64,000 nucleotides of DNA from Halonatronum saccharophilum DSM 13868. GTDB taxonomy: Bacteria > Bacillota > Halanaerobiia > Halobacteroidales > Halobacteroidaceae. The notes under the pieces are model-generated. The model did no database searches and was not told the DNA's origin. It was given only the letters and a program-made list of their open reading frames with translations. The stretch spans positions 614,141 through 678,140 of the forward strand of contig NZ_KI912094.1 of the NCBI RefSeq assembly GCF_000517025.1, read 5' to 3'. Positions 1-64,000 of this stretch are shown here, one piece after another. The translations under genes were made by a program, and so were the position numbers. Position 1 is the first letter of the stretch; each line of letters begins with the position of its first letter.

Positions 1-180
1 TCCCTAAGCCCTTCCCCTTATCTAAGGAGAAGCTGATCTTGGCACGAAGAGTCTTGTTCTTTAGACTCTGAGGGGGGAACTACTTTCCCCCTCTCTTCAG
101 AGGAGGAGAGGCTGGTTTTGCACGGAGTGGTCGATAGACCCGAAGGGGGGGTAGGGGGGTGAGGTGTGAGTTCTTGACCT
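1..180. repeat. GC-rich degenerate direct repeat at left edge
   Basis: This stretch holds no gene I can support. It is much richer in G and C than the rest of the window. A motif at about 25-52 (GGAGAAGCTGATCTTGGCAC) recurs in altered form at about 103-130 (GGAGAGGCTGGTTTTGCAC), each followed by a G-rich or C-rich tract. It looks like a decayed dispersed repeat, and no function can be assigned. Confidence 0.35.
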
Positions 181-190
181 TACTCATTAC

Positions 191-212
191 TAGTGGCACG
201 AAAGTGCCACTA
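191..212. other. Perfect hairpin with GAAA tetraloop
   Basis: Arms TAGTGGCAC and GTGCCACTA enclose a GAAA loop of the GNRA class. No T-run follows on either side, so it is not a clear intrinsic terminator. It sits just upstream of the promoter-like TATAAT (243-248) of the YbjQ gene. It may be an upstream transcript end or part of a repeat. Confidence 0.5.
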
Positions 213-283
213 TATTACTATATACTTTCGCTTTAAATCTAGTATAATAAAGATATAAAGATGATTTAAGGGAGGAATTGACC

Positions 284-598
284 TTGTTAATTATAACTAA
301 TGATCAGATTGCTGGTAAGGAGATTAAAGAAACATTGGGTTTGGTTAGAGGGAATACAATCAGGGCCAAACATATTGGAAATGATATAATGGCAGGATTA
401 AAGAATTTAGTCGGAGGGGAAGTTAAAGCTTATACGAAAATGATTACCGATGCAAGAGAAGAAGCAATAAAAAGAATGGAAAGAGAAGCAGTAGACCTAG
501 GAGCAGATGCAATCATCAATGTTAGATTTACCACCTCTCAAGTTATGCAAGGAGCAGCCGAAATTCTAGCCTACGGAACAGCAGTGAAATTAGGTTAA
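284..598 (+). CDS. YbjQ/UPF0145 family protein
   Basis: The 104-residue product belongs to the UPF0145 (YbjQ) family, small soluble alpha/beta proteins of unknown cellular role that form ring oligomers. Family features visible are the N-terminal LIITNDQIAGKEI strand-turn, the GLVRGNTIRAK segment, the acidic/basic helix EEAIKRMEREA, and the core GADAIINVRF followed by GTAVKLG at the end. Length matches the usual 103-107 residues. I chose the TTG at 284 because AAGGGAGG at 268-275 lies 8 nt upstream; the TTG at 278 would leave only 2 nt. A TATAAT at 243-248 is a plausible -10 box. It is a single-gene unit with no functional partner next to it. Confidence 0.85.
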   Translation: MLIITNDQIAGKEIKETLGLVRGNTIRAKHIGNDIMAGLKNLVGGEVKAYTKMITDAREEAIKRMEREAVDLGADAIINVRFTTSQVMQGAAEILAYGTAVKLG

Positions 599-599
599 G

Positions 600-695
600 A
601 ATATAGTGTCAGTGTCTGTGTCTGTGTCTGTGCCAGTTCAGACCTAAGTTTTTGACTTTACTGACACAGATTACTGACACTGACACTATTAATAA
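600..695. repeat. Inverted, partly tandem TGTC/CTGTG repeat
   Basis: AATAGTGTCAGTG-type sequence on the left is mirrored by CACTGACACTATT on the right. The left arm also carries TGTCTG units repeated in tandem. A shorter relative (CTGTCAGTGTCAGTACCAG) lies at about 1395-1415 on the other side of the next gene. It may act as a terminator between the convergent genes, but no clean T-run follows. Confidence 0.5.
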
Positions 696-713
696 AGCTT
701 TGCTTTATTAATA

Positions 714-1301
714 CTATCCTTCAATCTGTATGAATACATCAAGTCTGTCATCTCTAAGTTCACCAGCCACATTCCACCCTGTGATTCTATAGATCCCTGG
801 TGGAACCTGCTGACCATCATCATCACTTTGATCCCAAATCTCTCTAAAGACCTGAGACTGAGCTGGTTCTAAAGTAACAACTCTTGTGACTTGAGAAAAC
901 ACCCTAGCTGCTGACCAGATCCATAGGCGCTCGCCTTCTCTAAAGGCTCTAAAATCAACCCTTTGACCTGTAGCATAACTTAATTGAATATCTGTATTGC
1001 TGATATTAGTCTTGACTATATTCAACCTAATTCTCTCACCTTGACTATAGACATCCTTGTCAGTAAAAAAGACTATTAACAGCCCATCTACTACTCGATA
1101 ATCGAAGTTTTGTACCCTAACCTCTACCCGATCAGGAATACCTGGTATATCTGGAAGGTCAGTCGGTATGAGCAGAGTTTGACCCACCTCTATCAGATTT
1201 GGATCCTCTATCCTATTAAGCTGAACTATCAAATCTACACTAACACCAAAACGCTGGGCAATCTCAAAGAGAGTATCACCCGGTCTTACCCTATATAACA
1301 T
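714..1301 (-). CDS. LysM domain protein with BsuPI domain
   Basis: An N-terminal LysM domain (residues about 1-46, YRVRPGDTLFEIAQRFGVS to GQTLLIP) is joined by a short Pro-rich linker to a C-terminal BsuPI domain (about 60-190, with IWDQSDDDGQQVPPGIYRITG). LysM binds peptidoglycan glycan strands; BsuPI is the fold of the Bacillus intracellular proteinase inhibitor. No signal peptide or membrane segment is visible, which is odd for a LysM protein, so the site of action is unclear. The start is the ATG at 1301: AAGGAGG lies about 9 nt upstream, whereas the longer frame from 1328 has no such site. The product has 195 residues. Confidence 0.8.
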   Translation of the reverse strand: MLYRVRPGDTLFEIAQRFGVSVDLIVQLNRIEDPNLIEVGQTLLIPTDLPDIPGIPDRVEVRVQNFDYRVVDGLLIVFFTDKDVYSQGERIRLNIVKTNISNTDIQLSYATGQRVDFRAFREGERLWIWSAARVFSQVTRVVTLEPAQSQVFREIWDQSDDDGQQVPPGIYRITGWNVAGELRDDRLDVFIQIEG

Positions 1302-1426
1302 TAAAAAAACCTCCTTCCTTAATTCCATTATAGTAACTCTTATACCTATAATATTCTTAAGAAAGGATTATAGGTACATTTTTATTTTTTACTGTCAGTG
1401 TCAGTACCAGTAAAGTCACAACTTAA

Positions 1427-2794
1427 TTAAATAGCCTCTACTCTCAGTACTCTACCCCACTTTGGTGGAATATCCTTCACATTTACTCCTTGCTTAGTAG
1501 ATTGGAATTTGTCAGAAGGATTCAATAAATCCTTCAATATATAACCTTCTTCTAACTCTACATCCAGTTCCAGATCAACCTTCTCTTCAGAAGCATTGAC
1601 TACTACCAACACCTTCTCTCCATCAAGCTCTCTTAAGAAAGCAAACTGTTGATGATCAACAAATACCTCTTTGTAACTACCTCGTTTTAAGGCATTAGAA
1701 CCTTCTCTTACTCTAGCCAACTTTCCAATAACCTTCTTTAAATCTTGGCTAATCTCTTTGTCTTTCATCTCTTCAATATCCAACATAGGTCGTACAGGAC
1801 TATCATCTCCCCGCTTCTTCTTACCTTCTATTCCCCACTCACTACCATAATAAATAGATGGAGCGCCTGGAATGGTAAATAAGAGGATATGTAAAGGGTA
1901 TAGATGTGCAGAATCCTTTAACCTACTTGCTATTCTGTGTACATCATGGTTATCCACAAAAGAATACAAGAATAGATTCTTATATATTCCCTCCTCACCA
2001 AATTGACGATTTAAAGAATATGCAATCTCATAATAATTCTTATCATTATGGCTTGAATATAGCCCCTTGTAACATTCATAATTGGTTACTGAATCCATCA
2101 AATCTTCTCCTGCCCACTTTCTATAATCACCATGGATAATCTCTCCTAATATCCAGAAATCATCTCTAAGGTTGTTGCAATATGATTTTAAATCTCTTAC
2201 AAAATCAAGGTCTAAACAATCTGCTGCATCTAAACGTAACCCATCAATATTAAATTTATTCACCCACTCCTTCACAGCAGAAAAGATGTACTCTTTTACT
2301 TCTGGATTCTTTAAATTTAGATTAACCAGACTATAATGTCCTTCCCAAGCATTATAAGTAAAGGGATCTCCATAGGGACTTTCATATTTAAAATTAATAT
2401 CTTCAAACCAATCACGATAAGGTGATTCTTTCCCTTTCTCTAATAGATCCTTAAATGCCCAAAAATCTCTCCCCACATGATTAAATACTCCATCTAATAC
2501 TACCTTAATATCATTACCATGAAGAAAATCTACTAATTTAGCAAAGCTTTCATTATCCCCTAACCTATGATCTACATTATAGTAATCCTTAGTATCATAG
2601 CCATGACTGGTAGATTCAAAGATTGGTCCTAGATATATAGCACTTACACCCATCTCCTTTAAGTTATCTACCCATCCGTAAAGTTTATCCATTCGATAAT
2701 TTACTGGTGAAGAAAAATCATTCTCCTTTGGTGCACCACATAACCCTAAAGGATAAATATGATAAAATACAGATTCATAAACCCAATTACTCAT
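1427..2794 (-). CDS. Cytoplasmic alpha-amylase family (GH13) glycosidase
   Basis: This is a 455-residue GH13 enzyme acting on alpha-1,4-glucans or maltodextrins. All four conserved regions are visible: DGVFNHVG (101-108), GLRLDAAD with nucleophile D189, GE with acid/base E218, and FVDNHD ending in D284. A C-terminal beta domain (about 365-455) follows the barrel. No signal peptide is present, so it should degrade oligosaccharides inside the cell, which fits the malEFG importer at 15.4-18.9 kb. The start ATG has AGGAGG 9 nt upstream. The length and short N-terminus suggest cyclomaltodextrinase or neopullulanase-like activity, but specificity cannot be read. It lies 64 bp downstream of a TetR gene on the same strand, with an operator-like site in the gap. 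Confidence 0.9.
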   Translation of the reverse strand: MSNWVYESVFYHIYPLGLCGAPKENDFSSPVNYRMDKLYGWVDNLKEMGVSAIYLGPIFESTSHGYDTKDYYNVDHRLGDNESFAKLVDFLHGNDIKVVLDGVFNHVGRDFWAFKDLLEKGKESPYRDWFEDINFKYESPYGDPFTYNAWEGHYSLVNLNLKNPEVKEYIFSAVKEWVNKFNIDGLRLDAADCLDLDFVRDLKSYCNNLRDDFWILGEIIHGDYRKWAGEDLMDSVTNYECYKGLYSSHNDKNYYEIAYSLNRQFGEEGIYKNLFLYSFVDNHDVHRIASRLKDSAHLYPLHILLFTIPGAPSIYYGSEWGIEGKKKRGDDSPVRPMLDIEEMKDKEISQDLKKVIGKLARVREGSNALKRGSYKEVFVDHQQFAFLRELDGEKVLVVVNASEEKVDLELDVELEEGYILKDLLNPSDKFQSTKQGVNVKDIPPKWGRVLRVEAI

Positions 2795-2827
2795 AATAAA
2801 AACCTCCTATTTGATTTAATATTTTTC

Positions 2828-2843
2828 TATACCGTAAGATATA
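2828..2843. promoter_or_regulatory. Operator-like inverted repeat upstream of amylase
   Basis: TATACCgtaaGATATA is a 16-bp inverted repeat with one mismatch. It has the same half-site and the same 4-nt spacer as the site inside the TetR gene promoter (TATACCactcGGTATA at 3466-3481). It lies between the TetR gene and the amylase gene. I infer that the TetR protein binds both sites. Confidence 0.5.
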
Positions 2844-2858
2844 GAGCTAATAAAAAAA

Positions 2859-3425
2859 TTATGAATAGATACCATGCATAAACTGATGTGCCACCCGACG
2901 AACTAACTCTTGATTTAGATCTACTTCTCCCTCTAAAGATAACCTTATATATGTATTGATTGTTCCTAATAAAGTTGCTGCATAGGAGCGATGTCGACCC
3001 TTCATATTACCATAATCTTTACTTGCTTTGATAAATAAAGATTCAATTATCTTATACTGTTCTTTAATAAACCCATCTACAGCTTTACTTGCTTCACTCA
3101 TAGGTGGAGCAAAGAATAGGGATAACTTCATCCTATAAAACCTACTATTCTCCTTAGCAAATTGAAAGTAGGATTCTACCAAGTTATTGATAGTCAAAGG
3201 TAGATCATGATTGTAGAGAGCACTCTTTTTTATAATTTTATTAAAAAGACCAAATTTCTCTTGAAGCAGTGAATCCAACAAACCTCTTTTGCTACCAAAA
3301 TAATGATAAAGAGTAGGCTTGGTTATCCCAGCACCTTCAACTATCTCCTGCACACCAACCCCATCATATCCTCGCATAGCAAATAGATCTAAAGCAACTT
3401 CGAGAATCTTAGAACGATTATTCAT
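2859..3425 (-). CDS. TetR/AcrR family transcriptional regulator
   Basis: The 188-residue protein has the classic N-terminal TetR helix-turn-helix (about 5-52: ILEVALDLFAMRGYDGVGVQ, then ITKPTLYHYFGSKRGLL). The rest is an all-helical ligand-binding domain with no close similarity I can name. The TTGACA-17-TATACT promoter just upstream contains a palindrome in its spacer, so it probably represses itself. A second copy of that palindrome precedes the adjacent amylase gene, suggesting that amylase is also a target. AAGGTGGTGG serves as ribosome binding site. The effector is unknown. Confidence 0.88.
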   Translation of the reverse strand: MNNRSKILEVALDLFAMRGYDGVGVQEIVEGAGITKPTLYHYFGSKRGLLDSLLQEKFGLFNKIIKKSALYNHDLPLTINNLVESYFQFAKENSRFYRMKLSLFFAPPMSEASKAVDGFIKEQYKIIESLFIKASKDYGNMKGRHRSYAATLLGTINTYIRLSLEGEVDLNQELVRRVAHQFMHGIYS

Positions 3426-3463
3426 TTATTATTCCACCACCTTTTTATCTTATTCTTAGGAGC

Positions 3464-3492
3464 AGTATACCACTCGGTATATAAGGTGTCAA
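3464..3492 (-). promoter_or_regulatory. TetR gene promoter with embedded operator
   Basis: On the minus strand a -35 TTGACA (3487-3492) and a -10 TATACT (3464-3469) are separated by exactly 17 bp. The inverted repeat TATACCactcGGTATA (3466-3481) overlaps the -10 box and the spacer, where a bound repressor would block RNA polymerase. Confidence 0.75.
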
Positions 3493-3545
3493 GCTTCTGT
3501 CTGGAAATTTATTGTGAAAGTTAATAGGCAATTAAATATAAGTTC

Positions 3546-3816
3546 AATCAAGAATTAAGATCCTAAATTAAAAATCTCAAAAATCTTTTTACCACTAATA
3601 AACACCAATAGTCACGAATAAAAGATTTAAAAATCAAAGTCATATCATTAAGTTTTAATACAAAGATATCTAGACTCTATTTAAATTTGTTATTTTTTAT
3701 ATAATTATTGATTAGATTAATTATTTTAATTAATTTTGAACTATATTAGTGTTAATTCGTGTTCATTAGTGGTTTCAAAAAGATCTTGAACTTCAGGATT
3801 TTTAATTTTTAAAAGT
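3546..3816. repeat. Long palindromic intergenic repeat, family B
   Basis: The 473-bp gap between the TetR gene and the hydrolase holds a long imperfect inverted repeat. The left arm reads CACTAATAAACACCAAT then CACGAATAAAAG (3593-3624); the right arm reads TTAGTGTTAATTCGTG and TTCATTAGTGGTTTC. The outer arms (TCAAGAATTAAGATCC and GATCTTGAACTTCAGGA) also pair. A second copy is at 48731-48890. No open frame is supported inside. Confidence 0.7.
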
Positions 3817-3898
3817 TCATCTATGTTACTATTTAAGCAACAAGCCACACATATCAAACTAAAAAATCATAATCTATTAATAAAAAGGAGGTATGCAA

Positions 3899-4777
3899 AT
3901 GAGCATATACAGACCAATCTGTGCTCGAAGGTTAGCCAATATCTTAGGAGGTAGAGAGGATTATTTTCAGACCAGCACAGGAAGAATATACTACAATGAG
4001 GCAGGTGAAGGTGAACCACTACTCTTAATCCATGGAATAAATGCAGGGGCTTCCAACCTTGAATGGGCCAACAACTTTAAAACTCTCAGTCAACACTTTA
4101 AAGTCTATGCTATAGACTTACCCGGTTTTGCCCGCTCTGATAAGGAAGAAACTATCTATAGACCAGAAATTCATATACAAGCAATTACCGAGTTTATTCG
4201 TAATAAAATTAAAAGTCCAGTTAAGATTTTAAGTAGTGGATTATCAGCAGCATACTCTTCCTTCATAGCTGCTAATAATCTTGGGCTTATTGAATCGTTG
4301 GCCCTAGTTACTCCATCTGGACTGACCCCTGATCCTATATGTTCAACTAGTTTTAGCGTATATAATCTCTTTACAAATCCAATCCAAGGTGATGGACTTT
4401 ATAATACCTTTACATCAAGGGTAAGCATCAGATACTTCTTAGAAGAGTTTATCTACCAAAAGACTGAGCTAGTAACTACTAGACTTGTCAATTATACCTT
4501 TATCTCAGCCCACCAATGTCCAAATGCCAAGTATGCTCCCGTCTCTTTTGTAGCTGGATTTAGCGAATTAGATATTAGACCCTTCTTTTCTGAGCTCGAA
4601 ATACCTATTTTAGTTCTATGGGGAAGAGAAGCTAAATTAAATCCAGTTGAAAATTTAGATCAATTTAGAAATCTAAACCCTGAAATTGAATATAAAATCT
4701 TTGAAAATAGCGGACTTATTCCCCAAAGAGAGCGGGCAGTAGACTTTAATAGAATAATTATTGACTTCTTTTCTTAA
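3899..4777 (+). CDS. Alpha/beta-hydrolase fold protein, triad apparently lost
   Basis: The 292-residue protein has the alpha/beta-hydrolase layout: LLLIHGINAGA (oxyanion loop), IDLPGFARSD, the beta5 strand and elbow, a cap region, and ILVLWGREAKLNP near the end. Aligned by eye without gaps to the usual family pattern, the three catalytic positions are changed: the nucleophile Ser of GHSMGG is Gly in SSGLSA, the Asp after WG is Ala in WGREAKLNP, and the His of AGHLP is Leu in SGLIP. It may be a non-enzymatic binding protein. The start at 3899 is 7 nt after AAGGAGG (3885-3891); the ATG at 3893 is too close. No signal peptide is seen. It is a single gene ended by a strong terminator. Confidence 0.75.
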   Translation: MSIYRPICARRLANILGGREDYFQTSTGRIYYNEAGEGEPLLLIHGINAGASNLEWANNFKTLSQHFKVYAIDLPGFARSDKEETIYRPEIHIQAITEFIRNKIKSPVKILSSGLSAAYSSFIAANNLGLIESLALVTPSGLTPDPICSTSFSVYNLFTNPIQGDGLYNTFTSRVSIRYFLEEFIYQKTELVTTRLVNYTFISAHQCPNAKYAPVSFVAGFSELDIRPFFSELEIPILVLWGREAKLNPVENLDQFRNLNPEIEYKIFENSGLIPQRERAVDFNRIIIDFFS

Positions 4778-4778
4778 T

Positions 4779-4828
4779 AAAAATAAAGATGGTCTTCTCA
4801 AGACCTTGAAAAGACCATCTTTATTTTT
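4779..4828. terminator. Bidirectional terminator
   Basis: Perfect 18-bp arms (AAAAATAAAGATGGTCTT and its complement at 4811-4828) end in A- and T-runs on both sides. It serves the plus-strand hydrolase and the minus-strand ddh gene, which converge here. Confidence 0.9.
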
Positions 4829-4835
4829 ATTTATT

Positions 4836-5825
4836 TTACAATAGTTCTTTTCTTAATTGAGCTCCAGACTTAGGTGATAAATAAGCTAAAGGTATATCAA
4901 ATACCGTTGTAGCACCAGTTTGTCCTTCATTATTCAAACGGTAAACAGCTCTAGCATAAGCTATAAGTACGCTAGAAGTAAATTCTGGATTACTATCTAA
5001 CTTTAAACCAAACTCGATAATCTGATTATTCTCTCCATCATTTCCTGTCTTACCACTACGGATAACAAATCCACCATGTGGCATAGCGGAATGATCTGCC
5101 TTTAACTCCTCTTCTGTAATGAAATTTACAGTTGTATCATACTCATCAAAGTAGTTAGGCATCTCTTTAATCTCTTTAGCAATCTCATCCTTATCTGCTC
5201 CTTCCTGGGCTACTACATAACATTCACGAAGGTGTTTTTCTCTAGTAGTTAACTCTGGTCCTTCACCACTTCTAACTCTATCAATTGCTTCTTCAATAGG
5301 GATAGTATATTGAACACCATTCTTTACACCATCTATCCTTCTAATAGCATCAGAGTGACCCTGGCTAACTCCACGACCCCAGAAAGTATAATCCTTTCCT
5401 TCAGGAAGTACAGCACCAGCTAGCATTCTATTCATAGAGAATAAACCTGGATCCCATCCAATAGAGATAGCACTAGTATTTCCGTTATCCTTAGCTGCTT
5501 TATTTATTTCCTCATAATACTCAGGAATCTTAGCATGAGTATCGAAGCTATCTACAGTATTAAATAACTTAGCAAACTTTGGTCCTTGTACTGGAAGGTC
5601 TGTAGCAGAACCTCCACATAATAGCATTACATCTATCTTTCCTACATAATCTGCTGCATCATCAACATGTACAACTTCAACCTTATCATCACCAACATCT
5701 ACACTATCTGCAGGTCTTCTAGTAAATACACCTACAAGCTCCATATCTTCATTTTGATTAATGGCAGCTTGAGCTCCCCTGCCTAGATTACCATAACCAA
5801 CAATTCCTACTTTAATCTTCTCCAT
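4836..5825 (-). CDS. ddh: meso-diaminopimelate D-dehydrogenase
   Basis: This NADPH-dependent enzyme (EC 1.4.1.16) makes meso-diaminopimelate from tetrahydrodipicolinate in one step, supplying lysine and peptidoglycan. The N-terminal Rossmann motif VGIVGYGNLGRG (about 5-16) and the family segments VFTRR, GWDPGLFSMNR and FWGRGVSQGHSDAIRRI are visible. The product has 329 residues, close to the usual 320-330. The start ATG at 5825 has GGAGGG 7 nt upstream; an in-frame ATG at 5840 overlaps that site. A TATAAT (complement of 5882-5887) is a likely -10. It is a single gene and no other lys/dap gene is near. Confidence 0.92.
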   Translation of the reverse strand: MEKIKVGIVGYGNLGRGAQAAINQNEDMELVGVFTRRPADSVDVGDDKVEVVHVDDAADYVGKIDVMLLCGGSATDLPVQGPKFAKLFNTVDSFDTHAKIPEYYEEINKAAKDNGNTSAISIGWDPGLFSMNRMLAGAVLPEGKDYTFWGRGVSQGHSDAIRRIDGVKNGVQYTIPIEEAIDRVRSGEGPELTTREKHLRECYVVAQEGADKDEIAKEIKEMPNYFDEYDTTVNFITEEELKADHSAMPHGGFVIRSGKTGNDGENNQIIEFGLKLDSNPEFTSSVLIAYARAVYRLNNEGQTGATTVFDIPLAYLSPKSGAQLRKELL

Positions 5826-5938
5826 ATCTTTTCCCTCCATTTACTTAAAATATTGATATTATGTATCATAAACGTGATTATATTATAACATATCTTTTCC
5901 CATGATGAAAGCTGTTTTTTTATAGTGAAATCCAACGA

Positions 5939-6000
5939 ATGGTTTATGGTGGACTTGCCATAAAGGGTTCGGTTTTTGAACCCGAAGGGTTATAAACCAT
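5939..6000. repeat. Nested palindrome upstream of ddh
   Basis: Outer arms ATGGTTTAT and ATAAACCAT (5939-5947 and 5992-6000) enclose an inner hairpin GGGTTC/GAACCC (5965-5970 and 5978-5983). The segment is richer in G and C than its surroundings. A related hairpin with GGGTTTAT and ATAAACCC arms lies between pflB and pflA near 56615-56637. Confidence 0.55.
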
Positions 6001-6057
6001 AAGAAGTACTCTTGAACTTTTCTTTTTGCTTTTAAAAGCTAAACTATATTAGCTAAA

Positions 6058-6091
6058 AAAGATAATCTCTCTTATAAGAGAGATTATCTTT
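6058..6091. terminator. Terminator of ferritin gene
   Basis: A perfect 34-nt palindrome (arms AAAGATAATCTCTCTTA and its complement) lies just past the ferritin stop. On the minus strand it is followed by a T-rich run. Confidence 0.85.
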
Positions 6092-6097
6092 AACAAA

Positions 6098-6607
6098 CTA
6101 TTCTCCAGCAGGTGGAGTGAAAGTTCTTTGGGCCAACTCATTGTCTAACATATAGATACCAGTTCCATTTTCACCAATACGCTCTACCTTCTTTAAAAGA
6201 GCATCCATAGAAGCCTCTTCTTCAACCTGCTCATCTACAAACCATTGTAATAAGCTAATAGCTGGATAGTTACTCTCCTCTCTAGCAATGTCCATCAACT
6301 TATAGATTCTCTTAGTAATAAATTTTTCATGATCTAAAGCAAAGCTAATAGCATCTACTATAGAATCAAAATCATTTTCTGGATCACCTAAACCTTTAAG
6401 TACAACCCTCTCACCCATTTCATCAATAAAGTTAAAAAACTTTTGCCCATGAAAACGCTCTTCTTCAGCCTGAACCTCAAAGAAATGAGCAAACCCTTCT
6501 AAATCCTCAGCCTTAAAGTAAGCTGCCAATGCTAAATAGTAATGAGCCGACTCATACTCAAACTTAACCTGTTCATTTAACTCTTCTAATAATCTTTCTC
6601 CTAACAT
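6098..6607 (-). CDS. ftnA: Bacterial non-heme ferritin
   Basis: This 169-residue ferritin oxidises Fe(II) and stores iron in a 24-subunit cytoplasmic cage. The ferroxidase ligands fall at E17, E50, H53, E94 and Q127, the same positions as in E. coli FtnA. No heme-binding Met typical of bacterioferritin is needed or evident. It is a single gene with its own terminator. The minus-strand start has GGGGG upstream. It probably helps protect this anaerobe from iron and oxygen stress (inference). Confidence 0.93.
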   Translation of the reverse strand: MLGERLLEELNEQVKFEYESAHYYLALAAYFKAEDLEGFAHFFEVQAEEERFHGQKFFNFIDEMGERVVLKGLGDPENDFDSIVDAISFALDHEKFITKRIYKLMDIAREESNYPAISLLQWFVDEQVEEEASMDALLKKVERIGENGTGIYMLDNELAQRTFTPPAGE

Positions 6608-6715
6608 AAATAATCCCCCTTTTAAATTATGTATTGCGTATTAATAATTATTCTCTATAAAGATGTATTATCCTTCAAACTATCTAATTTTGTAATAAAG
6701 ATCAAGCAACTACCT

Positions 6716-7195
6716 TTAAATGTGATAAGGTTCACCCTTAATTATCTTAAAAGCACGATAAACCTGCTCTAAAAGAATCAGCCTAGCCATTTGATGGGTA
6801 AATGTCATATGAGAGAAGGATAGAATATAATCTGATCTATCCCTCACACTCTTATGTAAACCTAGTGCCCCACCAATAATAAACTCAATACTGCTATATC
6901 CTTGAACCTGTAAGTTGGAGATGGATTTAGCCAAACCCTCAGAACTCATATGCTTACCCTGTGGATCTAAGGCAATAGTATAAGACCTTGCATCTAATCT
7001 CTCTAAGATACGTTGGCCCTCCTCCTTCTTAATTCCCTCCACCTCTGCTGAGCTTAAACTTCCACCTATTTTTTCATCCTTGACCTCAATAACCTCTAAA
7101 TCAACATGCCTTTGTAATCTCTTTGTAAATTCATTTATCCCTTGCATAATATAACTTTCTTTGATCTTTCCTACACTTATTACTCTAACCTTCAT
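6716..7195 (-). CDS. rlmH: 23S rRNA pseudouridine-1915 N3-methyltransferase RlmH
   Basis: RlmH is a small SPOUT methyltransferase that modifies pseudouridine 1915 in helix 69 of 23S rRNA. The knot region is visible as IEFIIGGALGLHKSVRDRSD, followed by SHMTFTHQMARLILLEQVYRAFKI and the C-terminal GEPYHI. The 159-residue length matches the family exactly. I start it at ATG 7195, with GGAGGGG 5 nt upstream; a frame open further up to 7222 would overlap htrA. It lies 19 bp downstream of htrA. The walJ-htrA-rlmH order is conserved in many Firmicutes. Confidence 0.95.
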   Translation of the reverse strand: MKVRVISVGKIKESYIMQGINEFTKRLQRHVDLEVIEVKDEKIGGSLSSAEVEGIKKEEGQRILERLDARSYTIALDPQGKHMSSEGLAKSISNLQVQGYSSIEFIIGGALGLHKSVRDRSDYILSFSHMTFTHQMARLILLEQVYRAFKIIKGEPYHI

Positions 7196-7214
7196 TATAA
7201 CCCCTCCATTACCA

Positions 7215-8381
7215 CTATTCAATATTAGTTGGTCTCTCTTCTAATTCTATGACCTGATTATCTACTTCCCCCTCTCGATAAAAGATAACATCTATCTCTT
7301 CTCCAATTCCTTTATCATTTAGTATTTCTGTTAAATCATCCATTCTCTCTATACTTATCCCATCTATTTCTACAATAATATCTCCTCGGGCCAACCCTCC
7401 CTTAGCGGCAGGACTTCCCTCAACTACCCTAACCAGATAAACTCCTCTTTCTCTAGCAAGATTATACTCTCTAGCCAGATCAGGTGTTATATCTCCTCCA
7501 TATATACCTAACCAAGGTCTTATGACCTTACCTTCCTCTATCAACTCTTGAGCTATCTCCCTGGCAGTATTAATAGGAATTGCAAAACCAATACCCTGTG
7601 CTTCTCTGATTATAGCTGTATTAATCCCAATAACCTTCCCACTACTATCTAAGAGTGCACCTCCACTATTGCCTGGATTTATTGCTGCATCTGTCTGGAT
7701 CATATCGGTTAGTTCTACACCCTCTTGTAAAGGTAATCTCCTATCCAAAGCACTAACCACACCAGTTGTTACTGTATTAGAAAAACCATAAGGATTCCCT
7801 ATCGCTATTGCTAGTTGGCCCACCTTCAACTCTTGAGAGTCTCCTAATTCTAGTGAATGCATTAAATCATCTGGTATATCGGCTTTGATTATAGCCAAAT
7901 CAGTCACTGGATCTCTACCTACAACTTCACCTGGATAAGACTTTTGAGCTGCAGGTAAGATAACTGTAATCTGATCAGCCCCCTCTACCACATGATTGTT
8001 GGTAATAATATAACCCTCTTCATTGAAGATAACACCAGAACCTTCCCCCTCTACCTCTTTATGATTGCGGCGAGCAAAGAAGTCATAGATTACTCTTTCC
8101 TTAACTGTCTTAATCTTTACTACTCCAGGGCCAACCTCCTCAACCACATCACTAACCTCTAGTCTTCCTTCAGCCCCTGTATTACCTACCCCTTCTAAGG
8201 TCCCAGTTCCATCCTCAACAGCACCACCACTATATTTAGGATCTGTTGGTTGAGAGATATAATTGTTAGTAATAAAATAAGCAACCCCAACACCAACTAA
8301 AGCAAATATAACTCCCGTTATTAAATAAGATCTTACTGTACCTCTTCTCTTATAACCGTCATCCTTAGAAAATATATCCAC
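7215..8381 (-). CDS. htrA: HtrA/DegP-type membrane-anchored serine protease
   Basis: This 388-residue protease degrades misfolded envelope proteins. It has a short cytoplasmic N-terminus, one transmembrane anchor (about 18-38), a Gly-rich linker, a trypsin-like domain with triad H130 (TNNHVVEG), D161 (DLAIIKAD) and S239 (NPGNSGG), and one PDZ domain (about 290-375). The start is GTG 8381, preceded by GAGGTG. It sits between walJ and rlmH, as do its relatives in Bacillus, although no walRK two-component genes are present upstream here. Regulation cannot be read from the sequence. Confidence 0.93.
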   Translation of the reverse strand: MDIFSKDDGYKRRGTVRSYLITGVIFALVGVGVAYFITNNYISQPTDPKYSGGAVEDGTGTLEGVGNTGAEGRLEVSDVVEEVGPGVVKIKTVKERVIYDFFARRNHKEVEGEGSGVIFNEEGYIITNNHVVEGADQITVILPAAQKSYPGEVVGRDPVTDLAIIKADIPDDLMHSLELGDSQELKVGQLAIAIGNPYGFSNTVTTGVVSALDRRLPLQEGVELTDMIQTDAAINPGNSGGALLDSSGKVIGINTAIIREAQGIGFAIPINTAREIAQELIEEGKVIRPWLGIYGGDITPDLAREYNLARERGVYLVRVVEGSPAAKGGLARGDIIVEIDGISIERMDDLTEILNDKGIGEEIDVIFYREGEVDNQVIELEERPTNIE

Positions 8382-8408
8382 ATCTTCACCTCTTAGCTTA
8401 TTAGATTA

Positions 8409-9212
8409 TTAACCCACCTCATATACCGAAGAGATTTTATCTTGATAAGCAAAATCCATCATTATATCCTTATCAAGTTCAATCCCAGCATCAATAAGCA
8501 TATTCTTTATTGTCAAAAATGCCAACTCCGGTACATTATTATCTTTGCTAAGATGGGCCAATAATATACGACTAACTGAATTTTTTGCTAGCTCTACCAC
8601 CATTGCTCCAGCATCATCATTTGAGAGATGCCCCTTTTCACTCATTACTCTTTTCTTTAATGACCAAGGATAAGGACCAATCTTTAACATTTCCAGATCA
8701 TGATTAGACTCTAAGATTACCAAATCCGAATCACTTATAGTAGTTCGCACTTTTTCACTAATCTCACCCATATCAGTTGCTATAGATACTCTCTTCCCCC
8801 CAGATATTACCTTGTATCCAACTGGATCATTAGCATCATGGGAAATACTAAAAGGCTTAATATCACAATCACCAATAGAAAAACCGGATTTATTGATTAT
8901 ACACCTATTCTTTTTAGCAATCTTACCTAACTTATCTTCACAACCTTCCCAGGTGCCTTCAGTTGCATATAAAGGGATATCACACCTTCTAGATAAGACC
9001 CCTGCCCCCTTAATATGGTCACTATGCTCATGGGTAATCATTATCCCATCAAGATCATCTATACTTAAGTTGGCCCTCTTTAGCCTCTTGGCAATCTCCT
9101 TACCACTTAATCCAGCATCAACTAAGATATTTTTCTCCTTACTTCCTATATAAATAGAATTCCCCGAACTACCACTAGCTAAAGAACAAACCTTTAAAGT
9201 AATCTTAATCAT
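8409..9212 (-). CDS. walJ: MBL-fold hydrolase, WalJ/YycJ type
   Basis: This is a metallo-beta-lactamase fold protein with the N-terminal signature VCSLASGSSGNSIYIG and metal motif THEHSDH (about residues 60-66), plus later DMG, SNHD and LAHLSKDN segments. YycJ relatives have been proposed to act as DNA exonucleases or to help coordinate cell division and replication; the true substrate is unsettled. The start is uncertain: ATG 9212 has GAAGGGA directly adjacent, and TTG 9221 lacks a site. It is the first gene of a walJ-htrA-rlmH unit, and a divergent cheR lies upstream instead of walRK. Confidence 0.88.
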   Translation of the reverse strand: MIKITLKVCSLASGSSGNSIYIGSKEKNILVDAGLSGKEIAKRLKRANLSIDDLDGIMITHEHSDHIKGAGVLSRRCDIPLYATEGTWEGCEDKLGKIAKKNRCIINKSGFSIGDCDIKPFSISHDANDPVGYKVISGGKRVSIATDMGEISEKVRTTISDSDLVILESNHDLEMLKIGPYPWSLKKRVMSEKGHLSNDDAGAMVVELAKNSVSRILLAHLSKDNNVPELAFLTIKNMLIDAGIELDKDIMMDFAYQDKISSVYEVG

Positions 9213-9412
9213 TCCCTTCAAATTAATCTATAACTTATATCTATTTTTTATGGTTCATTAATTTAACAACTAAATCTTAGCCTCAAATAATTATTTAACT
9301 TTAAAAAGAGGATTTTTCACCTAAAAGATTGAATTTATTAATATAATAGCAATGATAAATATCATTTTTTATCAAAGATAATTATATTTTATTAATCCAT
9401 AGGAGGTGAAAT

Positions 9413-10183
9413 ATGAAATTTAGTGATTTTAAAAATAAAGTATCGACTATTATCAATGTTGACCTAAGCAGTTATAAAGAACAAAGAGTTGAAAGAAGAA
9501 TCAACAATCTAATTGCTAAAAATAATTTAAAGAACTATGAGGGGTGTCTAAAGAGATTAAAAGAAAGTAAAGAGTTTCAACGTGAATTCTTAGAGCATAT
9601 GACAATTAACACTTCAGAGTTTTTCCGTAATCCAATGAACTATAAGCATTTACAAGAGGTTCTCTTCCCTAAACTATTTGCCAAAAAACAAAAGGTAAAG
9701 ATATGGAGTGCTGCTTCATCAAATGGCTGTGAAGCTTATACTCTATCTATTATACTAAAAGAGCTTGGTATTAGTCCAAGCCGATATCAATTAAAAGCTA
9801 CAGATATTGACCCCAGCATTTTAGAAGAAGCTAGAGAAGGTACCTATAGCAATAATGCCTTAAAAAGAGTTCCAAAAGATATCCTCTCTAAGTATTTTAC
9901 TAAAAAAGATAACTACTATCAACTGGATAAAAAAATTATGGCTCCTGTTGAGTTTAGTAAACTAAACCTATTAAAAGATTCCTATGATAAAAATATCGAT
10001 TTAATCTTATGTAGAAATGTCTTTATTTACTTTACAAAAGAAACCAAAGAACAATTAACTACAAAATTGAGTAATTCCTTAGCTAAAGATGGTATTTTAT
10101 TCTTAGGAAATACTGAATATCTTCTCCAGCCAGAAAAATTTAATTTAAAGAAGATCTATAACTCTTTTTATCAAAAAATATAG
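9413..10183 (+). CDS. cheR: Chemotaxis protein methyltransferase CheR
   Basis: CheR uses S-adenosylmethionine to methylate glutamates on chemoreceptors. The product has 256 residues with the N-terminal helical domain, then the methyltransferase core with TSEFFRNP, IWSAASSNGCEAYTL (SAM loop), ATDIDPSILEEAREG and LILCRNVFIYF. The SAM loop is slightly divergent from the common GEEPYSLA form. A strong AGGAGGTG site precedes the ATG. It ends at a terminator shared with a convergent chemoreceptor gene, which may be its substrate. No other che genes lie in the window. Confidence 0.93.
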   Translation: MKFSDFKNKVSTIINVDLSSYKEQRVERRINNLIAKNNLKNYEGCLKRLKESKEFQREFLEHMTINTSEFFRNPMNYKHLQEVLFPKLFAKKQKVKIWSAASSNGCEAYTLSIILKELGISPSRYQLKATDIDPSILEEAREGTYSNNALKRVPKDILSKYFTKKDNYYQLDKKIMAPVEFSKLNLLKDSYDKNIDLILCRNVFIYFTKETKEQLTTKLSNSLAKDGILFLGNTEYLLQPEKFNLKKIYNSFYQKI

Positions 10184-10195
10184 AGTTTCATATTA

Positions 10196-10240
10196 TAACA
10201 TTCAAAGAGGGAGGCTAAGCCTCCCTCTTTGAATGTTATT
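10196..10240. terminator. Bidirectional terminator cheR / mcp
   Basis: Arms of 21 bp (TAACATTCAAAGAGGGAGGCT and its complement, 10196-10216 and 10218-10238) form a very stable stem between the convergent genes. It overlaps the last codons of the chemoreceptor gene. Confidence 0.9.
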
Positions 10241-11909
10241 CTACTTTAAATTTAGAAATCATATTTTCTAATGCTTCAGCTTTACTGTCAAGATCATTAG
10301 AGATACTAGAGATTGATTTTGATACCTTCTCTAAATTATCAACTACTGCAACTACCTCTCCAGCACTTTCAGCCAACTCATGAGTTGCCGCACTGGTCTG
10401 TTCCATCTGAACAGCAGTCTCCGTAGTTGCTTCTTTTATGCCTTCAAAGGCCTTCCCAGCTCTATTAATAACCTCTTCGCCATTTTCAACCTCTTTTGTT
10501 CCTCTATTAATAGCTTCTACAGCCTTATCTGACTCTTGCTGAGTCTCTTTGATTAGATCATGAATCTTATCAGCAGCCTCCGCTGATTGGCTCGCCAAAT
10601 CTCTAATCTCGTCTGCAACTACAGCAAATCCTTTCCCAGCTTCTCCAGCTCTAGCAGCCTCAATAGCGGCATTTAAAGCAAGGAGATTAGTCTGTTCAGA
10701 AATAGCAGTAATTAACTGTACAATCTCTCCTATCCGTAAGGACTTTTTATCTAAATTACCTATTACATCAACAGAATTTTCTACCGTACTTTTTATCTGT
10801 TCCATTTGTTTCATTACTAAATCAATAGCCTTATTTCCTTGAGTTACTATATTTTTCGTTTCTTCAGCCATCACAGTTACATGTTCACTACTTGCAGATA
10901 CCTCTTGAGTAGAAGCAGAGATTCTATTTACTTTATCTAAAGTAGAATCTACATCACCAGTGAACTCTGTTAAGGATTTAGTCAAAGTAGTACTAGAATC
11001 ATTAAGACTGCTTATAATCCCTTTAATATGAGCAATCATATCAGATTGGCCTGTAGCCATCTTATTAAAACTATCTGCTAAAACTCCCAACTCATCTTTT
11101 CTATTACTATTTAACTTAACTGTATAATCGCCATCAGCCATATCCTTTACAGCATTAGTAATCTTCTTAATTGGTGTAGATATATTTTTAGCAAAAAATA
11201 CTGCTATAATTGAAACTATAATAACAGCAAAAATACCAAAGGTACCTATTATATTTCGAATTTCCCTAGCAGGAGAAATTATCATATTTTCATCTGCTTC
11301 TGCTATTATGATCCAATCCCTACTACGAATTTGATTATAGGCTGCTACATAAGGATCACCTTCCAGATCATAATTCACATAACCAGTTTTAGTAATGACA
11401 TCTCCCCAAGCACTAGCATCATCAGAGTCATCATCTTCACGCTTAATCCTCTCAGCTTCTTTAATTTCCTTAAAGAAACTTTCTTCAGATAGATCCTCAT
11501 TTAACCTAGTACTATCTGTATGAGCAATAACTACTCCTTTACTATCTAATACGTAGATATCACCCCTTAAATCAAGTTGATCAAAAACATGATTATGAGT
11601 TCTATTAATTAGATCATTAATATCTGACTGATTCCATAATAAAAACATAGTATCATCTACCTGATCCATCCTACGATTTGATGTCGACTCTCTAACTATA
11701 TCATATATTCCTGCTGCTACCTGTCTAGATACAATACTCATCTGACCAGTAGATAAATCCATAATTGAATCTTTTGATCTACTATAAGAGAATGTACCTA
11801 CAGAAACAGTCACCACAATTGTTATACTTATAAATAAAAGAAGCAGTTTATTAAAAATACTCGACTCACTTGCCTTACCTTTAACTTTCTTTTTGTTAAT
11901 TTTACTCAC
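10236..11909 (-). CDS. Methyl-accepting chemotaxis protein with Cache-type sensor
   Basis: This 557-residue chemoreceptor has TM1 (about 21-41), an extracytoplasmic Cache-like sensor (about 45-215, with [14 protein letters not shown] and WGDVITKTG), TM2 (about 218-240), a HAMP domain ([21 protein letters not shown]), and a long signalling coiled coil. The conserved hairpin tip reads [20 protein letters not shown] followed by [12 protein letters not shown]. The start is GTG 11909 with GGGGGTG upstream. It faces cheR. The ligand is unknown; Cache domains commonly bind small organic molecules. Confidence 0.93.
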
Positions 11910-12186
11910 CTAAATTTGCACCCCCATAATTATTTTTAATTTAAACAAATACCCCCCCTAAAAATGCAATTTGGAATTTAAATAATAGATCGACTACTAT
12001 AAGAGATGTGATGATGTAGAGATAAATTAATGTTTTTGAAAATCCCTCTTCTTATATCTTAAATGATAATTTTATTCTTATATTATTATTAAAAGGATTT
12101 AACTTGATATATAATGTATATTTCTCTAATTGAGTTGGAATTCCTTCAAGTCTATTTAATTAATTTGATTAAATAATAAGAAATTA

Positions 12187-12813
12187 CTATTTATCAGATA
12201 AGTGATAAGTTAAACTAATTAAACCAATTGATAGATCTTCATCTCTGACAATTATATTTTTCGGTAAATTCAAATGAGCCGGGGCAAAATTCCAAATTGC
12301 TTTAACTCCAGCATCAATTAAATCTTCAGCTATACCCTGAGCTACATTAGCCGGTACTGCTATTATTGCTATTCTAATACTCTTTTCTTTGATAAGCTCA
12401 CTCATTCTACCTATGTCATATATCTTCGCTTCACCTAATTTTTTACCTATCTTGTTATTATCTATATCAAATAAGTATTTAATATGTAACCCCAACCTTC
12501 TAAATCCTTTATAGTCTACTAATGCACGCCCTAGATTTCCTGCACCTATTAAAGCAATCTCCCAACTTTGATTGACACCTAATATCCTCTCTAAGTTCTT
12601 CATAAGAAGTTCTACCTCATAACCAACACCTCTCTTACCAAATTCACCATAATAAGAGAGATCTTTTCTAACTTGAGTTGATGGAATTCCAAGTTCATAC
12701 CCCAGTTTTTTTGAGGATATTACCTCAATTCCATTCTCCCTTAAATTCTGCAAAGTTCTGTAATATAATGGTAGCCTTTCTATAGTTGTTGATGGTATTT
12801 GAATATTTTTCAT
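12187..12813 (-). CDS. rex: Redox-sensing transcriptional repressor Rex
   Basis: Rex binds DNA when the NADH/NAD ratio is low and releases it when NADH rises, controlling fermentation and respiration genes. The N-terminal winged helix (about 1-80, with TTIERLPLYYRTL and SSKKLGYELGIPSTQVRKDL) is followed by a Rossmann domain with IALIGAGNLGRAL (about 85-97) and the C-terminal swapped helix. The 208-residue length is typical. Its likely targets include fermentation genes such as pflBA in this window, but I found no convincing Rex operator there. The gene is divergent from lgt. AAGGGTG lies upstream of the ATG. Confidence 0.95.
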   Translation of the reverse strand: MKNIQIPSTTIERLPLYYRTLQNLRENGIEVISSKKLGYELGIPSTQVRKDLSYYGEFGKRGVGYEVELLMKNLERILGVNQSWEIALIGAGNLGRALVDYKGFRRLGLHIKYLFDIDNNKIGKKLGEAKIYDIGRMSELIKEKSIRIAIIAVPANVAQGIAEDLIDAGVKAIWNFAPAHLNLPKNIIVRDEDLSIGLISLTYHLSDK

Positions 12814-12942
12814 AAGATCACACCCTTTTCTTTAATAATCATATTCTTAATTTAAGTATAAAATTCTTATAGAGATACTTGACTATCTCCTAACTTTATT
12901 ATAATCTTAAAATTAATAATAATCAAATGAGGAGGATAAATT

Positions 12943-13722
12943 TTGAATTCACCTTATATTAATCCAATCGCTTTTGAAATTGGTAGTATATCTGTTTACT
13001 GGTATGGTGTTATTATAGCTACATCAGTATTTATAGGTCTATTCTTTGCTACTAAAGAAGCTAAGAGGAGAAACTTCAATGAAGATACCGTCTTAGATCT
13101 AGTACTTTGGGCCCTTCCTTTTGCTATAATAGGGGCTCGTATTTATTATGTCATATTTGAGTGGGAATATTATATCTCTAACCCAAGTAGAATATTTGCA
13201 ACTAGAACTGGCGGTTTAGCTATCCACGGTGGTCTTATCGGAGCAGTTATTGTAGCTCTTATCTTTGCTAAAAAAAGAAAGGTTAACTTTTGGGATTTAG
13301 CTGATATTACAGCTCCTGGAATCGTCTTAGGACAAGCTATTGGTAGATGGGGAAACTTTATGAATCAAGAGGCACATGGGGGTTCAGTCAGTAGAACTTT
13401 CTTAGAGAGTTTAATGCTCCCTCAATGGATTATAGAACAGATGAATATAGTTGGCACCTATTATCATCCTACCTTCCTATATGAATCTCTATGGAATTTT
13501 AGTATCTTTTTATTTCTTTATCTTTATTGGAAGAAAAGAGACTTCTTAAAGAGAGGTGAAGTATTCTTAACCTATATAGTTCTATACTCAGTCGGAAGGT
13601 TCTTTATTGAAGGACTAAGAACTGATAGTCTTATGATGTGGGGACTAAGAACTGCACAAGTCATTAGCATTTTTCTTATTATCGGAGCAATTTCTTTAAG
13701 TTACTTCAAACGAAAATTATAG
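12943..13722 (+). CDS. lgt: Prolipoprotein diacylglyceryl transferase
   Basis: Lgt attaches diacylglycerol to the lipobox cysteine of prolipoproteins. The product is a polytopic membrane protein of 259 residues with the signature [14 protein letters not shown] (about 134-147), an HGG motif near 95 and several transmembrane segments. The start is TTG 12943, with GAGGAGG and a 7-nt spacer. It shows that lipoproteins are made, as supported by the lipobox protein at 54.6 kb. It is a single gene with a strong terminator shared with tdk. Confidence 0.95.
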
Positions 13723-13727
13723 AGGAT

Positions 13728-13767
13728 AGCAAAACCCCAGATCAGCTTGCTGATCTGGGGTTTTGCT
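13728..13767. terminator. Bidirectional terminator lgt / tdk
   Basis: Perfect 19-bp arms (AGCAAAACCCCAGATCAGC and its complement) with a 2-nt centre. It ends lgt on the plus strand and overlaps the 3' end of tdk on the minus strand. Confidence 0.9.
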
Positions 13768-14398
13768 TATCCCTTACCTTATGACAAGACCGGCAACGAG
13801 CTTCATAGCTCTCTTTTTTCTCTTCTACTTCCCAGTTAGAACCCTCTCCACTTCCCACGACAACAATTGGGTCATTTATACTTGCTGGCTCCCCATTTAT
13901 TAGTCTTTGATTTCTAGTGGCAGGATTAGAACATTTAACGCAAACTGCATGGAGTTTTGTAACATACTCTGACCTAGCCATCAACTCAGGCATAGGTACA
14001 AAACCTCTACCAGCAAAATCAGTCTCTAATCCAGCTATTATAACTCTATACCCCTCATTAGCCAAATCATCTGCTAACTCTACCAAATTCTCTGAAAAAA
14101 ATTGGCCCTCATCTATAGCTATTACATCAACTTCATTCCTCTCACTTTTCTTATTTATTAAAAACCTTATATCTTCTACTGAATCGACTATATCAGCCTC
14201 CACTGTAATTCCATTATGAGTTGCTATTTCAGTATCGCTATATCTATTATCTATACTAGGTTTGAAGACCAAAACCCCTTGTTTAGCAATTACAGCTCTC
14301 TCTACCCTTCTAATCAACTCACTACTCTTTCCTGAAAACATTACACCTGTAATTACCTCAATCCAACCTCTATCTACACAACCATAATAACCATGCAT
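13742..14398 (-). CDS. tdk: Thymidine kinase
   Basis: This type II thymidine kinase phosphorylates thymidine for the salvage pathway. It has the P-loop GVMFSGKSSELIRR (about 18-31), the Walker B-like DVIAIDEGQFF, the lasso region, and zinc-binding pairs CVKC and CRSC near the C-terminus. The product has 218 residues, slightly longer than the usual 190-205. ATG 14398 has AGGAGG at good spacing. It lies downstream of the tRNA cluster on the same strand, with about 230 bp between. Confidence 0.94.
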   Translation of the reverse strand: MHGYYGCVDRGWIEVITGVMFSGKSSELIRRVERAVIAKQGVLVFKPSIDNRYSDTEIATHNGITVEADIVDSVEDIRFLINKKSERNEVDVIAIDEGQFFSENLVELADDLANEGYRVIIAGLETDFAGRGFVPMPELMARSEYVTKLHAVCVKCSNPATRNQRLINGEPASINDPIVVVGSGEGSNWEVEEKKESYEARCRSCHKVRDKQNPRSAS

Positions 14399-14626
14399 TA
14401 ATATCTTCCTCCTTATGTTATAAATATAGAACCTAGAATCAGGAATATGGAATTAATAAGTTTAAAATCTAAAATAATTGCTAATTTAAATTTTAAAGAC
14501 CCTGTCCAGAATCCTGGCATAAAATTAATATATATCAAATAAAAAAGAGCTACTCCTTTGAGCAACTCACTTATGATATAAACTATATAATTATATTAAT
14601 TATTATTCCTCTTTATAAAACACCAA

Positions 14627-14702
14627 TGGTGGCCAGACCCGGACTCGAACCGGGGACACGAGGATTTTCAATCCTCTGCTCTACCAACTGAGCTATCTCG
14701 CC
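14627..14702 (-). tRNA. tRNA-Phe (GAA)
   Basis: The cloverleaf is complete, with anticodon loop TTGAAAA between GAGGA/TCCTC stems, T arm CCCGG-TTCGAGT-CCGGG and encoded CCA. The acceptor 5' strand is GGCGAGA against 3' TCTGGCC, giving a G4-G69 mismatch; a standard tRNA-Phe would have GGCCAGA. This may be a real variant or a base error. It is the last of three tRNA genes on the minus strand. Confidence 0.93.
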
Positions 14703-14712
14703 TTGGTAAACC

Positions 14713-14802
14713 AGTTGATGATTGATAGTGGATAGTTAAAACCTTAAAGACTAAGTTCTTAAAAGCCTTTGACTTTAACTGTCAATTATCAATTTTCAAC
14801 TT
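14713..14802. repeat. Palindromic intergenic repeat, family A, copy 1
   Basis: The left arm AGTTGATGATTGATAGTGG and the right arm ACTGTCAATTATCAATTTTC pair imperfectly around a CTTTGACTTTAA-containing centre. It lies between tRNA-Phe and tRNA-Glu. Close copies are at 15011-15105, 47820-47918, 52569-52766 and 54255-54340. No coding capacity is seen. Confidence 0.75.
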
Positions 14803-14925
14803 TAAACTTATATATGGTACCCTTTCAAGGATTTAAAATTCAAAATCCTTTCATGGTCTAGTAACTATATGATTTCTTTGTAACATAATAATTTAATGTT
14901 ACTATTTAGCTCTAATGAGACTATA

Positions 14926-15001
14926 TGGTACCCCCAAGGGGATTCGAACCCCTGCCGCTGAGATGAAAACCCAGTATCCTAGGCCACTAGACGATGGGGG
15001 C
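14926..15001 (-). tRNA. tRNA-Glu (TTC)
   Basis: The anticodon loop TTTTCAT lies between CTGGG and CTCAG, giving anticodon TTC. The acceptor GCCCCCA pairs with TGGGGGT (first pair G-U), followed by discriminator A and encoded CCA. The D arm GTCTAGTGGCCTAGGAT is typical of tRNA-Glu. Confidence 0.95.
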
Positions 15002-15010
15002 CTAGTATTT

Positions 15011-15105
15011 AGTTGAAAGTTTACAATTGATAGTGGTATAGTTAAAGACCTTAAATTCTAAGGTTTTGACTTTAACTGTCAATTATTAATTATCAATTAT
15101 CAACT
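15011..15105. repeat. Palindromic intergenic repeat, family A, copy 2
   Basis: AGTTGAAAGTTTACAATTGA with TAGTGGTATAGTTAAAG on the left pairs with TTTAACTGTCAATTATTAAT and TATCAATTATCAACT on the right. The order of words matches copy 1 at 14713-14802, but the sequence has diverged. It lies between tRNA-Glu and tRNA-Lys. Confidence 0.75.
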
Positions 15106-15114
15106 GTTTTTAAA

Positions 15115-15190
15115 TGGTGAGCCATGGAGGATTCGAACCTCCGACACCCTGATTAAAAGTCAGGTGCTCTACCGACTGAGCTAATGGCCC
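15115..15190 (-). tRNA. tRNA-Lys (TTT)
   Basis: The anticodon loop CTTTTAA lies between CCTGA and TCAGG, giving anticodon TTT. The acceptor GGGCCAT pairs with ATGGCTC (one G-U pair), and CCA is encoded. It is the first of the three tRNA genes after the promoter at 15210-15238. Confidence 0.95.
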
Positions 15191-15209
15191 TTGCCACTCA
15201 CAGTTATAA

Positions 15210-15238
15210 ATAATATAACATATTTAAGTAATTGTCAA
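15210..15238 (-). promoter_or_regulatory. Promoter of the Lys-Glu-Phe tRNA operon
   Basis: On the minus strand TTGACA (15233-15238) and TATTAT (15210-15215) are spaced 17 bp, 20 bp before the mature tRNA-Lys end. This fits a strong stable-RNA promoter. Confidence 0.8.
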
Positions 15239-15352
15239 CGACTTTTTTAAAAAAAGTTTTTTTATTTTTTCTCTTTCTACATTTAGGAAAATAAAGTTAA
15301 AAATCACCTGATAAATTCAAACTAATTAGAGAGTTCAATTACCAAATACAGA

Positions 15353-15388
15353 TAAAAAAAGTGTATGGAAGATATCTTCCATACACTT
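15353..15388 (-). terminator. Terminator of the malEFG operon
   Basis: Perfect 15-bp arms AAGTGTATGGAAGAT and its complement (15359-15388) are followed on the minus strand by seven Ts. It lies 13 bp past the malG stop. Confidence 0.92.
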
Positions 15389-15401
15389 AAGTTTCAATAT
15401 A

Positions 15402-16247
15402 TTACCCCTTAACAGCTCCAGATAATCCGTGTACAAAGTACTTCTGAAGTGATAAGAATAAGATCATCATTGGAATACCTGCTAAAACTGCCCCTGCAGA
15501 GAATAACGTCCAGTCATTAGCAAACTGATTGGAGACCATATTAAATAGACCTACTGCTAGAGTTCTCTGGCTTGGTGAAGTCAAAATAATATTAGCCAAG
15601 ATAAAGTCATTGAACGGGTTAACAAATTGGAACATAGCCACAACAGCAAGCATTGGCTTAGCTAATGGTAGCATTATAGACCAAAAGATCCTAAAACTAC
15701 TTGCTCCATCTATTAATGCCGACTCACTCAAACTATTTGGGATTGTATCAAAGTACCCTTTAAGTAACCAAGTTGAGAAGGGTACAGCTCCTCCCACGTA
15801 AACGAGTAATAGACCAGTATGAGTATTCAATAGACCAAGCATATTCAAGACAACATATATAGCCACTAAGGCCATTAAAGCAGGAAACATCTGAATAACC
15901 AAGAAGGTTATCATCCCATACTTACGCCCCCAGAACTTAAACTTAGAGAAGGCATATGCACAACCGGCAGTTAGAACTACAGAGAATATAGCATTTAAAG
16001 AAGCTATTTTCAATGTATTCCAGTACCATCTCAAATAAGGGTACTCATCATGGGTTAATAATTCTCTAAAATTATCAAGGCTTGCCCCTTCTGGGATTAT
16101 CCTTGAACTAAATAAACTGTTATTAGGGTTAAGTGCAGATCCTACAATCCAAACAGTTGGATATAAAACAGCTATTACCCCAATAAGAATAATTGTATAA
16201 CAAAAGGCTAAATAAAGTCTCTCTTGCGTCTTCTTTCCTAATTTCAT
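15402..16247 (-). CDS. malG: Maltose/maltodextrin ABC transporter permease MalG
   Basis: This is the second permease of a carbohydrate uptake (CUT1) ABC transporter. It has about six transmembrane segments and the EAA loop ESALIDGASSFRIFWSIMLP (about 182-201), which contacts the ATPase. The C-terminus reads QKYFVHGLSGAVKG, as in MalG proteins. The 281-residue length is typical. Its ATG overlaps the malF stop by one base (TAATG), indicating coupled translation. No malK ATPase gene follows, so the transporter probably shares an ATPase encoded elsewhere. Confidence 0.93.
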   Translation of the reverse strand: MKLGKKTQERLYLAFCYTIILIGVIAVLYPTVWIVGSALNPNNSLFSSRIIPEGASLDNFRELLTHDEYPYLRWYWNTLKIASLNAIFSVVLTAGCAYAFSKFKFWGRKYGMITFLVIQMFPALMALVAIYVVLNMLGLLNTHTGLLLVYVGGAVPFSTWLLKGYFDTIPNSLSESALIDGASSFRIFWSIMLPLAKPMLAVVAMFQFVNPFNDFILANIILTSPSQRTLAVGLFNMVSNQFANDWTLFSAGAVLAGIPMMILFLSLQKYFVHGLSGAVKG

Positions 16248-17557
16248 TATTGCACCAACTCCTCTTCTTTAAAGGACTTCGTTCTCACAAATTGCCAGAT
16301 GCTAAATCCACCAACCATGAAGAAGATAAGTATAGATACAGCAGCAGCATAATCAAATCTCATTACCTCTAAGGTCAACTTATATACCCAAGAGATCAAA
16401 ATATCGGTATCTCCTGCATTACCTGCAGCTCCAAACCTAGCAGGTCCACCATTATTTAGAAGATAAATGATACCAAAGTTATTAAACTGCATAGCAAATT
16501 GCATAATCAATAATGGCGCTAACTGCTTTAATACTAAAGGCAAGGTAATAGACTTAAACTTCTGCAGACCTGTAGCACCATCTACAGTTGCTGCCTCATA
16601 TAGCTCACCTGGTATACTTTGTAACAGTCCTAAACATACTGCCATAGTAAAGGGAAAGGATAACCATAAGTTAACTCCTAAGGCAGAGACCCTTGCCCAC
16701 ATAGCTTCATTAAGCCACGGTATAGCTTCAAAACCTATACTTGTTAACATCCTATTAATATGTCCAAATCTTACATTCAATAGACCACGCCAGATCAACA
16801 TAGAAATAAACCCTGGGATAGCCCAAGAGATCATCATAACAGTTCTAAAGATATGCCTGAATTTAATCTTAGGATTATTTAAGACAATAGCCAAAAACAG
16901 CCCAGTGGCATAACTCATGAATGTTGATAGAACAGCCCAAACAACTGTCCAGGAGAATACCCTAACAAAGGTAGCTCTCCAGCTAGCTAAATGTATTAAG
17001 TCAGTAAAATTTCTAAAACCAACCCAACTAATTATATTACCAGGTGGAAGGTTATTTATATTATAATTGGTAAAAGCAATCAATACAGTAAATATAATGG
17101 GAAAAATAACCGAAACAAGCATCATCAACATTCCTGGCCCTATATATAGATAAGCACTAAAGTTATCTGTAAGGTTCTTAATTGAACCTTTAAGAGATGG
17201 TACCTCTTCACCCAAATCTATCTTCTGACCATTCTTATAAGCATCCCAAACATTAAATAAATGAATTCCTATAATAACTAATAATAAGAATGCAGCAACA
17301 ATACCTTCAATCATTAAAAATAGAGAGTGATCCTCTATTGGCGTCGTACCCAAAGTAACTAAACCTTTTAAAGAACTAGCAAATTTATCTACAGTAGTAA
17401 ACAATAAAGATAATGTATAAAGTATAAAGATAGAGCCCTTTATATACTGCTTATTAAAAAGCTGCCCTAAACCCATAAATACAGCAGATAAGGCTGCACT
17501 GATATATCTTTGTTTATTACCATTATAATCAACGGTAATTTGACTCTCTGCTTTCAT
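16247..17557 (-). CDS. malF: Maltose/maltodextrin ABC transporter permease MalF
   Basis: This 436-residue MalF-type permease has two extra N-terminal transmembrane segments (about 27-80) before the conserved core. The EAA loop reads ELYEAATVDGATGLQKFKSI (about 316-335). The segment FNNFGIIYLLNNGGPA is characteristic of maltose-type MalF. It pairs with MalG to form the inner-membrane channel. ATG 17557 has AAGGGGGG upstream. A stable hairpin separates it from malE, which could allow more binding protein than permease to be made. Confidence 0.93.
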   Translation of the reverse strand: MKAESQITVDYNGNKQRYISAALSAVFMGLGQLFNKQYIKGSIFILYTLSLLFTTVDKFASSLKGLVTLGTTPIEDHSLFLMIEGIVAAFLLLVIIGIHLFNVWDAYKNGQKIDLGEEVPSLKGSIKNLTDNFSAYLYIGPGMLMMLVSVIFPIIFTVLIAFTNYNINNLPPGNIISWVGFRNFTDLIHLASWRATFVRVFSWTVVWAVLSTFMSYATGLFLAIVLNNPKIKFRHIFRTVMMISWAIPGFISMLIWRGLLNVRFGHINRMLTSIGFEAIPWLNEAMWARVSALGVNLWLSFPFTMAVCLGLLQSIPGELYEAATVDGATGLQKFKSITLPLVLKQLAPLLIMQFAMQFNNFGIIYLLNNGGPARFGAAGNAGDTDILISWVYKLTLEVMRFDYAAAVSILIFFMVGGFSIWQFVRTKSFKEEELVQ

Positions 17558-17593
17558 AATTTACCCCCTTGATAGTTAATTAAGTCATTTTGA

Positions 17594-17621
17594 AGCCTTA
17601 CGCCAAAAATGACGTAAGGCT
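17594..17621 (-). other. Intercistronic hairpin between malE and malF
   Basis: AGCCTTACG (17594-17602) pairs with CGTAAGGCT (17613-17621) around a 10-nt loop. In the direction of transcription no T-run follows, so it is unlikely to terminate. A hairpin here could protect the 3' end of malE mRNA, as REP sequences do in the E. coli malE-malF gap. The role here is inferred. Confidence 0.6.
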
Positions 17622-17638
17622 ATTTTTTATTCTAAATA

Positions 17639-18853
17639 TTATCTAGTCATTTGGAAGATACCTTCTTCAATCTGCTGTTCAACCATTGGCCATACCTGAG
17701 CAGATGGAGCTCTACCATCCATAACAAATCCAAGTCCATTATTTGCAGGCTCCCAAATCGCCATTATCTCAGAGATATTAGGCATTGGAGTACCTCTTTC
17801 TGCTTGAATTAAGAATGACTGAAGAATTGGATCATTTTCTAAAGCCTCAGTAACAGCTACATGTGGCACAACAAGTCTATTAGATTCATAATGGTCTAAT
17901 GACATCTCAGCATTTGTTACAAACTTGATAAAGTCAGCAGCAGCTTGCTTATGATCAGAGAAATTACTTACATAATAACCCTTAGCCGATATCAATCCTG
18001 TTGGGTATTCACCATTAGGTAACTTAGGTAATGAAGCCGTCCCTATATTAATTCCAGCGTCTAAAGCATCACTTAAAGCCCAAGGACCATCAAGCATAAC
18101 AGCTAAATCTCCCTGTTGGAATAATCCACCAACTATCTCTCCATCAGTTCCTTGTGGAAGTAAACCTCTATCTCTAAAAGATTTGATATATTCTGCAGCT
18201 TCAATAGTGCCTGGCTCTGCAAACCCAAGGTCATTAGGATTTAAGCTTCCGTCTGGATTCTCTCCAAAGATATAACCTCCAAACCCACCTACAAATGGGA
18301 AACTACGGAAGAATTCAGGATCATACATAAATCCATACTGATCTCCATCAGTTAATTCTTCAGCAATATCCAATAACTCATCAAAAGTATCAGGAATCTC
18401 TGATATTAAATCCTTATTATAAATTAAAGCAACAGCATCATAACCATATGGAAGACCATACAACTCTCCATCAACAGTTAATGCTCCTAAAGGAGCTTCT
18501 AAAAAGTTGTCATAAGCATAATTAATATCAATGAAGTTTTCGATTGGATCTACTAGTCCTTGACCAGCAGTACGACCTAATGCATCATGTGGCCACCCTA
18601 CAACATCAGGACCGTGACCAGCTGGACCATCTAACGCTAATCTCTCTGGTTGATCAAGCTCTGGAACACCTTCTACTTCAACACTAATCCCAGTCTTTTC
18701 TTCATAAATTTCAGCCGCTCTTCTCATCCATCTTAATTCTGGACCAGAACTTACCCAAACCGTCAATTCTTCAGGTTGAGCATAAGCTGCTGGCGCAACT
18801 AAACTAAACACAAAAGTTAAAGCTAGTGTAAATACAATAAACTTTTTCATCAT
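17639..18853 (-). CDS. malE: Maltose/maltodextrin-binding protein MalE
   Basis: The 404-residue solute-binding protein begins with a signal peptide (KK, hydrophobic core about 5-20, cleavage after AYA near residue 25). There is no lipobox cysteine. In single-membrane Firmicutes such proteins are normally lipid-anchored, so a soluble form implies a periplasm and an outer membrane. The mature part has the family-1 features ELTVWVSSGPELRWMRRAAE, GVPELDQPERL and MPNISEIMAIWEPANNGLG. It delivers maltodextrins to MalFG; the cytoplasmic amylase at 1.4 kb could process them. An ATGATG start follows AGGGGG. The promoter lies about 390 bp upstream. Confidence 0.92.
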   Translation of the reverse strand: MMKKFIVFTLALTFVFSLVAPAAYAQPEELTVWVSSGPELRWMRRAAEIYEEKTGISVEVEGVPELDQPERLALDGPAGHGPDVVGWPHDALGRTAGQGLVDPIENFIDINYAYDNFLEAPLGALTVDGELYGLPYGYDAVALIYNKDLISEIPDTFDELLDIAEELTDGDQYGFMYDPEFFRSFPFVGGFGGYIFGENPDGSLNPNDLGFAEPGTIEAAEYIKSFRDRGLLPQGTDGEIVGGLFQQGDLAVMLDGPWALSDALDAGINIGTASLPKLPNGEYPTGLISAKGYYVSNFSDHKQAAADFIKFVTNAEMSLDHYESNRLVVPHVAVTEALENDPILQSFLIQAERGTPMPNISEIMAIWEPANNGLGFVMDGRAPSAQVWPMVEQQIEEGIFQMTR

Positions 18854-19243
18854 CTTATTCCCCCTAATTTTTTATTAATTATTTTTCTTTTAAATATTTA
18901 AAAGAAATTGATACACAATTTAAATTTATTTACATATACATATATTTAAATCCAATAAATTAAATAACCCACTAAGATATAAAGACAGGAAGTAACTCCA
19001 GCAAAGAGTTTTTGCCTTAAATCTAGGTAGAACTTTAACTTATTGGACTTATAAACTTATTATATAGTTCTTCTTAAATTATTTATAATTTATATGTAAT
19101 TTTATCAATCACAACTTAGGTTGGGTTTATTAATTGTATTATATATTAAATATCCCAGCAAACAATTGTAAAATTTACAAAAGTTGCCGGGGTGCTTGTA
19201 TTCTTATCAATACAATCTAGCCCTTTTATTTTAAAAACCACTA
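18854..19243 (-). promoter_or_regulatory. Long malE leader with nested hairpin
   Basis: About 390 nt separate the probable start site from the malE ATG and hold no supported gene. At 19154-19191 an outer stem (CCCGGCAA with TTGCTGGG on the minus strand, one G-U pair) encloses a perfect inner palindrome TTGTAAA-TTTACAA (19166-19180). No T-run follows, so it is not an intrinsic terminator. The inner palindrome could be a protein operator or the whole could be an RNA element. I recognise no known riboswitch. Confidence 0.4.
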
Positions 19244-19248
19244 ATAAT

Positions 19249-19278
19249 ATTATAAAATAAAACCAAAAGCATTGTCAA
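19249..19278 (-). promoter_or_regulatory. Promoter of malEFG
   Basis: On the minus strand TTGACA (19273-19278) and TATAAT (19249-19254) are spaced 18 bp. Both boxes match consensus perfectly. The 19279-19567 stretch beyond it is very AT-rich and shows no gene. Confidence 0.7.
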
Positions 19279-19567
19279 GCAATATTTACCATTGAAAATA
19301 TTTTTTTGCCTCTCTTAAGTATAGTATTTTTAAAAGTTATTTATCTTACTTTATATTATCAAAATCTCTTATATTAATTATTTCTATATCTATTTCTTTA
19401 TCCCTTTATTTTTTTATTTAATTTTTTTATTTTTGCTTTATTTATGAATTATAAATACTTATTTCGATAAAAATGATACTTAATTAAAATGATTATTAAT
19501 TCAAAACTCTTTCCCTCATATATATTGTTTTTGTTTCTAATTTATTCCAAATTGAAGTTGTATTAAC

Positions 19568-19609
19568 AAAAAAGATTTAGTTCAGCAAACAGCCAACTAA
19601 ATCTTTTTT
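19568..19609 (-). terminator. Terminator of the patatin-PRTase gene
   Basis: Arms AAAAAAGATTTAGTT (19568-19582) and its complement (19595-19609) with a 12-nt loop are followed by Ts on the minus strand. It lies just downstream of the gene ending at 19638. Confidence 0.85.
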
Positions 19610-19637
19610 ATCTTTATTTTTTGGGATTTTTGTTATT

Positions 19638-20894
19638 TTAAAGTTTATAGTAAGAATGCCGGACCAACTCCAAATGTGCCTTCCCTCTTCTACCTCCTCT
19701 ATCTATAAAGGAGAATTCTCCTGCTATATCTATACCCTTCCCCTCTAAAACCATACATAAACTTCTCATATCCTTTGCAGATATATCTAAATAATTCAAT
19801 AAAATCACCCTATCTCCATTATGCAAATTATTATATTTACTTTCTACCCTTCTATCCCTTAAATTAATCACACTAAACTTTTTATTCAATTTTCTTGCTA
19901 CTAAATAAGATAATAAGTAGTCATCATCATCTAAAGCCACTACTGTTTCAAAAGAAGATAAGTCTATATTCTTTTGGATATAGACTACCATCAACTCACT
20001 AAACTCTTCAACTTCTACAGTAGTTGCTTTTAAATTATTTTTATTAATAGAGTTTAGTCCTCTCAATAACCTCCTGTCTCTATATCTGCTGATAGTGTCC
20101 TCCACACCCCAATAACCAAGTTCATACAACTCTTTCTTTTGTTCTTGAGATAATGAAAAATCAGTAGCTTTAATATCCCCAGTAGAAATAGAAATGATAT
20201 GAGAGTTTGATAACTCAATTTGCCTTTTCTCATTTACTGCTATTACCATCTCAATTAAAGCAGTTAAATAATTAAGAAATCCATTTATATTCTCCTGCTC
20301 TTCATCTTCATTTTTAGCCAAGATAAAACCTAATGTTGGTCTTCTAGATCTATCAAAAACTTTAAGTGGTAGATTATTTGTTACACCACCATCTACATAA
20401 TACCTTCCTTTATATATATATGGAACATAAAAGATAGGAATTCCCATTGACATTCTTACTGCCTTTGCTACAGAAAATCTAGGAGTGTCCTCTTTAGAAA
20501 AGACTTGATCTTTTTTACAAGTTACCTCTGAACTAATAATCTTAACCTCTCTTTCTAGATCTTTAAACTCTTTAACCCCCTTAGCTTGTAATTTTTCTTC
20601 TATCCACCTTAAAAATTGATCACCTTTATATATACCATAGTCTCTAATTAACCTAATAATGGAAAATGAGTCTTTAAATTCACTAAAATCCTGTTCATAC
20701 ATTATTTCCTTTAACTCATCTAAGCTATATCCAGCACCATAAAGAGAAGCTACAATAGCTCCTGCTGAGCTGCCTGCTAAAGCTACAATCTCAAAACCAT
20801 AGTCTTCCAAAGCCTCTATTCCTCCTACATGGCTTATTCCTCTTACTCCCCCTCCATTTAAAGATAGATTTATCCTTATTTTCCTTCTTCGCAA
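19638..20894 (-). CDS. Patatin-like phospholipase with C-terminal PRTase-like domain
   Basis: Residues about 5-285 form a patatin domain with oxyanion motif NGGGVRG, nucleophile elbow GSSAG (S43) and catalytic DGG (D168), predicting a Ser-Asp lipid acyl hydrolase. No signal peptide is present, so it is cytoplasmic. Residues about 305-418 do not belong to patatins. They resemble a type I phosphoribosyltransferase: TVVALDDDDYLLSYLVARKL, then GDRVILLNYLDISAKDMRSL, then GIDIAGEFSFIDRGG, matching the order of orotate PRTase strands. The PRPP-loop acidic pair (usually DD-TTG) is replaced by NYLDISA, so catalysis by this domain is doubtful. The start is TTG 20894 after GGGGTGG. A second, different patatin gene follows upstream. 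Confidence 0.8.
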   Translation of the reverse strand: MRRRKIRINLSLNGGGVRGISHVGGIEALEDYGFEIVALAGSSAGAIVASLYGAGYSLDELKEIMYEQDFSEFKDSFSIIRLIRDYGIYKGDQFLRWIEEKLQAKGVKEFKDLEREVKIISSEVTCKKDQVFSKEDTPRFSVAKAVRMSMGIPIFYVPYIYKGRYYVDGGVTNNLPLKVFDRSRRPTLGFILAKNEDEEQENINGFLNYLTALIEMVIAVNEKRQIELSNSHIISISTGDIKATDFSLSQEQKKELYELGYWGVEDTISRYRDRRLLRGLNSINKNNLKATTVEVEEFSELMVVYIQKNIDLSSFETVVALDDDDYLLSYLVARKLNKKFSVINLRDRRVESKYNNLHNGDRVILLNYLDISAKDMRSLCMVLEGKGIDIAGEFSFIDRGGRRGKAHLELVRHSYYKL

Positions 20895-21211
20895 TAAAAT
20901 CCACCCCGCCTTTTTATATTAAAGCTTTATTACTATACATATGTAAATAAATAGCCCAATATTTATTTGAATTAATTTAGTGAATTTATCCACTTAACCC
21001 TAATATAATAAAGCGCAGAAAACTCATAAAGTGGTGCTAAGCGCGAATACAGAGAGTATAGAGAATATAAAGATGGTGACTGTAAATGCAAACCAAAACC
21101 TAAAAAAAGAAATTGAAGCTTCTATAGGATTAGATTATAAAGGAGAAGTATCTGTTGAATTTCCTATATCCTTTGATCTGTTTATTATCTTCTTTATAAT
21201 CTCTCAACTAA
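20895..21211. other. Gap between two patatin genes, no supported gene
   Basis: The stretch holds the leader of the patatin-PRTase gene and an open frame of 61 codons at 21031-21216 on the plus strand. That frame starts with GTG, lacks a ribosome binding site and runs into the terminator palindrome, so I do not call it. A TAATATAAT at about 21001-21009 is promoter-like on the plus strand. Confidence 0.4.
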
Positions 21212-21263
21212 AATAAAAGAGCAGTATAGAATCCTTTAAAGGATTCTATACTGCTCTTTTATT
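21212..21263. terminator. Terminator of the beta-barrel patatin gene
   Basis: This is a perfect 52-nt palindrome with 26-bp arms (AATAAAAGAGCAGTATAG at the outer part), T-rich on both sides. It follows the patatin gene stop at 21262. Confidence 0.92.
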
Positions 21264-23115
21264 AATAATCAAATTCTAGTTGTAATTTAAAGTTGAAATC
21301 ATCATTTCTTTGGTCATAAGATATATATGATTTAAAGTCAACTGGCTTAACTCCTAATAACTCAAAATTAAATTCACTACCTAGCCCATAAGCAAAGGAA
21401 TCATAATCGGAACTCTGATAATCCAAAAAAGGATAAACGCTAACATTAGATAACTTCATTATAGATAAAAATTCTATAGTTCTTATAATATTGTGAGTAT
21501 ACAAAAATTCTAAAGAAACTTGTTCTTCAAAGAAACTGTCTATATCACTACCACGATATATTTCAGGAGATAGAATTTTACCATCTGTGCTATTAAAAAC
21601 AACCTTAGGTCTTAAACTCCAAATACTACTTATCTTCCATCTAGCTTCTCCTTCAATCAATGAACCTAAATATCCTCCATCATAATCAACTAAAAAATTA
21701 CTTTTTCCCCTTAGATAACTACTATTTAAAGGCGTTAAATCCAACTGAGTAGTAATGTATGATAAATTCTTATCACCTAAAGATGCAATTCCCCCTTCTA
21801 ACGTATAATTATCTTGATAGTACTTAATTCCTGATTTAAAATCTAAGCCATCTCTATCTTCAACTTTTATTCTGGTAATAAAATCTAGGTTATCACTAAC
21901 TTTCTTCCACCTTAAATGTCCTTCTATTCTTTCCTCGCCAACAGTTAAAACACTAGTTTCTAAATGACCATAATCTAATATAAATCCATACTGACCTTTA
22001 TTTATCATACTTTTATATAACGTATCGTAAAACAAAAACTGATCTTGACCATAATAGAATATAGGTCTAAATTGTCTCTCTTCAATTATTAATCGATTAT
22101 ACTTTAAATCCATCAATTTATTACTATGATCTAAGTTAGGTCTAACTTTATGTTCCCTTAATGATATGTTCTCATCTCTTAACATATTTTTTATAATAGG
22201 AAGCATCTCTTTTGCTTCCTTATAACCGATATCAATTAACTCATTAGCTAATTTAAAATCCATAAAAGAATATTTACCAACATTGGTTTCTATTACTATA
22301 TCAGCATATTTATTTAATATCTCTTCTCCATTCTCTTTTTGCATTAAAGATAAAAAGCGTGCAGCTGCTCTTCCTGGACTATCATACTCTTGATAAGGTA
22401 ACTCGTCATAAGATGTAGTTGCTATAACAAAATCTGCTCCTAAAACCTTAGCAGCTTTAGCAGGGCTTATCTCTACAATTCCTGGATCAACTAAAAATCT
22501 ATCACCTGTTTGGTGAGGAGGAAAGTAGAAAGGAATTGCATAAGAACTTTGAATAACTTCCGAAATTCTTCCTTGTGTATGTAAAAACTTCTTTCCTTCA
22601 CTTAAATCATAGCTCAAAAGAGCTGTAGGAATCTTGAATTCTTCTAATCTATTATTTGGAGATATCTCCTCAATGAAAGTATTTACCTTAGATGTCGTTA
22701 CTAAAGACTCCCTTGAAGGTAGATTAATATCAAACATACCTTCAAAAGGTACCTTGGAAACTATATCCTCCATATCAGATGTTGATAACCCACTTCCATA
22801 CATTGTGCCAACAATCGATCCCATACTGGTCCCAACTATAAGATCGATAGGAATACCTTCTTCTTCTAATGCTTTAATTATACCTATATTTACAAAAGCC
22901 CTAGCTCCACCTCCACTTAAAGCTAAAGCAACTCTTGGAGAAGGAATCTCTTCAAATAAATAATTACTCTCTACTATATATATTTCTCCTCCTTCTTCTA
23001 TCCTAAGTTCTTTAGGAAAATGATCTTTATTGACTTCAACTTCTTTAGCTAATATTGGAGTTACATTTACTAAATAAAATATCAAACTAAAGATAATAAT
23101 AGCTGTTTTCTTCAT
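21262..23115 (-). CDS. Patatin-like phospholipase with outer-membrane beta-barrel (type Vd-like)
   Basis: The 617-residue protein starts with a signal peptide (1-23, ending ILA). A patatin domain follows (about 60-320) with GGGARAF, elbow GTSMGS (S97) and DPG (D210). After a linker (about 330-370) the C-terminal 240 residues alternate polar and hydrophobic residues in short strands and end in EFDY, an aromatic C-terminus typical of outer-membrane barrels. This layout matches PlpD/FplA type Vd autotransporters, in which the barrel exports the lipase to the surface. A POTRA-like segment may lie before the barrel but is not certain. It implies an outer membrane and BAM machinery. AGGAGG precedes the ATG. 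Confidence 0.85.
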   Translation of the reverse strand: MKKTAIIIFSLIFYLVNVTPILAKEVEVNKDHFPKELRIEEGGEIYIVESNYLFEEIPSPRVALALSGGGARAFVNIGIIKALEEEGIPIDLIVGTSMGSIVGTMYGSGLSTSDMEDIVSKVPFEGMFDINLPSRESLVTTSKVNTFIEEISPNNRLEEFKIPTALLSYDLSEGKKFLHTQGRISEVIQSSYAIPFYFPPHQTGDRFLVDPGIVEISPAKAAKVLGADFVIATTSYDELPYQEYDSPGRAAARFLSLMQKENGEEILNKYADIVIETNVGKYSFMDFKLANELIDIGYKEAKEMLPIIKNMLRDENISLREHKVRPNLDHSNKLMDLKYNRLIIEERQFRPIFYYGQDQFLFYDTLYKSMINKGQYGFILDYGHLETSVLTVGEERIEGHLRWKKVSDNLDFITRIKVEDRDGLDFKSGIKYYQDNYTLEGGIASLGDKNLSYITTQLDLTPLNSSYLRGKSNFLVDYDGGYLGSLIEGEARWKISSIWSLRPKVVFNSTDGKILSPEIYRGSDIDSFFEEQVSLEFLYTHNIIRTIEFLSIMKLSNVSVYPFLDYQSSDYDSFAYGLGSEFNFELLGVKPVDFKSYISYDQRNDDFNFKLQLEFDY

Positions 23116-23145
23116 AAAAGTCCTCCTTTTTCATAAAATCAATCT

Positions 23146-23193
23146 AACTTCAAAGAAGGTTATCAATTTAAATTGATAACCTTCTTTGAAGTT
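23146..23193. terminator. Terminator of the RND-operon
   Basis: This is a perfect 48-nt palindrome (24-bp arms, AACTTCAAAGAAGGTTATCA at the outer part) between the TetR gene stop at 23210 and the patatin gene start. It ends the operon that begins at 28.1 kb. Confidence 0.9.
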
Positions 23194-23209
23194 AAAACAA
23201 GTAAACTAT

Positions 23210-23785
23210 CTAATTATCATTTAATAATCCGTCCAAATAAAGTTTATTTAATTCTGTTCTAATCTTATCAGCTGGGAATTCATCACTGAATATTACCCAG
23301 TGCATAACGGTTATGTTTACCCCACCAATAAGTGCTACAGCTGTAGTTTCAACATCCATATCTTTAAAGATACCAGAAGATATTCCTTCAGCTATTACAC
23401 CCTCTATAATAGATGTATGACCTTTTCTTATTCTCTTTATATGGTCTTCAAACTTATTTCTATAACCCCAGATATGTCTGATCAAAAATTTACCATACTC
23501 ATAATGATTACTATAAAAGTTAAGTTTTACATCTATAATCTTCTTTAGCTTTTCTAAAGGATTATCAAGTTCACTTATCTCACTTACTATTATCTCACTA
23601 AGTCTTTCAATACCATATTCAATTATAGCTGTAGCTAGCTCCTCTTTATTCTTAAAATAACGATAAATAGTTCCTTTCCCAACTCCCGCAGTAGTTGCAA
23701 CCTCTTGCATTGTAGTCTGATTAGCACCTTTTTTAGAGAAAGCATCAATGGCTGCTAGAAGTATCTGTTCTTTTTTGGGTTGCAT
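23210..23785 (-). CDS. TetR/AcrR family regulator of the RND operon
   Basis: The 191-residue protein has a TetR helix-turn-helix (about 5-52, ILLAAIDAFSKKGANQTTMQ then GVGKGTIYRYFKNKEEL) and a helical ligand-binding domain. It is the last gene of the RND / LolA-like / barrel operon, 18 bp after the barrel gene. A palindrome typical of TetR operators (GAACTGACCAGTCGGTTC) lies between the operon promoter and the first gene, so it most likely represses its own operon in response to an exported or envelope-active compound. The inducer is unknown. AAGGAG precedes the ATG. Confidence 0.88.
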   Translation of the reverse strand: MQPKKEQILLAAIDAFSKKGANQTTMQEVATTAGVGKGTIYRYFKNKEELATAIIEYGIERLSEIIVSEISELDNPLEKLKKIIDVKLNFYSNHYEYGKFLIRHIWGYRNKFEDHIKRIRKGHTSIIEGVIAEGISSGIFKDMDVETTAVALIGGVNITVMHWVIFSDEFPADKIRTELNKLYLDGLLNDN

Positions 23786-23803
23786 TTGTACATCTCCTTA
23801 ACT

Positions 23804-24919
23804 TTAGAAATCTAATTGCAAACGTGCATAAAGACTATCTGCCCCAGATCCAATAAGACTACTAAGGCCTTCATCTTTTAGTTCAACTAAGCGTCCACCT
23901 AATTGAAGCTCTACTGAATCTGTTAAAGAGTGATTGTATTGTGGATTTATTGAATAGGACTCACTCTCTAAGTCATATAAAGCTGTAAACTCTATCTCGT
24001 GGAAAGTCATAACTGGCTTTTCTAAGTGAAGGTTTAAAGCTTTTATATCATTATCAAAATCAGATCTCTCTTGATTATAAAAGAACTGACCTACAAGATA
24101 AAGGTCATTATCAAAGTTATAATCTGCTCCTAGGGCAATTGTGAAGTTATCATCACAATAGTCTTCTCCATAAATATTATACACTATTTCACTCCAAATT
24201 CCAATATCATTAATATCCCCAATTAGATCAAAACCTATTTTAGTAACTTCAGGATACTCTAATTCTGTAGGATTTCCATGCTCGTCTATTTCTGATACAC
24301 TTGGTATCTTATCAAAACCATTATAAAGGCTCAAAGATAGATCATAACCATTAAAACCACGTTTAGTAGCTTTAACCCCAACTTGCATATCTTTAATTCG
24401 ATCACTTACTTTATTTACTTCAATTCCTTCAATTGGACTATCTAAACCTTTAAAAGTTGGAGAAATAACACCAGTTAACTCTGCTCCTCCCATTGTATAA
24501 TAAGTTCCCTTAACCGCTCTTACACCTAACTTATCATCTAAAGGTGTTGAAGAAGATGAATTTTGTGGGTTAAAGTAATTAGTTGGATTTACCTTAAAAG
24601 CACTACCCCAGTTAACTACTTGTTTACCAAGCTTCCAATCCATATTCATAGTATAGTACTCCAAATAAGCTTCATTTATCCTAAAGCGATGATTATAGTT
24701 ACCATCTGTTACAAACTCTAAATCTACGTACATATCTCCATCAAAACCAAACTCTTCTTCTACTATTAAGTTGAATTTATTTTGGGAATCTACAATCTCT
24801 TCATCTATGTCCACCTCAATATATTGCTCTAGTGAACCTGATAACTCAGTTGCAGAAACTGTAATCGACAAAGAAAGAATTAATACCAAAGTTAAAGTAA
24901 GTAAATTAAACTTTTTCAT
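23804..24919 (-). CDS. Outer-membrane beta-barrel protein (porin-like)
   Basis: The product starts with a signal peptide (MKKFNLLTLTLVLILSLS, cleavage near SATE) and contains many short amphipathic strands, ending in LYARLQLDF with the C-terminal Phe seen in outer-membrane barrels. The segment WKLGKQVVNWGSAFKVNP resembles DUF1302-type and related porin-like proteins found beside RND transporters. The ATG at 24919 follows AGGAGGAG; an in-frame TTG three bases earlier is less likely. I infer that it is the outer-membrane part of a trans-envelope route with the adjacent LolA-like and RND proteins. Substrate unknown. Confidence 0.8.
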   Translation of the reverse strand: MKKFNLLTLTLVLILSLSITVSATELSGSLEQYIEVDIDEEIVDSQNKFNLIVEEEFGFDGDMYVDLEFVTDGNYNHRFRINEAYLEYYTMNMDWKLGKQVVNWGSAFKVNPTNYFNPQNSSSSTPLDDKLGVRAVKGTYYTMGGAELTGVISPTFKGLDSPIEGIEVNKVSDRIKDMQVGVKATKRGFNGYDLSLSLYNGFDKIPSVSEIDEHGNPTELEYPEVTKIGFDLIGDINDIGIWSEIVYNIYGEDYCDDNFTIALGADYNFDNDLYLVGQFFYNQERSDFDNDIKALNLHLEKPVMTFHEIEFTALYDLESESYSINPQYNHSLTDSVELQLGGRLVELKDEGLSSLIGSGADSLYARLQLDF

Positions 24920-24941
24920 CAAAAATCTCCTCCTTTTTTTG

Positions 24942-24967
24942 TGATAGAGGGTATATACCCTCTATCA
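24942..24967 (-). other. Intercistronic hairpin, LolA-like gene to barrel gene
   Basis: This is a perfect 26-nt palindrome (TGATAGAGGGTAT and its complement). On the minus strand it is followed by As and the AGGAGG of the barrel gene rather than by Ts. It may stabilise upstream mRNA or tune expression, like the hairpin between malE and malF. Confidence 0.6.
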
Positions 24968-25003
24968 TATCTATAATATTAAATTTAATTAAGGGCCAAC
25001 AAC

Positions 25004-25777
25004 TTACCTTCTTAAATATCTAACAGTAAATACCCTATCATCTATCGGCTGATCATAGACTATATCCTCTAAAAACAATATAGTCTTTGTATCTCTTTGT
25101 ACATCCTTCATAGTCAACTTTTCAGCAGTCCAATACCCATCAACCTGTACAATCTGCTCACTTGTAAGCACTTTGTGTAAATCTCCTCTTGAATCATAAA
25201 ATTCAATCTCTACAGGGAACCAATTACTTTTTTGCACCCACATATAACCATACTTATAATCAATATCCTCATCTGTAGGAATGATTCTTAAAAGATATTT
25301 ATCACCTAGATCTTCTAATATCTCTGCATCATAGTCCTCATCATAACTTCCTCCACCTAAGATAGATAGGTCATTATAACTAAAATCAGTTCCTACAAAG
25401 CTTCCATTTCTTTGGCTTCCAGATATTCTTCTAACGTTACCTAAAGCAGGCATATATAGATACATATCATCATCTTCACTATCATGTGGATCATGGGATA
25501 AGAAAGCAGTCCCCTCTACACTTGCAGGGGCTAAAAATCTAATCATAGAGCTGTCCATCTCTTCTCCATCTTGACGATATACCTCTAGCTCTCTCTCTCT
25601 AGTTCTTCCTCCACTATGAAGTTCCATTCTCAAATTAATTTGAGAAGTATTGGCACTGATTGAATCTTGAATATTGTCTAAGACATCATTACCTGTAAGT
25701 TCCTCTGCTGCTGCAAGACTTCCTAAAGTTAAGACCAATAACATTGTCATAAATAAACTAGCAATCTTCATCTTCAT
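25004..25777 (-). CDS. LolA-like outer-membrane lipoprotein-sorting family protein
   Basis: The protein has a signal peptide (about 1-23, cleavage near LAAAEE) and a periplasmic beta-sheet domain of the outer-membrane lipoprotein-sorting (LolA-like) family. Typical segments are MIRFLAPASVEGTAFLSHD, MYLYMPALGNVRRISGSQR and GTDFSYNDLS. Such proteins are regularly encoded beside RND/MMPL transporters and are thought to bind a lipid or hydrophobic cargo. The start at ATG 25777 follows AAAGGGTG; a GTG at 25786 is possible. It lies 31 bp downstream of the RND gene and 84 bp before the barrel gene. Confidence 0.85.
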   Translation of the reverse strand: MKMKIASLFMTMLLVLTLGSLAAAEELTGNDVLDNIQDSISANTSQINLRMELHSGGRTRERELEVYRQDGEEMDSSMIRFLAPASVEGTAFLSHDPHDSEDDDMYLYMPALGNVRRISGSQRNGSFVGTDFSYNDLSILGGGSYDEDYDAEILEDLGDKYLLRIIPTDEDIDYKYGYMWVQKSNWFPVEIEFYDSRGDLHKVLTSEQIVQVDGYWTAEKLTMKDVQRDTKTILFLEDIVYDQPIDDRVFTVRYLRR

Positions 25778-25808
25778 TATTATCACCCTTTCTTATTTTT
25801 AAATTTTA

Positions 25809-28097
25809 TTAATTTGCTAAACTTTTATCCTTCTTATTTAATACCTTTTCTTTAAATAGTATTGTAGCTGGTAAAAAGATCATTGCTCCAAAGAAGGATG
25901 CTATCATTGTAATTGAAGTTAAAAGACCAAAACTTCTCAGTGGTGGTATAGAAGAGAATAATAAGACTAAGAATCCTGCTATTACAGCTATCGCATTAAA
26001 GTAATTAGCCCTACCTATATTAAAGATTGCTTTCTTTAATGCCTCTTCCATAGATAATCCATCTTCTCTCTCTTCTAAATATCTAGTATAGAAATGAATA
26101 CTATAATCTACTCCAATACCAACTGCTACACTTGCTATCATACTTGTTGCTACATTTAAAGTGACATCTGTCCAACCCATAAGACCAAAGTTCAAAATAA
26201 CTGTTAGTGCTACAGGTAAACTACATGCCAAACCTTTAATTGGAGATTTCAATAATATGCTAGTTACTAAGAAGGCAAAGAATACAGAAGCGATCAAACT
26301 CCTAATCTGGCTTGTGATTACCATTCCTGTTAACTCATGATTTAGGACTGGTACACCAGTTAGAATAACATCATAGTCTTCAAAGTATTCATCTATTAAC
26401 TCCTCTGCATAAGCTACAACTTCGGCAACCTTTTGACTACTATCAGCCTCGGCAACCATAACAGATACTTTTGCCTCTTGATGATCAAAGTCAATTACAT
26501 CCTCTAGTATGTTGCTCTCTCCTGAAGAAAGTAATAATAAATATTGTGCAATTCCAAACTCTGGTAAAACATTAAACTCTTCTAAGCCTTCATTTAATGC
26601 TTGATTTGCTTCCTTTAAAAGATCAACTACAGAGAGTGAATTGCTCAACATCTCATTTTTTTCTAAATCTTCTTGTAAATTTTCAACCTTCCTTAAGAAT
26701 TCAACCTCTTCTATCCCATCAACTACACCTGTATCGATAACTATATCTAAAGTACTTGCTCCACCAAATTTATCATTAACTAAATCATCTGCCATTACCA
26801 TCTCACTACCATCTTCAAAGAAGGCAATATAATTAGTCTCTGGTTCAATCTTAGGTACAACTATTAGAGATAATATAACAATAACTATAGAGAATACTAA
26901 AATTCCTTTATAGTGACTTTGCACAAAATTATTTATTCCTTCAAGAAACTTATCTATTAATGGTCTTCCTTCGACAGCCTTTAAGTGCTTTGTTTCCTTC
27001 ATCAATAACAACATAGCTGGCATAAAGGTAATAGATATTAGTAGTGCAGAGAATACTCCAAAGGCTGCAAATGCCCCTACCTCCTGTAAAATAGTCAAAT
27101 CAGAGAATACCAATGATGAAAAACCTATCATTGTTGTTATTCCAGCCATAATTATTGGAATACCAACCATCTTAATACTAGATGAAACAGCTGCTTTTTT
27201 GTCTAAGCCTTCATTTAAATCTTCATAAAAACGAAGTAAGAAATGAATTGAATAAGCACTACCTACACTGACTAATAAAACTGGTAAAGCTGTACTCACT
27301 AGAGATAAAGTATTACCTGTTATTGATATTAATCCCATAGTCCAAATTACACTAAAGATTACTATCATTAAAGGCATAAATACTCCACGCTTACTCTTAA
27401 AGCATCCATATAATATTGCCAAGACAACAAATACTACAAAAGGAAATAACCTACCTATATCTCTTCTCATATTGTCAGTCATCCGCTTACTCAAAACAGG
27501 ACTTCCAGTTAAGTATGTCGCCTCTTCTAAATTTAATCCATCAACTATTTCTTCTATCTGAACTACAATTTTCTCTTGGTCAGCATCAGTTTCTAATTGT
27601 ACTACTACTGTAGCTGCTTTAAAGTCATCAGATACTAAGGTGTCTATATATCTATCCTTATCTAATATTTCTTCCCTTAAAAGGTTTATCTCTGATTGGC
27701 TTTGAGGTAGTTCATCGATAAATTCACCTACCTCAATGGTGAAATCCATCCCTCTAATTTCATCAATATTAGTAATACTTCTAACCTTATTTACACCTTG
27801 TAAATCTTCAAATTGATTTGTCAAATAATCAATTCTTTCTAGTGTCTCTATGTTAAGTACGTGTTCCTCGTGTTCAAGTATCAAGACTACAAACTCCGAA
27901 CCTCCATAAGCATCTCCAACATCCTCAAAGGTATTTATAGTAGGATGATCCTCAGGAAACATATCCTTAATATCAGTATTAATCTCTACTTGTGATGCAT
28001 AGTAAGCAAAAAAGATTGTTACTAAAATCGTTATTCCAACAACTAACTTCGGGTACTTAGTGACAATATTGTTAATAAATTTCATATTTAAATTCAT
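25809..28097 (-). CDS. RND superfamily transporter (MMPL/HpnN-like)
   Basis: This 762-residue inner-membrane transporter has the RND double-repeat layout: one N-terminal transmembrane helix, a large periplasmic domain (about 40-210), five to six helices, then the same pattern again (second periplasmic domain about 415-595). Conserved helices include VLLVSVGSAYSIHFLLRFYE and IASVAVGIGVDYSIHFYTRY, the twin proton-path helices of MMPL-type members. MMPL and HpnN relatives move lipids or hydrophobic compounds. The start is ATG 28097, with GAGGAGG 8 nt upstream; a longer frame reaches into the promoter and is rejected. It is the first gene of a four-gene operon. Confidence 0.9.
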   Translation of the reverse strand: MNLNMKFINNIVTKYPKLVVGITILVTIFFAYYASQVEINTDIKDMFPEDHPTINTFEDVGDAYGGSEFVVLILEHEEHVLNIETLERIDYLTNQFEDLQGVNKVRSITNIDEIRGMDFTIEVGEFIDELPQSQSEINLLREEILDKDRYIDTLVSDDFKAATVVVQLETDADQEKIVVQIEEIVDGLNLEEATYLTGSPVLSKRMTDNMRRDIGRLFPFVVFVVLAILYGCFKSKRGVFMPLMIVIFSVIWTMGLISITGNTLSLVSTALPVLLVSVGSAYSIHFLLRFYEDLNEGLDKKAAVSSSIKMVGIPIIMAGITTMIGFSSLVFSDLTILQEVGAFAAFGVFSALLISITFMPAMLLLMKETKHLKAVEGRPLIDKFLEGINNFVQSHYKGILVFSIVIVILSLIVVPKIEPETNYIAFFEDGSEMVMADDLVNDKFGGASTLDIVIDTGVVDGIEEVEFLRKVENLQEDLEKNEMLSNSLSVVDLLKEANQALNEGLEEFNVLPEFGIAQYLLLLSSGESNILEDVIDFDHQEAKVSVMVAEADSSQKVAEVVAYAEELIDEYFEDYDVILTGVPVLNHELTGMVITSQIRSLIASVFFAFLVTSILLKSPIKGLACSLPVALTVILNFGLMGWTDVTLNVATSMIASVAVGIGVDYSIHFYTRYLEEREDGLSMEEALKKAIFNIGRANYFNAIAVIAGFLVLLFSSIPPLRSFGLLTSITMIASFFGAMIFLPATILFKEKVLNKKDKSLAN

Positions 28098-28114
28098 AAT
28101 CAACACCTCCTCAA

Positions 28115-28144
28115 TATATAGAACTGACCAGTCGGTTCTATATA
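28115..28144. promoter_or_regulatory. TetR-type operator of the RND operon
   Basis: Outer arms TATATAGAAC and GTTCTATATA are perfect. The core ACTGACCAGTCGGT (28123-28136) matches the pattern common for TetR/AcrR operators. It lies between the promoter and the ribosome binding site of the RND gene. Confidence 0.75.
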
Positions 28145-28146
28145 TA

Positions 28147-28175
28147 AATATAGCATTGTCTCTTCTCTTTGTCAA
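28147..28175 (-). promoter_or_regulatory. Promoter of the RND operon
   Basis: On the minus strand TTGACA (28170-28175) and TATATT (28147-28152) are spaced 17 bp. The operator palindrome begins 3 bp downstream of the -10 box and would cover the start site. Confidence 0.8.
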
Positions 28176-28213
28176 GAGATTAAGGTAATTTATTTATTTA
28201 ATAATTAAAAAAA

Positions 28214-28247
28214 CTAGATAAGGTAAGCTTTAGCTTACCTTATCTAG
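28214..28247 (-). terminator. Terminator of purL
   Basis: Arms CTAGATAAGGTAAGCT and its complement with a 2-nt centre are followed by seven Ts on the minus strand. Confidence 0.92.
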
Positions 28248-28268
28248 CTTTAAAACCTAAATTATGTC

Positions 28269-31200
28269 TTACTTTTTAAAATAATCTACCCCTGCTTTAA
28301 ATATTTGCTGATCTTTCTTTCCAACTATATTCTTTGCTATATTAGTACCAATACGCTCAGAGTGTCCCATCTTACCTAGAATACGGCCATCAGGACTTGT
28401 AATACCTTCAATTGCCCAAACTGATCCGTTAGGATTAAACTCTATATTGGAGCTTGGATTACCCTCAAAGTCTACATACTGAGTTGCCACTTGGCCCTTG
28501 GCAAATAGGTCTTTTACTACCTCTTTACTTGCTACAAAGCGACCTTCTCCATGAGATAAAGGTATGGAATGAGTATCTCCTACCTCTATGTTAGCTAACC
28601 AAGGTGATTTATTTGATACTACCCTTGTATTTGCTACACAGGATATATGACGACCTATTGTATTATAGGTTAGAGTTGGTGATTTTTCTGATAGATCTCT
28701 GATCTCTCCATATGGCACTAGACCTAGCTTGATTAAAGCTTGAAAACCATTACAAATACCTATCATCAAACCATCTCTATTATTTAGAAAATCCATTACT
28801 GCTTCTTTAATTTTTGGGTTTCTAAAGACTGTAGCTATAAATTTACCTGAACCCTCTGGCTCATCTCCTGCACTAAAGCCTCCTGCTAAGGCAATAATCT
28901 GAGATGAATTAATAGAATCTACCATTTTATTAATAGACTCCTCAATCTGCTTAGGAGTTAAATTCTTAAAGATTAAGGTCTCCACCTTGGCCCCTGCCAA
29001 TTCAAATTGCTTAGCTGTATCATACTCACAATTGGTTCCTGGGAAGACTGGTATTAAAACCTTAGGTTTTTCTACCTTAGTCTTAGGTGTAGGGCTATTC
29101 TCCTCTTCATATCTCTTAAACTCAATTTTTTCTTTTTCTTCCCCAGTTTTTGTCTTATAGACCTTTTCTAGAGGCTGCTCCCAAGTTCTTAGAGCTTCAT
29201 CAATAGAGATCTCAATTCCATTGACCTTAATTGCTTCTTCGTTAATTGTTTCTCCTAAAAGCTTATACTCTACGTCAGCAAATAACCTGTCTAAATCTTC
29301 TCCTTCTTTTACCTCTAAAAGCAGTCCACCATAATCTGGACCAAAGATCTTATCCTCTTCTACTTGACCTGATAACTCTACTCCTACCTTATTGCCAAAA
29401 GACATTTTAGTTAAAGCCTCAGCTAAACCACCTAATCTGATAGCACTAGCTGAAATAACTTTTTTGTCTTTAATTAAAGCAGTTACTTTGTCGTAAGCCG
29501 CTTTTAATTTATCAAAATCAGGAAGCTCATTCTCATCTCTATCTACACCTAGATAGACCACCTTGCTTCCAACCTCTTTAAACTCTGGTGAGATTACATT
29601 ATTAACATCTACTACATCTACTGCAAAGGAGACTAAAGTAGGAGGAACATCAATCTCATTAAAGGTTCCTGACATACTATCCTTACCACCTATAGCAGGT
29701 AATCCAAATCTCTTTTGACCATAATAAGCCCCTAATAGGGCACTAAAAGGTTTACCCCACCTAGCAGCATCTCCTCTCAACCTCTCAAAGTACTCCTGGA
29801 AGGTGAATCTAATCTTCTTATAATCTCCACCAACAGCTACTACTTTGGATATAGATTCAATCACTGCATAAAGAGCTCCATGGAAAGGGCTCCAAGTTGA
29901 TAGTTTAGAGTTATAACCATGGCTCATTATCGTACCTGTACTAGTATCCCCCTCTAAAATTGGTATTTTAGCTACCATAGCCTGAGTTGGAGTAGATTGA
30001 TACTTTCCTCCAAAGGGCATTAGAACTGTTCCCGCACCTATTGTACTATCGAACTTCTCTACTAGACCCTTTTGGCTACAGACATTGATATCAGCTAAAT
30101 TATCTAACCATCTTCTCTTTAGATCACTGCCTTCTTCTAGTCTCTGTTTAACTCCTACTTTGAAATAGTTATCTTCTTCCTTTGGTTTCTTAACTAGAAC
30201 CTTAGTAACCTGAGTAGCACCATTAGTATCTAAGAAATCACGGCTAATATCAACAATATTATTGCCCTGCCACTTCATAACCAATCTTCTATCCCCTTTT
30301 ACTTGGGCCACTACAGTTGCTTCTAAGTTTTCCTCACTAGATAATCTCTTAAACTCCTCAACATTCTTCGCATCTATAACTACTGCCATCCTCTCTTGAG
30401 ACTCAGAGATTGCAAGCTCAGTTCCATCTAACCCTTCATACTTCTTAGGAACTACGTCTAAATTTATCTCTAAAGCATCAGCAAGTTCACCGATTGCTAC
30501 CGATACTCCACCTGCACCAAAGTCATTACATACCTTTATCATCTTACTTACCTTAGGATTTCTAAATAACCTTTGAATCTTTCTCTCTGTTGGTGGATTC
30601 CCCTTCTGTACCTCTGCACCACACTCTTCAATTGATTCTTCGGTATGGGCCTTAGATGATCCAGTTGCTCCACCACACCCATCACGACCTGTCCTTCCAC
30701 CTACTAGAACTATAATATCTCCAGGCTTAGCATCTCCTCTAACAACACTCTCTCTAGGTGCTGCTGCAACTACTGCACCAATCTCCATATGTTTAGCTAA
30801 GTATCTTTCATCATAAATTTCCTCTACTATTCCAGTTGCTAGTCCTATCTGATTACCATAAGAACTATAACCATGGGAGGCTTCTTGGGCAATCTTTCTC
30901 TGGGGTAGCTTACCTGGGATAGTCTCTTCAATAGGAGTTCTTGGGTCTCCACTTCCTGTAATTCTCATAGCTTGGTAGACATAGGAACGTCCAGATAGAG
31001 GGTCACGGATTGCCCCACCTAAGCAAGTTGCTGCTCCACCAAAGGGCTCAATCTCTGTAGGGTGGTTATGGGTCTCATTCTTGAACATTACTAACCACTC
31101 TTCTTCTTCTCCATCTACATCTACAGGAACAACGATACTAGCAGCATTTACTTCATTGGAAACTTCCAAATCATCTAATTTACCTTCTGACCTTAGCTCC

Positions 31201-32048
31201 TTCATCCCCATTAGGGCGATATCCATTAAACAGATATCCTTATCTTTATCCTTGTAAAGCTTCTTTCTTCCCTCAAGATATTCTGCATAAGCTTGAGCTA
31301 TAGGCTTAGTATATTTACTATCTTCTATCTTAACATCCTCTATTCTAGTTAAAAATGTAGTATGGCGACAGTGATCAGACCAGTAGGTATCTAATACTCT
31401 AATCTCTGTAATAGTAGGGTCTCGCTTCTCTTCATTCTTAAAGTAATTTTGGGTATGTAGGAGATCCTCTTTATTCATAGCCAGTCCCAACTCCTTTAAT
31501 AAAGCTTCAATACCCTGCTCATCCTTGTCGATAAAACCTTCTATTACCTCAACTTCAGTTGGTATATCACATTTCATCTCTAAAGTCTTTGGCTTCTCTA
31601 AGCTAGCTTCTCTAGAATCAACAGGATTTATATAGTACTCCTTAACCTTCTCTAATTCTTTTTTGCTAATATCTCCTCTTAGAACAATTAATCTAGCTAC
31701 CCTTACATTAGGTTTCTCTTCTTTGTTCAATATCTGAATACATTGCTCAGCCGAATCCGCTCTTTGATCATATTGGCCCGGTAAGTACTCTACACCAAAA
31801 GCAATTTCATCATCAGATAACTCTAATTTCTCTTCATATAACTTATCTACCGTTGGCTCAGAAAATATTGTAGAGAGTGCTTTCTGATAGGCATCCTCAG
31901 ATATTCCCCCTACATCATATCTATTAATTATCCTTACACCTTCTAAGCATTCTAAATCTAAACTCTCCTTAAAATCGATTAATAGTTGCTTGGCCCCGAC
32001 ATTATATCCTTCCTGCTTCTCAACATAGACCCTTCTTATCTTTGACAT
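28269..32048 (-). CDS. purL: Phosphoribosylformylglycinamidine synthase, single-chain
   Basis: This enzyme converts FGAR, glutamine and ATP to FGAM in the fourth step of purine synthesis. At 1259 residues it joins the PurS-like N-terminus, two PurM-like synthase halves and a C-terminal class I glutamine amidotransferase, as in the large PurL clade found in clostridia. Visible motifs are NETHNHPTEIEPFGGAATCLGG (quoted only in part: NETHNHPTEIEPFGG), GGKDSMSGTF, VPVFPGTNCEYDTA, the nucleophile in GICNGFQALIKLG, and the SHGEGRF dyad. No separate purS or purQ is needed. It lies away from the main operon and has no riboswitch in its 155-bp leader, which it shares with a divergent LysR gene. Confidence 0.95.
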   Translation of the reverse strand: MSKIRRVYVEKQEGYNVGAKQLLIDFKESLDLECLEGVRIINRYDVGGISEDAYQKALSTIFSEPTVDKLYEEKLELSDDEIAFGVEYLPGQYDQRADSAEQCIQILNKEEKPNVRVARLIVLRGDISKKELEKVKEYYINPVDSREASLEKPKTLEMKCDIPTEVEVIEGFIDKDEQGIEALLKELGLAMNKEDLLHTQNYFKNEEKRDPTITEIRVLDTYWSDHCRHTTFLTRIEDVKIEDSKYTKPIAQAYAEYLEGRKKLYKDKDKDICLMDIALMGMKELRSEGKLDDLEVSNEVNAASIVVPVDVDGEEEEWLVMFKNETHNHPTEIEPFGGAATCLGGAIRDPLSGRSYVYQAMRITGSGDPRTPIEETIPGKLPQRKIAQEASHGYSSYGNQIGLATGIVEEIYDERYLAKHMEIGAVVAAAPRESVVRGDAKPGDIIVLVGGRTGRDGCGGATGSSKAHTEESIEECGAEVQKGNPPTERKIQRLFRNPKVSKMIKVCNDFGAGGVSVAIGELADALEINLDVVPKKYEGLDGTELAISESQERMAVVIDAKNVEEFKRLSSEENLEATVVAQVKGDRRLVMKWQGNNIVDISRDFLDTNGATQVTKVLVKKPKEEDNYFKVGVKQRLEEGSDLKRRWLDNLADINVCSQKGLVEKFDSTIGAGTVLMPFGGKYQSTPTQAMVAKIPILEGDTSTGTIMSHGYNSKLSTWSPFHGALYAVIESISKVVAVGGDYKKIRFTFQEYFERLRGDAARWGKPFSALLGAYYGQKRFGLPAIGGKDSMSGTFNEIDVPPTLVSFAVDVVDVNNVISPEFKEVGSKVVYLGVDRDENELPDFDKLKAAYDKVTALIKDKKVISASAIRLGGLAEALTKMSFGNKVGVELSGQVEEDKIFGPDYGGLLLEVKEGEDLDRLFADVEYKLLGETINEEAIKVNGIEISIDEALRTWEQPLEKVYKTKTGEEKEKIEFKRYEEENSPTPKTKVEKPKVLIPVFPGTNCEYDTAKQFELAGAKVETLIFKNLTPKQIEESINKMVDSINSSQIIALAGGFSAGDEPEGSGKFIATVFRNPKIKEAVMDFLNNRDGLMIGICNGFQALIKLGLVPYGEIRDLSEKSPTLTYNTIGRHISCVANTRVVSNKSPWLANIEVGDTHSIPLSHGEGRFVASKEVVKDLFAKGQVATQYVDFEGNPSSNIEFNPNGSVWAIEGITSPDGRILGKMGHSERIGTNIAKNIVGKKDQQIFKAGVDYFKK

Positions 32049-32203
32049 AACTTCGCCTCCTTGAGTTATTTATATAATTTCCATTTATTATTGAAGATTA
32101 ATCGTCATTAAGTTTAACTTTCAATTCTCATCTCTATTATATTATGTTATAATTAAGTAGTAAAATTAATAATTCTTATATTACTTATAAGGAGAGGTTA
32201 TAA

Positions 32204-33085
32204 ATGAATATTAATTATGAACTATATAAGACTTTTTATTATGTTGCTCAAAATCTTAGTTTCTCCCAAGCAGCTAAGGATCTATTCATTTCTCAATCCG
32301 CTGTCAGCCAAAGTATTAAATCCTTAGAGAAAGAGTTGAACACTTCTTTATTTATTAGAAATACAAAAAAAGTGAGCCTGACCAAAGAGGGCCAACTTCT
32401 GTTTAAGCATATTGAGCCTGCTTTTAACTTAATTAAAAGTGGTGAAAGAAGTATCCAAGAGATCAACTCCTTTGAAAATGGGGAGATACATATCGGGGCC
32501 AACGATACAATCTCAAAAGATTTCCTACTCCCTTATCTGCAAAAATTTCATCAACTTTATCCTCAGATTCATATCCAGATTACCAATAGAACCTCCAATA
32601 CCTGTGTGGAGTTATTAAAACAAGGTAGAGTTGATTTGATAATAACTAACCTTCCAAACCAGAATATTACCGACTTTATGGTGGTTGAAGATATCTTTGA
32701 ATTTAAAGATGTCTTTATTGGAGGAAATAAGTTTAATGAACTTAAAAATAAAGAGATTAGAATAAAAGATTTAGCAGGGTACCCTGTATTGATGCTAGAG
32801 AAGAAAACCACTACTAGAAGATTCTTCGATAATTTAACCAAAAAATTTGGGGTAGAGATAGTTCCTGAAGTAGAACTTGGTAGTATCGATCTACTTATTG
32901 AAATGGCAAGGATAGGCTTAGGAATCTCCTTTGTCCCTGACTATTGTCTAAAGGAGAGTTATAAGAATATATTTAAGATTGATATAAAAAAAGAACTTCC
33001 CAAAAGAAAATTGGCAGTTGTAACCAATAAGAATATTCCCTTATCCATTGCTAGTAATAAGTTTATAAAACTATTGACTCAATAA
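32204..33085 (+). CDS. LysR family transcriptional regulator
   Basis: The 293-residue protein has the LysR N-terminal winged helix (about 1-60, with LSFSQAAKDLFISQSAVSQS and LEKELNTSLFIR) and a periplasmic-binding-type effector domain (about 90-290). It is transcribed divergently from purL, so by the usual LysR arrangement it may control purL or itself. The effector is unknown. AAGGAGAGG precedes the ATG. Base use is similar to the surrounding core genes, unlike the AT-rich cassette that follows. Confidence 0.88.
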   Translation: MNINYELYKTFYYVAQNLSFSQAAKDLFISQSAVSQSIKSLEKELNTSLFIRNTKKVSLTKEGQLLFKHIEPAFNLIKSGERSIQEINSFENGEIHIGANDTISKDFLLPYLQKFHQLYPQIHIQITNRTSNTCVELLKQGRVDLIITNLPNQNITDFMVVEDIFEFKDVFIGGNKFNELKNKEIRIKDLAGYPVLMLEKKTTTRRFFDNLTKKFGVEIVPEVELGSIDLLIEMARIGLGISFVPDYCLKESYKNIFKIDIKKELPKRKLAVVTNKNIPLSIASNKFIKLLTQ

Positions 33086-33175
33086 CTCTATGATATTAGA
33101 TATTGTGTTATTAAAAAATATTTTTTACTCCTAATTAGCATTAATATAATTCCTTAAATGGCCATAATAAATTCA

Positions 33176-33204
33176 TTGACAATAAAATTTCATACATATA
33201 TAAT
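33176..33204 (+). promoter_or_regulatory. Perfect sigma-70 promoter of the methyltransferase gene
   Basis: TTGACA (33176-33181) and TATAAT (33199-33204) are both exact consensus and spaced 17 bp. This is the strongest-looking promoter in the window. Confidence 0.85.
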
Positions 33205-33219
33205 GGACAATAGTGGACA
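33204..33219 (+). promoter_or_regulatory. Direct repeat TGGACA at the methyltransferase start site
   Basis: TGGACA occurs at 33204-33209 and 33214-33219, exactly 10 bp apart, so on one face of the DNA, and sits over the expected transcription start. The neighbouring gene encodes an N-terminal helix-turn-helix, making autoregulation plausible (inference). Confidence 0.45.
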
Positions 33220-33254
33220 TTTTTTTATGATACTAAAATACAGGAGTGATTTAT

Positions 33255-34517
33255 GTGAAATTTTATACTATAAAAGAAATAGCAGAAATTTGCAAAGTAA
33301 GTCAAAAAACAGTACGAAGACAAATATCTGCGGATTTCCTTAAAGCGAAAAAGATAGGAAACCAATGGAGAATAAAAGAAGAAGATTTTAAAAATTGGGT
33401 TGATAAAGACTTTAATGAAATGGAAAAAAAAGAAATTAATAATTGGATTAATAATAACATAAATTCTAAATCAAATATATCTAATGATGAAAAAAAACAA
33501 AATGATATCGATGAAGTAAATTGGGTAGATATCTCTGATGAATGGGAGAGAAACGAGTTAGATAACGGATTTAATTATATAGATCTATTCTCTGGCGCCG
33601 GTGGTCTTTCCCTAGGGTTTAAACAAGCTGGTTTTAAAGGGTTAGCTGGTGTTGAAATTATGGATAAAGCAGCTGATACATATAGAACTTATTTTGATCA
33701 TCCAGTTATCGAAGGCGATATAAGAGAAGAAGAGTCTAAACAAAAACTTTATGATTTAGTAAAAAATAAAGAAATTGATGTTATATGTGGTGGATTTCCT
33801 TGTAAGGGATTTAGCTTAAGTGGATATAGAATAATTACAGATTCAAGAAATAATCTATATAAAGAAATGCTTGAAGTTGTTTCTAGATTAAAACCTAAAT
33901 TTATAATGATGGAAAATGTAGTAGGTTTACGTTCAATGCTTGATGGAAAAGTAGAAGAAAAAATTATAAATGATTTTGAAAAGATTGGTTATAAAATTAA
34001 TGTTACAGTATTAAATTCTGCTGATTATTATGTTCCACAAGTTAGAAGAAGAGTAATCTTTATAGGAAATAGATTGAATAAAACTAATTATCATCCTAAT
34101 CCTTTAATAGAAAAAGAAAATCATAGAACAATAAAAGATGCTATTGAAGATTTAATAGACCATCCTAAAGATAAGGAATTTAACCATGTTCCCACTAGAC
34201 ATTCAAAAGATATGAAAGAAAGGCTTGCTGCTGTTGAAGAGGGTAATAGTTTATATGGAAACTATTCAGATGCCTGGAAGAAAAGTCCTTGGCTTGAACC
34301 TTCTTGTACTGTAAAAGAAAATCATGGAGGAGTAAATATACATCCTAAATTACCACGTGTAATCACAGCAAGAGAGATGGCTAGATTACAATCATTCCCT
34401 GATGATTTCATATTCAAAGGTGCAAAAAAATGGCAATTGAAACAGCTTGGTAATGCTGTTCCACCTCTTTTAGCTAAAGCTATTGCTATTGCTATAGAGA
34501 AATCATTAAAATCATAA
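33255..34517 (+). CDS. DNA (cytosine-5) methyltransferase with N-terminal HTH
   Basis: Residues about 1-48 form an excisionase/MerR-type helix-turn-helix (YTIKEIAEICKVSQKTVRRQ, then KKIGNQWRIKEEDFKNWV). After a Asn/Lys-rich linker, residues about 110-420 are a C5-cytosine methyltransferase: motif I DLFSGAGGLSLGF, motif IV GGFPCKGFS with the catalytic Cys, motif VI MMENV, motif VIII QVRRR, and motif X QLGNAVPP. The target-recognition region cannot be read as a sequence specificity. The start is GTG 33255 with GGAG 8 nt upstream. It heads an AT-rich cassette with an HNH nuclease facing it and is likely the modification half of a restriction-modification system. Confidence 0.92.
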   Translation: MKFYTIKEIAEICKVSQKTVRRQISADFLKAKKIGNQWRIKEEDFKNWVDKDFNEMEKKEINNWINNNINSKSNISNDEKKQNDIDEVNWVDISDEWERNELDNGFNYIDLFSGAGGLSLGFKQAGFKGLAGVEIMDKAADTYRTYFDHPVIEGDIREEESKQKLYDLVKNKEIDVICGGFPCKGFSLSGYRIITDSRNNLYKEMLEVVSRLKPKFIMMENVVGLRSMLDGKVEEKIINDFEKIGYKINVTVLNSADYYVPQVRRRVIFIGNRLNKTNYHPNPLIEKENHRTIKDAIEDLIDHPKDKEFNHVPTRHSKDMKERLAAVEEGNSLYGNYSDAWKKSPWLEPSCTVKENHGGVNIHPKLPRVITAREMARLQSFPDDFIFKGAKKWQLKQLGNAVPPLLAKAIAIAIEKSLKS

Positions 34518-34560
34518 AAAGTAAAAGCTGGCTTAAATTTAAGCCAGCTTTTACTTTTTA
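34515..34560. terminator. Bidirectional terminator, methyltransferase / HNH gene
   Basis: This is a perfect 46-nt palindrome (23-bp arms, outer part TAAAAAGTAAAAGCTGG) between the two convergent genes. T-runs flank it on both strands. Confidence 0.92.
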
Positions 34561-34582
34561 ATCACACATTTATATGTAATTT

Positions 34583-35197
34583 TTATAATTTAGCCAAATA
34601 ATATCTAAACTCTATCGGATCATACCAAAAACAACCTTCACATCCAGTTGGAGAACCATCATGTCTTACTCCACCTTTAATATAAGATATAGGATACCCT
34701 AGCTCTTTGGCATCAAACCTCTTTCCACTTCTTTTACACTCCTTACAATATTGTCTTTTGGCATCATTAGCAGCTTTACTTAATGGCTGAAAATCATTAA
34801 TCCTTTGCGTTGATGAATTCATAACTCTAGGATCATTCTTTCTACCATTTTTGTGATCGACCTCTACTTCTGATATTCCTAATATTGCACATCTTCTTTT
34901 TCTTATTTCTCTTTGAATTTGACGGTTAATATATTGACTACCTGAACCATCTTCTCTAAGACCATCCAACTTTAATCTATCGATACTATTACCTGATGTA
35001 ATACTCTTATCTTTTTTTATTATATATGTCTTAGCCAAAGAAGTACTTCTTCTACACCAACTACCACCATTCCCTAATGTTAATGGCTCATATACACCTA
35101 TAAATTCAGAAACATCAACCCAGCGTGAAACTCCATTTTCATCTGGTTGTGCTAATTCTAAGAATAATTCTTTTTTAGTTTTACTAATTAGTATCAA
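34583..35197 (-). CDS. HNH endonuclease, probable restriction enzyme
   Basis: The roughly 204-residue protein has an HNH/beta-beta-alpha-metal core near residues 105-150: CAILGISEVEVDHKNGRKND, then INDFQPLSKAANDAKRQ. Zinc-binding pairs CKEC and CEGC follow, and the end reads CFWYDPIEFRYYLAKL. Its position facing a C5 methyltransferase and its size suggest a type II restriction enzyme with the same target as that methyltransferase. The start is uncertain: TTG 35197 directly abuts AGGAG, so a non-standard start a few codons on is possible. It shares the AT-rich composition of the cassette. Confidence 0.75.
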   Translation of the reverse strand: MILISKTKKELFLELAQPDENGVSRWVDVSEFIGVYEPLTLGNGGSWCRRSTSLAKTYIIKKDKSITSGNSIDRLKLDGLREDGSGSQYINRQIQREIRKRRCAILGISEVEVDHKNGRKNDPRVMNSSTQRINDFQPLSKAANDAKRQYCKECKRSGKRFDAKELGYPISYIKGGVRHDGSPTGCEGCFWYDPIEFRYYLAKL

Positions 35198-35328
35198 CTC
35201 CTAACCTATTTAAATATTTCTTAATTATATAACTACAACAAAAAATAGGTTTTACCTTCAAACTATTGAAAAGACATATTATTTGTTGTAAAATTGAATT
35301 AAAAGTATGATTTAGGAGGTTGTTATTT

Positions 35329-35934
35329 ATGATTTGTCCTTGTTGTGGAGTAATAGACTATAGTATTCCTTCACCTAATTATACAAGAAAAGGAACTAAA
35401 AGAATACTAGGAGTTTGTAAAAATTGTAACAAAGAAATATATTGTATACCAACAAAAAAAAATTATGAAAAAAGCCAGCAACATACTGTAAATAAAGGAG
35501 AACTTAGAGAAGAAATGTTAAGTAATATTTATATTGAAAATATGAGAGGAGCAATTGCAAAAAATATGCCTAAAGCTCATGATATTGATAGAGTAGCTTT
35601 AGATGAATATGGTAAGCCAATTTATTTTTTTGAAATAAAAGAAAGATCAAATACATTAAATGCATATAAAGAAATCAAATTCCCTTATGCTAAAATAAAA
35701 TCAGCGAAAAAATTGATAAAACATTATAATATACCTGTTTTTGTTGTACTAAAATTTTCTGATTGCTGGACAAGATTTGAAGTAAAGTTAAATAAAAAAT
35801 ATAAACAAGGAAAAATTCCTTTTGCTCCTAATTATAGACCTAACCAGAGAAATAAACAAAGGCAGATCCCTGCCTTAATTGATATTTATGATCTTACAGT
35901 ATTAAATTTTAAAGAAAAATGTAAAGATAGTTAA
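35329..35934 (+). CDS. Zinc-ribbon protein with PD-(D/E)XK-like nuclease core
   Basis: I do not recognise a named family. The 201-residue protein begins with a zinc ribbon (CPCC at 3-6 and CKNC near 32-35). The middle contains DIDRVALDEYGKPIYFFEIK, in which an Asp, then E-x-K on the next strand, fits the PD-(D/E)XK nuclease pattern. The C-terminus is Lys/Arg-rich, as expected for a DNA-binding protein. The start ATG 35329 has AGGAGG 9 nt upstream. It follows the methyltransferase and HNH genes and may be a second nuclease of the same system. It ends 4 bp from the convergent DUF523 gene. Confidence 0.55.
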   Translation: MICPCCGVIDYSIPSPNYTRKGTKRILGVCKNCNKEIYCIPTKKNYEKSQQHTVNKGELREEMLSNIYIENMRGAIAKNMPKAHDIDRVALDEYGKPIYFFEIKERSNTLNAYKEIKFPYAKIKSAKKLIKHYNIPVFVVLKFSDCWTRFEVKLNKKYKQGKIPFAPNYRPNQRNKQRQIPALIDIYDLTVLNFKEKCKDS

Positions 35935-35938
35935 GTAG

Positions 35939-36385
35939 TTAAACTTTTAAACTTAACCCTTCTAACTCTTCTTCGGTGTATATCTTTAATCCATTATCAA
36001 CTAATAACTGTGCGGTAAACCCATTGCCTTCTACCAACTTTCCACTAAAGTTCCCATTATAAACTTGACCATAACCACAGGAAGGACTTCTTGCCTTTAA
36101 GATTGCTACCTTAGCACCAACCACCTTAGCTATCTCTAGTGTTTTTTGGGCTCCAAGGATAAACTTGTCAGTAAAGTCATCACCTTCTTTGGTTAATACC
36201 TTCTCTTCTCCTTCTTGATTAACAATTTCACAAGGCATTCTAGGTATCTCTAATCCACCTAAAACTTCTGGGCATACAGAAATTGCTCTCCCCTCTTCTA
36301 CCAATTTAGTTACTATCCCATTATTACTTCCCTCTCCATTATACCTACACCTAACCCCTGCCAAACAAGCACTTACTATGTACAT
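35939..36385 (-). CDS. DUF523 family protein (TudS-like)
   Basis: The 148-residue protein belongs to DUF523. Conserved cysteines are visible in SACLAGVRCRYNG (C7, C13), SVCPE (C38) and ARSPSCG (C103). A member of this family, TudS, has been reported as an iron-sulfur 2-thiouracil desulfidase, so a role in removing sulfur from thiouracil is possible. It lies 28 bp downstream of an aldo-keto reductase on the same strand. AAGGAG precedes the ATG. Confidence 0.85.
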   Translation of the reverse strand: MYIVSACLAGVRCRYNGEGSNNGIVTKLVEEGRAISVCPEVLGGLEIPRMPCEIVNQEGEEKVLTKEGDDFTDKFILGAQKTLEIAKVVGAKVAILKARSPSCGYGQVYNGNFSGKLVEGNGFTAQLLVDNGLKIYTEEELEGLSLKV

Positions 36386-36413
36386 TTAATTTCACTCCTT
36401 GTTAATAGCTATA

Positions 36414-37319
36414 TTAATCTACTTCTCTCCCCATAGAACTCTCCCAGACTCTAAACCACTGCTGTCTTGTGAGCTTAATCTTTACTGCTTCAACAGCAAC
36501 CTTTATCCTTTCTAGCTTACCACTACCTACAATTGGAATCATATTGGCTGGATGATTTAGGATCCAGGCATAGATAATGTAGTCTATAGATGGAGCCCCT
36601 ACTTCCTCTCTTATCTCTTCAAAAGTCCTTCTTACCCTAGAGACCTTATCTTCATTAGAATTAAAGATACTCCCTCCTGCTAATGGCGACCAGACCATTG
36701 GTGGTATTCCTTTCTGTTTGCACTTCTCTATACTACCATTATCAAAGTTTTCAAAATTAAGAGGAGATACCTCTATCTGATTAGTTACTAAAGGAGTATC
36801 CAATCTAGAGCTTAACATATCAAATTGAGATGGCTTAAAGTTAGAGACACCATAGTTTAAAACTTTCCCTTCTTTCTTTAATTGATTAAAGGCGTCACTT
36901 ACTTCATCAGGGTTCATAAAAGGATCTGGCCTATGAATCAATAATAGATCTATATAATCTGTCTCTAAGTTCTTAAGTGATCTCTCTACTGACTCTATTA
37001 TGTGTTTCTTACTAGTGTCATAATGCTTAACCTTATGCTCTGGTCTATTAGATGAAATTAATTTTATCCCGCACTTTGTTACTAACTGAATCCTTTCTCT
37101 TAAACTAGGCTTTAAAGCCAAGGCTTTACCAAATAACTCTTCACAGGTATATGCACCATAAATATCTGCATGATCAAAGCTCGTTACTCCCAATTCTATA
37201 CACCCTTCAATTAATTCCAATATTTCTTGGGAAGTCATCTCCCAGCTTGATAGCCTCATTAGTCCATGAACTACCCTTGATAATTCTAAATTTTCTCCTA
37301 CCTTTACTTTCTCAATCAT
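36414..37319 (-). CDS. Aldo/keto reductase, YdhF-type
   Basis: This 301-residue NADPH-dependent oxidoreductase has the catalytic tetrad D49, Y54, K82 and H129 within FDHADIYG, TKCGIK and LLLIHRPDP. The cofactor segment near the end reads IPIVGSGKLERI. The YdhF subgroup acts on unknown carbonyl substrates. It is co-directional with the DUF523 gene. AGGAGG precedes the ATG. Confidence 0.9.
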   Translation of the reverse strand: MIEKVKVGENLELSRVVHGLMRLSSWEMTSQEILELIEGCIELGVTSFDHADIYGAYTCEELFGKALALKPSLRERIQLVTKCGIKLISSNRPEHKVKHYDTSKKHIIESVERSLKNLETDYIDLLLIHRPDPFMNPDEVSDAFNQLKKEGKVLNYGVSNFKPSQFDMLSSRLDTPLVTNQIEVSPLNFENFDNGSIEKCKQKGIPPMVWSPLAGGSIFNSNEDKVSRVRRTFEEIREEVGAPSIDYIIYAWILNHPANMIPIVGSGKLERIKVAVEAVKIKLTRQQWFRVWESSMGREVD

Positions 37320-37665
37320 ATCTATAACCTCCTATTTTTATGGATAAATTAATAAATGAGATTTTGAACTTACTCATTACTGCTTACTATCTTCTACTTC
37401 TCTACTCACCTCTATTATCCCTACTATTACAAGGAAAATAATTGATTGATGAAAAAAATTTCACCTTTTAGAAATAATACTGAAGTCTGATATTTTTGAT
37501 AGAGGGCTGTAAAAGTTTATTTTATAACTGTATCAACTCTTTTATAATATTTTCAAAGGATTATTTTCTTTAATAGCTAACTATTTAATAGTAATGTCAA
37601 CTAATTCTTGATAAAAAATCTAAAATGATTTATTATAATAATATTAAACTTAGGGAGTGATGTTA
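37320..37665. other. Gap upstream of purC2
   Basis: No gene is supported in this AT-rich stretch. It contains the leader of the aldo-keto reductase and the purC2 promoter (TTGATA 37608-37613, TATTAT 37631-37636, 17-bp spacer). I see no purine riboswitch. Confidence 0.6.
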
Positions 37666-38352
37666 ATGGAATTACTTTACACAGGAAAAACTAAAGATGT
37701 CTATTCTTTAGAGGATGGGAACTATTTATTAAAGTTTAAAGATGATGTGACTGGTGAAGATGGTGTCTTCGACCCTGGGGCCAACAGTGTTGGACTAACA
37801 ATTGAAGGAGCAGGTAGAGCTGGATTAAGATTGACAAGATTATTCTTTGAAAGACTAAAAAATGAAGGTGTTCCTACCCACTATATTGATTCTAATATTG
37901 AAGAATCGACAATGACTGTAATGCCTGCAACGGTATTTGGAAAAGGACTTGAAGTAATCTGCCGATATAGAGCAGTAGGAAGCTTCTATAGACGCTATGG
38001 TATGTATGCCAAAGAGGGCCAAGCTTTAGACGCCTTTGTAGAAATCACTCTTAAAGATGATGATCGCAAAGATCCACCAATAACAGAGGATGCTTTAGAG
38101 ATGCTAGGTATATTAACTAGTGATGAGTACAAGAAAATAAAGGACCTGACTAAGAAGATAGCAAGTGTAGTAAAAGATGAACTTAGTAAAAAGGATATTG
38201 AGCTATATGATATCAAATTTGAATTTGGTAGAAGAAAAGACTCTGGAGAGATCATCTTAATAGATGAAATATCTGGAGGAAATATGAGAGCTTATAAAGA
38301 TGGTGAGTATATCGAACCCCTACTTTTAGAAAAACTGATGTTAGAGGAGTAA
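37666..38352 (+). CDS. Divergent PurC paralogue (SAICAR synthase family)
   Basis: The 228-residue protein is a homologue of SAICAR synthase. It keeps YTGKTKDVY, LLKFKDDVTG, CRYRAVGSFYRRYG, a KDD/DPP region and IKFEFGR. However, the substrate-binding segment that reads [12 protein letters not shown] in the canonical PurC at 47.9 kb is here DEISGGNMRAYKDG, so the SPD-C-R-W-D residues are lost. It may ligate a different amine or acid donor. The start ATG 37666 is 8 nt after AGGGAG. It is a single gene with its own promoter and terminator, away from the purine operon. Confidence 0.8.
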   Translation: MELLYTGKTKDVYSLEDGNYLLKFKDDVTGEDGVFDPGANSVGLTIEGAGRAGLRLTRLFFERLKNEGVPTHYIDSNIEESTMTVMPATVFGKGLEVICRYRAVGSFYRRYGMYAKEGQALDAFVEITLKDDDRKDPPITEDALEMLGILTSDEYKKIKDLTKKIASVVKDELSKKDIELYDIKFEFGRRKDSGEIILIDEISGGNMRAYKDGEYIEPLLLEKLMLEE

Positions 38353-38496
38353 TATCGATGAAAGATCATCACATAATTAAACATAAACAAAAGAGATCAC
38401 TTGAACTATAATAATTTAAAGGTAGTTTATTATTTTTGAAACCAAGGTTATTCATTAAATGAAAATAAATCTTGTCATACTATAACATATTTATCT

Positions 38497-38550
38497 AAAA
38501 AAGTAAGTGGCTCCAATCATATTGTTATGATTGGAGCCACTTACTTTTTT
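38497..38550. terminator. Bidirectional terminator purC2 / ywbE
   Basis: Perfect 24-bp arms (outer AAAAAAGTAAGTGGCTCC) enclose a 6-nt loop, with T-runs on both strands. It separates convergent purC2 and ywbE. Confidence 0.92.
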
Positions 38551-38743
38551 AATTATGTATTTCTTTTACCCTACCAACTATACCATCTTCAAGACGAACC
38601 TTAATCCCATGAGGATGGGTAGAAGAGTTAGTCAAAATATCTTTAACTATACCTTCTGTTAGCTTCCCCGAACGTTGGTCTTGCTTCTTTACAACTGAAA
38701 CCTTTAAACCTGGCTTGATATCCTTACGATTCTTTCCATTCAT
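38549..38743 (-). CDS. ywbE: YwbE family protein
   Basis: This 64-residue basic protein matches the YwbE family (DUF2196), with IKPGLKVSVVKKQDQRSGKL, then GIVKDIL, HPHGIKVRLEDG and a VGRVKEI end. Its function is unknown; the compact beta-rich layout resembles small nucleic-acid-binding folds. AGGGAGG precedes the ATG. Its promoter region is one copy of a 70-bp direct repeat that recurs upstream of the next gene. Confidence 0.88.
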   Translation of the reverse strand: MNGKNRKDIKPGLKVSVVKKQDQRSGKLTEGIVKDILTNSSTHPHGIKVRLEDGIVGRVKEIHN

Positions 38744-38750
38744 TTGATTA

Positions 38751-38820
38751 CCTCCCTATTACATTTAAGTATATCTAATACCTATTATTATATCAAGACA
38801 ATTAAATATTGTAGAATTTA
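38751..38820. repeat. 70-bp direct repeat, copy at ywbE leader
   Basis: This copy covers the ribosome binding site and upstream region of ywbE. It matches 39706-39775 at 64 of 70 positions by direct count. The two copies bracket the phosphopantetheinyl transferase gene. Confidence 0.9.
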
Positions 38821-38894
38821 AGGCTAAAGTTAACTTAGTAATTTAAAATTTTATTTTCTTCATTTCTAAACTCGCTTGATATCATTAATTATTT

Positions 38895-39578
38895 TTAACT
38901 AAAATAAATTAAAAGGTCTCTCCAATCCTTTTTTATTATTCTTTTAGGAAATAAATTATTAGCATTACATACTGTCAACTTATAATAATCACCTATATTA
39001 TAAGTTTTTAAAACAAATTCACTAAATTTAAATTTATCATTTAACCATATCTTATTATTATCTTTTACAGTAAACGAATTAAGAGGAATAGATAATCCCT
39101 TTCCAACAGCTTTTATATAACTTTCCTTTGAAGTCCATAGCTTATAAAAATACCCTAGCCTATCTTTTTTATCTTTTAAAATTAAATTTCTATACTCTTC
39201 TTTAGAAAAAAATTCTTTGGCTATATTTAAATCAATATTTTCTATTTTTTCTATATCTATCCCAATTTGCTTATTACTTATTGCACATACTATCCAGCTA
39301 CCTGAATGAGATATATTAAAATGAAAATTAGGATTGTTTTTTAAAAATGGTTTTCCATAATCATTTCTTTTGAAAAATATATCTTCATTTTTAATTTTTA
39401 ATTCATTAGATATTATATCCCTTATTAAAACTTCTCCTATTACAGTACGATAAGCATCTTCTTTTTTTAAAAATTTTATAGCTTTATTCTTTTTATCTAA
39501 AGATACTAACGATAACACCTTACTAAATTCTAAATGATTCAAATCATTTTCTAGCTTTACAGCAAATAATCCCTTCAT
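38895..39578 (-). CDS. 4'-phosphopantetheinyl transferase, Sfp type
   Basis: This enzyme transfers phosphopantetheine from CoA to a carrier-protein serine. The 227-residue length and motifs fit the Sfp/Gsp group: FHFNISHSGSWIVCAIS, GIDIEKI (metal Asp/Glu) and FYKLWTSKESYIKAVGKGL. No carrier, NRPS or PKS gene is in the window, so its partner is elsewhere. The gene is more AT-rich than its neighbours and lies between two 70-bp direct repeats, suggesting later insertion. Copy B of the repeat upstream may supply its promoter. AGGTGG precedes the ATG. Confidence 0.9.
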   Translation of the reverse strand: MKGLFAVKLENDLNHLEFSKVLSLVSLDKKNKAIKFLKKEDAYRTVIGEVLIRDIISNELKIKNEDIFFKRNDYGKPFLKNNPNFHFNISHSGSWIVCAISNKQIGIDIEKIENIDLNIAKEFFSKEEYRNLILKDKKDRLGYFYKLWTSKESYIKAVGKGLSIPLNSFTVKDNNKIWLNDKFKFSEFVLKTYNIGDYYKLTVCNANNLFPKRIIKKDWRDLLIYFS

Positions 39579-39705
39579 AAATTAAACCACCTAATCCTCT
39601 ACTTTGTTTGTAGCAAAAATAATACTATTTAAAACTTTGAAAATTTCTGAAGCCTCTTTATATAAAATTTATCTATAATATTAATTCGGTATTTTATTAC
39701 TTTTT

Positions 39706-39775
39706 CCTCCCTATCACATTTAAGTATATCTAATACCTATTATTATATCAAAATAAATAAATATTATAGAGTTTA
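39706..39775. repeat. 70-bp direct repeat, copy upstream of the PPTase gene
   Basis: This copy has the same orientation as the ywbE leader (38751-38820), with six substitutions. The ywbE-like GGGAGG site is still present but is not followed by a ywbE start. It lies about 130 bp upstream of the PPTase gene and also close to the divergent ABC-F gene. Confidence 0.9.
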
Positions 39776-39850
39776 TAAGATAGGATTATCTACTAATTTA
39801 TGCTATAATGGAATAATCAAATAATAAAAATTCAACTTAAAAGGAGATAA

Positions 39851-41440
<1,590 letters not shown>

Positions 41441-41445
41441 CCCTT

Positions 41446-41496
41446 AAACCTCCTTTCCATCCTTCTCCTTAAATAAGAAGGATGGAGAGGAGGTTT
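41446..41496. other. Long hairpin between ABC-F and RhuM genes
   Basis: Arms AAACCTCCTttCCATCCTTCT and AGAAGGATGGagAGGAGGTTT form a long stem with one internal mismatch pair. Good T-runs are lacking, but the position between convergent genes suggests a terminator. Confidence 0.6.
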
Positions 41497-41497
41497 G

Positions 41498-42580
41498 CTA
41501 AAATTCATTCTCTTTTAAAAATTTATCAAAATCATCTTCTGCTTTATCATTCAACCTGTTTTGATTATATTTTTCATATTCTTGATTTGCAAGTTCATTT
41601 GCAACTTTATTCGATATTCTTCCAGCGTTGGTTAGTATATCTCTTCCATTAAATTCTAAAAAAGCATTTAACTTTTCTATCCAATCTTTCATATACATTG
41701 GGTTATTTCTCTCCGCTTGGTCCTCAGCATAATCGAGATACATAGTCACTATTCTATTTAAAGCCTTCAACTCTTCTTCAGTTAAATAGTTTTTAGCAAC
41801 TTTTGCATCACTTTTTCTAATTTTGCTACCTTTCCAAGTTGTAAGCCCCATATTATCTTTTTCAGCATCAGCCCTTTTTGCTATTAACTCAGCAGCAGTA
41901 TGGCCATTTATAGCAAAATGTAATTTATTCTGCAACGTAGCGAAAAATTTTCTTGAAATATCTGATTTAGGGTCATAATCTACTGATAAAGCATATATAT
42001 CAGTAATCTTTTTATAAAATCTCTTCTCAGATGCCCTTATATCCCTAATACGTTCTAGTAATTCATCAAAATAATCTTCACCAAAATTTCTCATTTCCTT
42101 CAACCGCTCATCATCCATTGTAAAGCCTTTAATTAAATACTCATTAAGCCTCTCGGTTGCCCATCGTCTAAATTGTGTACCTCTATGAGAACGAACCCTA
42201 TAGCCTATTGCAATTATCATTTCAAGATTATAGTGCAGTATATTTCTCTTGACTTCTCTCCCGCCTTCATTTTGAACTTGTAAGTAATCCTTACAAGTTG
42301 TTTCTTTTTCTAATTCTCCACCACTATATATATTCTTTATATGCAAGGTAATATTTTGAGGAGTTGTTTGATACAACTCTGCTATTGCTTTCTGTGTCAT
42401 CCATACTGTTTGATTTTCTAATTTTACATCTATCTTGGTTTTCCCATCTTCGGTTTGATATATTAACATATCTGTATTACTTTTCACACTCAACACCTCT
42501 TCAAATATTTTAATTTCATTCCTATTATATATTTTATCTATAACAGGCTCAATACCTTTATAATTTCTTTCTTCACTCAA
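41498..42580 (-). CDS. RhuM family protein
   Basis: The 360-residue protein belongs to the RhuM family, first noted in a Salmonella pathogenicity island and often found in genomic islands and near restriction systems. Family features are VWMTQKAIAELYQTTPQNIT, NLEMIIAIGYRVRSHRGTQF and RRWATERLNEYLIKGF in the N-terminal half. The C-terminal half is helical and charged. The function is unknown. The start is TTG 42580 with GAGGAG 8 nt upstream. It lies alone between the ABC-F gene and the end of the purine operon, likely an accessory insertion. Confidence 0.88.
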   Translation of the reverse strand: MSEERNYKGIEPVIDKIYNRNEIKIFEEVLSVKSNTDMLIYQTEDGKTKIDVKLENQTVWMTQKAIAELYQTTPQNITLHIKNIYSGGELEKETTCKDYLQVQNEGGREVKRNILHYNLEMIIAIGYRVRSHRGTQFRRWATERLNEYLIKGFTMDDERLKEMRNFGEDYFDELLERIRDIRASEKRFYKKITDIYALSVDYDPKSDISRKFFATLQNKLHFAINGHTAAELIAKRADAEKDNMGLTTWKGSKIRKSDAKVAKNYLTEEELKALNRIVTMYLDYAEDQAERNNPMYMKDWIEKLNAFLEFNGRDILTNAGRISNKVANELANQEYEKYNQNRLNDKAEDDFDKFLKENEF

Positions 42581-42769
42581 ATTTATTTCTCCTCTACGAA
42601 CAACAATAATATAAGCAATCCCTTCAATTAAACGGAAAGAAATAATACTTGTTCTATAATAAATTCAGAAAAGTCTTCATGTACTATAACATAAAAAACC
42701 TTATTCCCTTTTCTTGATTAATTAGTTGGTTGTGTAAGTATGTATAAAGATAAAAATTATTGTTTTTCA

Positions 42770-42809
42770 AACTAAAAAAGCAGGGGCTTTGGCCCCTGCT
42801 TTTTTAGTT
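42770..42809 (-). terminator. Terminator of the purine operon
   Basis: Arms AACTAAAAAAGCAGGGGC (42770-42787) and its complement (42792-42809) with a 4-nt loop; the stem carries its own T-run. It follows purH. Confidence 0.93.
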
Positions 42810-42818
42810 ATTATATTC

Positions 42819-44387
42819 TTAATGTTTAAAATGTCTTCTTCCTGTAAAGACCATAGCAATTCCATGCTTGTTAGCAGCTTCAATAACCTGCCCGTCTCTG
42901 ATAGAACCACCTGGTTGGATGATAGCTTTGATTCCCTTCTTAGCTGCTTCTTCAATAGCATCTGGGAAAGGGAAGAAAGCATCTGATGCTACTACTCCAC
43001 CCTCTTGGCGGCCATCAGCTTTCATTCCAGCAATGATCATAGAATCGACTCTACTCATCTGTCCTGCACCAACACCAACTACCATCTGGTCCTTGGCCAT
43101 TACAATAGCATTGGACTTAACATGTTTAACTACCTTCCAGCTAAATAATAAGTCCTTTATTTGAGCTTCTGTTGGTTTAACCTCAGTTACTACTTCCAAT
43201 TCATCTTCAGTAGTTTGGACTACATCTCTATCTTGAACTAAGATTCCACCAGTTACCTTCTTCATATCGTAACCTGGCTTCTCTCTATTGATAAATAAAT
43301 CTCCCGTCTCTAAGATTCTGACATTCTTCCATCTAGCTTTAAGTACCTCTAAAGCATCCTCTGTATAAGAAGGAGCAATTACAACCTCAACAAACTTATC
43401 TTCCCCTGCAATCCCTTTAGCAACATCTTCTGTTACCTCTCTATTAAGAGCAACAATACTACCAAAGGCCGATAATGGGTCTCCAGCGTGAGCATTAGTA
43501 TATGCTTCTAATAGATTATCAGCAGTTGCCATTCCACAAGGGTTAGCATGCTTAATTACTGCTACTGCAGGCTTGTCAGTGAACTCCTTAACCAACTCCA
43601 AAGCACCATTGGTATCATTGATATTGTTAAAGGATAGCTCTTTACCATGGTGTTGTTTAGCAGTTGTAATTGATGGCTCATCTAAATCTTTTTCTTTGTA
43701 GAATGCCGCTTTTTGGTGTGGGTTCTCTCCATATCTTAAATCAGAGATCTTCTCATACCTATCTAGCATAACCTCTGGTAATCCCTCATCATCCTTTAAC
43801 TGCTTAGCTAAATAATCTTGGATTAAGTGATCATACTGAGCAGTATGGTGGAAGGCCTTATAAGATAGCTCCATCTTCTTTTTAACCGATAAAGAAACAT
43901 CATTAGCTTCTAGCTCTTCTAAGATTGAGCTATAGTCACTTGGGTCAACTACCACTCCTACATCATTGAAGTTCTTAGCAGCTGAACGGATCATCGTTGG
44001 CCCGCCGATATCAATATTCTCAATTGCTTCTTCTAAAGTAACGCCTTCTTTAGCTATAGTTTCGGCAAAAGGATACAGGTTACAAACTACCAAAGCAATT
44101 GGCTTAATACCTGCCTCTTTAATCTGATTCATGTGATCCTCATTCTCTCTTACTGCAAGGATACCTCCATGTACTGCTGGGTGTAAGGTCTTAACCCTCC
44201 CATCCATCATCTCTGGAAAATCAGTCACCTCACTAATTCCAACTACAGGCAATCCTGCTTCCTTTAACTTTCTAGCAGTTCCTCCTGTTGAGATAAGAGT
44301 TACTCCTAACTTATGTAAACCTTTAGCAAAATCAACAATACCCTCTTTATTAGAAACACTCAACAAAGCTTGACGAATCCTGTTCAT
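42819..44387 (-). CDS. purH: Bifunctional AICAR formyltransferase / IMP cyclohydrolase
   Basis: PurH catalyses the last two steps to IMP. The N-terminal IMP cyclohydrolase domain (about 1-195) has KEGIVDFAKGL, STGGTARKL and DGRVKTLHP. The C-terminal formyltransferase domain has RYGENPHQKAAFY, the catalytic KHANPCG, and GDPLSAFGSIVA, ending in FTGRRHFKH. The length of 522 residues is normal. The start is ATG 44387 or TTG 44393; AAGGAG lies 11 or 5 nt upstream. It is the last gene of the purDKEBCFMNH operon. Confidence 0.95.
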   Translation of the reverse strand: MNRIRQALLSVSNKEGIVDFAKGLHKLGVTLISTGGTARKLKEAGLPVVGISEVTDFPEMMDGRVKTLHPAVHGGILAVRENEDHMNQIKEAGIKPIALVVCNLYPFAETIAKEGVTLEEAIENIDIGGPTMIRSAAKNFNDVGVVVDPSDYSSILEELEANDVSLSVKKKMELSYKAFHHTAQYDHLIQDYLAKQLKDDEGLPEVMLDRYEKISDLRYGENPHQKAAFYKEKDLDEPSITTAKQHHGKELSFNNINDTNGALELVKEFTDKPAVAVIKHANPCGMATADNLLEAYTNAHAGDPLSAFGSIVALNREVTEDVAKGIAGEDKFVEVVIAPSYTEDALEVLKARWKNVRILETGDLFINREKPGYDMKKVTGGILVQDRDVVQTTEDELEVVTEVKPTEAQIKDLLFSWKVVKHVKSNAIVMAKDQMVVGVGAGQMSRVDSMIIAGMKADGRQEGGVVASDAFFPFPDAIEEAAKKGIKAIIQPGGSIRDGQVIEAANKHGIAMVFTGRRHFKH

Positions 44388-44410
44388 TATCAATCACACT
44401 CCTTTTTATA

Positions 44411-44599
44411 TTAGTCGTCAGCTGTCAGCTATCAGCCTTCAGCTCGAATTGTCTGTAGTCTGTAGTCTTTGAATTCGCACAGACTACCCACTACTCATTA
44501 CCCCTTATCTCTTGACTTTAACTGTCAATTCTCAATTCTCAACTCTCAACTACTCTTGACCTTAAATTTTTATAATTCTTAATTCTTAATTCTTAATTC
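44411..44599. repeat. Cluster of degenerate short repeats between purN and purH
   Basis: Four short word families lie side by side: GTCAGCTGTCAGCTATCAGC (family D), TCTGTAGTCTGTAGTCTTTG with a later complement CAGACTAC, half of a family A palindrome (ACTGTCAATTCTCAATTCTC), and about five units of TTCTTAA. No gene is present. The gap lies inside an operon, so all of it is transcribed. Confidence 0.65.
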
Positions 44600-45214
44600 T
44601 TAACTCTTAACTGCTTTTACAATCACTTTCCCGTCTTTAACTTCTAACCTATCTTGAGCATAGAGTTTAACCGCTTGTGGATAGATTCTATGCTCTTCTT
44701 TTAATATCCGCTTAGCTAAGGTCTCCTCTGTATCCCCTTCTTGGACTGGAACAGCAGCTTGGATAATTATTGGCCCTGTATCCATCCCTTCATCAGCAAA
44801 GTGAACTGTACAACCTGCTACCTTAACCCCGTAATCTAAGGCTTGCTTTTGGGCATGAAGGCCTGGAAAAGAAGGTAATAAAGAAGGATGTATATTCATA
44901 ACTCTATTCTTATAGTGTCTGACAAAGTAAGGGGTTAATATTCTCATAAAGCCAGCCATTACAATAAGGTCTACCTCATATTCCTCTAAAGCATCGATCA
45001 TTGCTTGCTCAAACTTTTCTTTGCTATCATAAATCTTAGGATTTATATATTTACTAGCGATACCTTGGTTATTGGCCCGCTCTAAGGCTTTGGCCCCTTC
45101 CTTATCACTTATTACTAGCTCAACCTTAGCTTCTAACTCTCCACTCTCTATACTATCGATAATAGATTGTAGGTTACTTCCTCTTCCTGAAGCGAGTACT
45201 CCTATCTTTAACAT
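44600..45214 (-). CDS. purN: Phosphoribosylglycinamide formyltransferase
   Basis: PurN uses 10-formyl-tetrahydrofolate to formylate GAR, the third step of purine synthesis. Visible motifs are LASGRGSNLQSI near the N-terminus, MAGFMRILTPYF, NIHPSLLPSFPG with the catalytic Asn/His, and GCTVHFADEGMDTGPII with the catalytic Asp. The 204-residue length is typical. It lies 14 bp downstream of purM. AAGGGTG precedes the ATG. Confidence 0.95.
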   Translation of the reverse strand: MLKIGVLASGRGSNLQSIIDSIESGELEAKVELVISDKEGAKALERANNQGIASKYINPKIYDSKEKFEQAMIDALEEYEVDLIVMAGFMRILTPYFVRHYKNRVMNIHPSLLPSFPGLHAQKQALDYGVKVAGCTVHFADEGMDTGPIIIQAAVPVQEGDTEETLAKRILKEEHRIYPQAVKLYAQDRLEVKDGKVIVKAVKS

Positions 45215-45228
45215 TCTCTCACACCCTT

Positions 45229-46257
45229 TTACTTAAATTGGACTAACTTATCTCCCTCTTGAACATCTCCGATTAGGTAAGCCTCTTCCCCAGATTTTTT
45301 TAGAGATTCCATTACTCCATCCACATCCTCAGCTTTGACTACCAAGGTCATACCAATCCCCATATTGAAGGTGCGGTGCATCTCTTTCTCCTCAACTTCA
45401 CCAATATTTTGCATCACTTTAAAGACATCAGGAACCTCCCAGCTACTCTTGTCCACAACTACCTTAGTTCCTTCTGGCAGAACACGAGGGATATTCTCAA
45501 TAATTCCTCCACCAGTAATATGGGCAATCCCTTTAACATCATACTCTTCTAAAACCTTTAATACAGGTTTAACATATACCTTAGTTGGTTTAATTAACTC
45601 TTCTCCCAAGTTAGAGGCTAATCCTTCCACCTTATCCTCTAATTTATATCCTCCTACCTCAAAGAAGATCTTACGGGCCAACGAATAACCATTACTATGA
45701 ATTCCACTTGAAGCTAATCCAATAACCTTATCACCTGGCTTAATATCTTGGCCAGTAATAACCTTATCCTTATCGACAATCCCTACTACAAAACCTGCCA
45801 AGTCATACTCACCTGCATCATAGAAATCAGGCATCTCAGCCGTCTCTCCCCCGATTAAAGCTGAATCTGCTTGCTTACACCCTAAGGTAATACCTTTAAC
45901 TATATCAGCCGCCTTATTAGGATCTAACTTTCCAGTTGCTAAATAATCTAAGAAGAACAAAGGCTTGGCCCCCTGGGCCAAAATATCATTAACACACATA
46001 GCTACCAGATCAATACCTACACTGTCGTGCTTATCCATCATAAAGGCAATCTTAAGCTTAGTACCAACACCATCAGTTCCCGATACTAAAACTGGCTCCT
46101 TATACCCCTTTAAGTCAGGAGCAAATAATCCACCAAAGCCTCCTAACCCTGTTAAAACCTCTGGGCCAAAGGTAGATTTAACATCCTTACTTATCTTATC
46201 AACAGTCTCTTCTCCTGCCTTAATATCAACACCTGCATCTTTATAAGATAATCCCAT
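45229..46257 (-). CDS. purM: Phosphoribosylformylglycinamidine cyclo-ligase
   Basis: PurM closes FGAM to AIR with ATP, the fifth step. The family start LSYKDAGVDIKAGEE is followed by LVSGTDGVGTKLKIA, the DILAQGAKPLFFLDY segment, GETAEMPDFY and AHITGGGIIENIPR. About 342 residues. I place the start at ATG 46257 because the family begins here; the in-frame ATG at 46269 overlaps the AAGGA site. It lies 91 bp downstream of purF and is followed closely by purN. Confidence 0.94.
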   Translation of the reverse strand: MGLSYKDAGVDIKAGEETVDKISKDVKSTFGPEVLTGLGGFGGLFAPDLKGYKEPVLVSGTDGVGTKLKIAFMMDKHDSVGIDLVAMCVNDILAQGAKPLFFLDYLATGKLDPNKAADIVKGITLGCKQADSALIGGETAEMPDFYDAGEYDLAGFVVGIVDKDKVITGQDIKPGDKVIGLASSGIHSNGYSLARKIFFEVGGYKLEDKVEGLASNLGEELIKPTKVYVKPVLKVLEEYDVKGIAHITGGGIIENIPRVLPEGTKVVVDKSSWEVPDVFKVMQNIGEVEEKEMHRTFNMGIGMTLVVKAEDVDGVMESLKKSGEEAYLIGDVQEGDKLVQFK

Positions 46258-46348
46258 CTCATTCACCATCCTTTTATAATTATCTAATTAATTGTCAAGT
46301 TTTCTTTAATGTTTTTCCAATGGCTATTAGCTAGTAACTAGTAGCTAT

Positions 46349-47773
46349 TTATTCAAAATCAAACTTACTAGTCCCTGTTTCAATTGGATAATTACCATTA
46401 AAGCAGGCTGTACAGAATCCATAACCATTTGCCTTAATAGAGTCTAATAATCCTTCTTGACTTAAATAGGTTAAAGAATCTGCACCTATATGTTCACATA
46501 CCCCCTCTAAACTCTTCTGTACAGCAATCAACTCTTGTCTTCTAGATGTATCTAAACCATAAAAACAAGGATCGGTTACTGGAGGTGATGAGATAGCCAT
46601 ATGAACCTCTTTGGCCCCAGCTTCTCTTACAGTTCTAATAATCTGCTTACTAGTAGTTCCTCTAACTATAGAATCATCAACTAGGATTACCCTTTTACCC
46701 TTTATAATATCCTTAATAGGATTTAACTTGATCTTAACCTTCAAATCTCTAATCTTTTGAGTAGGTTGAATAAAGGTTCTACCCACATACCTATTTCTTA
46801 AGATTCCTTTCTCATAAGAGATTCCCGACTCTTCAGCAAAACCTAAAGCAGCTGCAATTCCTGAACTTGGTACAGGAACTACCAAATCAGCTTCAACCTC
46901 CATCTCCCGGGCCAACTGCCTTCCCATCTCCTTACGGGCCAAATGCACATTTTGACCACCAATAATGCTATCTGGACGAGCAAAATAAACAAACTCAAAG
47001 ATACAGAAATTATAAGGTTTTCTCTCACTATAGTATAAACTTTTAACCCCATTCTCATCTATAATTATCATCTCACCTGGTTCGATATCCCTAATAAGTT
47101 CTGCACCGATTATGTCAAAAGCACAAGTCTCTGAAGCAACTATATAGCTATTACCCAACTTGCCTAAAGATAAAGGTCTAAAACCATAAGGATCCCTAGC
47201 TGCTACCATTGCCTTTTCAGTTAAAGCAACTATACTAAAGGCTCCTTTTATCTGCTGCAAGCTATGAGTAAAGGCCTCAATTATATTATCCTTAAAAGAA
47301 CGAGCAACTAAATGAGCAATTACTTCAGTATCTAAAGTAGAATGAAAGATTGAGCCTTGACGCTCTAAATTCAACCTCATCTCCTTACTGTTAACAAGAT
47401 TACCATTATGGGCCAAAGCTAGATCACCTTTAATGGAGTTAGTCAATAACGGCTGAGCATTAGAAAGTAATGTTGATCCAGTTGTAGAATAACGAACATG
47501 ACCAATTGCCATATTTCCTTTTAAATCCTTTAACTTATCTTCATCAAAGACATTAGTTACTAACCCCATACCTTTATATAAATTAAATCCACCTTTATGA
47601 TTAGTACAAATACCAGCACTCTCTTGACCTCGATGCTGTAAAGCATGAAGACCTAAATAGGTCAAATTTGATGCATCATACTTAGAGTTATTGCTATAAA
47701 TCCCAAAGACTCCACACTCTTCTTCCATCTTATCAACTTCATTTATAACTTCTAAGGAAGTATCCTTCTTCAT
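46349..47773 (-). CDS. purF: Amidophosphoribosyltransferase
   Basis: PurF makes phosphoribosylamine from PRPP and glutamine, the committed purine step. The N-terminus carries a propeptide up to EEE, exposing the nucleophile C20 (CGVFGIY). The PRPP motif is VILVDDSIVRGTTS. Cysteines in FCIFEFVYF, DPCFYG and FCTACFNG fit the Bacillus-type enzyme that holds a [4Fe-4S] cluster and is oxygen-sensitive. 474 residues. Its substrate PRPP is the ligand of the operon riboswitch. It lies between purC and purM. Confidence 0.95.
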   Translation of the reverse strand: MKKDTSLEVINEVDKMEEECGVFGIYSNNSKYDASNLTYLGLHALQHRGQESAGICTNHKGGFNLYKGMGLVTNVFDEDKLKDLKGNMAIGHVRYSTTGSTLLSNAQPLLTNSIKGDLALAHNGNLVNSKEMRLNLERQGSIFHSTLDTEVIAHLVARSFKDNIIEAFTHSLQQIKGAFSIVALTEKAMVAARDPYGFRPLSLGKLGNSYIVASETCAFDIIGAELIRDIEPGEMIIIDENGVKSLYYSERKPYNFCIFEFVYFARPDSIIGGQNVHLARKEMGRQLAREMEVEADLVVPVPSSGIAAALGFAEESGISYEKGILRNRYVGRTFIQPTQKIRDLKVKIKLNPIKDIIKGKRVILVDDSIVRGTTSKQIIRTVREAGAKEVHMAISSPPVTDPCFYGLDTSRRQELIAVQKSLEGVCEHIGADSLTYLSQEGLLDSIKANGYGFCTACFNGNYPIETGTSKFDFE

Positions 47774-47819
47774 CCCTTCATCCCCTTACCTTTATATTTT
47801 AGAAATATTCTCTATTACT

Positions 47820-47918
47820 AATTGATAATTAAGAGTAACTTGGTAATTAAATTGAAAAGATTAAAACGCTTTTAGTCTTTAATCTTTTAACTATCAATTT
47901 TCAATTATCAACTATCAA
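47820..47918. repeat. Palindromic intergenic repeat, family A, copy 3
   Basis: AATTGATAATTAAGAGTAAC on the left and ACTATCAATTTTCAATTATC plus AACTATCAAC on the right pair imperfectly around an inner stem (GATTAAA with TTTAATC). It fills the purC-purF gap. Confidence 0.72.
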
Positions 47919-47919
47919 C

Positions 47920-48627
47920 TTAGTTAGTCAATCTTCTTAGTATCTCCTCATAGGCTTCCACTACACCTCCCATACCTCTACGGAATCTGTCCTTATCAAG
48001 CTTCTTTTTACTTTGACTATCCCAAAAGCGACAGTTATCAGGAGATATCTCATCTCCTAAATAAATCTTACCATCACTACCTCTACCAAACTCTAACTTA
48101 AAGTCAATTAAATCTATCCCTTTATCCTTTAAGTAATCTACTAATATATCATTAATCTTAAAGGTGATCTCTTTAATTTGGTCTAATTCTTCTTTTGTTG
48201 CTAACTCTTGAGAATATATATGATACTCATTAATCATTGGGTCTCCTAAGTCATCTACCTTATAATAAAACTCTAAAACTGGTTTAGACAGTTTAGTCCC
48301 TTCCTCTAAGCCTAAACGCTTAGCCAAGCTTCCAGCAGCAATATTTCTCATTACCACCTCTACTAGGATAATATCTAAGTTCTTAGTTAATACCTCTCTA
48401 TCATTTAAAACTTCTATCAAGTGGGTCTTAATCCCTTTATCTTCTAAGAGCTTAAAGAATATATTTGATATTTTATTATTCAAAACACCCTTACCAGATA
48501 TTTGGCTCTTCTTCTCACCATTAAAAGCCGTTGCATCATCCTTATACTCAACAATCACCTTATCTTCATCATCAGTAGAATAAATTCTCTTCGCCTTACC
48601 CTCATAAAGCAACTCCTGCTTCTGCAT
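47920..48627 (-). CDS. purC: SAICAR synthase (canonical PurC)
   Basis: PurC joins CAIR and aspartate with ATP to make SAICAR. The 235-residue protein has [47 protein letters not shown] and the full substrate motif [12 protein letters not shown]. It lies in the operon between purB and purF. GGGGG precedes the ATG. A second, divergent PurC-like gene is at 37.7 kb. Confidence 0.95.
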
Positions 48628-48730
48628 TTAAAATCCCCCATTAGCTTATTTCTGAAATCTACATTATATAAAAATAACCAAATTATTTTACTAGTAAAAT
48701 TGACATAAAATCAAGAGATTAAGAGCTTTT

Positions 48731-48890
48731 TTCACCACGAATGAACACGAATATACACTAATTAAAAAACTAAAAATTAATTGTTTTCAAGTACTTTTTT
48801 ATTGAAAAATATAAATAATTATATTAAAAATATTTTAGAATTTGATTTTTATTAGTGCTCATTCGTATCTATTCGTGGTTTCAACTAGTT
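48731..48890. repeat. Palindromic intergenic repeat, family B, copy 2
   Basis: CACCACGAATGAACACGAAT with TACACTAATTAAAA on the left is mirrored by TTATTAGTGCTCATTCGTAT and CTATTCGTGGTTTC on the right. It fills the purB-purC gap and is followed by a TTCTTGACC word seen near several other repeats. It is related to 3546-3816. Confidence 0.72.
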
Positions 48891-48966
48891 CTTGACCTTA
48901 ATCATAAAGGCTACGCTTTATCCTAATATAATCACTCTTTTTATAACTTTCTAATTCCTTGCACTA

Positions 48967-50358
48967 CTATATACCAAGTTCACTCTTCCAGTACTCTACA
49001 ACCTTCTCTGTCTTCTTAGATGCGATTCCGATATATTTATCTGGGTTGACCAATATCTCTCTTTGTCTTGGATCAAACTTTTCCCAGTAAGGTTTCAAAT
49101 CTTTACTTTCTTTTATTAAATCCCTTAAGTTCTTATCACTCTTCTCTGCTTCTAAGGTAAGTATTCTTACTGCTTCATGGGCATCTGGATGTCCATAGGA
49201 TGCTAGAAGAATATATAAAGGCTCTGCTACTATCATCTCTTTATTGGTATCAAAATTCTTCTCCATATTATCATAGTCTACTACTAACTTCTGACAGACT
49301 CTAATCAAACGATTTACTGAAGATAGTAAACCTACTATTAATTCAGGAATAAATCTACTAGAAGCTGAATTTGTCAAATCTCTTTGGTGTTCAGATAATT
49401 GATCTTGATACAAGGTAATCATTCTAGGCATAAAAGCCTTCCACATACTCTTAACATTCTCATAATTAATTGGATTTCTCTTATGAGGCATAGTCGAAGA
49501 ACCAACTTGATCCTTAGCAAAGTACTCTCCAACCTCTCCAATCTCTGAACGCTGTAAGTGGCGCATATCATCACTAAAGCTTGCTATTATTCCAAAACAA
49601 GAGATTAAATTGTGAACAAAATCAGTTAAATATTCAGGCTCAACGATCTGAGTTGAATGGGTACTAGCTTTTAAATCTAACTCTGCCAAGACATCAGCCT
49701 CGAAGGCTTCTGGATCTTCAAAGAATAGATGACTTGCATTATAAGCTCCCACTGCACCTGCTATCTTACCTCGAAGGTCTGTCCCACTTTCTTTAACATC
49801 TTTAATCTTATTTCCTAGGCGGCTAACATACTCTGCTACAGCAAATCCAAAGGTTATCGGTACAGCATGCTGCCCATGTGTTCTACCAACCTGTACGGTA
49901 TCCTTCTCCCTAAGTGCTATCTCCATTAAAATCTCTTCTAACTTCTTTAATTTAGGAAGGATTAATTCTTCAGTTGCTACTTTATACCTTAAAGCATTTG
50001 CTGTATCCACTATATCAAAGGAGGTAGTTGTAAAGTGGATATAAGGCTTAGCCTCTTTACTAACTCGCTTTTGAATACAATTAACCAAAGCTCTGATATT
50101 ATGTCTTGTCTTACTCTCCTCTTGATAAACCTCTTCAGGAGTCAAAGCTGAAACTGCTTCTTCTACCTCTTCAACTACAGCTTGAGAACAGATCCCGCCC
50201 TTAGCTAAAGCTTTAACTAGGGCCAACTCTACTTGTGCTTGGTATTTGACTTTGGCCCCTTCTGAAAGGTACTTAGAATACTGATTAAACTCTTCTTCTC
50301 TCAACGAATAACGGTGATCTAACGGACTTATATTATCAAAGATATTACGACTTATCAT
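48967..50358 (-). CDS. purB: Adenylosuccinate lyase, long type (PurB1)
   Basis: This fumarase/aspartase superfamily lyase splits SAICAR to AICAR and fumarate, and can split adenylosuccinate. It has about 463 residues with N-terminal ISPLDHRYSL, TTSFDIVDTANALR, GRTHGQHAVPITFG and the mobile signature loop SSTMPHKRNPIN. The SPLDHRY start and length recall the E. coli-like group, unlike the shorter second copy beside purA. The start is ATG 50358 after AGGAGG. Its position next to purC suggests that its main job is the SAICAR step (inference). Confidence 0.9.
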   Translation of the reverse strand: MISRNIFDNISPLDHRYSLREEEFNQYSKYLSEGAKVKYQAQVELALVKALAKGGICSQAVVEEVEEAVSALTPEEVYQEESKTRHNIRALVNCIQKRVSKEAKPYIHFTTTSFDIVDTANALRYKVATEELILPKLKKLEEILMEIALREKDTVQVGRTHGQHAVPITFGFAVAEYVSRLGNKIKDVKESGTDLRGKIAGAVGAYNASHLFFEDPEAFEADVLAELDLKASTHSTQIVEPEYLTDFVHNLISCFGIIASFSDDMRHLQRSEIGEVGEYFAKDQVGSSTMPHKRNPINYENVKSMWKAFMPRMITLYQDQLSEHQRDLTNSASSRFIPELIVGLLSSVNRLIRVCQKLVVDYDNMEKNFDTNKEMIVAEPLYILLASYGHPDAHEAVRILTLEAEKSDKNLRDLIKESKDLKPYWEKFDPRQREILVNPDKYIGIASKKTEKVVEYWKSELGI

Positions 50359-50389
50359 CAAATCTCCTCCTATTAATATGATTTAAGAC

Positions 50390-50763
50390 AGGAGTCTGGA
50401 GTATGGAGTCAAGAACCAGTGGATATGGTTTTTATGGGTTTCACGGAGAGTCTTGACCTTTAAGACTCGTAGGAGTTCAAAACCACAAAGTTCTTGACTT
50501 TGACCTATAATCTTACTGATTGCTGATTCCGTGTTCCAGATTCCTAAATCTCTTGTCCTGACCTTGTCGACTCTTGTCCGAACTTAGTCAGCGTAAATGC
50601 CTTTAATCTTTATCTCTTAAACCTCAAAAACCCAAAGACTTGACGCAGATTAACATAGATAAAATCTGATTAAATCTGATTTAAACCTTTTTAATCTTTT
50701 TATTTTATTTTTATATCAGACCTTAATCCGCTCTTATCAGATCTAATCAGCGTATATGCCTTT
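50390..50763. repeat. Mosaic of degenerate repeats between purE and purB
   Basis: The 458-bp gap holds no gene. It begins with GAGTCTGGAGTATGGAGTC and an imperfect partner near 50520-50550 (GATTCCGTGTTCCAGATTC). At 50641-50763 a family C palindrome reads CGCAGATTAACATAGATAAA, ATCTGATTAAATCTGATT, then TCAGATCTAATCAGCGTATA. A second AGTCAGCGTAAATGCC word at about 50587 is a partial copy. A nested relative of family C is at 52628-52690. Confidence 0.65.
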
Positions 50764-50816
50764 TATCTTTAATCTTTTTAAAATCAATTACTATCAATTT
50801 AGAACTATATATATTA

Positions 50817-51338
50817 TTATTTCTGATAATCTTTCAAGTAATCAGCGTACCCCTGCTTCTCTACATTAGCAGCTACACCTTCAACCATCTCTCTTAAATC
50901 TTCTTTATACTCCTTATACTTCTCTCTTAGCTTCTTATCCTTTGTACCTAGAATCTGTATAGCCAGTAATCCAGCATTTTTGGCACCATTGATTGCTACT
51001 GTAGCTACTGGAACTCCTCCTGGCATCTGTACTATTGAGTATAAAGAGTCAACTCCACTTAACTTAGAGGTCTTAATTGGCACTCCAATTATAGGTAAAG
51101 ATGTAATAGACGCTACCATACCTGGTAGATGAGCTGCCCCACCAGCCCCTGCAATAATAACCTCTAAGCCTCTTTCTTCAGCCTCTTTAGCATAGTCATA
51201 CAAACGATCAGGAGTCCTATGTGCTGAAACTACAGTTAGTTCATATTCTACTTCAAATTCATCCAATATCTTAGCTGCTTCTTGCATCACCGGCAAGTCC
51301 GAATCACTTCCCATAATAATTCCAACCTCTATCGCCAT
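50817..51338 (-). CDS. purE: N5-CAIR mutase, PurE class I
   Basis: PurE moves the carboxyl group of N5-CAIR (made by PurK) to carbon to give CAIR. Motifs are [25 protein letters not shown] and [14 protein letters not shown]. About 173 residues. The start is ATG 51338 with AGGGGTG upstream; the GTG at 51347 overlaps that site. PurK is encoded just upstream in the operon, which fits class I. Confidence 0.95.
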
Positions 51339-51384
51339 TAAAAACACCCCTATTTTATAATTTTTAATTCTTATTTCTTAATTA

Positions 51385-52545
51385 TTAACTCTTAATTCTT
51401 ATTAACTCACTTGCTTTCAAAGCCTCTTTAGCTGCACCTTCAATATTATTAGCAACAGTTGTTAAATGACCCATCTTTCTTTGAGCTTTGCTCACCTTCT
51501 TGCCATAAATATGTACCTTAGTATTCTTCAAGGATAAAGTTTCTATTATCCCCTCTACCTTAGCTTCTCCTGTAGCCCCAGCTTCTCCAAGTAAATTTCT
51601 CATTACCGTTGGTTTAACTAAACTAGTAGAACCTAAAGGCAAAGAAGTAATGGCTCTAATATGATTCTCAAACTGTGATGTTATAGATCCTTCAATGCTA
51701 TAATGTCCAGAATTATGAGGGCGAGGTGCTATCTCATTAACTAGGACTCTATCATTATCACTAACAAACATCTCTATACAGAAGATTCCTACCCCAGCAA
51801 AGATATCTATCACCCTATGGGCCAACTCCATAGCTCTCTTCTCAACCTGAGCTGATATCTGAGCAGGTACCTTAGTCTCTATTAAGATATTATCTTTATG
51901 TAAATTCTCTCCCACTGGATAGACCTCTATCTCACCATCAAGACCTCTAACAACAATAACAGATATCTCCTTTTTAAAAGGAACAAAGGCTTCAGCCATT
52001 AAAGGTACTTTACCTTCACCTAACTGCTTATAAGCCTTCTCTATCTCCTCTTCATCCTTAATCAAATAATTTCCCTTACCATCATATCCACCTGTACAAC
52101 TCTTTAACATTAAAGGATAGGAAAACTTTTCTGCCCCTGCTCTAATATCATCTAAATTGGAAATTTGAATAAACTCCGGCACCGGAATTTGATTTTTCTT
52201 TAAAACTTTCTTCTGATCATATTTATTCTGTATAATCTCTAAAGACTCTGGACTTGGATAAATCTGATAGCCTTCCTCTTTAAGATCTTTTAATATTGAA
52301 ACCCCAATATGTTCAAACTCATAAGTTAACAAATCTGATCTTCTTGCCAACTCCCTTATCCCCTCTTCATCGTCAAAGGGAGCAATTATATGTTCATCAG
52401 CTATACTACTAGCAGGACAATGGGGAGTTGGATCTAAGATAATAACATAAAAGCCCATTTTCTTAGCCTCTAGGATCATCATCTTCCCCAGTTGACCCCC
52501 ACCAATTATCCCAATCCGCTGTTTTAACAACTCAGCTTTTTCCAA
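51385..52545 (-). CDS. purK: N5-carboxyaminoimidazole ribonucleotide synthase
   Basis: PurK carboxylates AIR with bicarbonate and ATP. It is an ATP-grasp enzyme of 386 residues: IGIIGGGQLGKMMILEAKKM at the N-terminus, PLMLKSCTGGYDGKGNYLI for ATP, and FVSDNDRVLVNEIAPRPHNS for metal and substrate. The start is TTG 52545 with AGGAGGG upstream. It lies 46 bp before purE. Confidence 0.95.
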   Translation of the reverse strand: MEKAELLKQRIGIIGGGQLGKMMILEAKKMGFYVIILDPTPHCPASSIADEHIIAPFDDEEGIRELARRSDLLTYEFEHIGVSILKDLKEEGYQIYPSPESLEIIQNKYDQKKVLKKNQIPVPEFIQISNLDDIRAGAEKFSYPLMLKSCTGGYDGKGNYLIKDEEEIEKAYKQLGEGKVPLMAEAFVPFKKEISVIVVRGLDGEIEVYPVGENLHKDNILIETKVPAQISAQVEKRAMELAHRVIDIFAGVGIFCIEMFVSDNDRVLVNEIAPRPHNSGHYSIEGSITSQFENHIRAITSLPLGSTSLVKPTVMRNLLGEAGATGEAKVEGIIETLSLKNTKVHIYGKKVSKAQRKMGHLTTVANNIEGAAKEALKASELIRIKS

Positions 52546-52568
52546 AGCTATCCCTCCTTTTATTAGCT

Positions 52569-52766
52569 AGTTGAAAATTGAGAATTGATAATTGATAGTT
52601 AGAAGCCCAAAGTTCAAAAACTTTAACAAAAATCAAAATCTGATTAAAACTTTTTAATTTATTCTTTTATCAGATCTAATCACCATCTACCAATTTGACT
52701 TTGATCTTAATCTCTAAGTTAGTATTAGTTTTTTGACCTTAACTATCAATTATCAACTATCATCTA
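52569..52766. repeat. Family A palindrome with a nested family C palindrome
   Basis: Outer arms AGTTGAAAATTGAGAATTGA and AACTATCAATTATCAACTAT are of family A. Inside, AAATCTGATTAAAACTTT and TTATCAGATCTAATCACC (about 52628-52690) form a family C palindrome. One repeat therefore seems to have landed inside another. It fills the purD-purK gap. Confidence 0.72.
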
Positions 52767-54041
52767 TCAATTCCTATTAACGGCTTTCCCGCCTATGTCA
52801 TTACGGTAATGAGCTCCTTCAAAATCTATCTTCTCTACATTTTCATAGGCTTTATCGATTGCATCCTGATATCCATCACCTAAGGCTGTCACTGCCAAAA
52901 CTCTTCCTCCTGCTGTTACTAGCTTATCTCCTTTTAAAGCAGTTCCGGCTTGGAAAACAACAATATCTTCTTCCTTACTAGCTTCTGCAACTCCACTAAT
53001 TTCTTTGCCCTTCTCATAATTTATAGGATAGCCTCCAGAAGCCATAACTACACATAAAGCTGTCTTCTTAGACCATTGAATATTCACTTTTGCTAACCTT
53101 TCATCAATTACTGCTTCAAATATCTCTACTAGATCAGTTTCCAATAATGGAAGGACAACCTGAGTTTCAGGGTCTCCAAATCTCACATTATACTCTAAAA
53201 CTTTTATCTCATCACCATCAATCATTAATCCGCTATAAAGGATGCCCTTAAATTTGACTCCTTCTTCCTTTAGCGCCTTAATAGTAGGCTCTAAAACTTC
53301 CTTCTTGATTCTCTCCATCATCTTATCATCTACTACTGGTGCTGGTGCATAAGCTCCCATCCCCCCAGTATTTGGCCCTTTATCACCATCATAGGCTGCC
53401 TTGTGATCTTGAGATGGAATCATCGGTACTATAGTCTTACCATCAGTAAAGGCCAAAACTGTAGCCTCTTCACCTTTTAAAAACTCTTCTACAACAATTT
53501 GATTACCCGCTTGGCCAAACCTTTCATCAACCATTATCTCTTCTACTGCTTGGATAGCTTCTTCTACATCTTGAGCTACGATTACTCCTTTACCTGCTGC
53601 TAATCCTTCAGCCTTAACAACAATTGGAGCACCCTCTTTTTTTATATAATCTATAGCCTTCTTAGCATCACTAAAGCTTTCATACTTTGCTGTAGGAATA
53701 CCATACTTTTTCATTAAGTCTTTAGAGAATACTTTACTACCCTCTAACTTGGCTCCATCCTTTGTTGGCCCGAAGATTCTTAGCCCTTCTTTCTCAAAAG
53801 TATCAACTACCCCATCTACAAGAGGTGCCTCTGGGCCAACAACCGTTAAATCTACCTCTCTACCTTTAGCAAAAGAAATTAAACCTTCAATATCACTATC
53901 ACTTATTTCTATATTCTCTGCTAAATCTGCTGTTCCAGCATTTCCAGAAGCCACAAAAATCTCTTCTACCTTATCACTCTGTTTTAATTTCCAAACTAAT
54001 CCGTGTTCACGTCCTCCACTACCAATTACCAACACTCTCAT
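52767..54041 (-). CDS. purD: Phosphoribosylamine-glycine ligase
   Basis: PurD joins phosphoribosylamine and glycine using ATP, the second purine step. Motifs are VIGSGGREHGLVWKLKQS, GPEAPLVDGVVD, VVKAEGLAAGKGV and GGMGAYAPAP, with LEYNVRFGDPETQ near the metal site. 424 residues. It is the first gene of the nine-gene operon and starts 93 bp after the riboswitch terminator. AAGGGTG precedes the ATG. Confidence 0.95.
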   Translation of the reverse strand: MRVLVIGSGGREHGLVWKLKQSDKVEEIFVASGNAGTADLAENIEISDSDIEGLISFAKGREVDLTVVGPEAPLVDGVVDTFEKEGLRIFGPTKDGAKLEGSKVFSKDLMKKYGIPTAKYESFSDAKKAIDYIKKEGAPIVVKAEGLAAGKGVIVAQDVEEAIQAVEEIMVDERFGQAGNQIVVEEFLKGEEATVLAFTDGKTIVPMIPSQDHKAAYDGDKGPNTGGMGAYAPAPVVDDKMMERIKKEVLEPTIKALKEEGVKFKGILYSGLMIDGDEIKVLEYNVRFGDPETQVVLPLLETDLVEIFEAVIDERLAKVNIQWSKKTALCVVMASGGYPINYEKGKEISGVAEASKEEDIVVFQAGTALKGDKLVTAGGRVLAVTALGDGYQDAIDKAYENVEKIDFEGAHYRNDIGGKAVNRN

Positions 54042-54133
54042 TAAACCACACCCTTCTTTAATAATTTAATTTTCATTATGTAAATTTAATTATCTTTATT
54101 ATATACTAAATTAGAAATTAAACACCTATCTGC

Positions 54134-54196
54134 AAATAAAAAATACCCAGGCAGAGAAATCCTACTTTACTAAGAGCAGAACCTCCCCGCCTGGGC
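54134..54196 (-). terminator. Riboswitch-controlled terminator of the purine operon
   Basis: On the minus strand GCCCAGGC (54189-54196) can pair with GCCTGGG (complement of 54146-54152), followed by TATTTTTTATT. The 5' arm is also the 3' end of the PRPP aptamer (AAAGCCCAGGCGGG), so ligand-stabilised aptamer folding would compete with this stem. Confidence 0.88.
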
Positions 54197-54368
54197 TTTT
54201 ATCCCTTCGGTGTAATATCTATTATCTGTATCGCTTGGACCAGCCAAACATACCAGTTGATAATTTATAATTGATAGTTGATAGTTAAAAGGATTAAAAC
54301 CTTTACTAGACTATCAACTATCAATTTTCAACTCTCAATTGATGATTGCGGAACCCTAGATACACTTC
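54182..54368 (-). promoter_or_regulatory. PRPP riboswitch aptamer (ykkC class), P2 arm expanded
   Basis: The ykkC core is clear on the minus strand: AAGTGTATCTAGGGTTCCGC, then CTGGTCCAAGCGATACAG, then TACACCGAAGGGATAAAAGC and CCAGGCGGGGAGG. These words match the PRPP subclass that occurs in tandem with guanine aptamers upstream of purine genes in Firmicutes. The short P2 hairpin normally found between TTCCGC and CTGGTCC is replaced by about 105 nt containing a family A palindrome. PRPP binding is expected to favour read-through into the operon. The subclass is assigned by sequence recall and context. Confidence 0.88.
54255..54340. repeat. Family A palindrome inside the PRPP aptamer
   Basis: AGTTGATAATTTATAATTGA with TAGTTGATAGTTAAAAGG pairs with CCTTTACTAGACTATCAACT and ATCAATTTTCAACTCTCAAT around a 6-nt loop (plus-strand reading). 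It is the same element found between tRNA genes at 14713-14802 and 15011-15105. Here it forms the P2 helix of the riboswitch. Confidence 0.8.
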
Positions 54369-54435
54369 CCTCATAGTCAGACAGTTACGGCTATCTGGTA
54401 GAAACTTATGGGCCAATTCCCACATTTATATGAGG
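54369..54435 (-). promoter_or_regulatory. Guanine riboswitch aptamer
   Basis: P1 is formed by CCTCATA and TATGAGG. Between them are TGGGAATTGGCCCA (P2), TAAGTTTCTACC (J2/3), CAGATAGCCGTAACTGTCTG (P3 with the CCGTAA loop) and GACTATG (J3/1). The C in GACTATG is the specificity base for guanine; adenine aptamers have T there. It directly abuts the PRPP aptamer. Guanine binding is expected to favour termination. Confidence 0.93.
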
Positions 54436-54458
54436 TCATATTCGATTATTATAGTACT

Positions 54459-54487
54459 ATAATAACAAATTAATTACCTATAGTCAA
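54459..54487 (-). promoter_or_regulatory. Promoter of the purDKEBCFMNH operon
   Basis: On the minus strand TTGACT (54482-54487) and TATTAT (54459-54464) are spaced 17 bp. The guanine aptamer begins about 23 nt after the -10 box. The remaining gap to 54609 is AT-rich and shows no gene. Confidence 0.8.
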
Positions 54488-54609
54488 CAAAAATAACGAA
54501 CATTCAAACCTATTATACGAATAAAATTCAGGATAAAATTATATATCCAATTTACCCCTTGTTCTATAAATATTTTATTAAGAAAATATTTATATTGCTT
54601 TAATAACAA

Positions 54610-54639
54610 AAACTCTTAGCAAAATTACACTAAGAGTTT
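54610..54639 (-). terminator. Terminator of the lipoprotein gene
   Basis: Arms AAACTCTTAG and CTAAGAGTTT with a 10-nt loop overlap the stop codon of the lipoprotein gene, followed by five Ts on the minus strand. Confidence 0.8.
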
Positions 54640-55454
54640 GAAGCTGATCCTATCTCTTCTACTAAATCCATTATCAACTCACCTTTAATCTTAATTGATT
54701 CCTCACTACTATCCTCAATAGCACTCTCTAAATCATAAATAGCATTGCGCAATTCATCAAACCTATCCTCTTCTTCTCCTTCAAATTCACCCTCTAATTT
54801 AGATAATAGATCCTTAATCTCATTTAAATCTTCATCTATCTCTTCCACTTTTTCTCCTTGGACACTTAGATAAATGATTCTTCTAGTATAAAGAGTAATT
54901 TTCTTTAAATCCCCTTGTACTTCTTCATCGTACTTATGATATAGCTCGGTTACTTTTAAATTTAATTCATTCAGCCTGATCATTATTGACAGAATTTCTT
55001 TATCCTCAAAGACCTCACTTAAATTATTTAAGCGATCTTCAATAGCGTCGACCTTTTCCTTATCCACCTCTTCATGACTTTCATACTTATTCCAATTATA
55101 GTGAATATCCTCTAAGCACTCTTGGACTTCTTCCCATATATTTTTTTCGAATTCTACTAACCGCTTCTCCTTCTCTTCTAAAACATTTCCTTCATTATCA
55201 CCTTCACCATTATCTCCATCTTCTTCTACAAAATCAACCTTTTCTTCTACTTCAACCTCATCAAAAAAGGCTTCTCTTCTATTATAAATTTGCTCTACCC
55301 CTTCTAAACACCGCTCTATACTCATAGAAAAACCTTCTAAATATATATAAGGGTCATCCTCTTCCATCTCCACATTCTCACCATTACAAGCACCTAGAAT
55401 AAATATCACTATAAGCATTAATATAATAACTTTTACTTTACTTCTTATTTTCAC
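54630..55454 (-). CDS. Acidic helical lipoprotein, function unknown
   Basis: I do not recognise a family. The 274-residue protein has a lipoprotein signal (KVKVIILMLIVIFILGAC, lipobox LGAC with Cys at about 23). The mature part is very rich in Glu and Asp, includes a low-complexity acidic stretch (DGDNGEGDNEGN, about 79-90), and otherwise looks helical with coiled-coil character. It should be anchored to a membrane by Lgt. The start is GTG 55454 with AGGGG 8 nt upstream. It is a single gene downstream of pflA. Confidence 0.75.
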   Translation of the reverse strand: MKIRSKVKVIILMLIVIFILGACNGENVEMEEDDPYIYLEGFSMSIERCLEGVEQIYNRREAFFDEVEVEEKVDFVEEDGDNGEGDNEGNVLEEKEKRLVEFEKNIWEEVQECLEDIHYNWNKYESHEEVDKEKVDAIEDRLNNLSEVFEDKEILSIMIRLNELNLKVTELYHKYDEEVQGDLKKITLYTRRIIYLSVQGEKVEEIDEDLNEIKDLLSKLEGEFEGEEEDRFDELRNAIYDLESAIEDSSEESIKIKGELIMDLVEEIGSASNS

Positions 55455-55643
55455 ATCATCAGCCCCTAATTAACTAGACTTTACTATATTATTAGCTTAA
55501 GCAAAGAAAAGTATTCATAATAGTTTAAGTGGTGAGTAAGGTCAAAACATCAAAAGCACTTATTAAATCCAGCTAGCAAAGAGGGTTCTGATTTTTAAGA
55601 TTTTACTGATTACTGGTTACAAATTCCTGATTACTATAATCTA

Positions 55644-56378
55644 TCACTTAATAACAGCTTCTATCCCTTGATCTACAAAGATAGACTGTACCTCTTCCAT
55701 CTTCTCTCTAGAAGGAGGCTCTAAGCCTTCGAGTTCATACTTCATCCCTAAATCCTTCCACTTATGAACTCCTAACTGGTGATATGGCAATAGCTCTACC
55801 TTCTTCAAATACTTTAGCGGGGCCAACAAATTGCTAAGTTTCTTAACATCCTCTATATCATCACTTATCCCTGGAACTATCACATACCTAACCCAAAAGT
55901 CTTGTTTTTCTTCTTCAAGTAGCTTTAATATATCCAAGATTTTTTCATTACTAACACCTGTAAGCTCTTGATGCTTCAAATCATCTATCTGCTTAATATC
56001 TAATAAAACCAAATCTATCTTTTCTAATACCTTTTTAAAATCATCTCTATCAAGATAACCAGAAGTATCTACGGCAGTATGAATCCCCTCTTCCTTACAT
56101 CTAGTCAATAATTTATCTATAAATTCTAACTGTAAAGTAGGCTCGCCTCCAGATATAGTTACTCCCCCACCTGATTTGTCTATATAAACCTTGCACCTTA
56201 ATATTTTTTCCATTAACTCCTCTACTTCTATCTGCTCTCCATCTACCATACACCAAGTATCTGGATTATGGCAATATTTACAACGCAAGGGGCAACCTTG
56301 GGTAAAGATAACATATCTAATTCCCGGGCCATCTTGAGTTCCTAAACTTTCAACTGAATGAATCCAACCTTTTCCCAT
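55644..56378 (-). CDS. pflA: Pyruvate formate-lyase activating enzyme
   Basis: PflA is a radical-SAM enzyme that makes the glycyl radical on PflB under anaerobic conditions. The cluster motif is CPLRCKYCHNP (CxxxCxxC), followed by SGGGVTISGGEPTLQ for SAM binding. The N-terminal SVESLGTQDGPGIRYV is typical. About 244 residues. The start is ATG 56378, 6 nt after GGGGGG; the ATG at 56384 is adjacent to that site. It follows pflB after a gap of about 310 bp. Confidence 0.95.
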   Translation of the reverse strand: MGKGWIHSVESLGTQDGPGIRYVIFTQGCPLRCKYCHNPDTWCMVDGEQIEVEELMEKILRCKVYIDKSGGGVTISGGEPTLQLEFIDKLLTRCKEEGIHTAVDTSGYLDRDDFKKVLEKIDLVLLDIKQIDDLKHQELTGVSNEKILDILKLLEEEKQDFWVRYVIVPGISDDIEDVKKLSNLLAPLKYLKKVELLPYHQLGVHKWKDLGMKYELEGLEPPSREKMEEVQSIFVDQGIEAVIK

Positions 56379-56570
56379 ATTCATCCCCCCCTTTTAAAAA
56401 TAGAAAATTAGGCGATGATAAACACCCCCTAATCTCCTTTATTATAATTTCTTATTTAGACAAAAATTATTAAATACCTCTATAAAATTTCACTTTTATA
56501 TAGATAGGCTATCTCTTAAATTCGATAGTTTCCATTTCTACGAGTTTTTAAAGAGCAAAAAACCCTTCTT

Positions 56571-56689
56571 ACTATTTCTTTTTTTAACTCGATACTGCTT
56601 TTGCTGGCCTCAGGGTTTATAACAACCATAAACCCTTCGTGGGCGGAGTTACTATTTCTTTCTTTAAACTTGATACTTCTTGCGTCGCC
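56571..56689. repeat. Tandem degenerate repeat with hairpin between pflB and pflA
   Basis: ACTATTTCTTTTTTTAACTC plus GATACTGCTTTTGC (56571-56609) recurs as ACTATTTCTTTCTTTAAACT plus TGATACTTCTTGCG (56651-56689). Between the units lies a hairpin with arms GGGTTTAT and ATAAACCC. The second unit abuts the pflB stop codon. The rest of the gap (56379-56570) is AT-rich and shows no gene. Confidence 0.6.
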
Positions 56690-58906
56690 CTACATATCCT
56701 TATGGAAAGTACGAGCTATTACCTCTTGTTGCTGCTCTGGTGTTAATCTAATAAAGTTAACTGCATATCCAGATACTCTAATTGTTAACTGTGGATACTT
56801 CTCTGGATGGTCTACTGCATCTAATAAAGTCTCTCTCTCTAAAACATTTACATTCAAGTGATGGGCATCTTTATCAAAATAACCATCTAAGATAGCAACT
56901 AAATTACTAACTTGAGAGTTCTCATCTCCACCTAAGGCCTTTGGAACTATTGAGAATGTATTAGAAATACCATCTTGACAATAATCATATGGAATCTTAG
57001 CAACAGAGTTTAAGGATGCTACAGCACCAGAAGTGTCACGACCATGCATTGGGTTGGCCCCAGGAGCAAATGGAACGCCAGCTTCTCTACCATCAGGTGT
57101 AGCACCAGTCTTCTTACCATAAACAACGTTAGAAGTAATTGTTAAAACAGACATTGAATGTTTAGCATCCCTATATAGATCATGCTTTTCTAACTTATTC
57201 ATAAACTTCTTAACAACATCTACTGCCAATCTATCAACTCTATCATCATCATTACCGTATTTAGGGAAGTCTCCTTCAATTTCAAAATCTATAATTAAAC
57301 CTTCTTCATTTCTGATAGGCTTAACTTTAGCATATTTAATAGCACTTAGAGAGTCAGCAATTATAGATAACCCTGCTACACCAAAGCCCATAATTCTTCC
57401 TACCTCAGTATCATGTAATGCCATCTGTACAGCTTCATAAGCATACTTATCATGCATATAGTGGATAATATTTAAAGCATCTACATACTTCTCAGTTAAC
57501 CAATCTAAAAACCTATCAAAGCTAGCCATTACCTTATCAAAATCTAATATATCATCTCCATAAGGTGTGAATTCAGGGCCAACTTGAACTCCACTCTTCT
57601 CGTCACGACCACCATTTAAAGCATAAAGTAAAGTCTTTGGTAAATTACATCTAGCTCCAAAGTACTGGATTTCCTTACCTGCATCCATAGCAGATACACA
57701 ACATGCAATACCATAATCATCACCAAAGGACTGTCTCATCAAACAATCATTTTCATATTGAACTGAACTTGTATCCTTAGATACCTTAGCACAGAAACTC
57801 TTAAATCCTTCTGGCATCCTTTCAGACCAAAGAATTGTCAAGTTTGGCTCAGGTGCTGGACCTAAGTTATATAAAGTATTTAAAATTCTAAAGCTTGTCT
57901 TAGATACTAATGGTCTACCATCAATACCCATTCCACCTATAACCAAAGTAACCCATAATGGGTCTCCACTAAATAATTCATTATAACCTGGAGTTCTTAA
58001 TTGTCTTGCCAGTCTCAATTTAATTACAAAATCATCAATTAACTCTTGAGCCTCTTCTTCAGTTAAATTACCTGCTTTCATATCTTCTTCAATATAGATA
58101 TCAAAGAATTCAGATACTCTACCCAAAGACATTGCAGCTCCATTATTCTCTTGAATCGCAGCTAAATATCCCATATAAGTCCACTGAATAGCTTCATAAG
58201 CATTTTTAGCAGGTCTACCTAAGTCTAAACCATAAGTTTCTCCTAAACCTTTTAACTTTTTTAAAGCCTTAATCTGCTCACTAACCTCTTCTCTTAAGCG
58301 AATAACCTCTTCAGTCATTGGCCCAGTCAAGTTAGCCTTATCATCCTCTTTATCTTTGATTAATTTATCTACACCATATAAAGCAACCCTACGATAATCA
58401 CCAATAATTCTTCCACGCCCATAAGCATCAGGCAAACCTGTAATTACCCCAGAACGTCTAATTTCTCTTAATTCCGGAGTATATGCATCAAAAACCCCAT
58501 CATTATGTGTTTTTCTATACTTAGTAAATACCTCTTTTATATTATCATCTACTTCATACCCATAAGCTTGGGCAGCTTGGTTGGCCATTCTAATACCACC
58601 ATAAACATTTAATGTTCTCTTTAAAGGTGCATCAGTCTGTAATCCAACAATTTTTTCTAAATCTTTATCTATATAACCAGCATCATAAGCATTGATATCA
58701 GCTACTGTATCTGCATCAACATCTAATACTCCATCATTTTCCAGTTCTTTCCATAAAAGCTTAGAACACTGATCCCACAAGTTTTTAGTTCTATCAGTTT
58801 CTCCAGTTAAGAAAGAATCATCACCTTCATAAGGTGTATAATTTCTCTGTACAAAATCTCTAACCTCTATCTCATCTTGCCATTTACCAGCTTTAAAATT
58901 TTCCAT
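56690..58906 (-). CDS. pflB: Formate C-acetyltransferase (pyruvate formate-lyase)
   Basis: PflB converts pyruvate and CoA to acetyl-CoA and formate, the central anaerobic carbon step. The product has about 738 residues. The catalytic cysteine pair lies in [11 protein letters not shown] (near 403-404) and the radical glycine in RVSGYAVNF, 25 residues from the C-terminus. The start is ATG 58906 after GGAGGAG; a GTG at 58909 is less likely. It is followed by its activase gene pflA. Rex is a plausible regulator, but no clear site is visible. Confidence 0.96.
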
Positions 58907-59217
58907 CACTAATCTCCTCCTTATAAGCTTGTATTAATAATCATTACTATTTAATTAGATTGTACCATCTTCCTCCAATAGTTTCAAATAAATAAAACCT
59001 ATATCTTTAATTATGCTTCAATAATAACATAACTATTATTTTATAGTCAATTAAATTTACCATTTAGTGAAAAGATATAATTTTCATACAATTCTCATAA
59101 TAACAACTCACTTGACTAAGGTTTGATTTTTTAAGTAAAATAATTCCAATTAATATTAAAAATATATGTTCTTTTGGATGATATATACTAATAAACTAAC
59201 TATATGGGGAGGTGGTA
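58907..59217. other. pflB leader region and promoter
   Basis: No gene is supported here. On the minus strand TTGACT (59045-59050) and TATTAT (59021-59026), spaced 18 bp, form a likely pflB promoter with a leader of about 110 nt. The part from 59051 to 59217 is AT-rich; a GGGGAGGTGG near 59206 resembles a ribosome binding site but no frame follows. Confidence 0.55.
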
Positions 59218-59263
59218 AAAGAAAAAACACCTGCTAAGTTAACTTAGCAGGTGTTTTTTTCTT

Positions 59264-59264
<1 letters not shown>
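59218..59264 (-). terminator. Terminator of purB2-purA
   Basis: Arms AAAGAAAAAACACCTGCTAA and complement meet at a GTT/AAC centre. T-rich tracts occur at both ends. It follows the purA stop. Confidence 0.92.
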
Positions 59265-60670
<1,406 letters not shown>

Positions 60671-60687
60671 GCAAACTGACACTGCCC

Positions 60688-61983
60688 TTACTCCAGTCCT
60701 AACCTTTTATAAATAACATCTATATTTCTTAAATGATAGGAATAATCAAATATCTGTTCAACCTCTTCTTGGCTTAAATTATCTAATAACTCATCATCCT
60801 CTAATAAAAACTCCTTGAAGGTCTTTTCACCCTCCCAAGCCTTTAAAGCATTTCTTTGAACAATTGCATAAGCATCATCTCTAAGTAATCCCTTATCTAC
60901 TAAGTTTAGCATTACTTTTTGAGAGAAGATTAATCCCTTTGTTTTCTCTAAATTGGCTTTCATATTTTCAGGGTATACACCTAGATTTTCTACAACAACT
61001 ATAAACTTAGTCAACATATAATCAACTAAAATACTACTATCAGGAAGTACTACCCTCTCTGGCGAAGAGTGAGTAAGATCTCTTTCATGCCAGAGGTTAA
61101 CATTATCAAAACCAACATTAACATTTGCTTTAACAACTCTAGATAATCCAGACACCCTTTCACAGATAATTGGATTCTTCTTATGAGGCATCGCTGAAGA
61201 ACCTTTTTGTCCCTTTCTAAAAGACTCTTCTATCTCTAAGATATCTGTTCTTTGTAAATTTCTAATCTCTGTTGCAAATTTATCTAATGAACTTGCCACC
61301 AAACCTAAAAATGATAAATATTCACTATGACGATCTCGTTGTAATATCTGCGAAGATATAGGAGCTGCTTTTATACCTAAAATCTCACAAGCTCTCTCTT
61401 CAATTTTTGGATTAATATTAGCAAAAGTACCAACTGCTCCAGATATTTTCCCAAAACTGATTCTTTCTAGTAGTTGTTCTCCTCTTTGAATATGCCTTTT
61501 AACCTCTGCATACCAATTGGCAAGCTTCAATCCTAAAGTAAGAGGTTCAGCATGTACCCCATGAGTACGTCCAATCATTACTTGCATCTTATATTTATTT
61601 GCTTTGACTGCTAAGGCATCTTTAAAAGTCTTTAAATCATCTATTATCAACTCCAAAGACTCCTTCATCTGTAAGGCCCTAGCTGTATCCTTAATATCTG
61701 AAGAGGTTAATCCCATATGTATATACTTAGATTCTTCACCTAAATTCTCTGCTACTGCAGTTAAAAAGGAGAGAATATCATGCCTAGTCTCCTTCTCAAT
61801 CTCTTTAAGCCTATCTAAGCTAAAAGCAGCATTCTTTCTTATCTTTTCAAAGTCAGCTTTAGGGATCTCTCCTTCTTCTGCTAAAGCTTGACATACTGCT
61901 ACCTCAATCTCTAACCACTTATTAAATTTATTCTCTTCACCCCAAATTTGACCCATCTTTTGCAAAGTATAACGTCCTATCAT
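60688..61983 (-). CDS. purB: Adenylosuccinate lyase, short type (PurB2)
   Basis: This 431-residue lyase has the Bacillus-type start MIGRYTLQKMGQIWGEENKF, then ETRHDILSFL, GLTSSDIKDTARAL, GRTHGVHAEPLTLG and the signature loop GSSAMPHKKNPI. It can split both adenylosuccinate and SAICAR, but its place directly before purA suggests that AMP synthesis is its main task. It is clearly distinct from the longer PurB1 at 49-50.4 kb. AGGAGG precedes the ATG. Confidence 0.94.
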   Translation of the reverse strand: MIGRYTLQKMGQIWGEENKFNKWLEIEVAVCQALAEEGEIPKADFEKIRKNAAFSLDRLKEIEKETRHDILSFLTAVAENLGEESKYIHMGLTSSDIKDTARALQMKESLELIIDDLKTFKDALAVKANKYKMQVMIGRTHGVHAEPLTLGLKLANWYAEVKRHIQRGEQLLERISFGKISGAVGTFANINPKIEERACEILGIKAAPISSQILQRDRHSEYLSFLGLVASSLDKFATEIRNLQRTDILEIEESFRKGQKGSSAMPHKKNPIICERVSGLSRVVKANVNVGFDNVNLWHERDLTHSSPERVVLPDSSILVDYMLTKFIVVVENLGVYPENMKANLEKTKGLIFSQKVMLNLVDKGLLRDDAYAIVQRNALKAWEGEKTFKEFLLEDDELLDNLSQEEVEQIFDYSYHLRNIDVIYKRLGLE

Positions 61984-62041
61984 TTATTAAAACCTCCTAT
62001 AATATCATATAATATTAGGAATTTAATTGAACAACACTAAT

Positions 62042-62070
62042 ATCATAGCAAAATTATTATTAAAAGTCAA
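62042..62070 (-). promoter_or_regulatory. Promoter of purB2-purA
   Basis: On the minus strand TTGACT (62065-62070) and TATGAT (62042-62047) are spaced 17 bp, about 60 bp before the purB2 ATG. No riboswitch is visible. Confidence 0.7.
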
Positions 62071-62161
62071 CTTAATATCGAATTTTAAAAATACTAACTG
62101 TTATAACCTTCGTATATTTTCATACTTTAGTGTAATAAAGTGTATGAACTTATTCTTACAT

Positions 62162-62202
62162 AACTAAAGACAAGGCTTCTTTTAGAAGCCTTGTCTTTAG
62201 TT
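62162..62202 (-). terminator. Terminator of the agr-like operon
   Basis: Arms AACTAAAGACAAGGCTTCT (62162-62180) and its complement (62184-62202) with a 3-nt loop lie 7 bp past the agrD stop. Confidence 0.9.
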
Positions 62203-62208
62203 TAACCA

Positions 62209-62331
62209 TTAATCCTTTTTTTTAAGAGCCTTTGGTGCCTTAGGCTGATAGCTAACCAGTAAACTAGCTGAATCAGAACTCTTTTTAGCTACCTTCTCTA
62301 AGAAGTTAGCAGCCACTTTTTTAATCTTCAT
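62209..62331 (-). CDS. AgrD-like cyclic autoinducer peptide precursor
   Basis: This 40-codon gene encodes an amphipathic Lys-rich leader (KIKKVAANFLEKVAKKSS), a core around DSASLLVSYQPKAP and a Lys-rich tail. The YQPKxPxxL segment matches the cyclic lactone autoinducer (AgrD) family conserved region needed for AgrB cleavage. The core has no cysteine, so the ring would be a lactone through a serine (S21, S23 or S27). It lies 6 bp downstream of agrB. GGGGG upstream and an ATG at 62331 give good translation signals. The peptide would signal population density after export. Confidence 0.85.
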   Translation of the reverse strand: MKIKKVAANFLEKVAKKSSDSASLLVSYQPKAPKALKKKD

Positions 62332-62337
62332 AGATAA

Positions 62338-62955
62338 TTACCCCCTTATATATTTTCTTCTATATAGTTTATAGGCAAGGGGAGTTAGGGTGAATAATTG
62401 CCATAATATACCTAGAAGTCCTGCTAAAACGACCCCCTGCAAACTATCTAACAAAGTAAGAGAAAAATAAAAGCTAAGCAAACAAAATAGAACTAAAAAA
62501 GAAGATATTCTTAGTTTAGATCTTTTTAATTCATCCTCAATTAGATTCTCCTCTACTTGCGCAGGGACATAAAGATAAATGATTACAGAAGCTAATATAA
62601 AGACAAACCAAAATAATATGGATAACTCCCTTACTCCTAAAAATGCCATTAGATAGTCTGTCTTTAATCCAATAAGAATAAAGGTGATAACACTTGATAA
62701 GATACACCCCTTAAAGGTTAAAGCATGAACTCCACCAGAGAATACCCTTAAAATTGAGAAACTTACTGCTCCTACTAATGAAAATAATAGTACCCCAAAT
62801 AAAGAAGAAAAAATAATAATTAAGCTATACGCAATTAAGGTAGAAAATATAGCTAATAATCCAAAGACCATAATCTCCTTCTTCTCCTTAGAAAAATCAT
62901 CAAAAAGATTATTAATTATCCTTACACTTATCTTTTCTAAGCTTAATTTTAACAT
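62338..62955 (-). CDS. AgrB-like peptide-processing membrane protease
   Basis: AgrB cuts the AgrD C-terminus and helps cyclise and export the peptide. The membrane protein has about five to six hydrophobic segments. Counting from ATG 62955 (after GGTGAT) the protein has 205 residues and the catalytic pair falls at H77 and C84 in GGVHALTFKGC, the same positions as in S. aureus AgrB, which supports this start over the ATG at 62994. The motif RVFSGGVHA is typical. It lies between the membrane sensor-like gene and agrD. Confidence 0.92.
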   Translation of the reverse strand: MLKLSLEKISVRIINNLFDDFSKEKKEIMVFGLLAIFSTLIAYSLIIIFSSLFGVLLFSLVGAVSFSILRVFSGGVHALTFKGCILSSVITFILIGLKTDYLMAFLGVRELSILFWFVFILASVIIYLYVPAQVEENLIEDELKRSKLRISSFLVLFCLLSFYFSLTLLDSLQGVVLAGLLGILWQLFTLTPLAYKLYRRKYIRG

Positions 62956-63049
62956 AGATATCACCATTTTTATTTTTTTTACAATTATATTCATATTATA
63001 ACAATTAATTCACTGAATGTCAATGAATTTAATGTAAAAAAATATAATT

Positions 63050-63517
63050 CTAAGGCGATTTAACTGTCGAACTGTCAATTAACCTGTAGTTATAGCGATA
63101 GATTATTCCTCCAATAACTACCAAAAAAGCTTGGCTCAAATATGCAAGCAGATAAAAAAGAAAAGTATTCGATCTAATCTCATCAAATGTTAATTCTAAT
63201 AATCCCGAGGCTAAATTAAAAGTAATAGTCTCAGAGATTCCCAAGATCATAAAACCAATTATTGTAGCTAAAAAGGATAATAGCCAATTAATCCTTAGGA
63301 TAAACTTAAAGACAAGAACCAAAATAGCAAGAACAAGTAAGAAATGTAGACCATATAAATTAAAGACCTCCCTAGTTAACCATAAACCAAAGGTATATAA
63401 TAAAGCTATCTTTAAATAATCACCAAACCTCCCCTTAACCCCTACTAATTGTAACCCTATAAAGGAAGTTATTAAAATCTCAGGTATTGTTATTAAAATA
63501 TAAGAAATTATACTCAT
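63050..63517 (-). CDS. Polytopic membrane protein, probable split AgrC sensor part
   Basis: The 155-residue protein consists almost only of about five hydrophobic segments, with no catalytic motif. Its ATG overlaps the stop of the upstream kinase gene (ATGA), and AAGGAG lies just upstream, so the two are translationally coupled. AgrC receptors normally have about six N-terminal membrane helices fused to the kinase; here such helices seem to be encoded separately, downstream. I infer a sensing or accessory role in the agr-like system. It has no named family that I can recognise. Confidence 0.6.
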   Translation of the reverse strand: MSIISYILITIPEILITSFIGLQLVGVKGRFGDYLKIALLYTFGLWLTREVFNLYGLHFLLVLAILVLVFKFILRINWLLSFLATIIGFMILGISETITFNLASGLLELTFDEIRSNTFLFYLLAYLSQAFLVVIGGIIYRYNYRLIDSSTVKSP

Positions 63518-64000
63518 ATTAATTTCTCCTTTTCTAATCTTTTTTTCCTTAAAAGACATCTAAATTCAGTCCCATAACCTTTCTTACTGACTATCTCTAG
63601 ATGTCCACCTGTCTCTTCTACTAAATTCTTGATAATATATAGCCCATATCCCCGTTCCTCTCCCTTGGTAGAAAAACCTGGCTCGAAAATTGCATCTATA
63701 AACTTATTATCAATTGTTGGCCCGCTATTATAAACAGATAATAGATATAACTGATCCTTATCTATACCCCTTACCTCTATTTTCTTCTCTCCACTAAAGT
63801 TACCTGTTGCTTCTATAGCATTATCAACTAAATTAGATAATAACCTAAAGATCTTGTTTAAAGACAAATTAATCTTATGTATATTAGGATCTAATATATA
63901 ATCAAAGTCTATAGCAGATTTTAAAGCACTATCTCTCTTAGGAAGGAGTATAGAATCAAGAAGAGAATTATTAGAATATTCATTATTTTTATCTACAGAT
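63514..64000 (-). CDS. Sensor histidine kinase, GHKL domain (5' end beyond window)
   Basis: The frame is open to the right edge (first full codon at 63999), giving 161 visible residues; the N-terminal part is missing. The ATPase domain shows the N box LLSNLVDNAIEAT, the F/G1 region FIDAIFEPGFSTKGEERG and G2 YGLYIIKNLVEETGG, ending FRCLLRKK. The Asn-box wording (LVDNAIEA) is that of the AgrC/CitA/DcuS kinases. It is the first visible gene of the agr-like operon and would detect the AgrD-derived peptide. The phosphorylated His and any membrane part lie outside the window. Confidence 0.88.
   Translation of the reverse strand, partial: SVDKNNEYSNNSLLDSILLPKRDSALKSAIDFDYILDPNIHKINLSLNKIFRLLSNLVDNAIEATGNFSGEKKIEVRGIDKDQLYLLSVYNSGPTIDNKFIDAIFEPGFSTKGEERGYGLYIIKNLVEETGGHLEIVSKKGYGTEFRCLLRKKRLEKEKLI

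Follow-up and report, generated by a model that had tools for sequence, protein, structure and literature searches.

Structured RNAs differ greatly in the length of their peripheral arms, and the origin of the extra sequence is usually unknown. The described system that is most relevant to the present leader is the tandem guanine-PRPP riboswitch (ykkC subtype 2b) reported by Sherlock et al. 2018 (PMC5912903). In the nomenclature of the crystal structure (PMC6031431), the P1-P1a-P1b-P2 stack ends in P1b, which caps the P1 hairpin, and the name P2 belongs to the small hairpin that follows. P3, P0 and P1a together make up the pocket, and the loop of P3 docks into P1a (PMC6031431). A pyrimidine at position 49 is the criterion for subtype 2 (PMC6031431), and the G96 marker separates PRPP from ppGpp aptamers. 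We analysed a 64,000-nt stretch of the genome of Halonatronum saccharophilum DSM 13868 (the window), in which the leader upstream of purD shares the layout of the published tandem (PMC5912903): a guanine aptamer that leads straight into a subtype 2b-like aptamer, a single terminator, and then purine genes. It differs in P1b, which measures about 16 nt in the published tandem of T. mathranii, as inferred from published residue numbers, whereas in the window it is 106 nt long and consists of a dispersed repeat. The leader and its surroundings comprise the following features:

54354-54453, minus strand: guanine (purine class) aptamer (RF00167, 77.6 bits against a gathering score of 37)
54186-54370, minus strand: PRPP-type ykkC aptamer, split by the P1b insert (RF00442)
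54243-54348, minus strand: 106-nt P1b arm, a copy of a dispersed heptamer palindrome, delimited by GGGUUCCG and UGGUCC and identified by own-genome matches
54254-54285, no strand assigned: one side of the palindrome (inverted repeat I6, 84% complementary)
54310-54341, no strand assigned: other side of the palindrome (inverted repeat I6)
54134-54195, minus strand: shared intrinsic terminator hairpin and U-tract (fold and sequence)
52767-54041, minus strand: purD, which heads the controlled pur operon (open reading frames; synteny in relatives)

Immediately downstream of the leader comes purD, which is followed by eight more pur genes in the order purD-K-E-B-C-F-M-N-H. A preliminary description of this DNA had proposed a guanine aptamer joined to a PRPP/ykkC aptamer with one terminator, and indeed both aptamers were placed by Rfam models. 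In the guanine aptamer, the J3/1 segment GACUAUG puts a C at the guanine-selecting position. The match to RF00442 reached 44.1 bits (E 1.1e-6, local search), which is below the gathering score of 63, and its alignment skips 90 nt inside the first hairpin. The cut-off of RF00442 was passed in only 4 of 61 genomes, most relatives scoring below it like the window genome, because the Rfam model was built for guanidine-I. The guanine aptamer stands immediately upstream of the ykkC-fold aptamer, as in the tandem class. In the RF00442 alignment, a pyrimidine (C) was found at position 49, together with AAGCG in place of the GAGAG of the guanidine consensus. When GCCCAGGCGGG is aligned to GCCcGGGAG, a G would fall on the subtype 2b marker G96, a position that follows from the alignment and not from exact numbering; this G is kept in relatives. 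By sequence tests, the window leader is classed as a member of the tandem guanine-PRPP riboswitches. The terminator hairpin (54195-54134) is strong and its 5′ side overlaps the 3′ end of the PRPP aptamer. The switch would work as the known gate, in which guanine favours the shared terminator and PRPP opposes it.

The long arm had been named P2 in the preliminary description, but is P1b in the published nomenclature (PMC6031431). In the purD leader of genome G003 (L173), the P2 hairpin of the PRPP aptamer is also enlarged, to about 40 nt, unlike in its relatives. The arm of the window leader folds as a single long hairpin. Rfam microRNA matches on the arm were rejected as chance matches to a long hairpin.

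The arm belongs to a repeat that is dispersed through the window genome. It matched its own genome at least 78 times at E≤0.01, in at least about 41 distinct places besides itself; these counts are lower bounds, since 40 of 132 candidates were scored. The best own-genome match among those scored was 77% identical over 87-92 nt (E 7.7e-14). The preliminary description had equated an arm of about 105 nt with a repeat found between tRNA and pur genes, which is borne out by the 106-nt length and by three copies in the window:

47816-47920, no strand assigned: repeat copy in the purF-purC spacer (inverted repeat and match G000:C5:661956-662060)
52569-52770, no strand assigned: repeat copy in the purK-purD spacer, with arms that flank a long centre (inverted repeat I8 and spacer comparison)
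15060-15106, no strand assigned: repeat copy between tRNA-Glu and tRNA-Lys (match G000:C5:629200-629246 and tRNA calls)

Copies between tRNA genes, filling the spacers of tRNA clusters, were found in 10 of the 23 inspected loci. Palindromes in tRNA spacers were seen at 14702-15190 of the window and at loci L085-L090, L092, L101, L104 and L110. A SAM riboswitch, 5S RNA and SRP RNA near repeat copies were set aside as Rfam RNAs that lie beside the copies and not around them. The arms and the copies are alike in having a heptamer period: the identity at lag 7 was 0.517 in the P1b arms against 0.304 after shuffling (z 12.6), and 0.542 in the genome copies. The centre motif AGTTAARDTCAAAA was counted 70 times in G006, 42 in G004, 28 in G007, 19 in G005, 18 in the window genome (G000), 13 in G001 and 11 in G003, whereas G002 had two copies and the other genomes of the taxonomic class 0-6, most of them near the control counts. 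The control count was 0 in G006 and 1 in G000.

The spacers of the pur operon hold further sequences of this kind. Orthologous spacers of sister species (L210-L216) contain palindromes of different heptamer alphabets, and turnover is therefore not confined to the riboswitch. The purM-purN spacer has AGTGTGAG-type palindromes in G005 and GTTAACAG-type palindromes in G007. The purB-purC spacer (48628-48966 of the window) carries another long imperfect palindrome, CCACGAATAGATACGAATGAGCACTAAT ... ATTAGTGTATATTCGTGTTCATTCGTGG, which is outside the heptamer family. In the purE-purB spacer of G001, G002, G003, G005 and G007 (L210, L211, L212, L214 and L216), an additional guanine riboswitch is present, single and equipped with a terminator of its own. 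This internal riboswitch is missing in both Natroniella genomes and in the window genome, where the spacer consists of 455 nt of repeat-like sequence.

We compared the leader with those of related genomes. The RF00442 covariance search of the family genomes missed most long-armed leaders (E 0.02-0.7 or no match), and the leaders were therefore located by a sequence pattern from the 3′ half of the aptamer, which found them in 45 of 59 genomes of the taxonomic class, including all eight of the family. The length of the P1b arm helps to account for the failure of the standard covariance model to detect such riboswitches genome-wide. The two halves of the conserved core of the PRPP-type aptamer are kept in all relatives and are nearly invariant around the variable arm. 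The long arm is no peculiarity of the window genome: P1b arms of 106-132 nt occupy exactly the same site in six of the eight family genomes (G000 and G003-G007). These belong to three genera: that of the window genome, genus g5 Natroniella (G004, Natroniella sulfidigena, and G006) and genus g4 (G003, G005 and G007). Short P1b arms, around cores that are otherwise alike, were found in G001, G002 and the sister family. That a spreading palindrome can sit inside a structured RNA as a simple hairpin extension, as had been proposed, agrees with the single-hairpin fold and with the same core in short-armed relatives.

Each of the six long arms belongs to the dispersed repeats of its own genome. When the six arms were compared with the eight family genomes, 15-80 matches were obtained in the six long-armed genomes, against 3 and 9 in G001 and G002. 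To control for chance similarity due to AT-richness, eight arms of 63-117 nt were taken from other families; they matched only themselves in their own genomes, with one exception, a 43-nt match in G013 (E 1.3e-4) that was aligned to another genome's arm. Across most of the taxonomic class P1b measures 11-36 nt, with 61-117 nt in several. Long arms (61-117 nt) of other families include those of L163 (G013), L167 (G031) and L148 (G016), which are single-copy where tested, and in genus g15 the arms are bimodal, being either long (several loci) or 14-19 nt. Since long single-copy arms exist outside the family, arm lengthening also happens without repeats. The long arms of the class thus have more than one origin, and an origin from repeats was observed in this family alone. 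The earlier suggestion that such repeats are a route to large riboswitch arms accordingly stands for this family, while elsewhere in the class the long arms are not repeats.

The sequence within the site proved to be far less stable than its surroundings. Between the two Natroniella genomes, the 112 nt of leader adjoining the arm are 96% identical, yet the G006 arm matched the congeneric G004 arm with only 31 bits. A copy elsewhere in its own genome, by contrast, was 83% identical to it over 116 nt (116 bits). Similarly, the window arm scored 71.6 bits against its own copies and at most 37.4 bits against the orthologous arms. Some G004 copies matched the window arm nearly as well as its own copies (61.7 bits), and repeat subfamilies are therefore partly shared between genomes. 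The basal pairs (CAC/GUG) are similar in some short-armed relatives, with no target-site duplication visible.

A second set of leaders provided a comparison within single genomes. In genus g4, a further guanine-PRPP leader precedes xpt-pbuX, and in G003 and G007 the P1b tip of this leader likewise contains the repeat. The 5′ cores group by gene, with identities of 88-98% within purD leaders and 85-94% within xpt leaders against 75-82% between the two. The arms of G003 do not follow this grouping: its purD arm is 92% identical to its xpt arm (score 163), whereas scores against the purD arms of G005 and G007 were 30 and 26, with shuffled pairs reaching 27. On the simplest reading, the arm would have been copied between the purD and xpt leaders within the G003 lineage; this putative gene conversion rests on one genome. 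In two leaders of the genus, the PRPP half lacks the conserved P1a core, while the repeat, the guanine aptamer and a terminator-like part are kept:

G005:C14:79044-79416 (L256 / L316): G005 leader before xpt without the P1a core
G007:C9:805163-805583 (L254): extra upstream copy in G007 without the P1a core

These leaders suggest either that the P1b tip is not always a harmless place or that their PRPP halves decayed for other reasons.

Together, the comparisons of arms and cores indicate that the repeat at the P1b site is replaced or copied between loci while the aptamer core stays fixed. We therefore consider it likely that the P1b tip of the tandem guanine-PRPP riboswitch is a persistent lodging site for the dispersed, 7-nt-periodic palindromes of this family, with its content being replaced or copied between loci. 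Turnover could proceed by recombination (ectopic gene conversion) between copies or by re-insertion, together with heptamer slippage. A bolder version of this reading is conceivable, although we lean against it. It holds that the aptamer arm evolves in concert with the repeats of the genome, being overwritten repeatedly by ectopic gene conversion from repeats and between paralogous riboswitches, so that it tracks the genome and not the gene and occasionally erodes the aptamer, as in the G005 xpt leader.

Conceivably, no mobile element is involved, and the arm and the other palindromes arise in place by heptamer slippage and template switching at an existing hairpin. This would fit the strong 7-nt period and the arm indels, which come in heptamer steps of 7 and 14 nt. 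It would also fit the different heptamer alphabets of orthologous spacers, and neither a target-site duplication nor a sharp repeat end was found. However, the similarity to dispersed copies spans the non-repetitive centre, both in G006 (83% over 116 nt) and between the G003 purD and xpt arms (92%), and the common centre motif is enriched in the repeat-bearing genomes of the family. We hence regard an origin purely in place as unlikely.

Less probable still is a single ancestral insertion in the family that was inherited strictly vertically, with the arms diverging by fast hairpin drift with compensatory changes. The site is indeed common to three genera, the repeat occurs in both purD and xpt leaders, and the arms of G005 and G007 are clearly orthologous (82%, 100 bits), differing by a 14-nt indel of two heptamers. 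Against this, the G004 and G006 arms, and the G003 arm and those of G005 and G007, resemble each other at or near background level, G006 and G003 each hold another copy that is far more similar to their arm, and convergence of an arm on the local repeats is not what drift alone produces. The preliminary description had reasoned that leaders of distant genera with the same long arm would mark it as ancestral. This holds for the site and the similar length, but not for the sequence, which differs and derives from the local repeat family in each case. In a tree of RpoB and RpoC, the family was supported (100), as was the grouping of the window genome with g4 (99), while the order of G001/G002 and Natroniella was weak (73); one gain followed by loss in the ancestor of G001 and G002, or two gains, both fit this tree. 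A tree of pur genes disagreed with the families, which it mixed, and was poorly rooted. Since the P1b site is occupied in three genera, its occupation is probably older than the genus of the window genome, and the present sequence younger.

It is similarly improbable that the long arm is functional and kept by selection, either for timing, by holding back the 3′ half of the PRPP aptamer, or as a site for a protein or RNase. In favour of selection, three genera carry a long arm at the site, as do both intact leaders of G003 and of G007, and the arm folds somewhat more stably than the other copies (-0.30 kcal/nt, the copies averaging -0.22 with an sd of 0.05, for segments that were trimmed differently). 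Neither the sequence nor the length of the arm (99-132 nt) is conserved, however, and it is missing in G001, G002 and the sister family, despite otherwise similar cores. Finally, an ordinary P1b tip of variable length with an accidental resemblance to AT-rich repeats is hardly credible: P1b does vary in length across the class and its long forms are single-copy where tested, but whole-length own-genome matches reach E 8e-14 in G000 and 2.5e-26 in G006, and unrelated long arms have none.

Returning to the P1b tip as a lodging site, the structure offers a possible reason for its tolerance. P1, P1a, P1b and P2 are stacked coaxially alongside P3, whose loop docks into P1a. An extension that folds on itself at the P1b end would hence point away from the PRPP pocket, and the tip may therefore accept a repeat. 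In ligand-free folds of the isolated aptamer, P1 was formed at only 8% in the window genome and at 10% in the short-armed G001, while the minimum-free-energy structure of the whole window leader contains P1. Ligand-free partition functions gave P1 closure of 1-99% among long-armed and 10-99% among short-armed leaders, and the long arms paired mainly with themselves. As the ranges of P1 closure are mixed in both arm classes, folding cannot decide the effect of the arm. We infer that the arm is near-neutral for switching and that regulation would be ordinary.

The leader thus differs from most structured RNAs with enlarged peripheral arms in that a source can be named. The donor family lies in the same genome, and replacement is visible between congeneric species and between the two leaders of G003. 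The P1b site accordingly offers a natural series of arm replacements for gauging how far the tip of an aptamer can change.

Among open-licence papers, we found neither a heptamer palindrome on point for this order nor a repeat insertion in the P1b of a ykkC RNA. In heterocystous cyanobacteria, a helix of RNase P RNA, also a structured RNA, harbours short tandem heptamer repeats. This parallel is a lead only, as it concerns a housekeeping ribozyme, whereas the window case is a ligand-gated leader. The small bacterial repeats of the MITE/REP type (reviewed in PMC10969869) are short, non-coding, palindromic, intergenic and multi-copy, as is the repeat in the window. Being dispersed, short and non-coding, with inverted repeats, the latter shows some of the traits of a MITE and resembles this kind of element, although it departs from it by its 7-nt periodic arms, fluid ends and genome-specific heptamers, and no target-site duplication was seen. 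The closest published case of a repeat combined with riboswitches that we found comes from the pneumococcal trp leader, where two T boxes are separated by a BOX element (PMC3049150). In both cases an intergenic repeat has entered a composite leader of which the riboswitches are apparently still functional, but the BOX element lies between riboswitches, whereas the repeat in the window lies inside the peripheral helix of a single aptamer.
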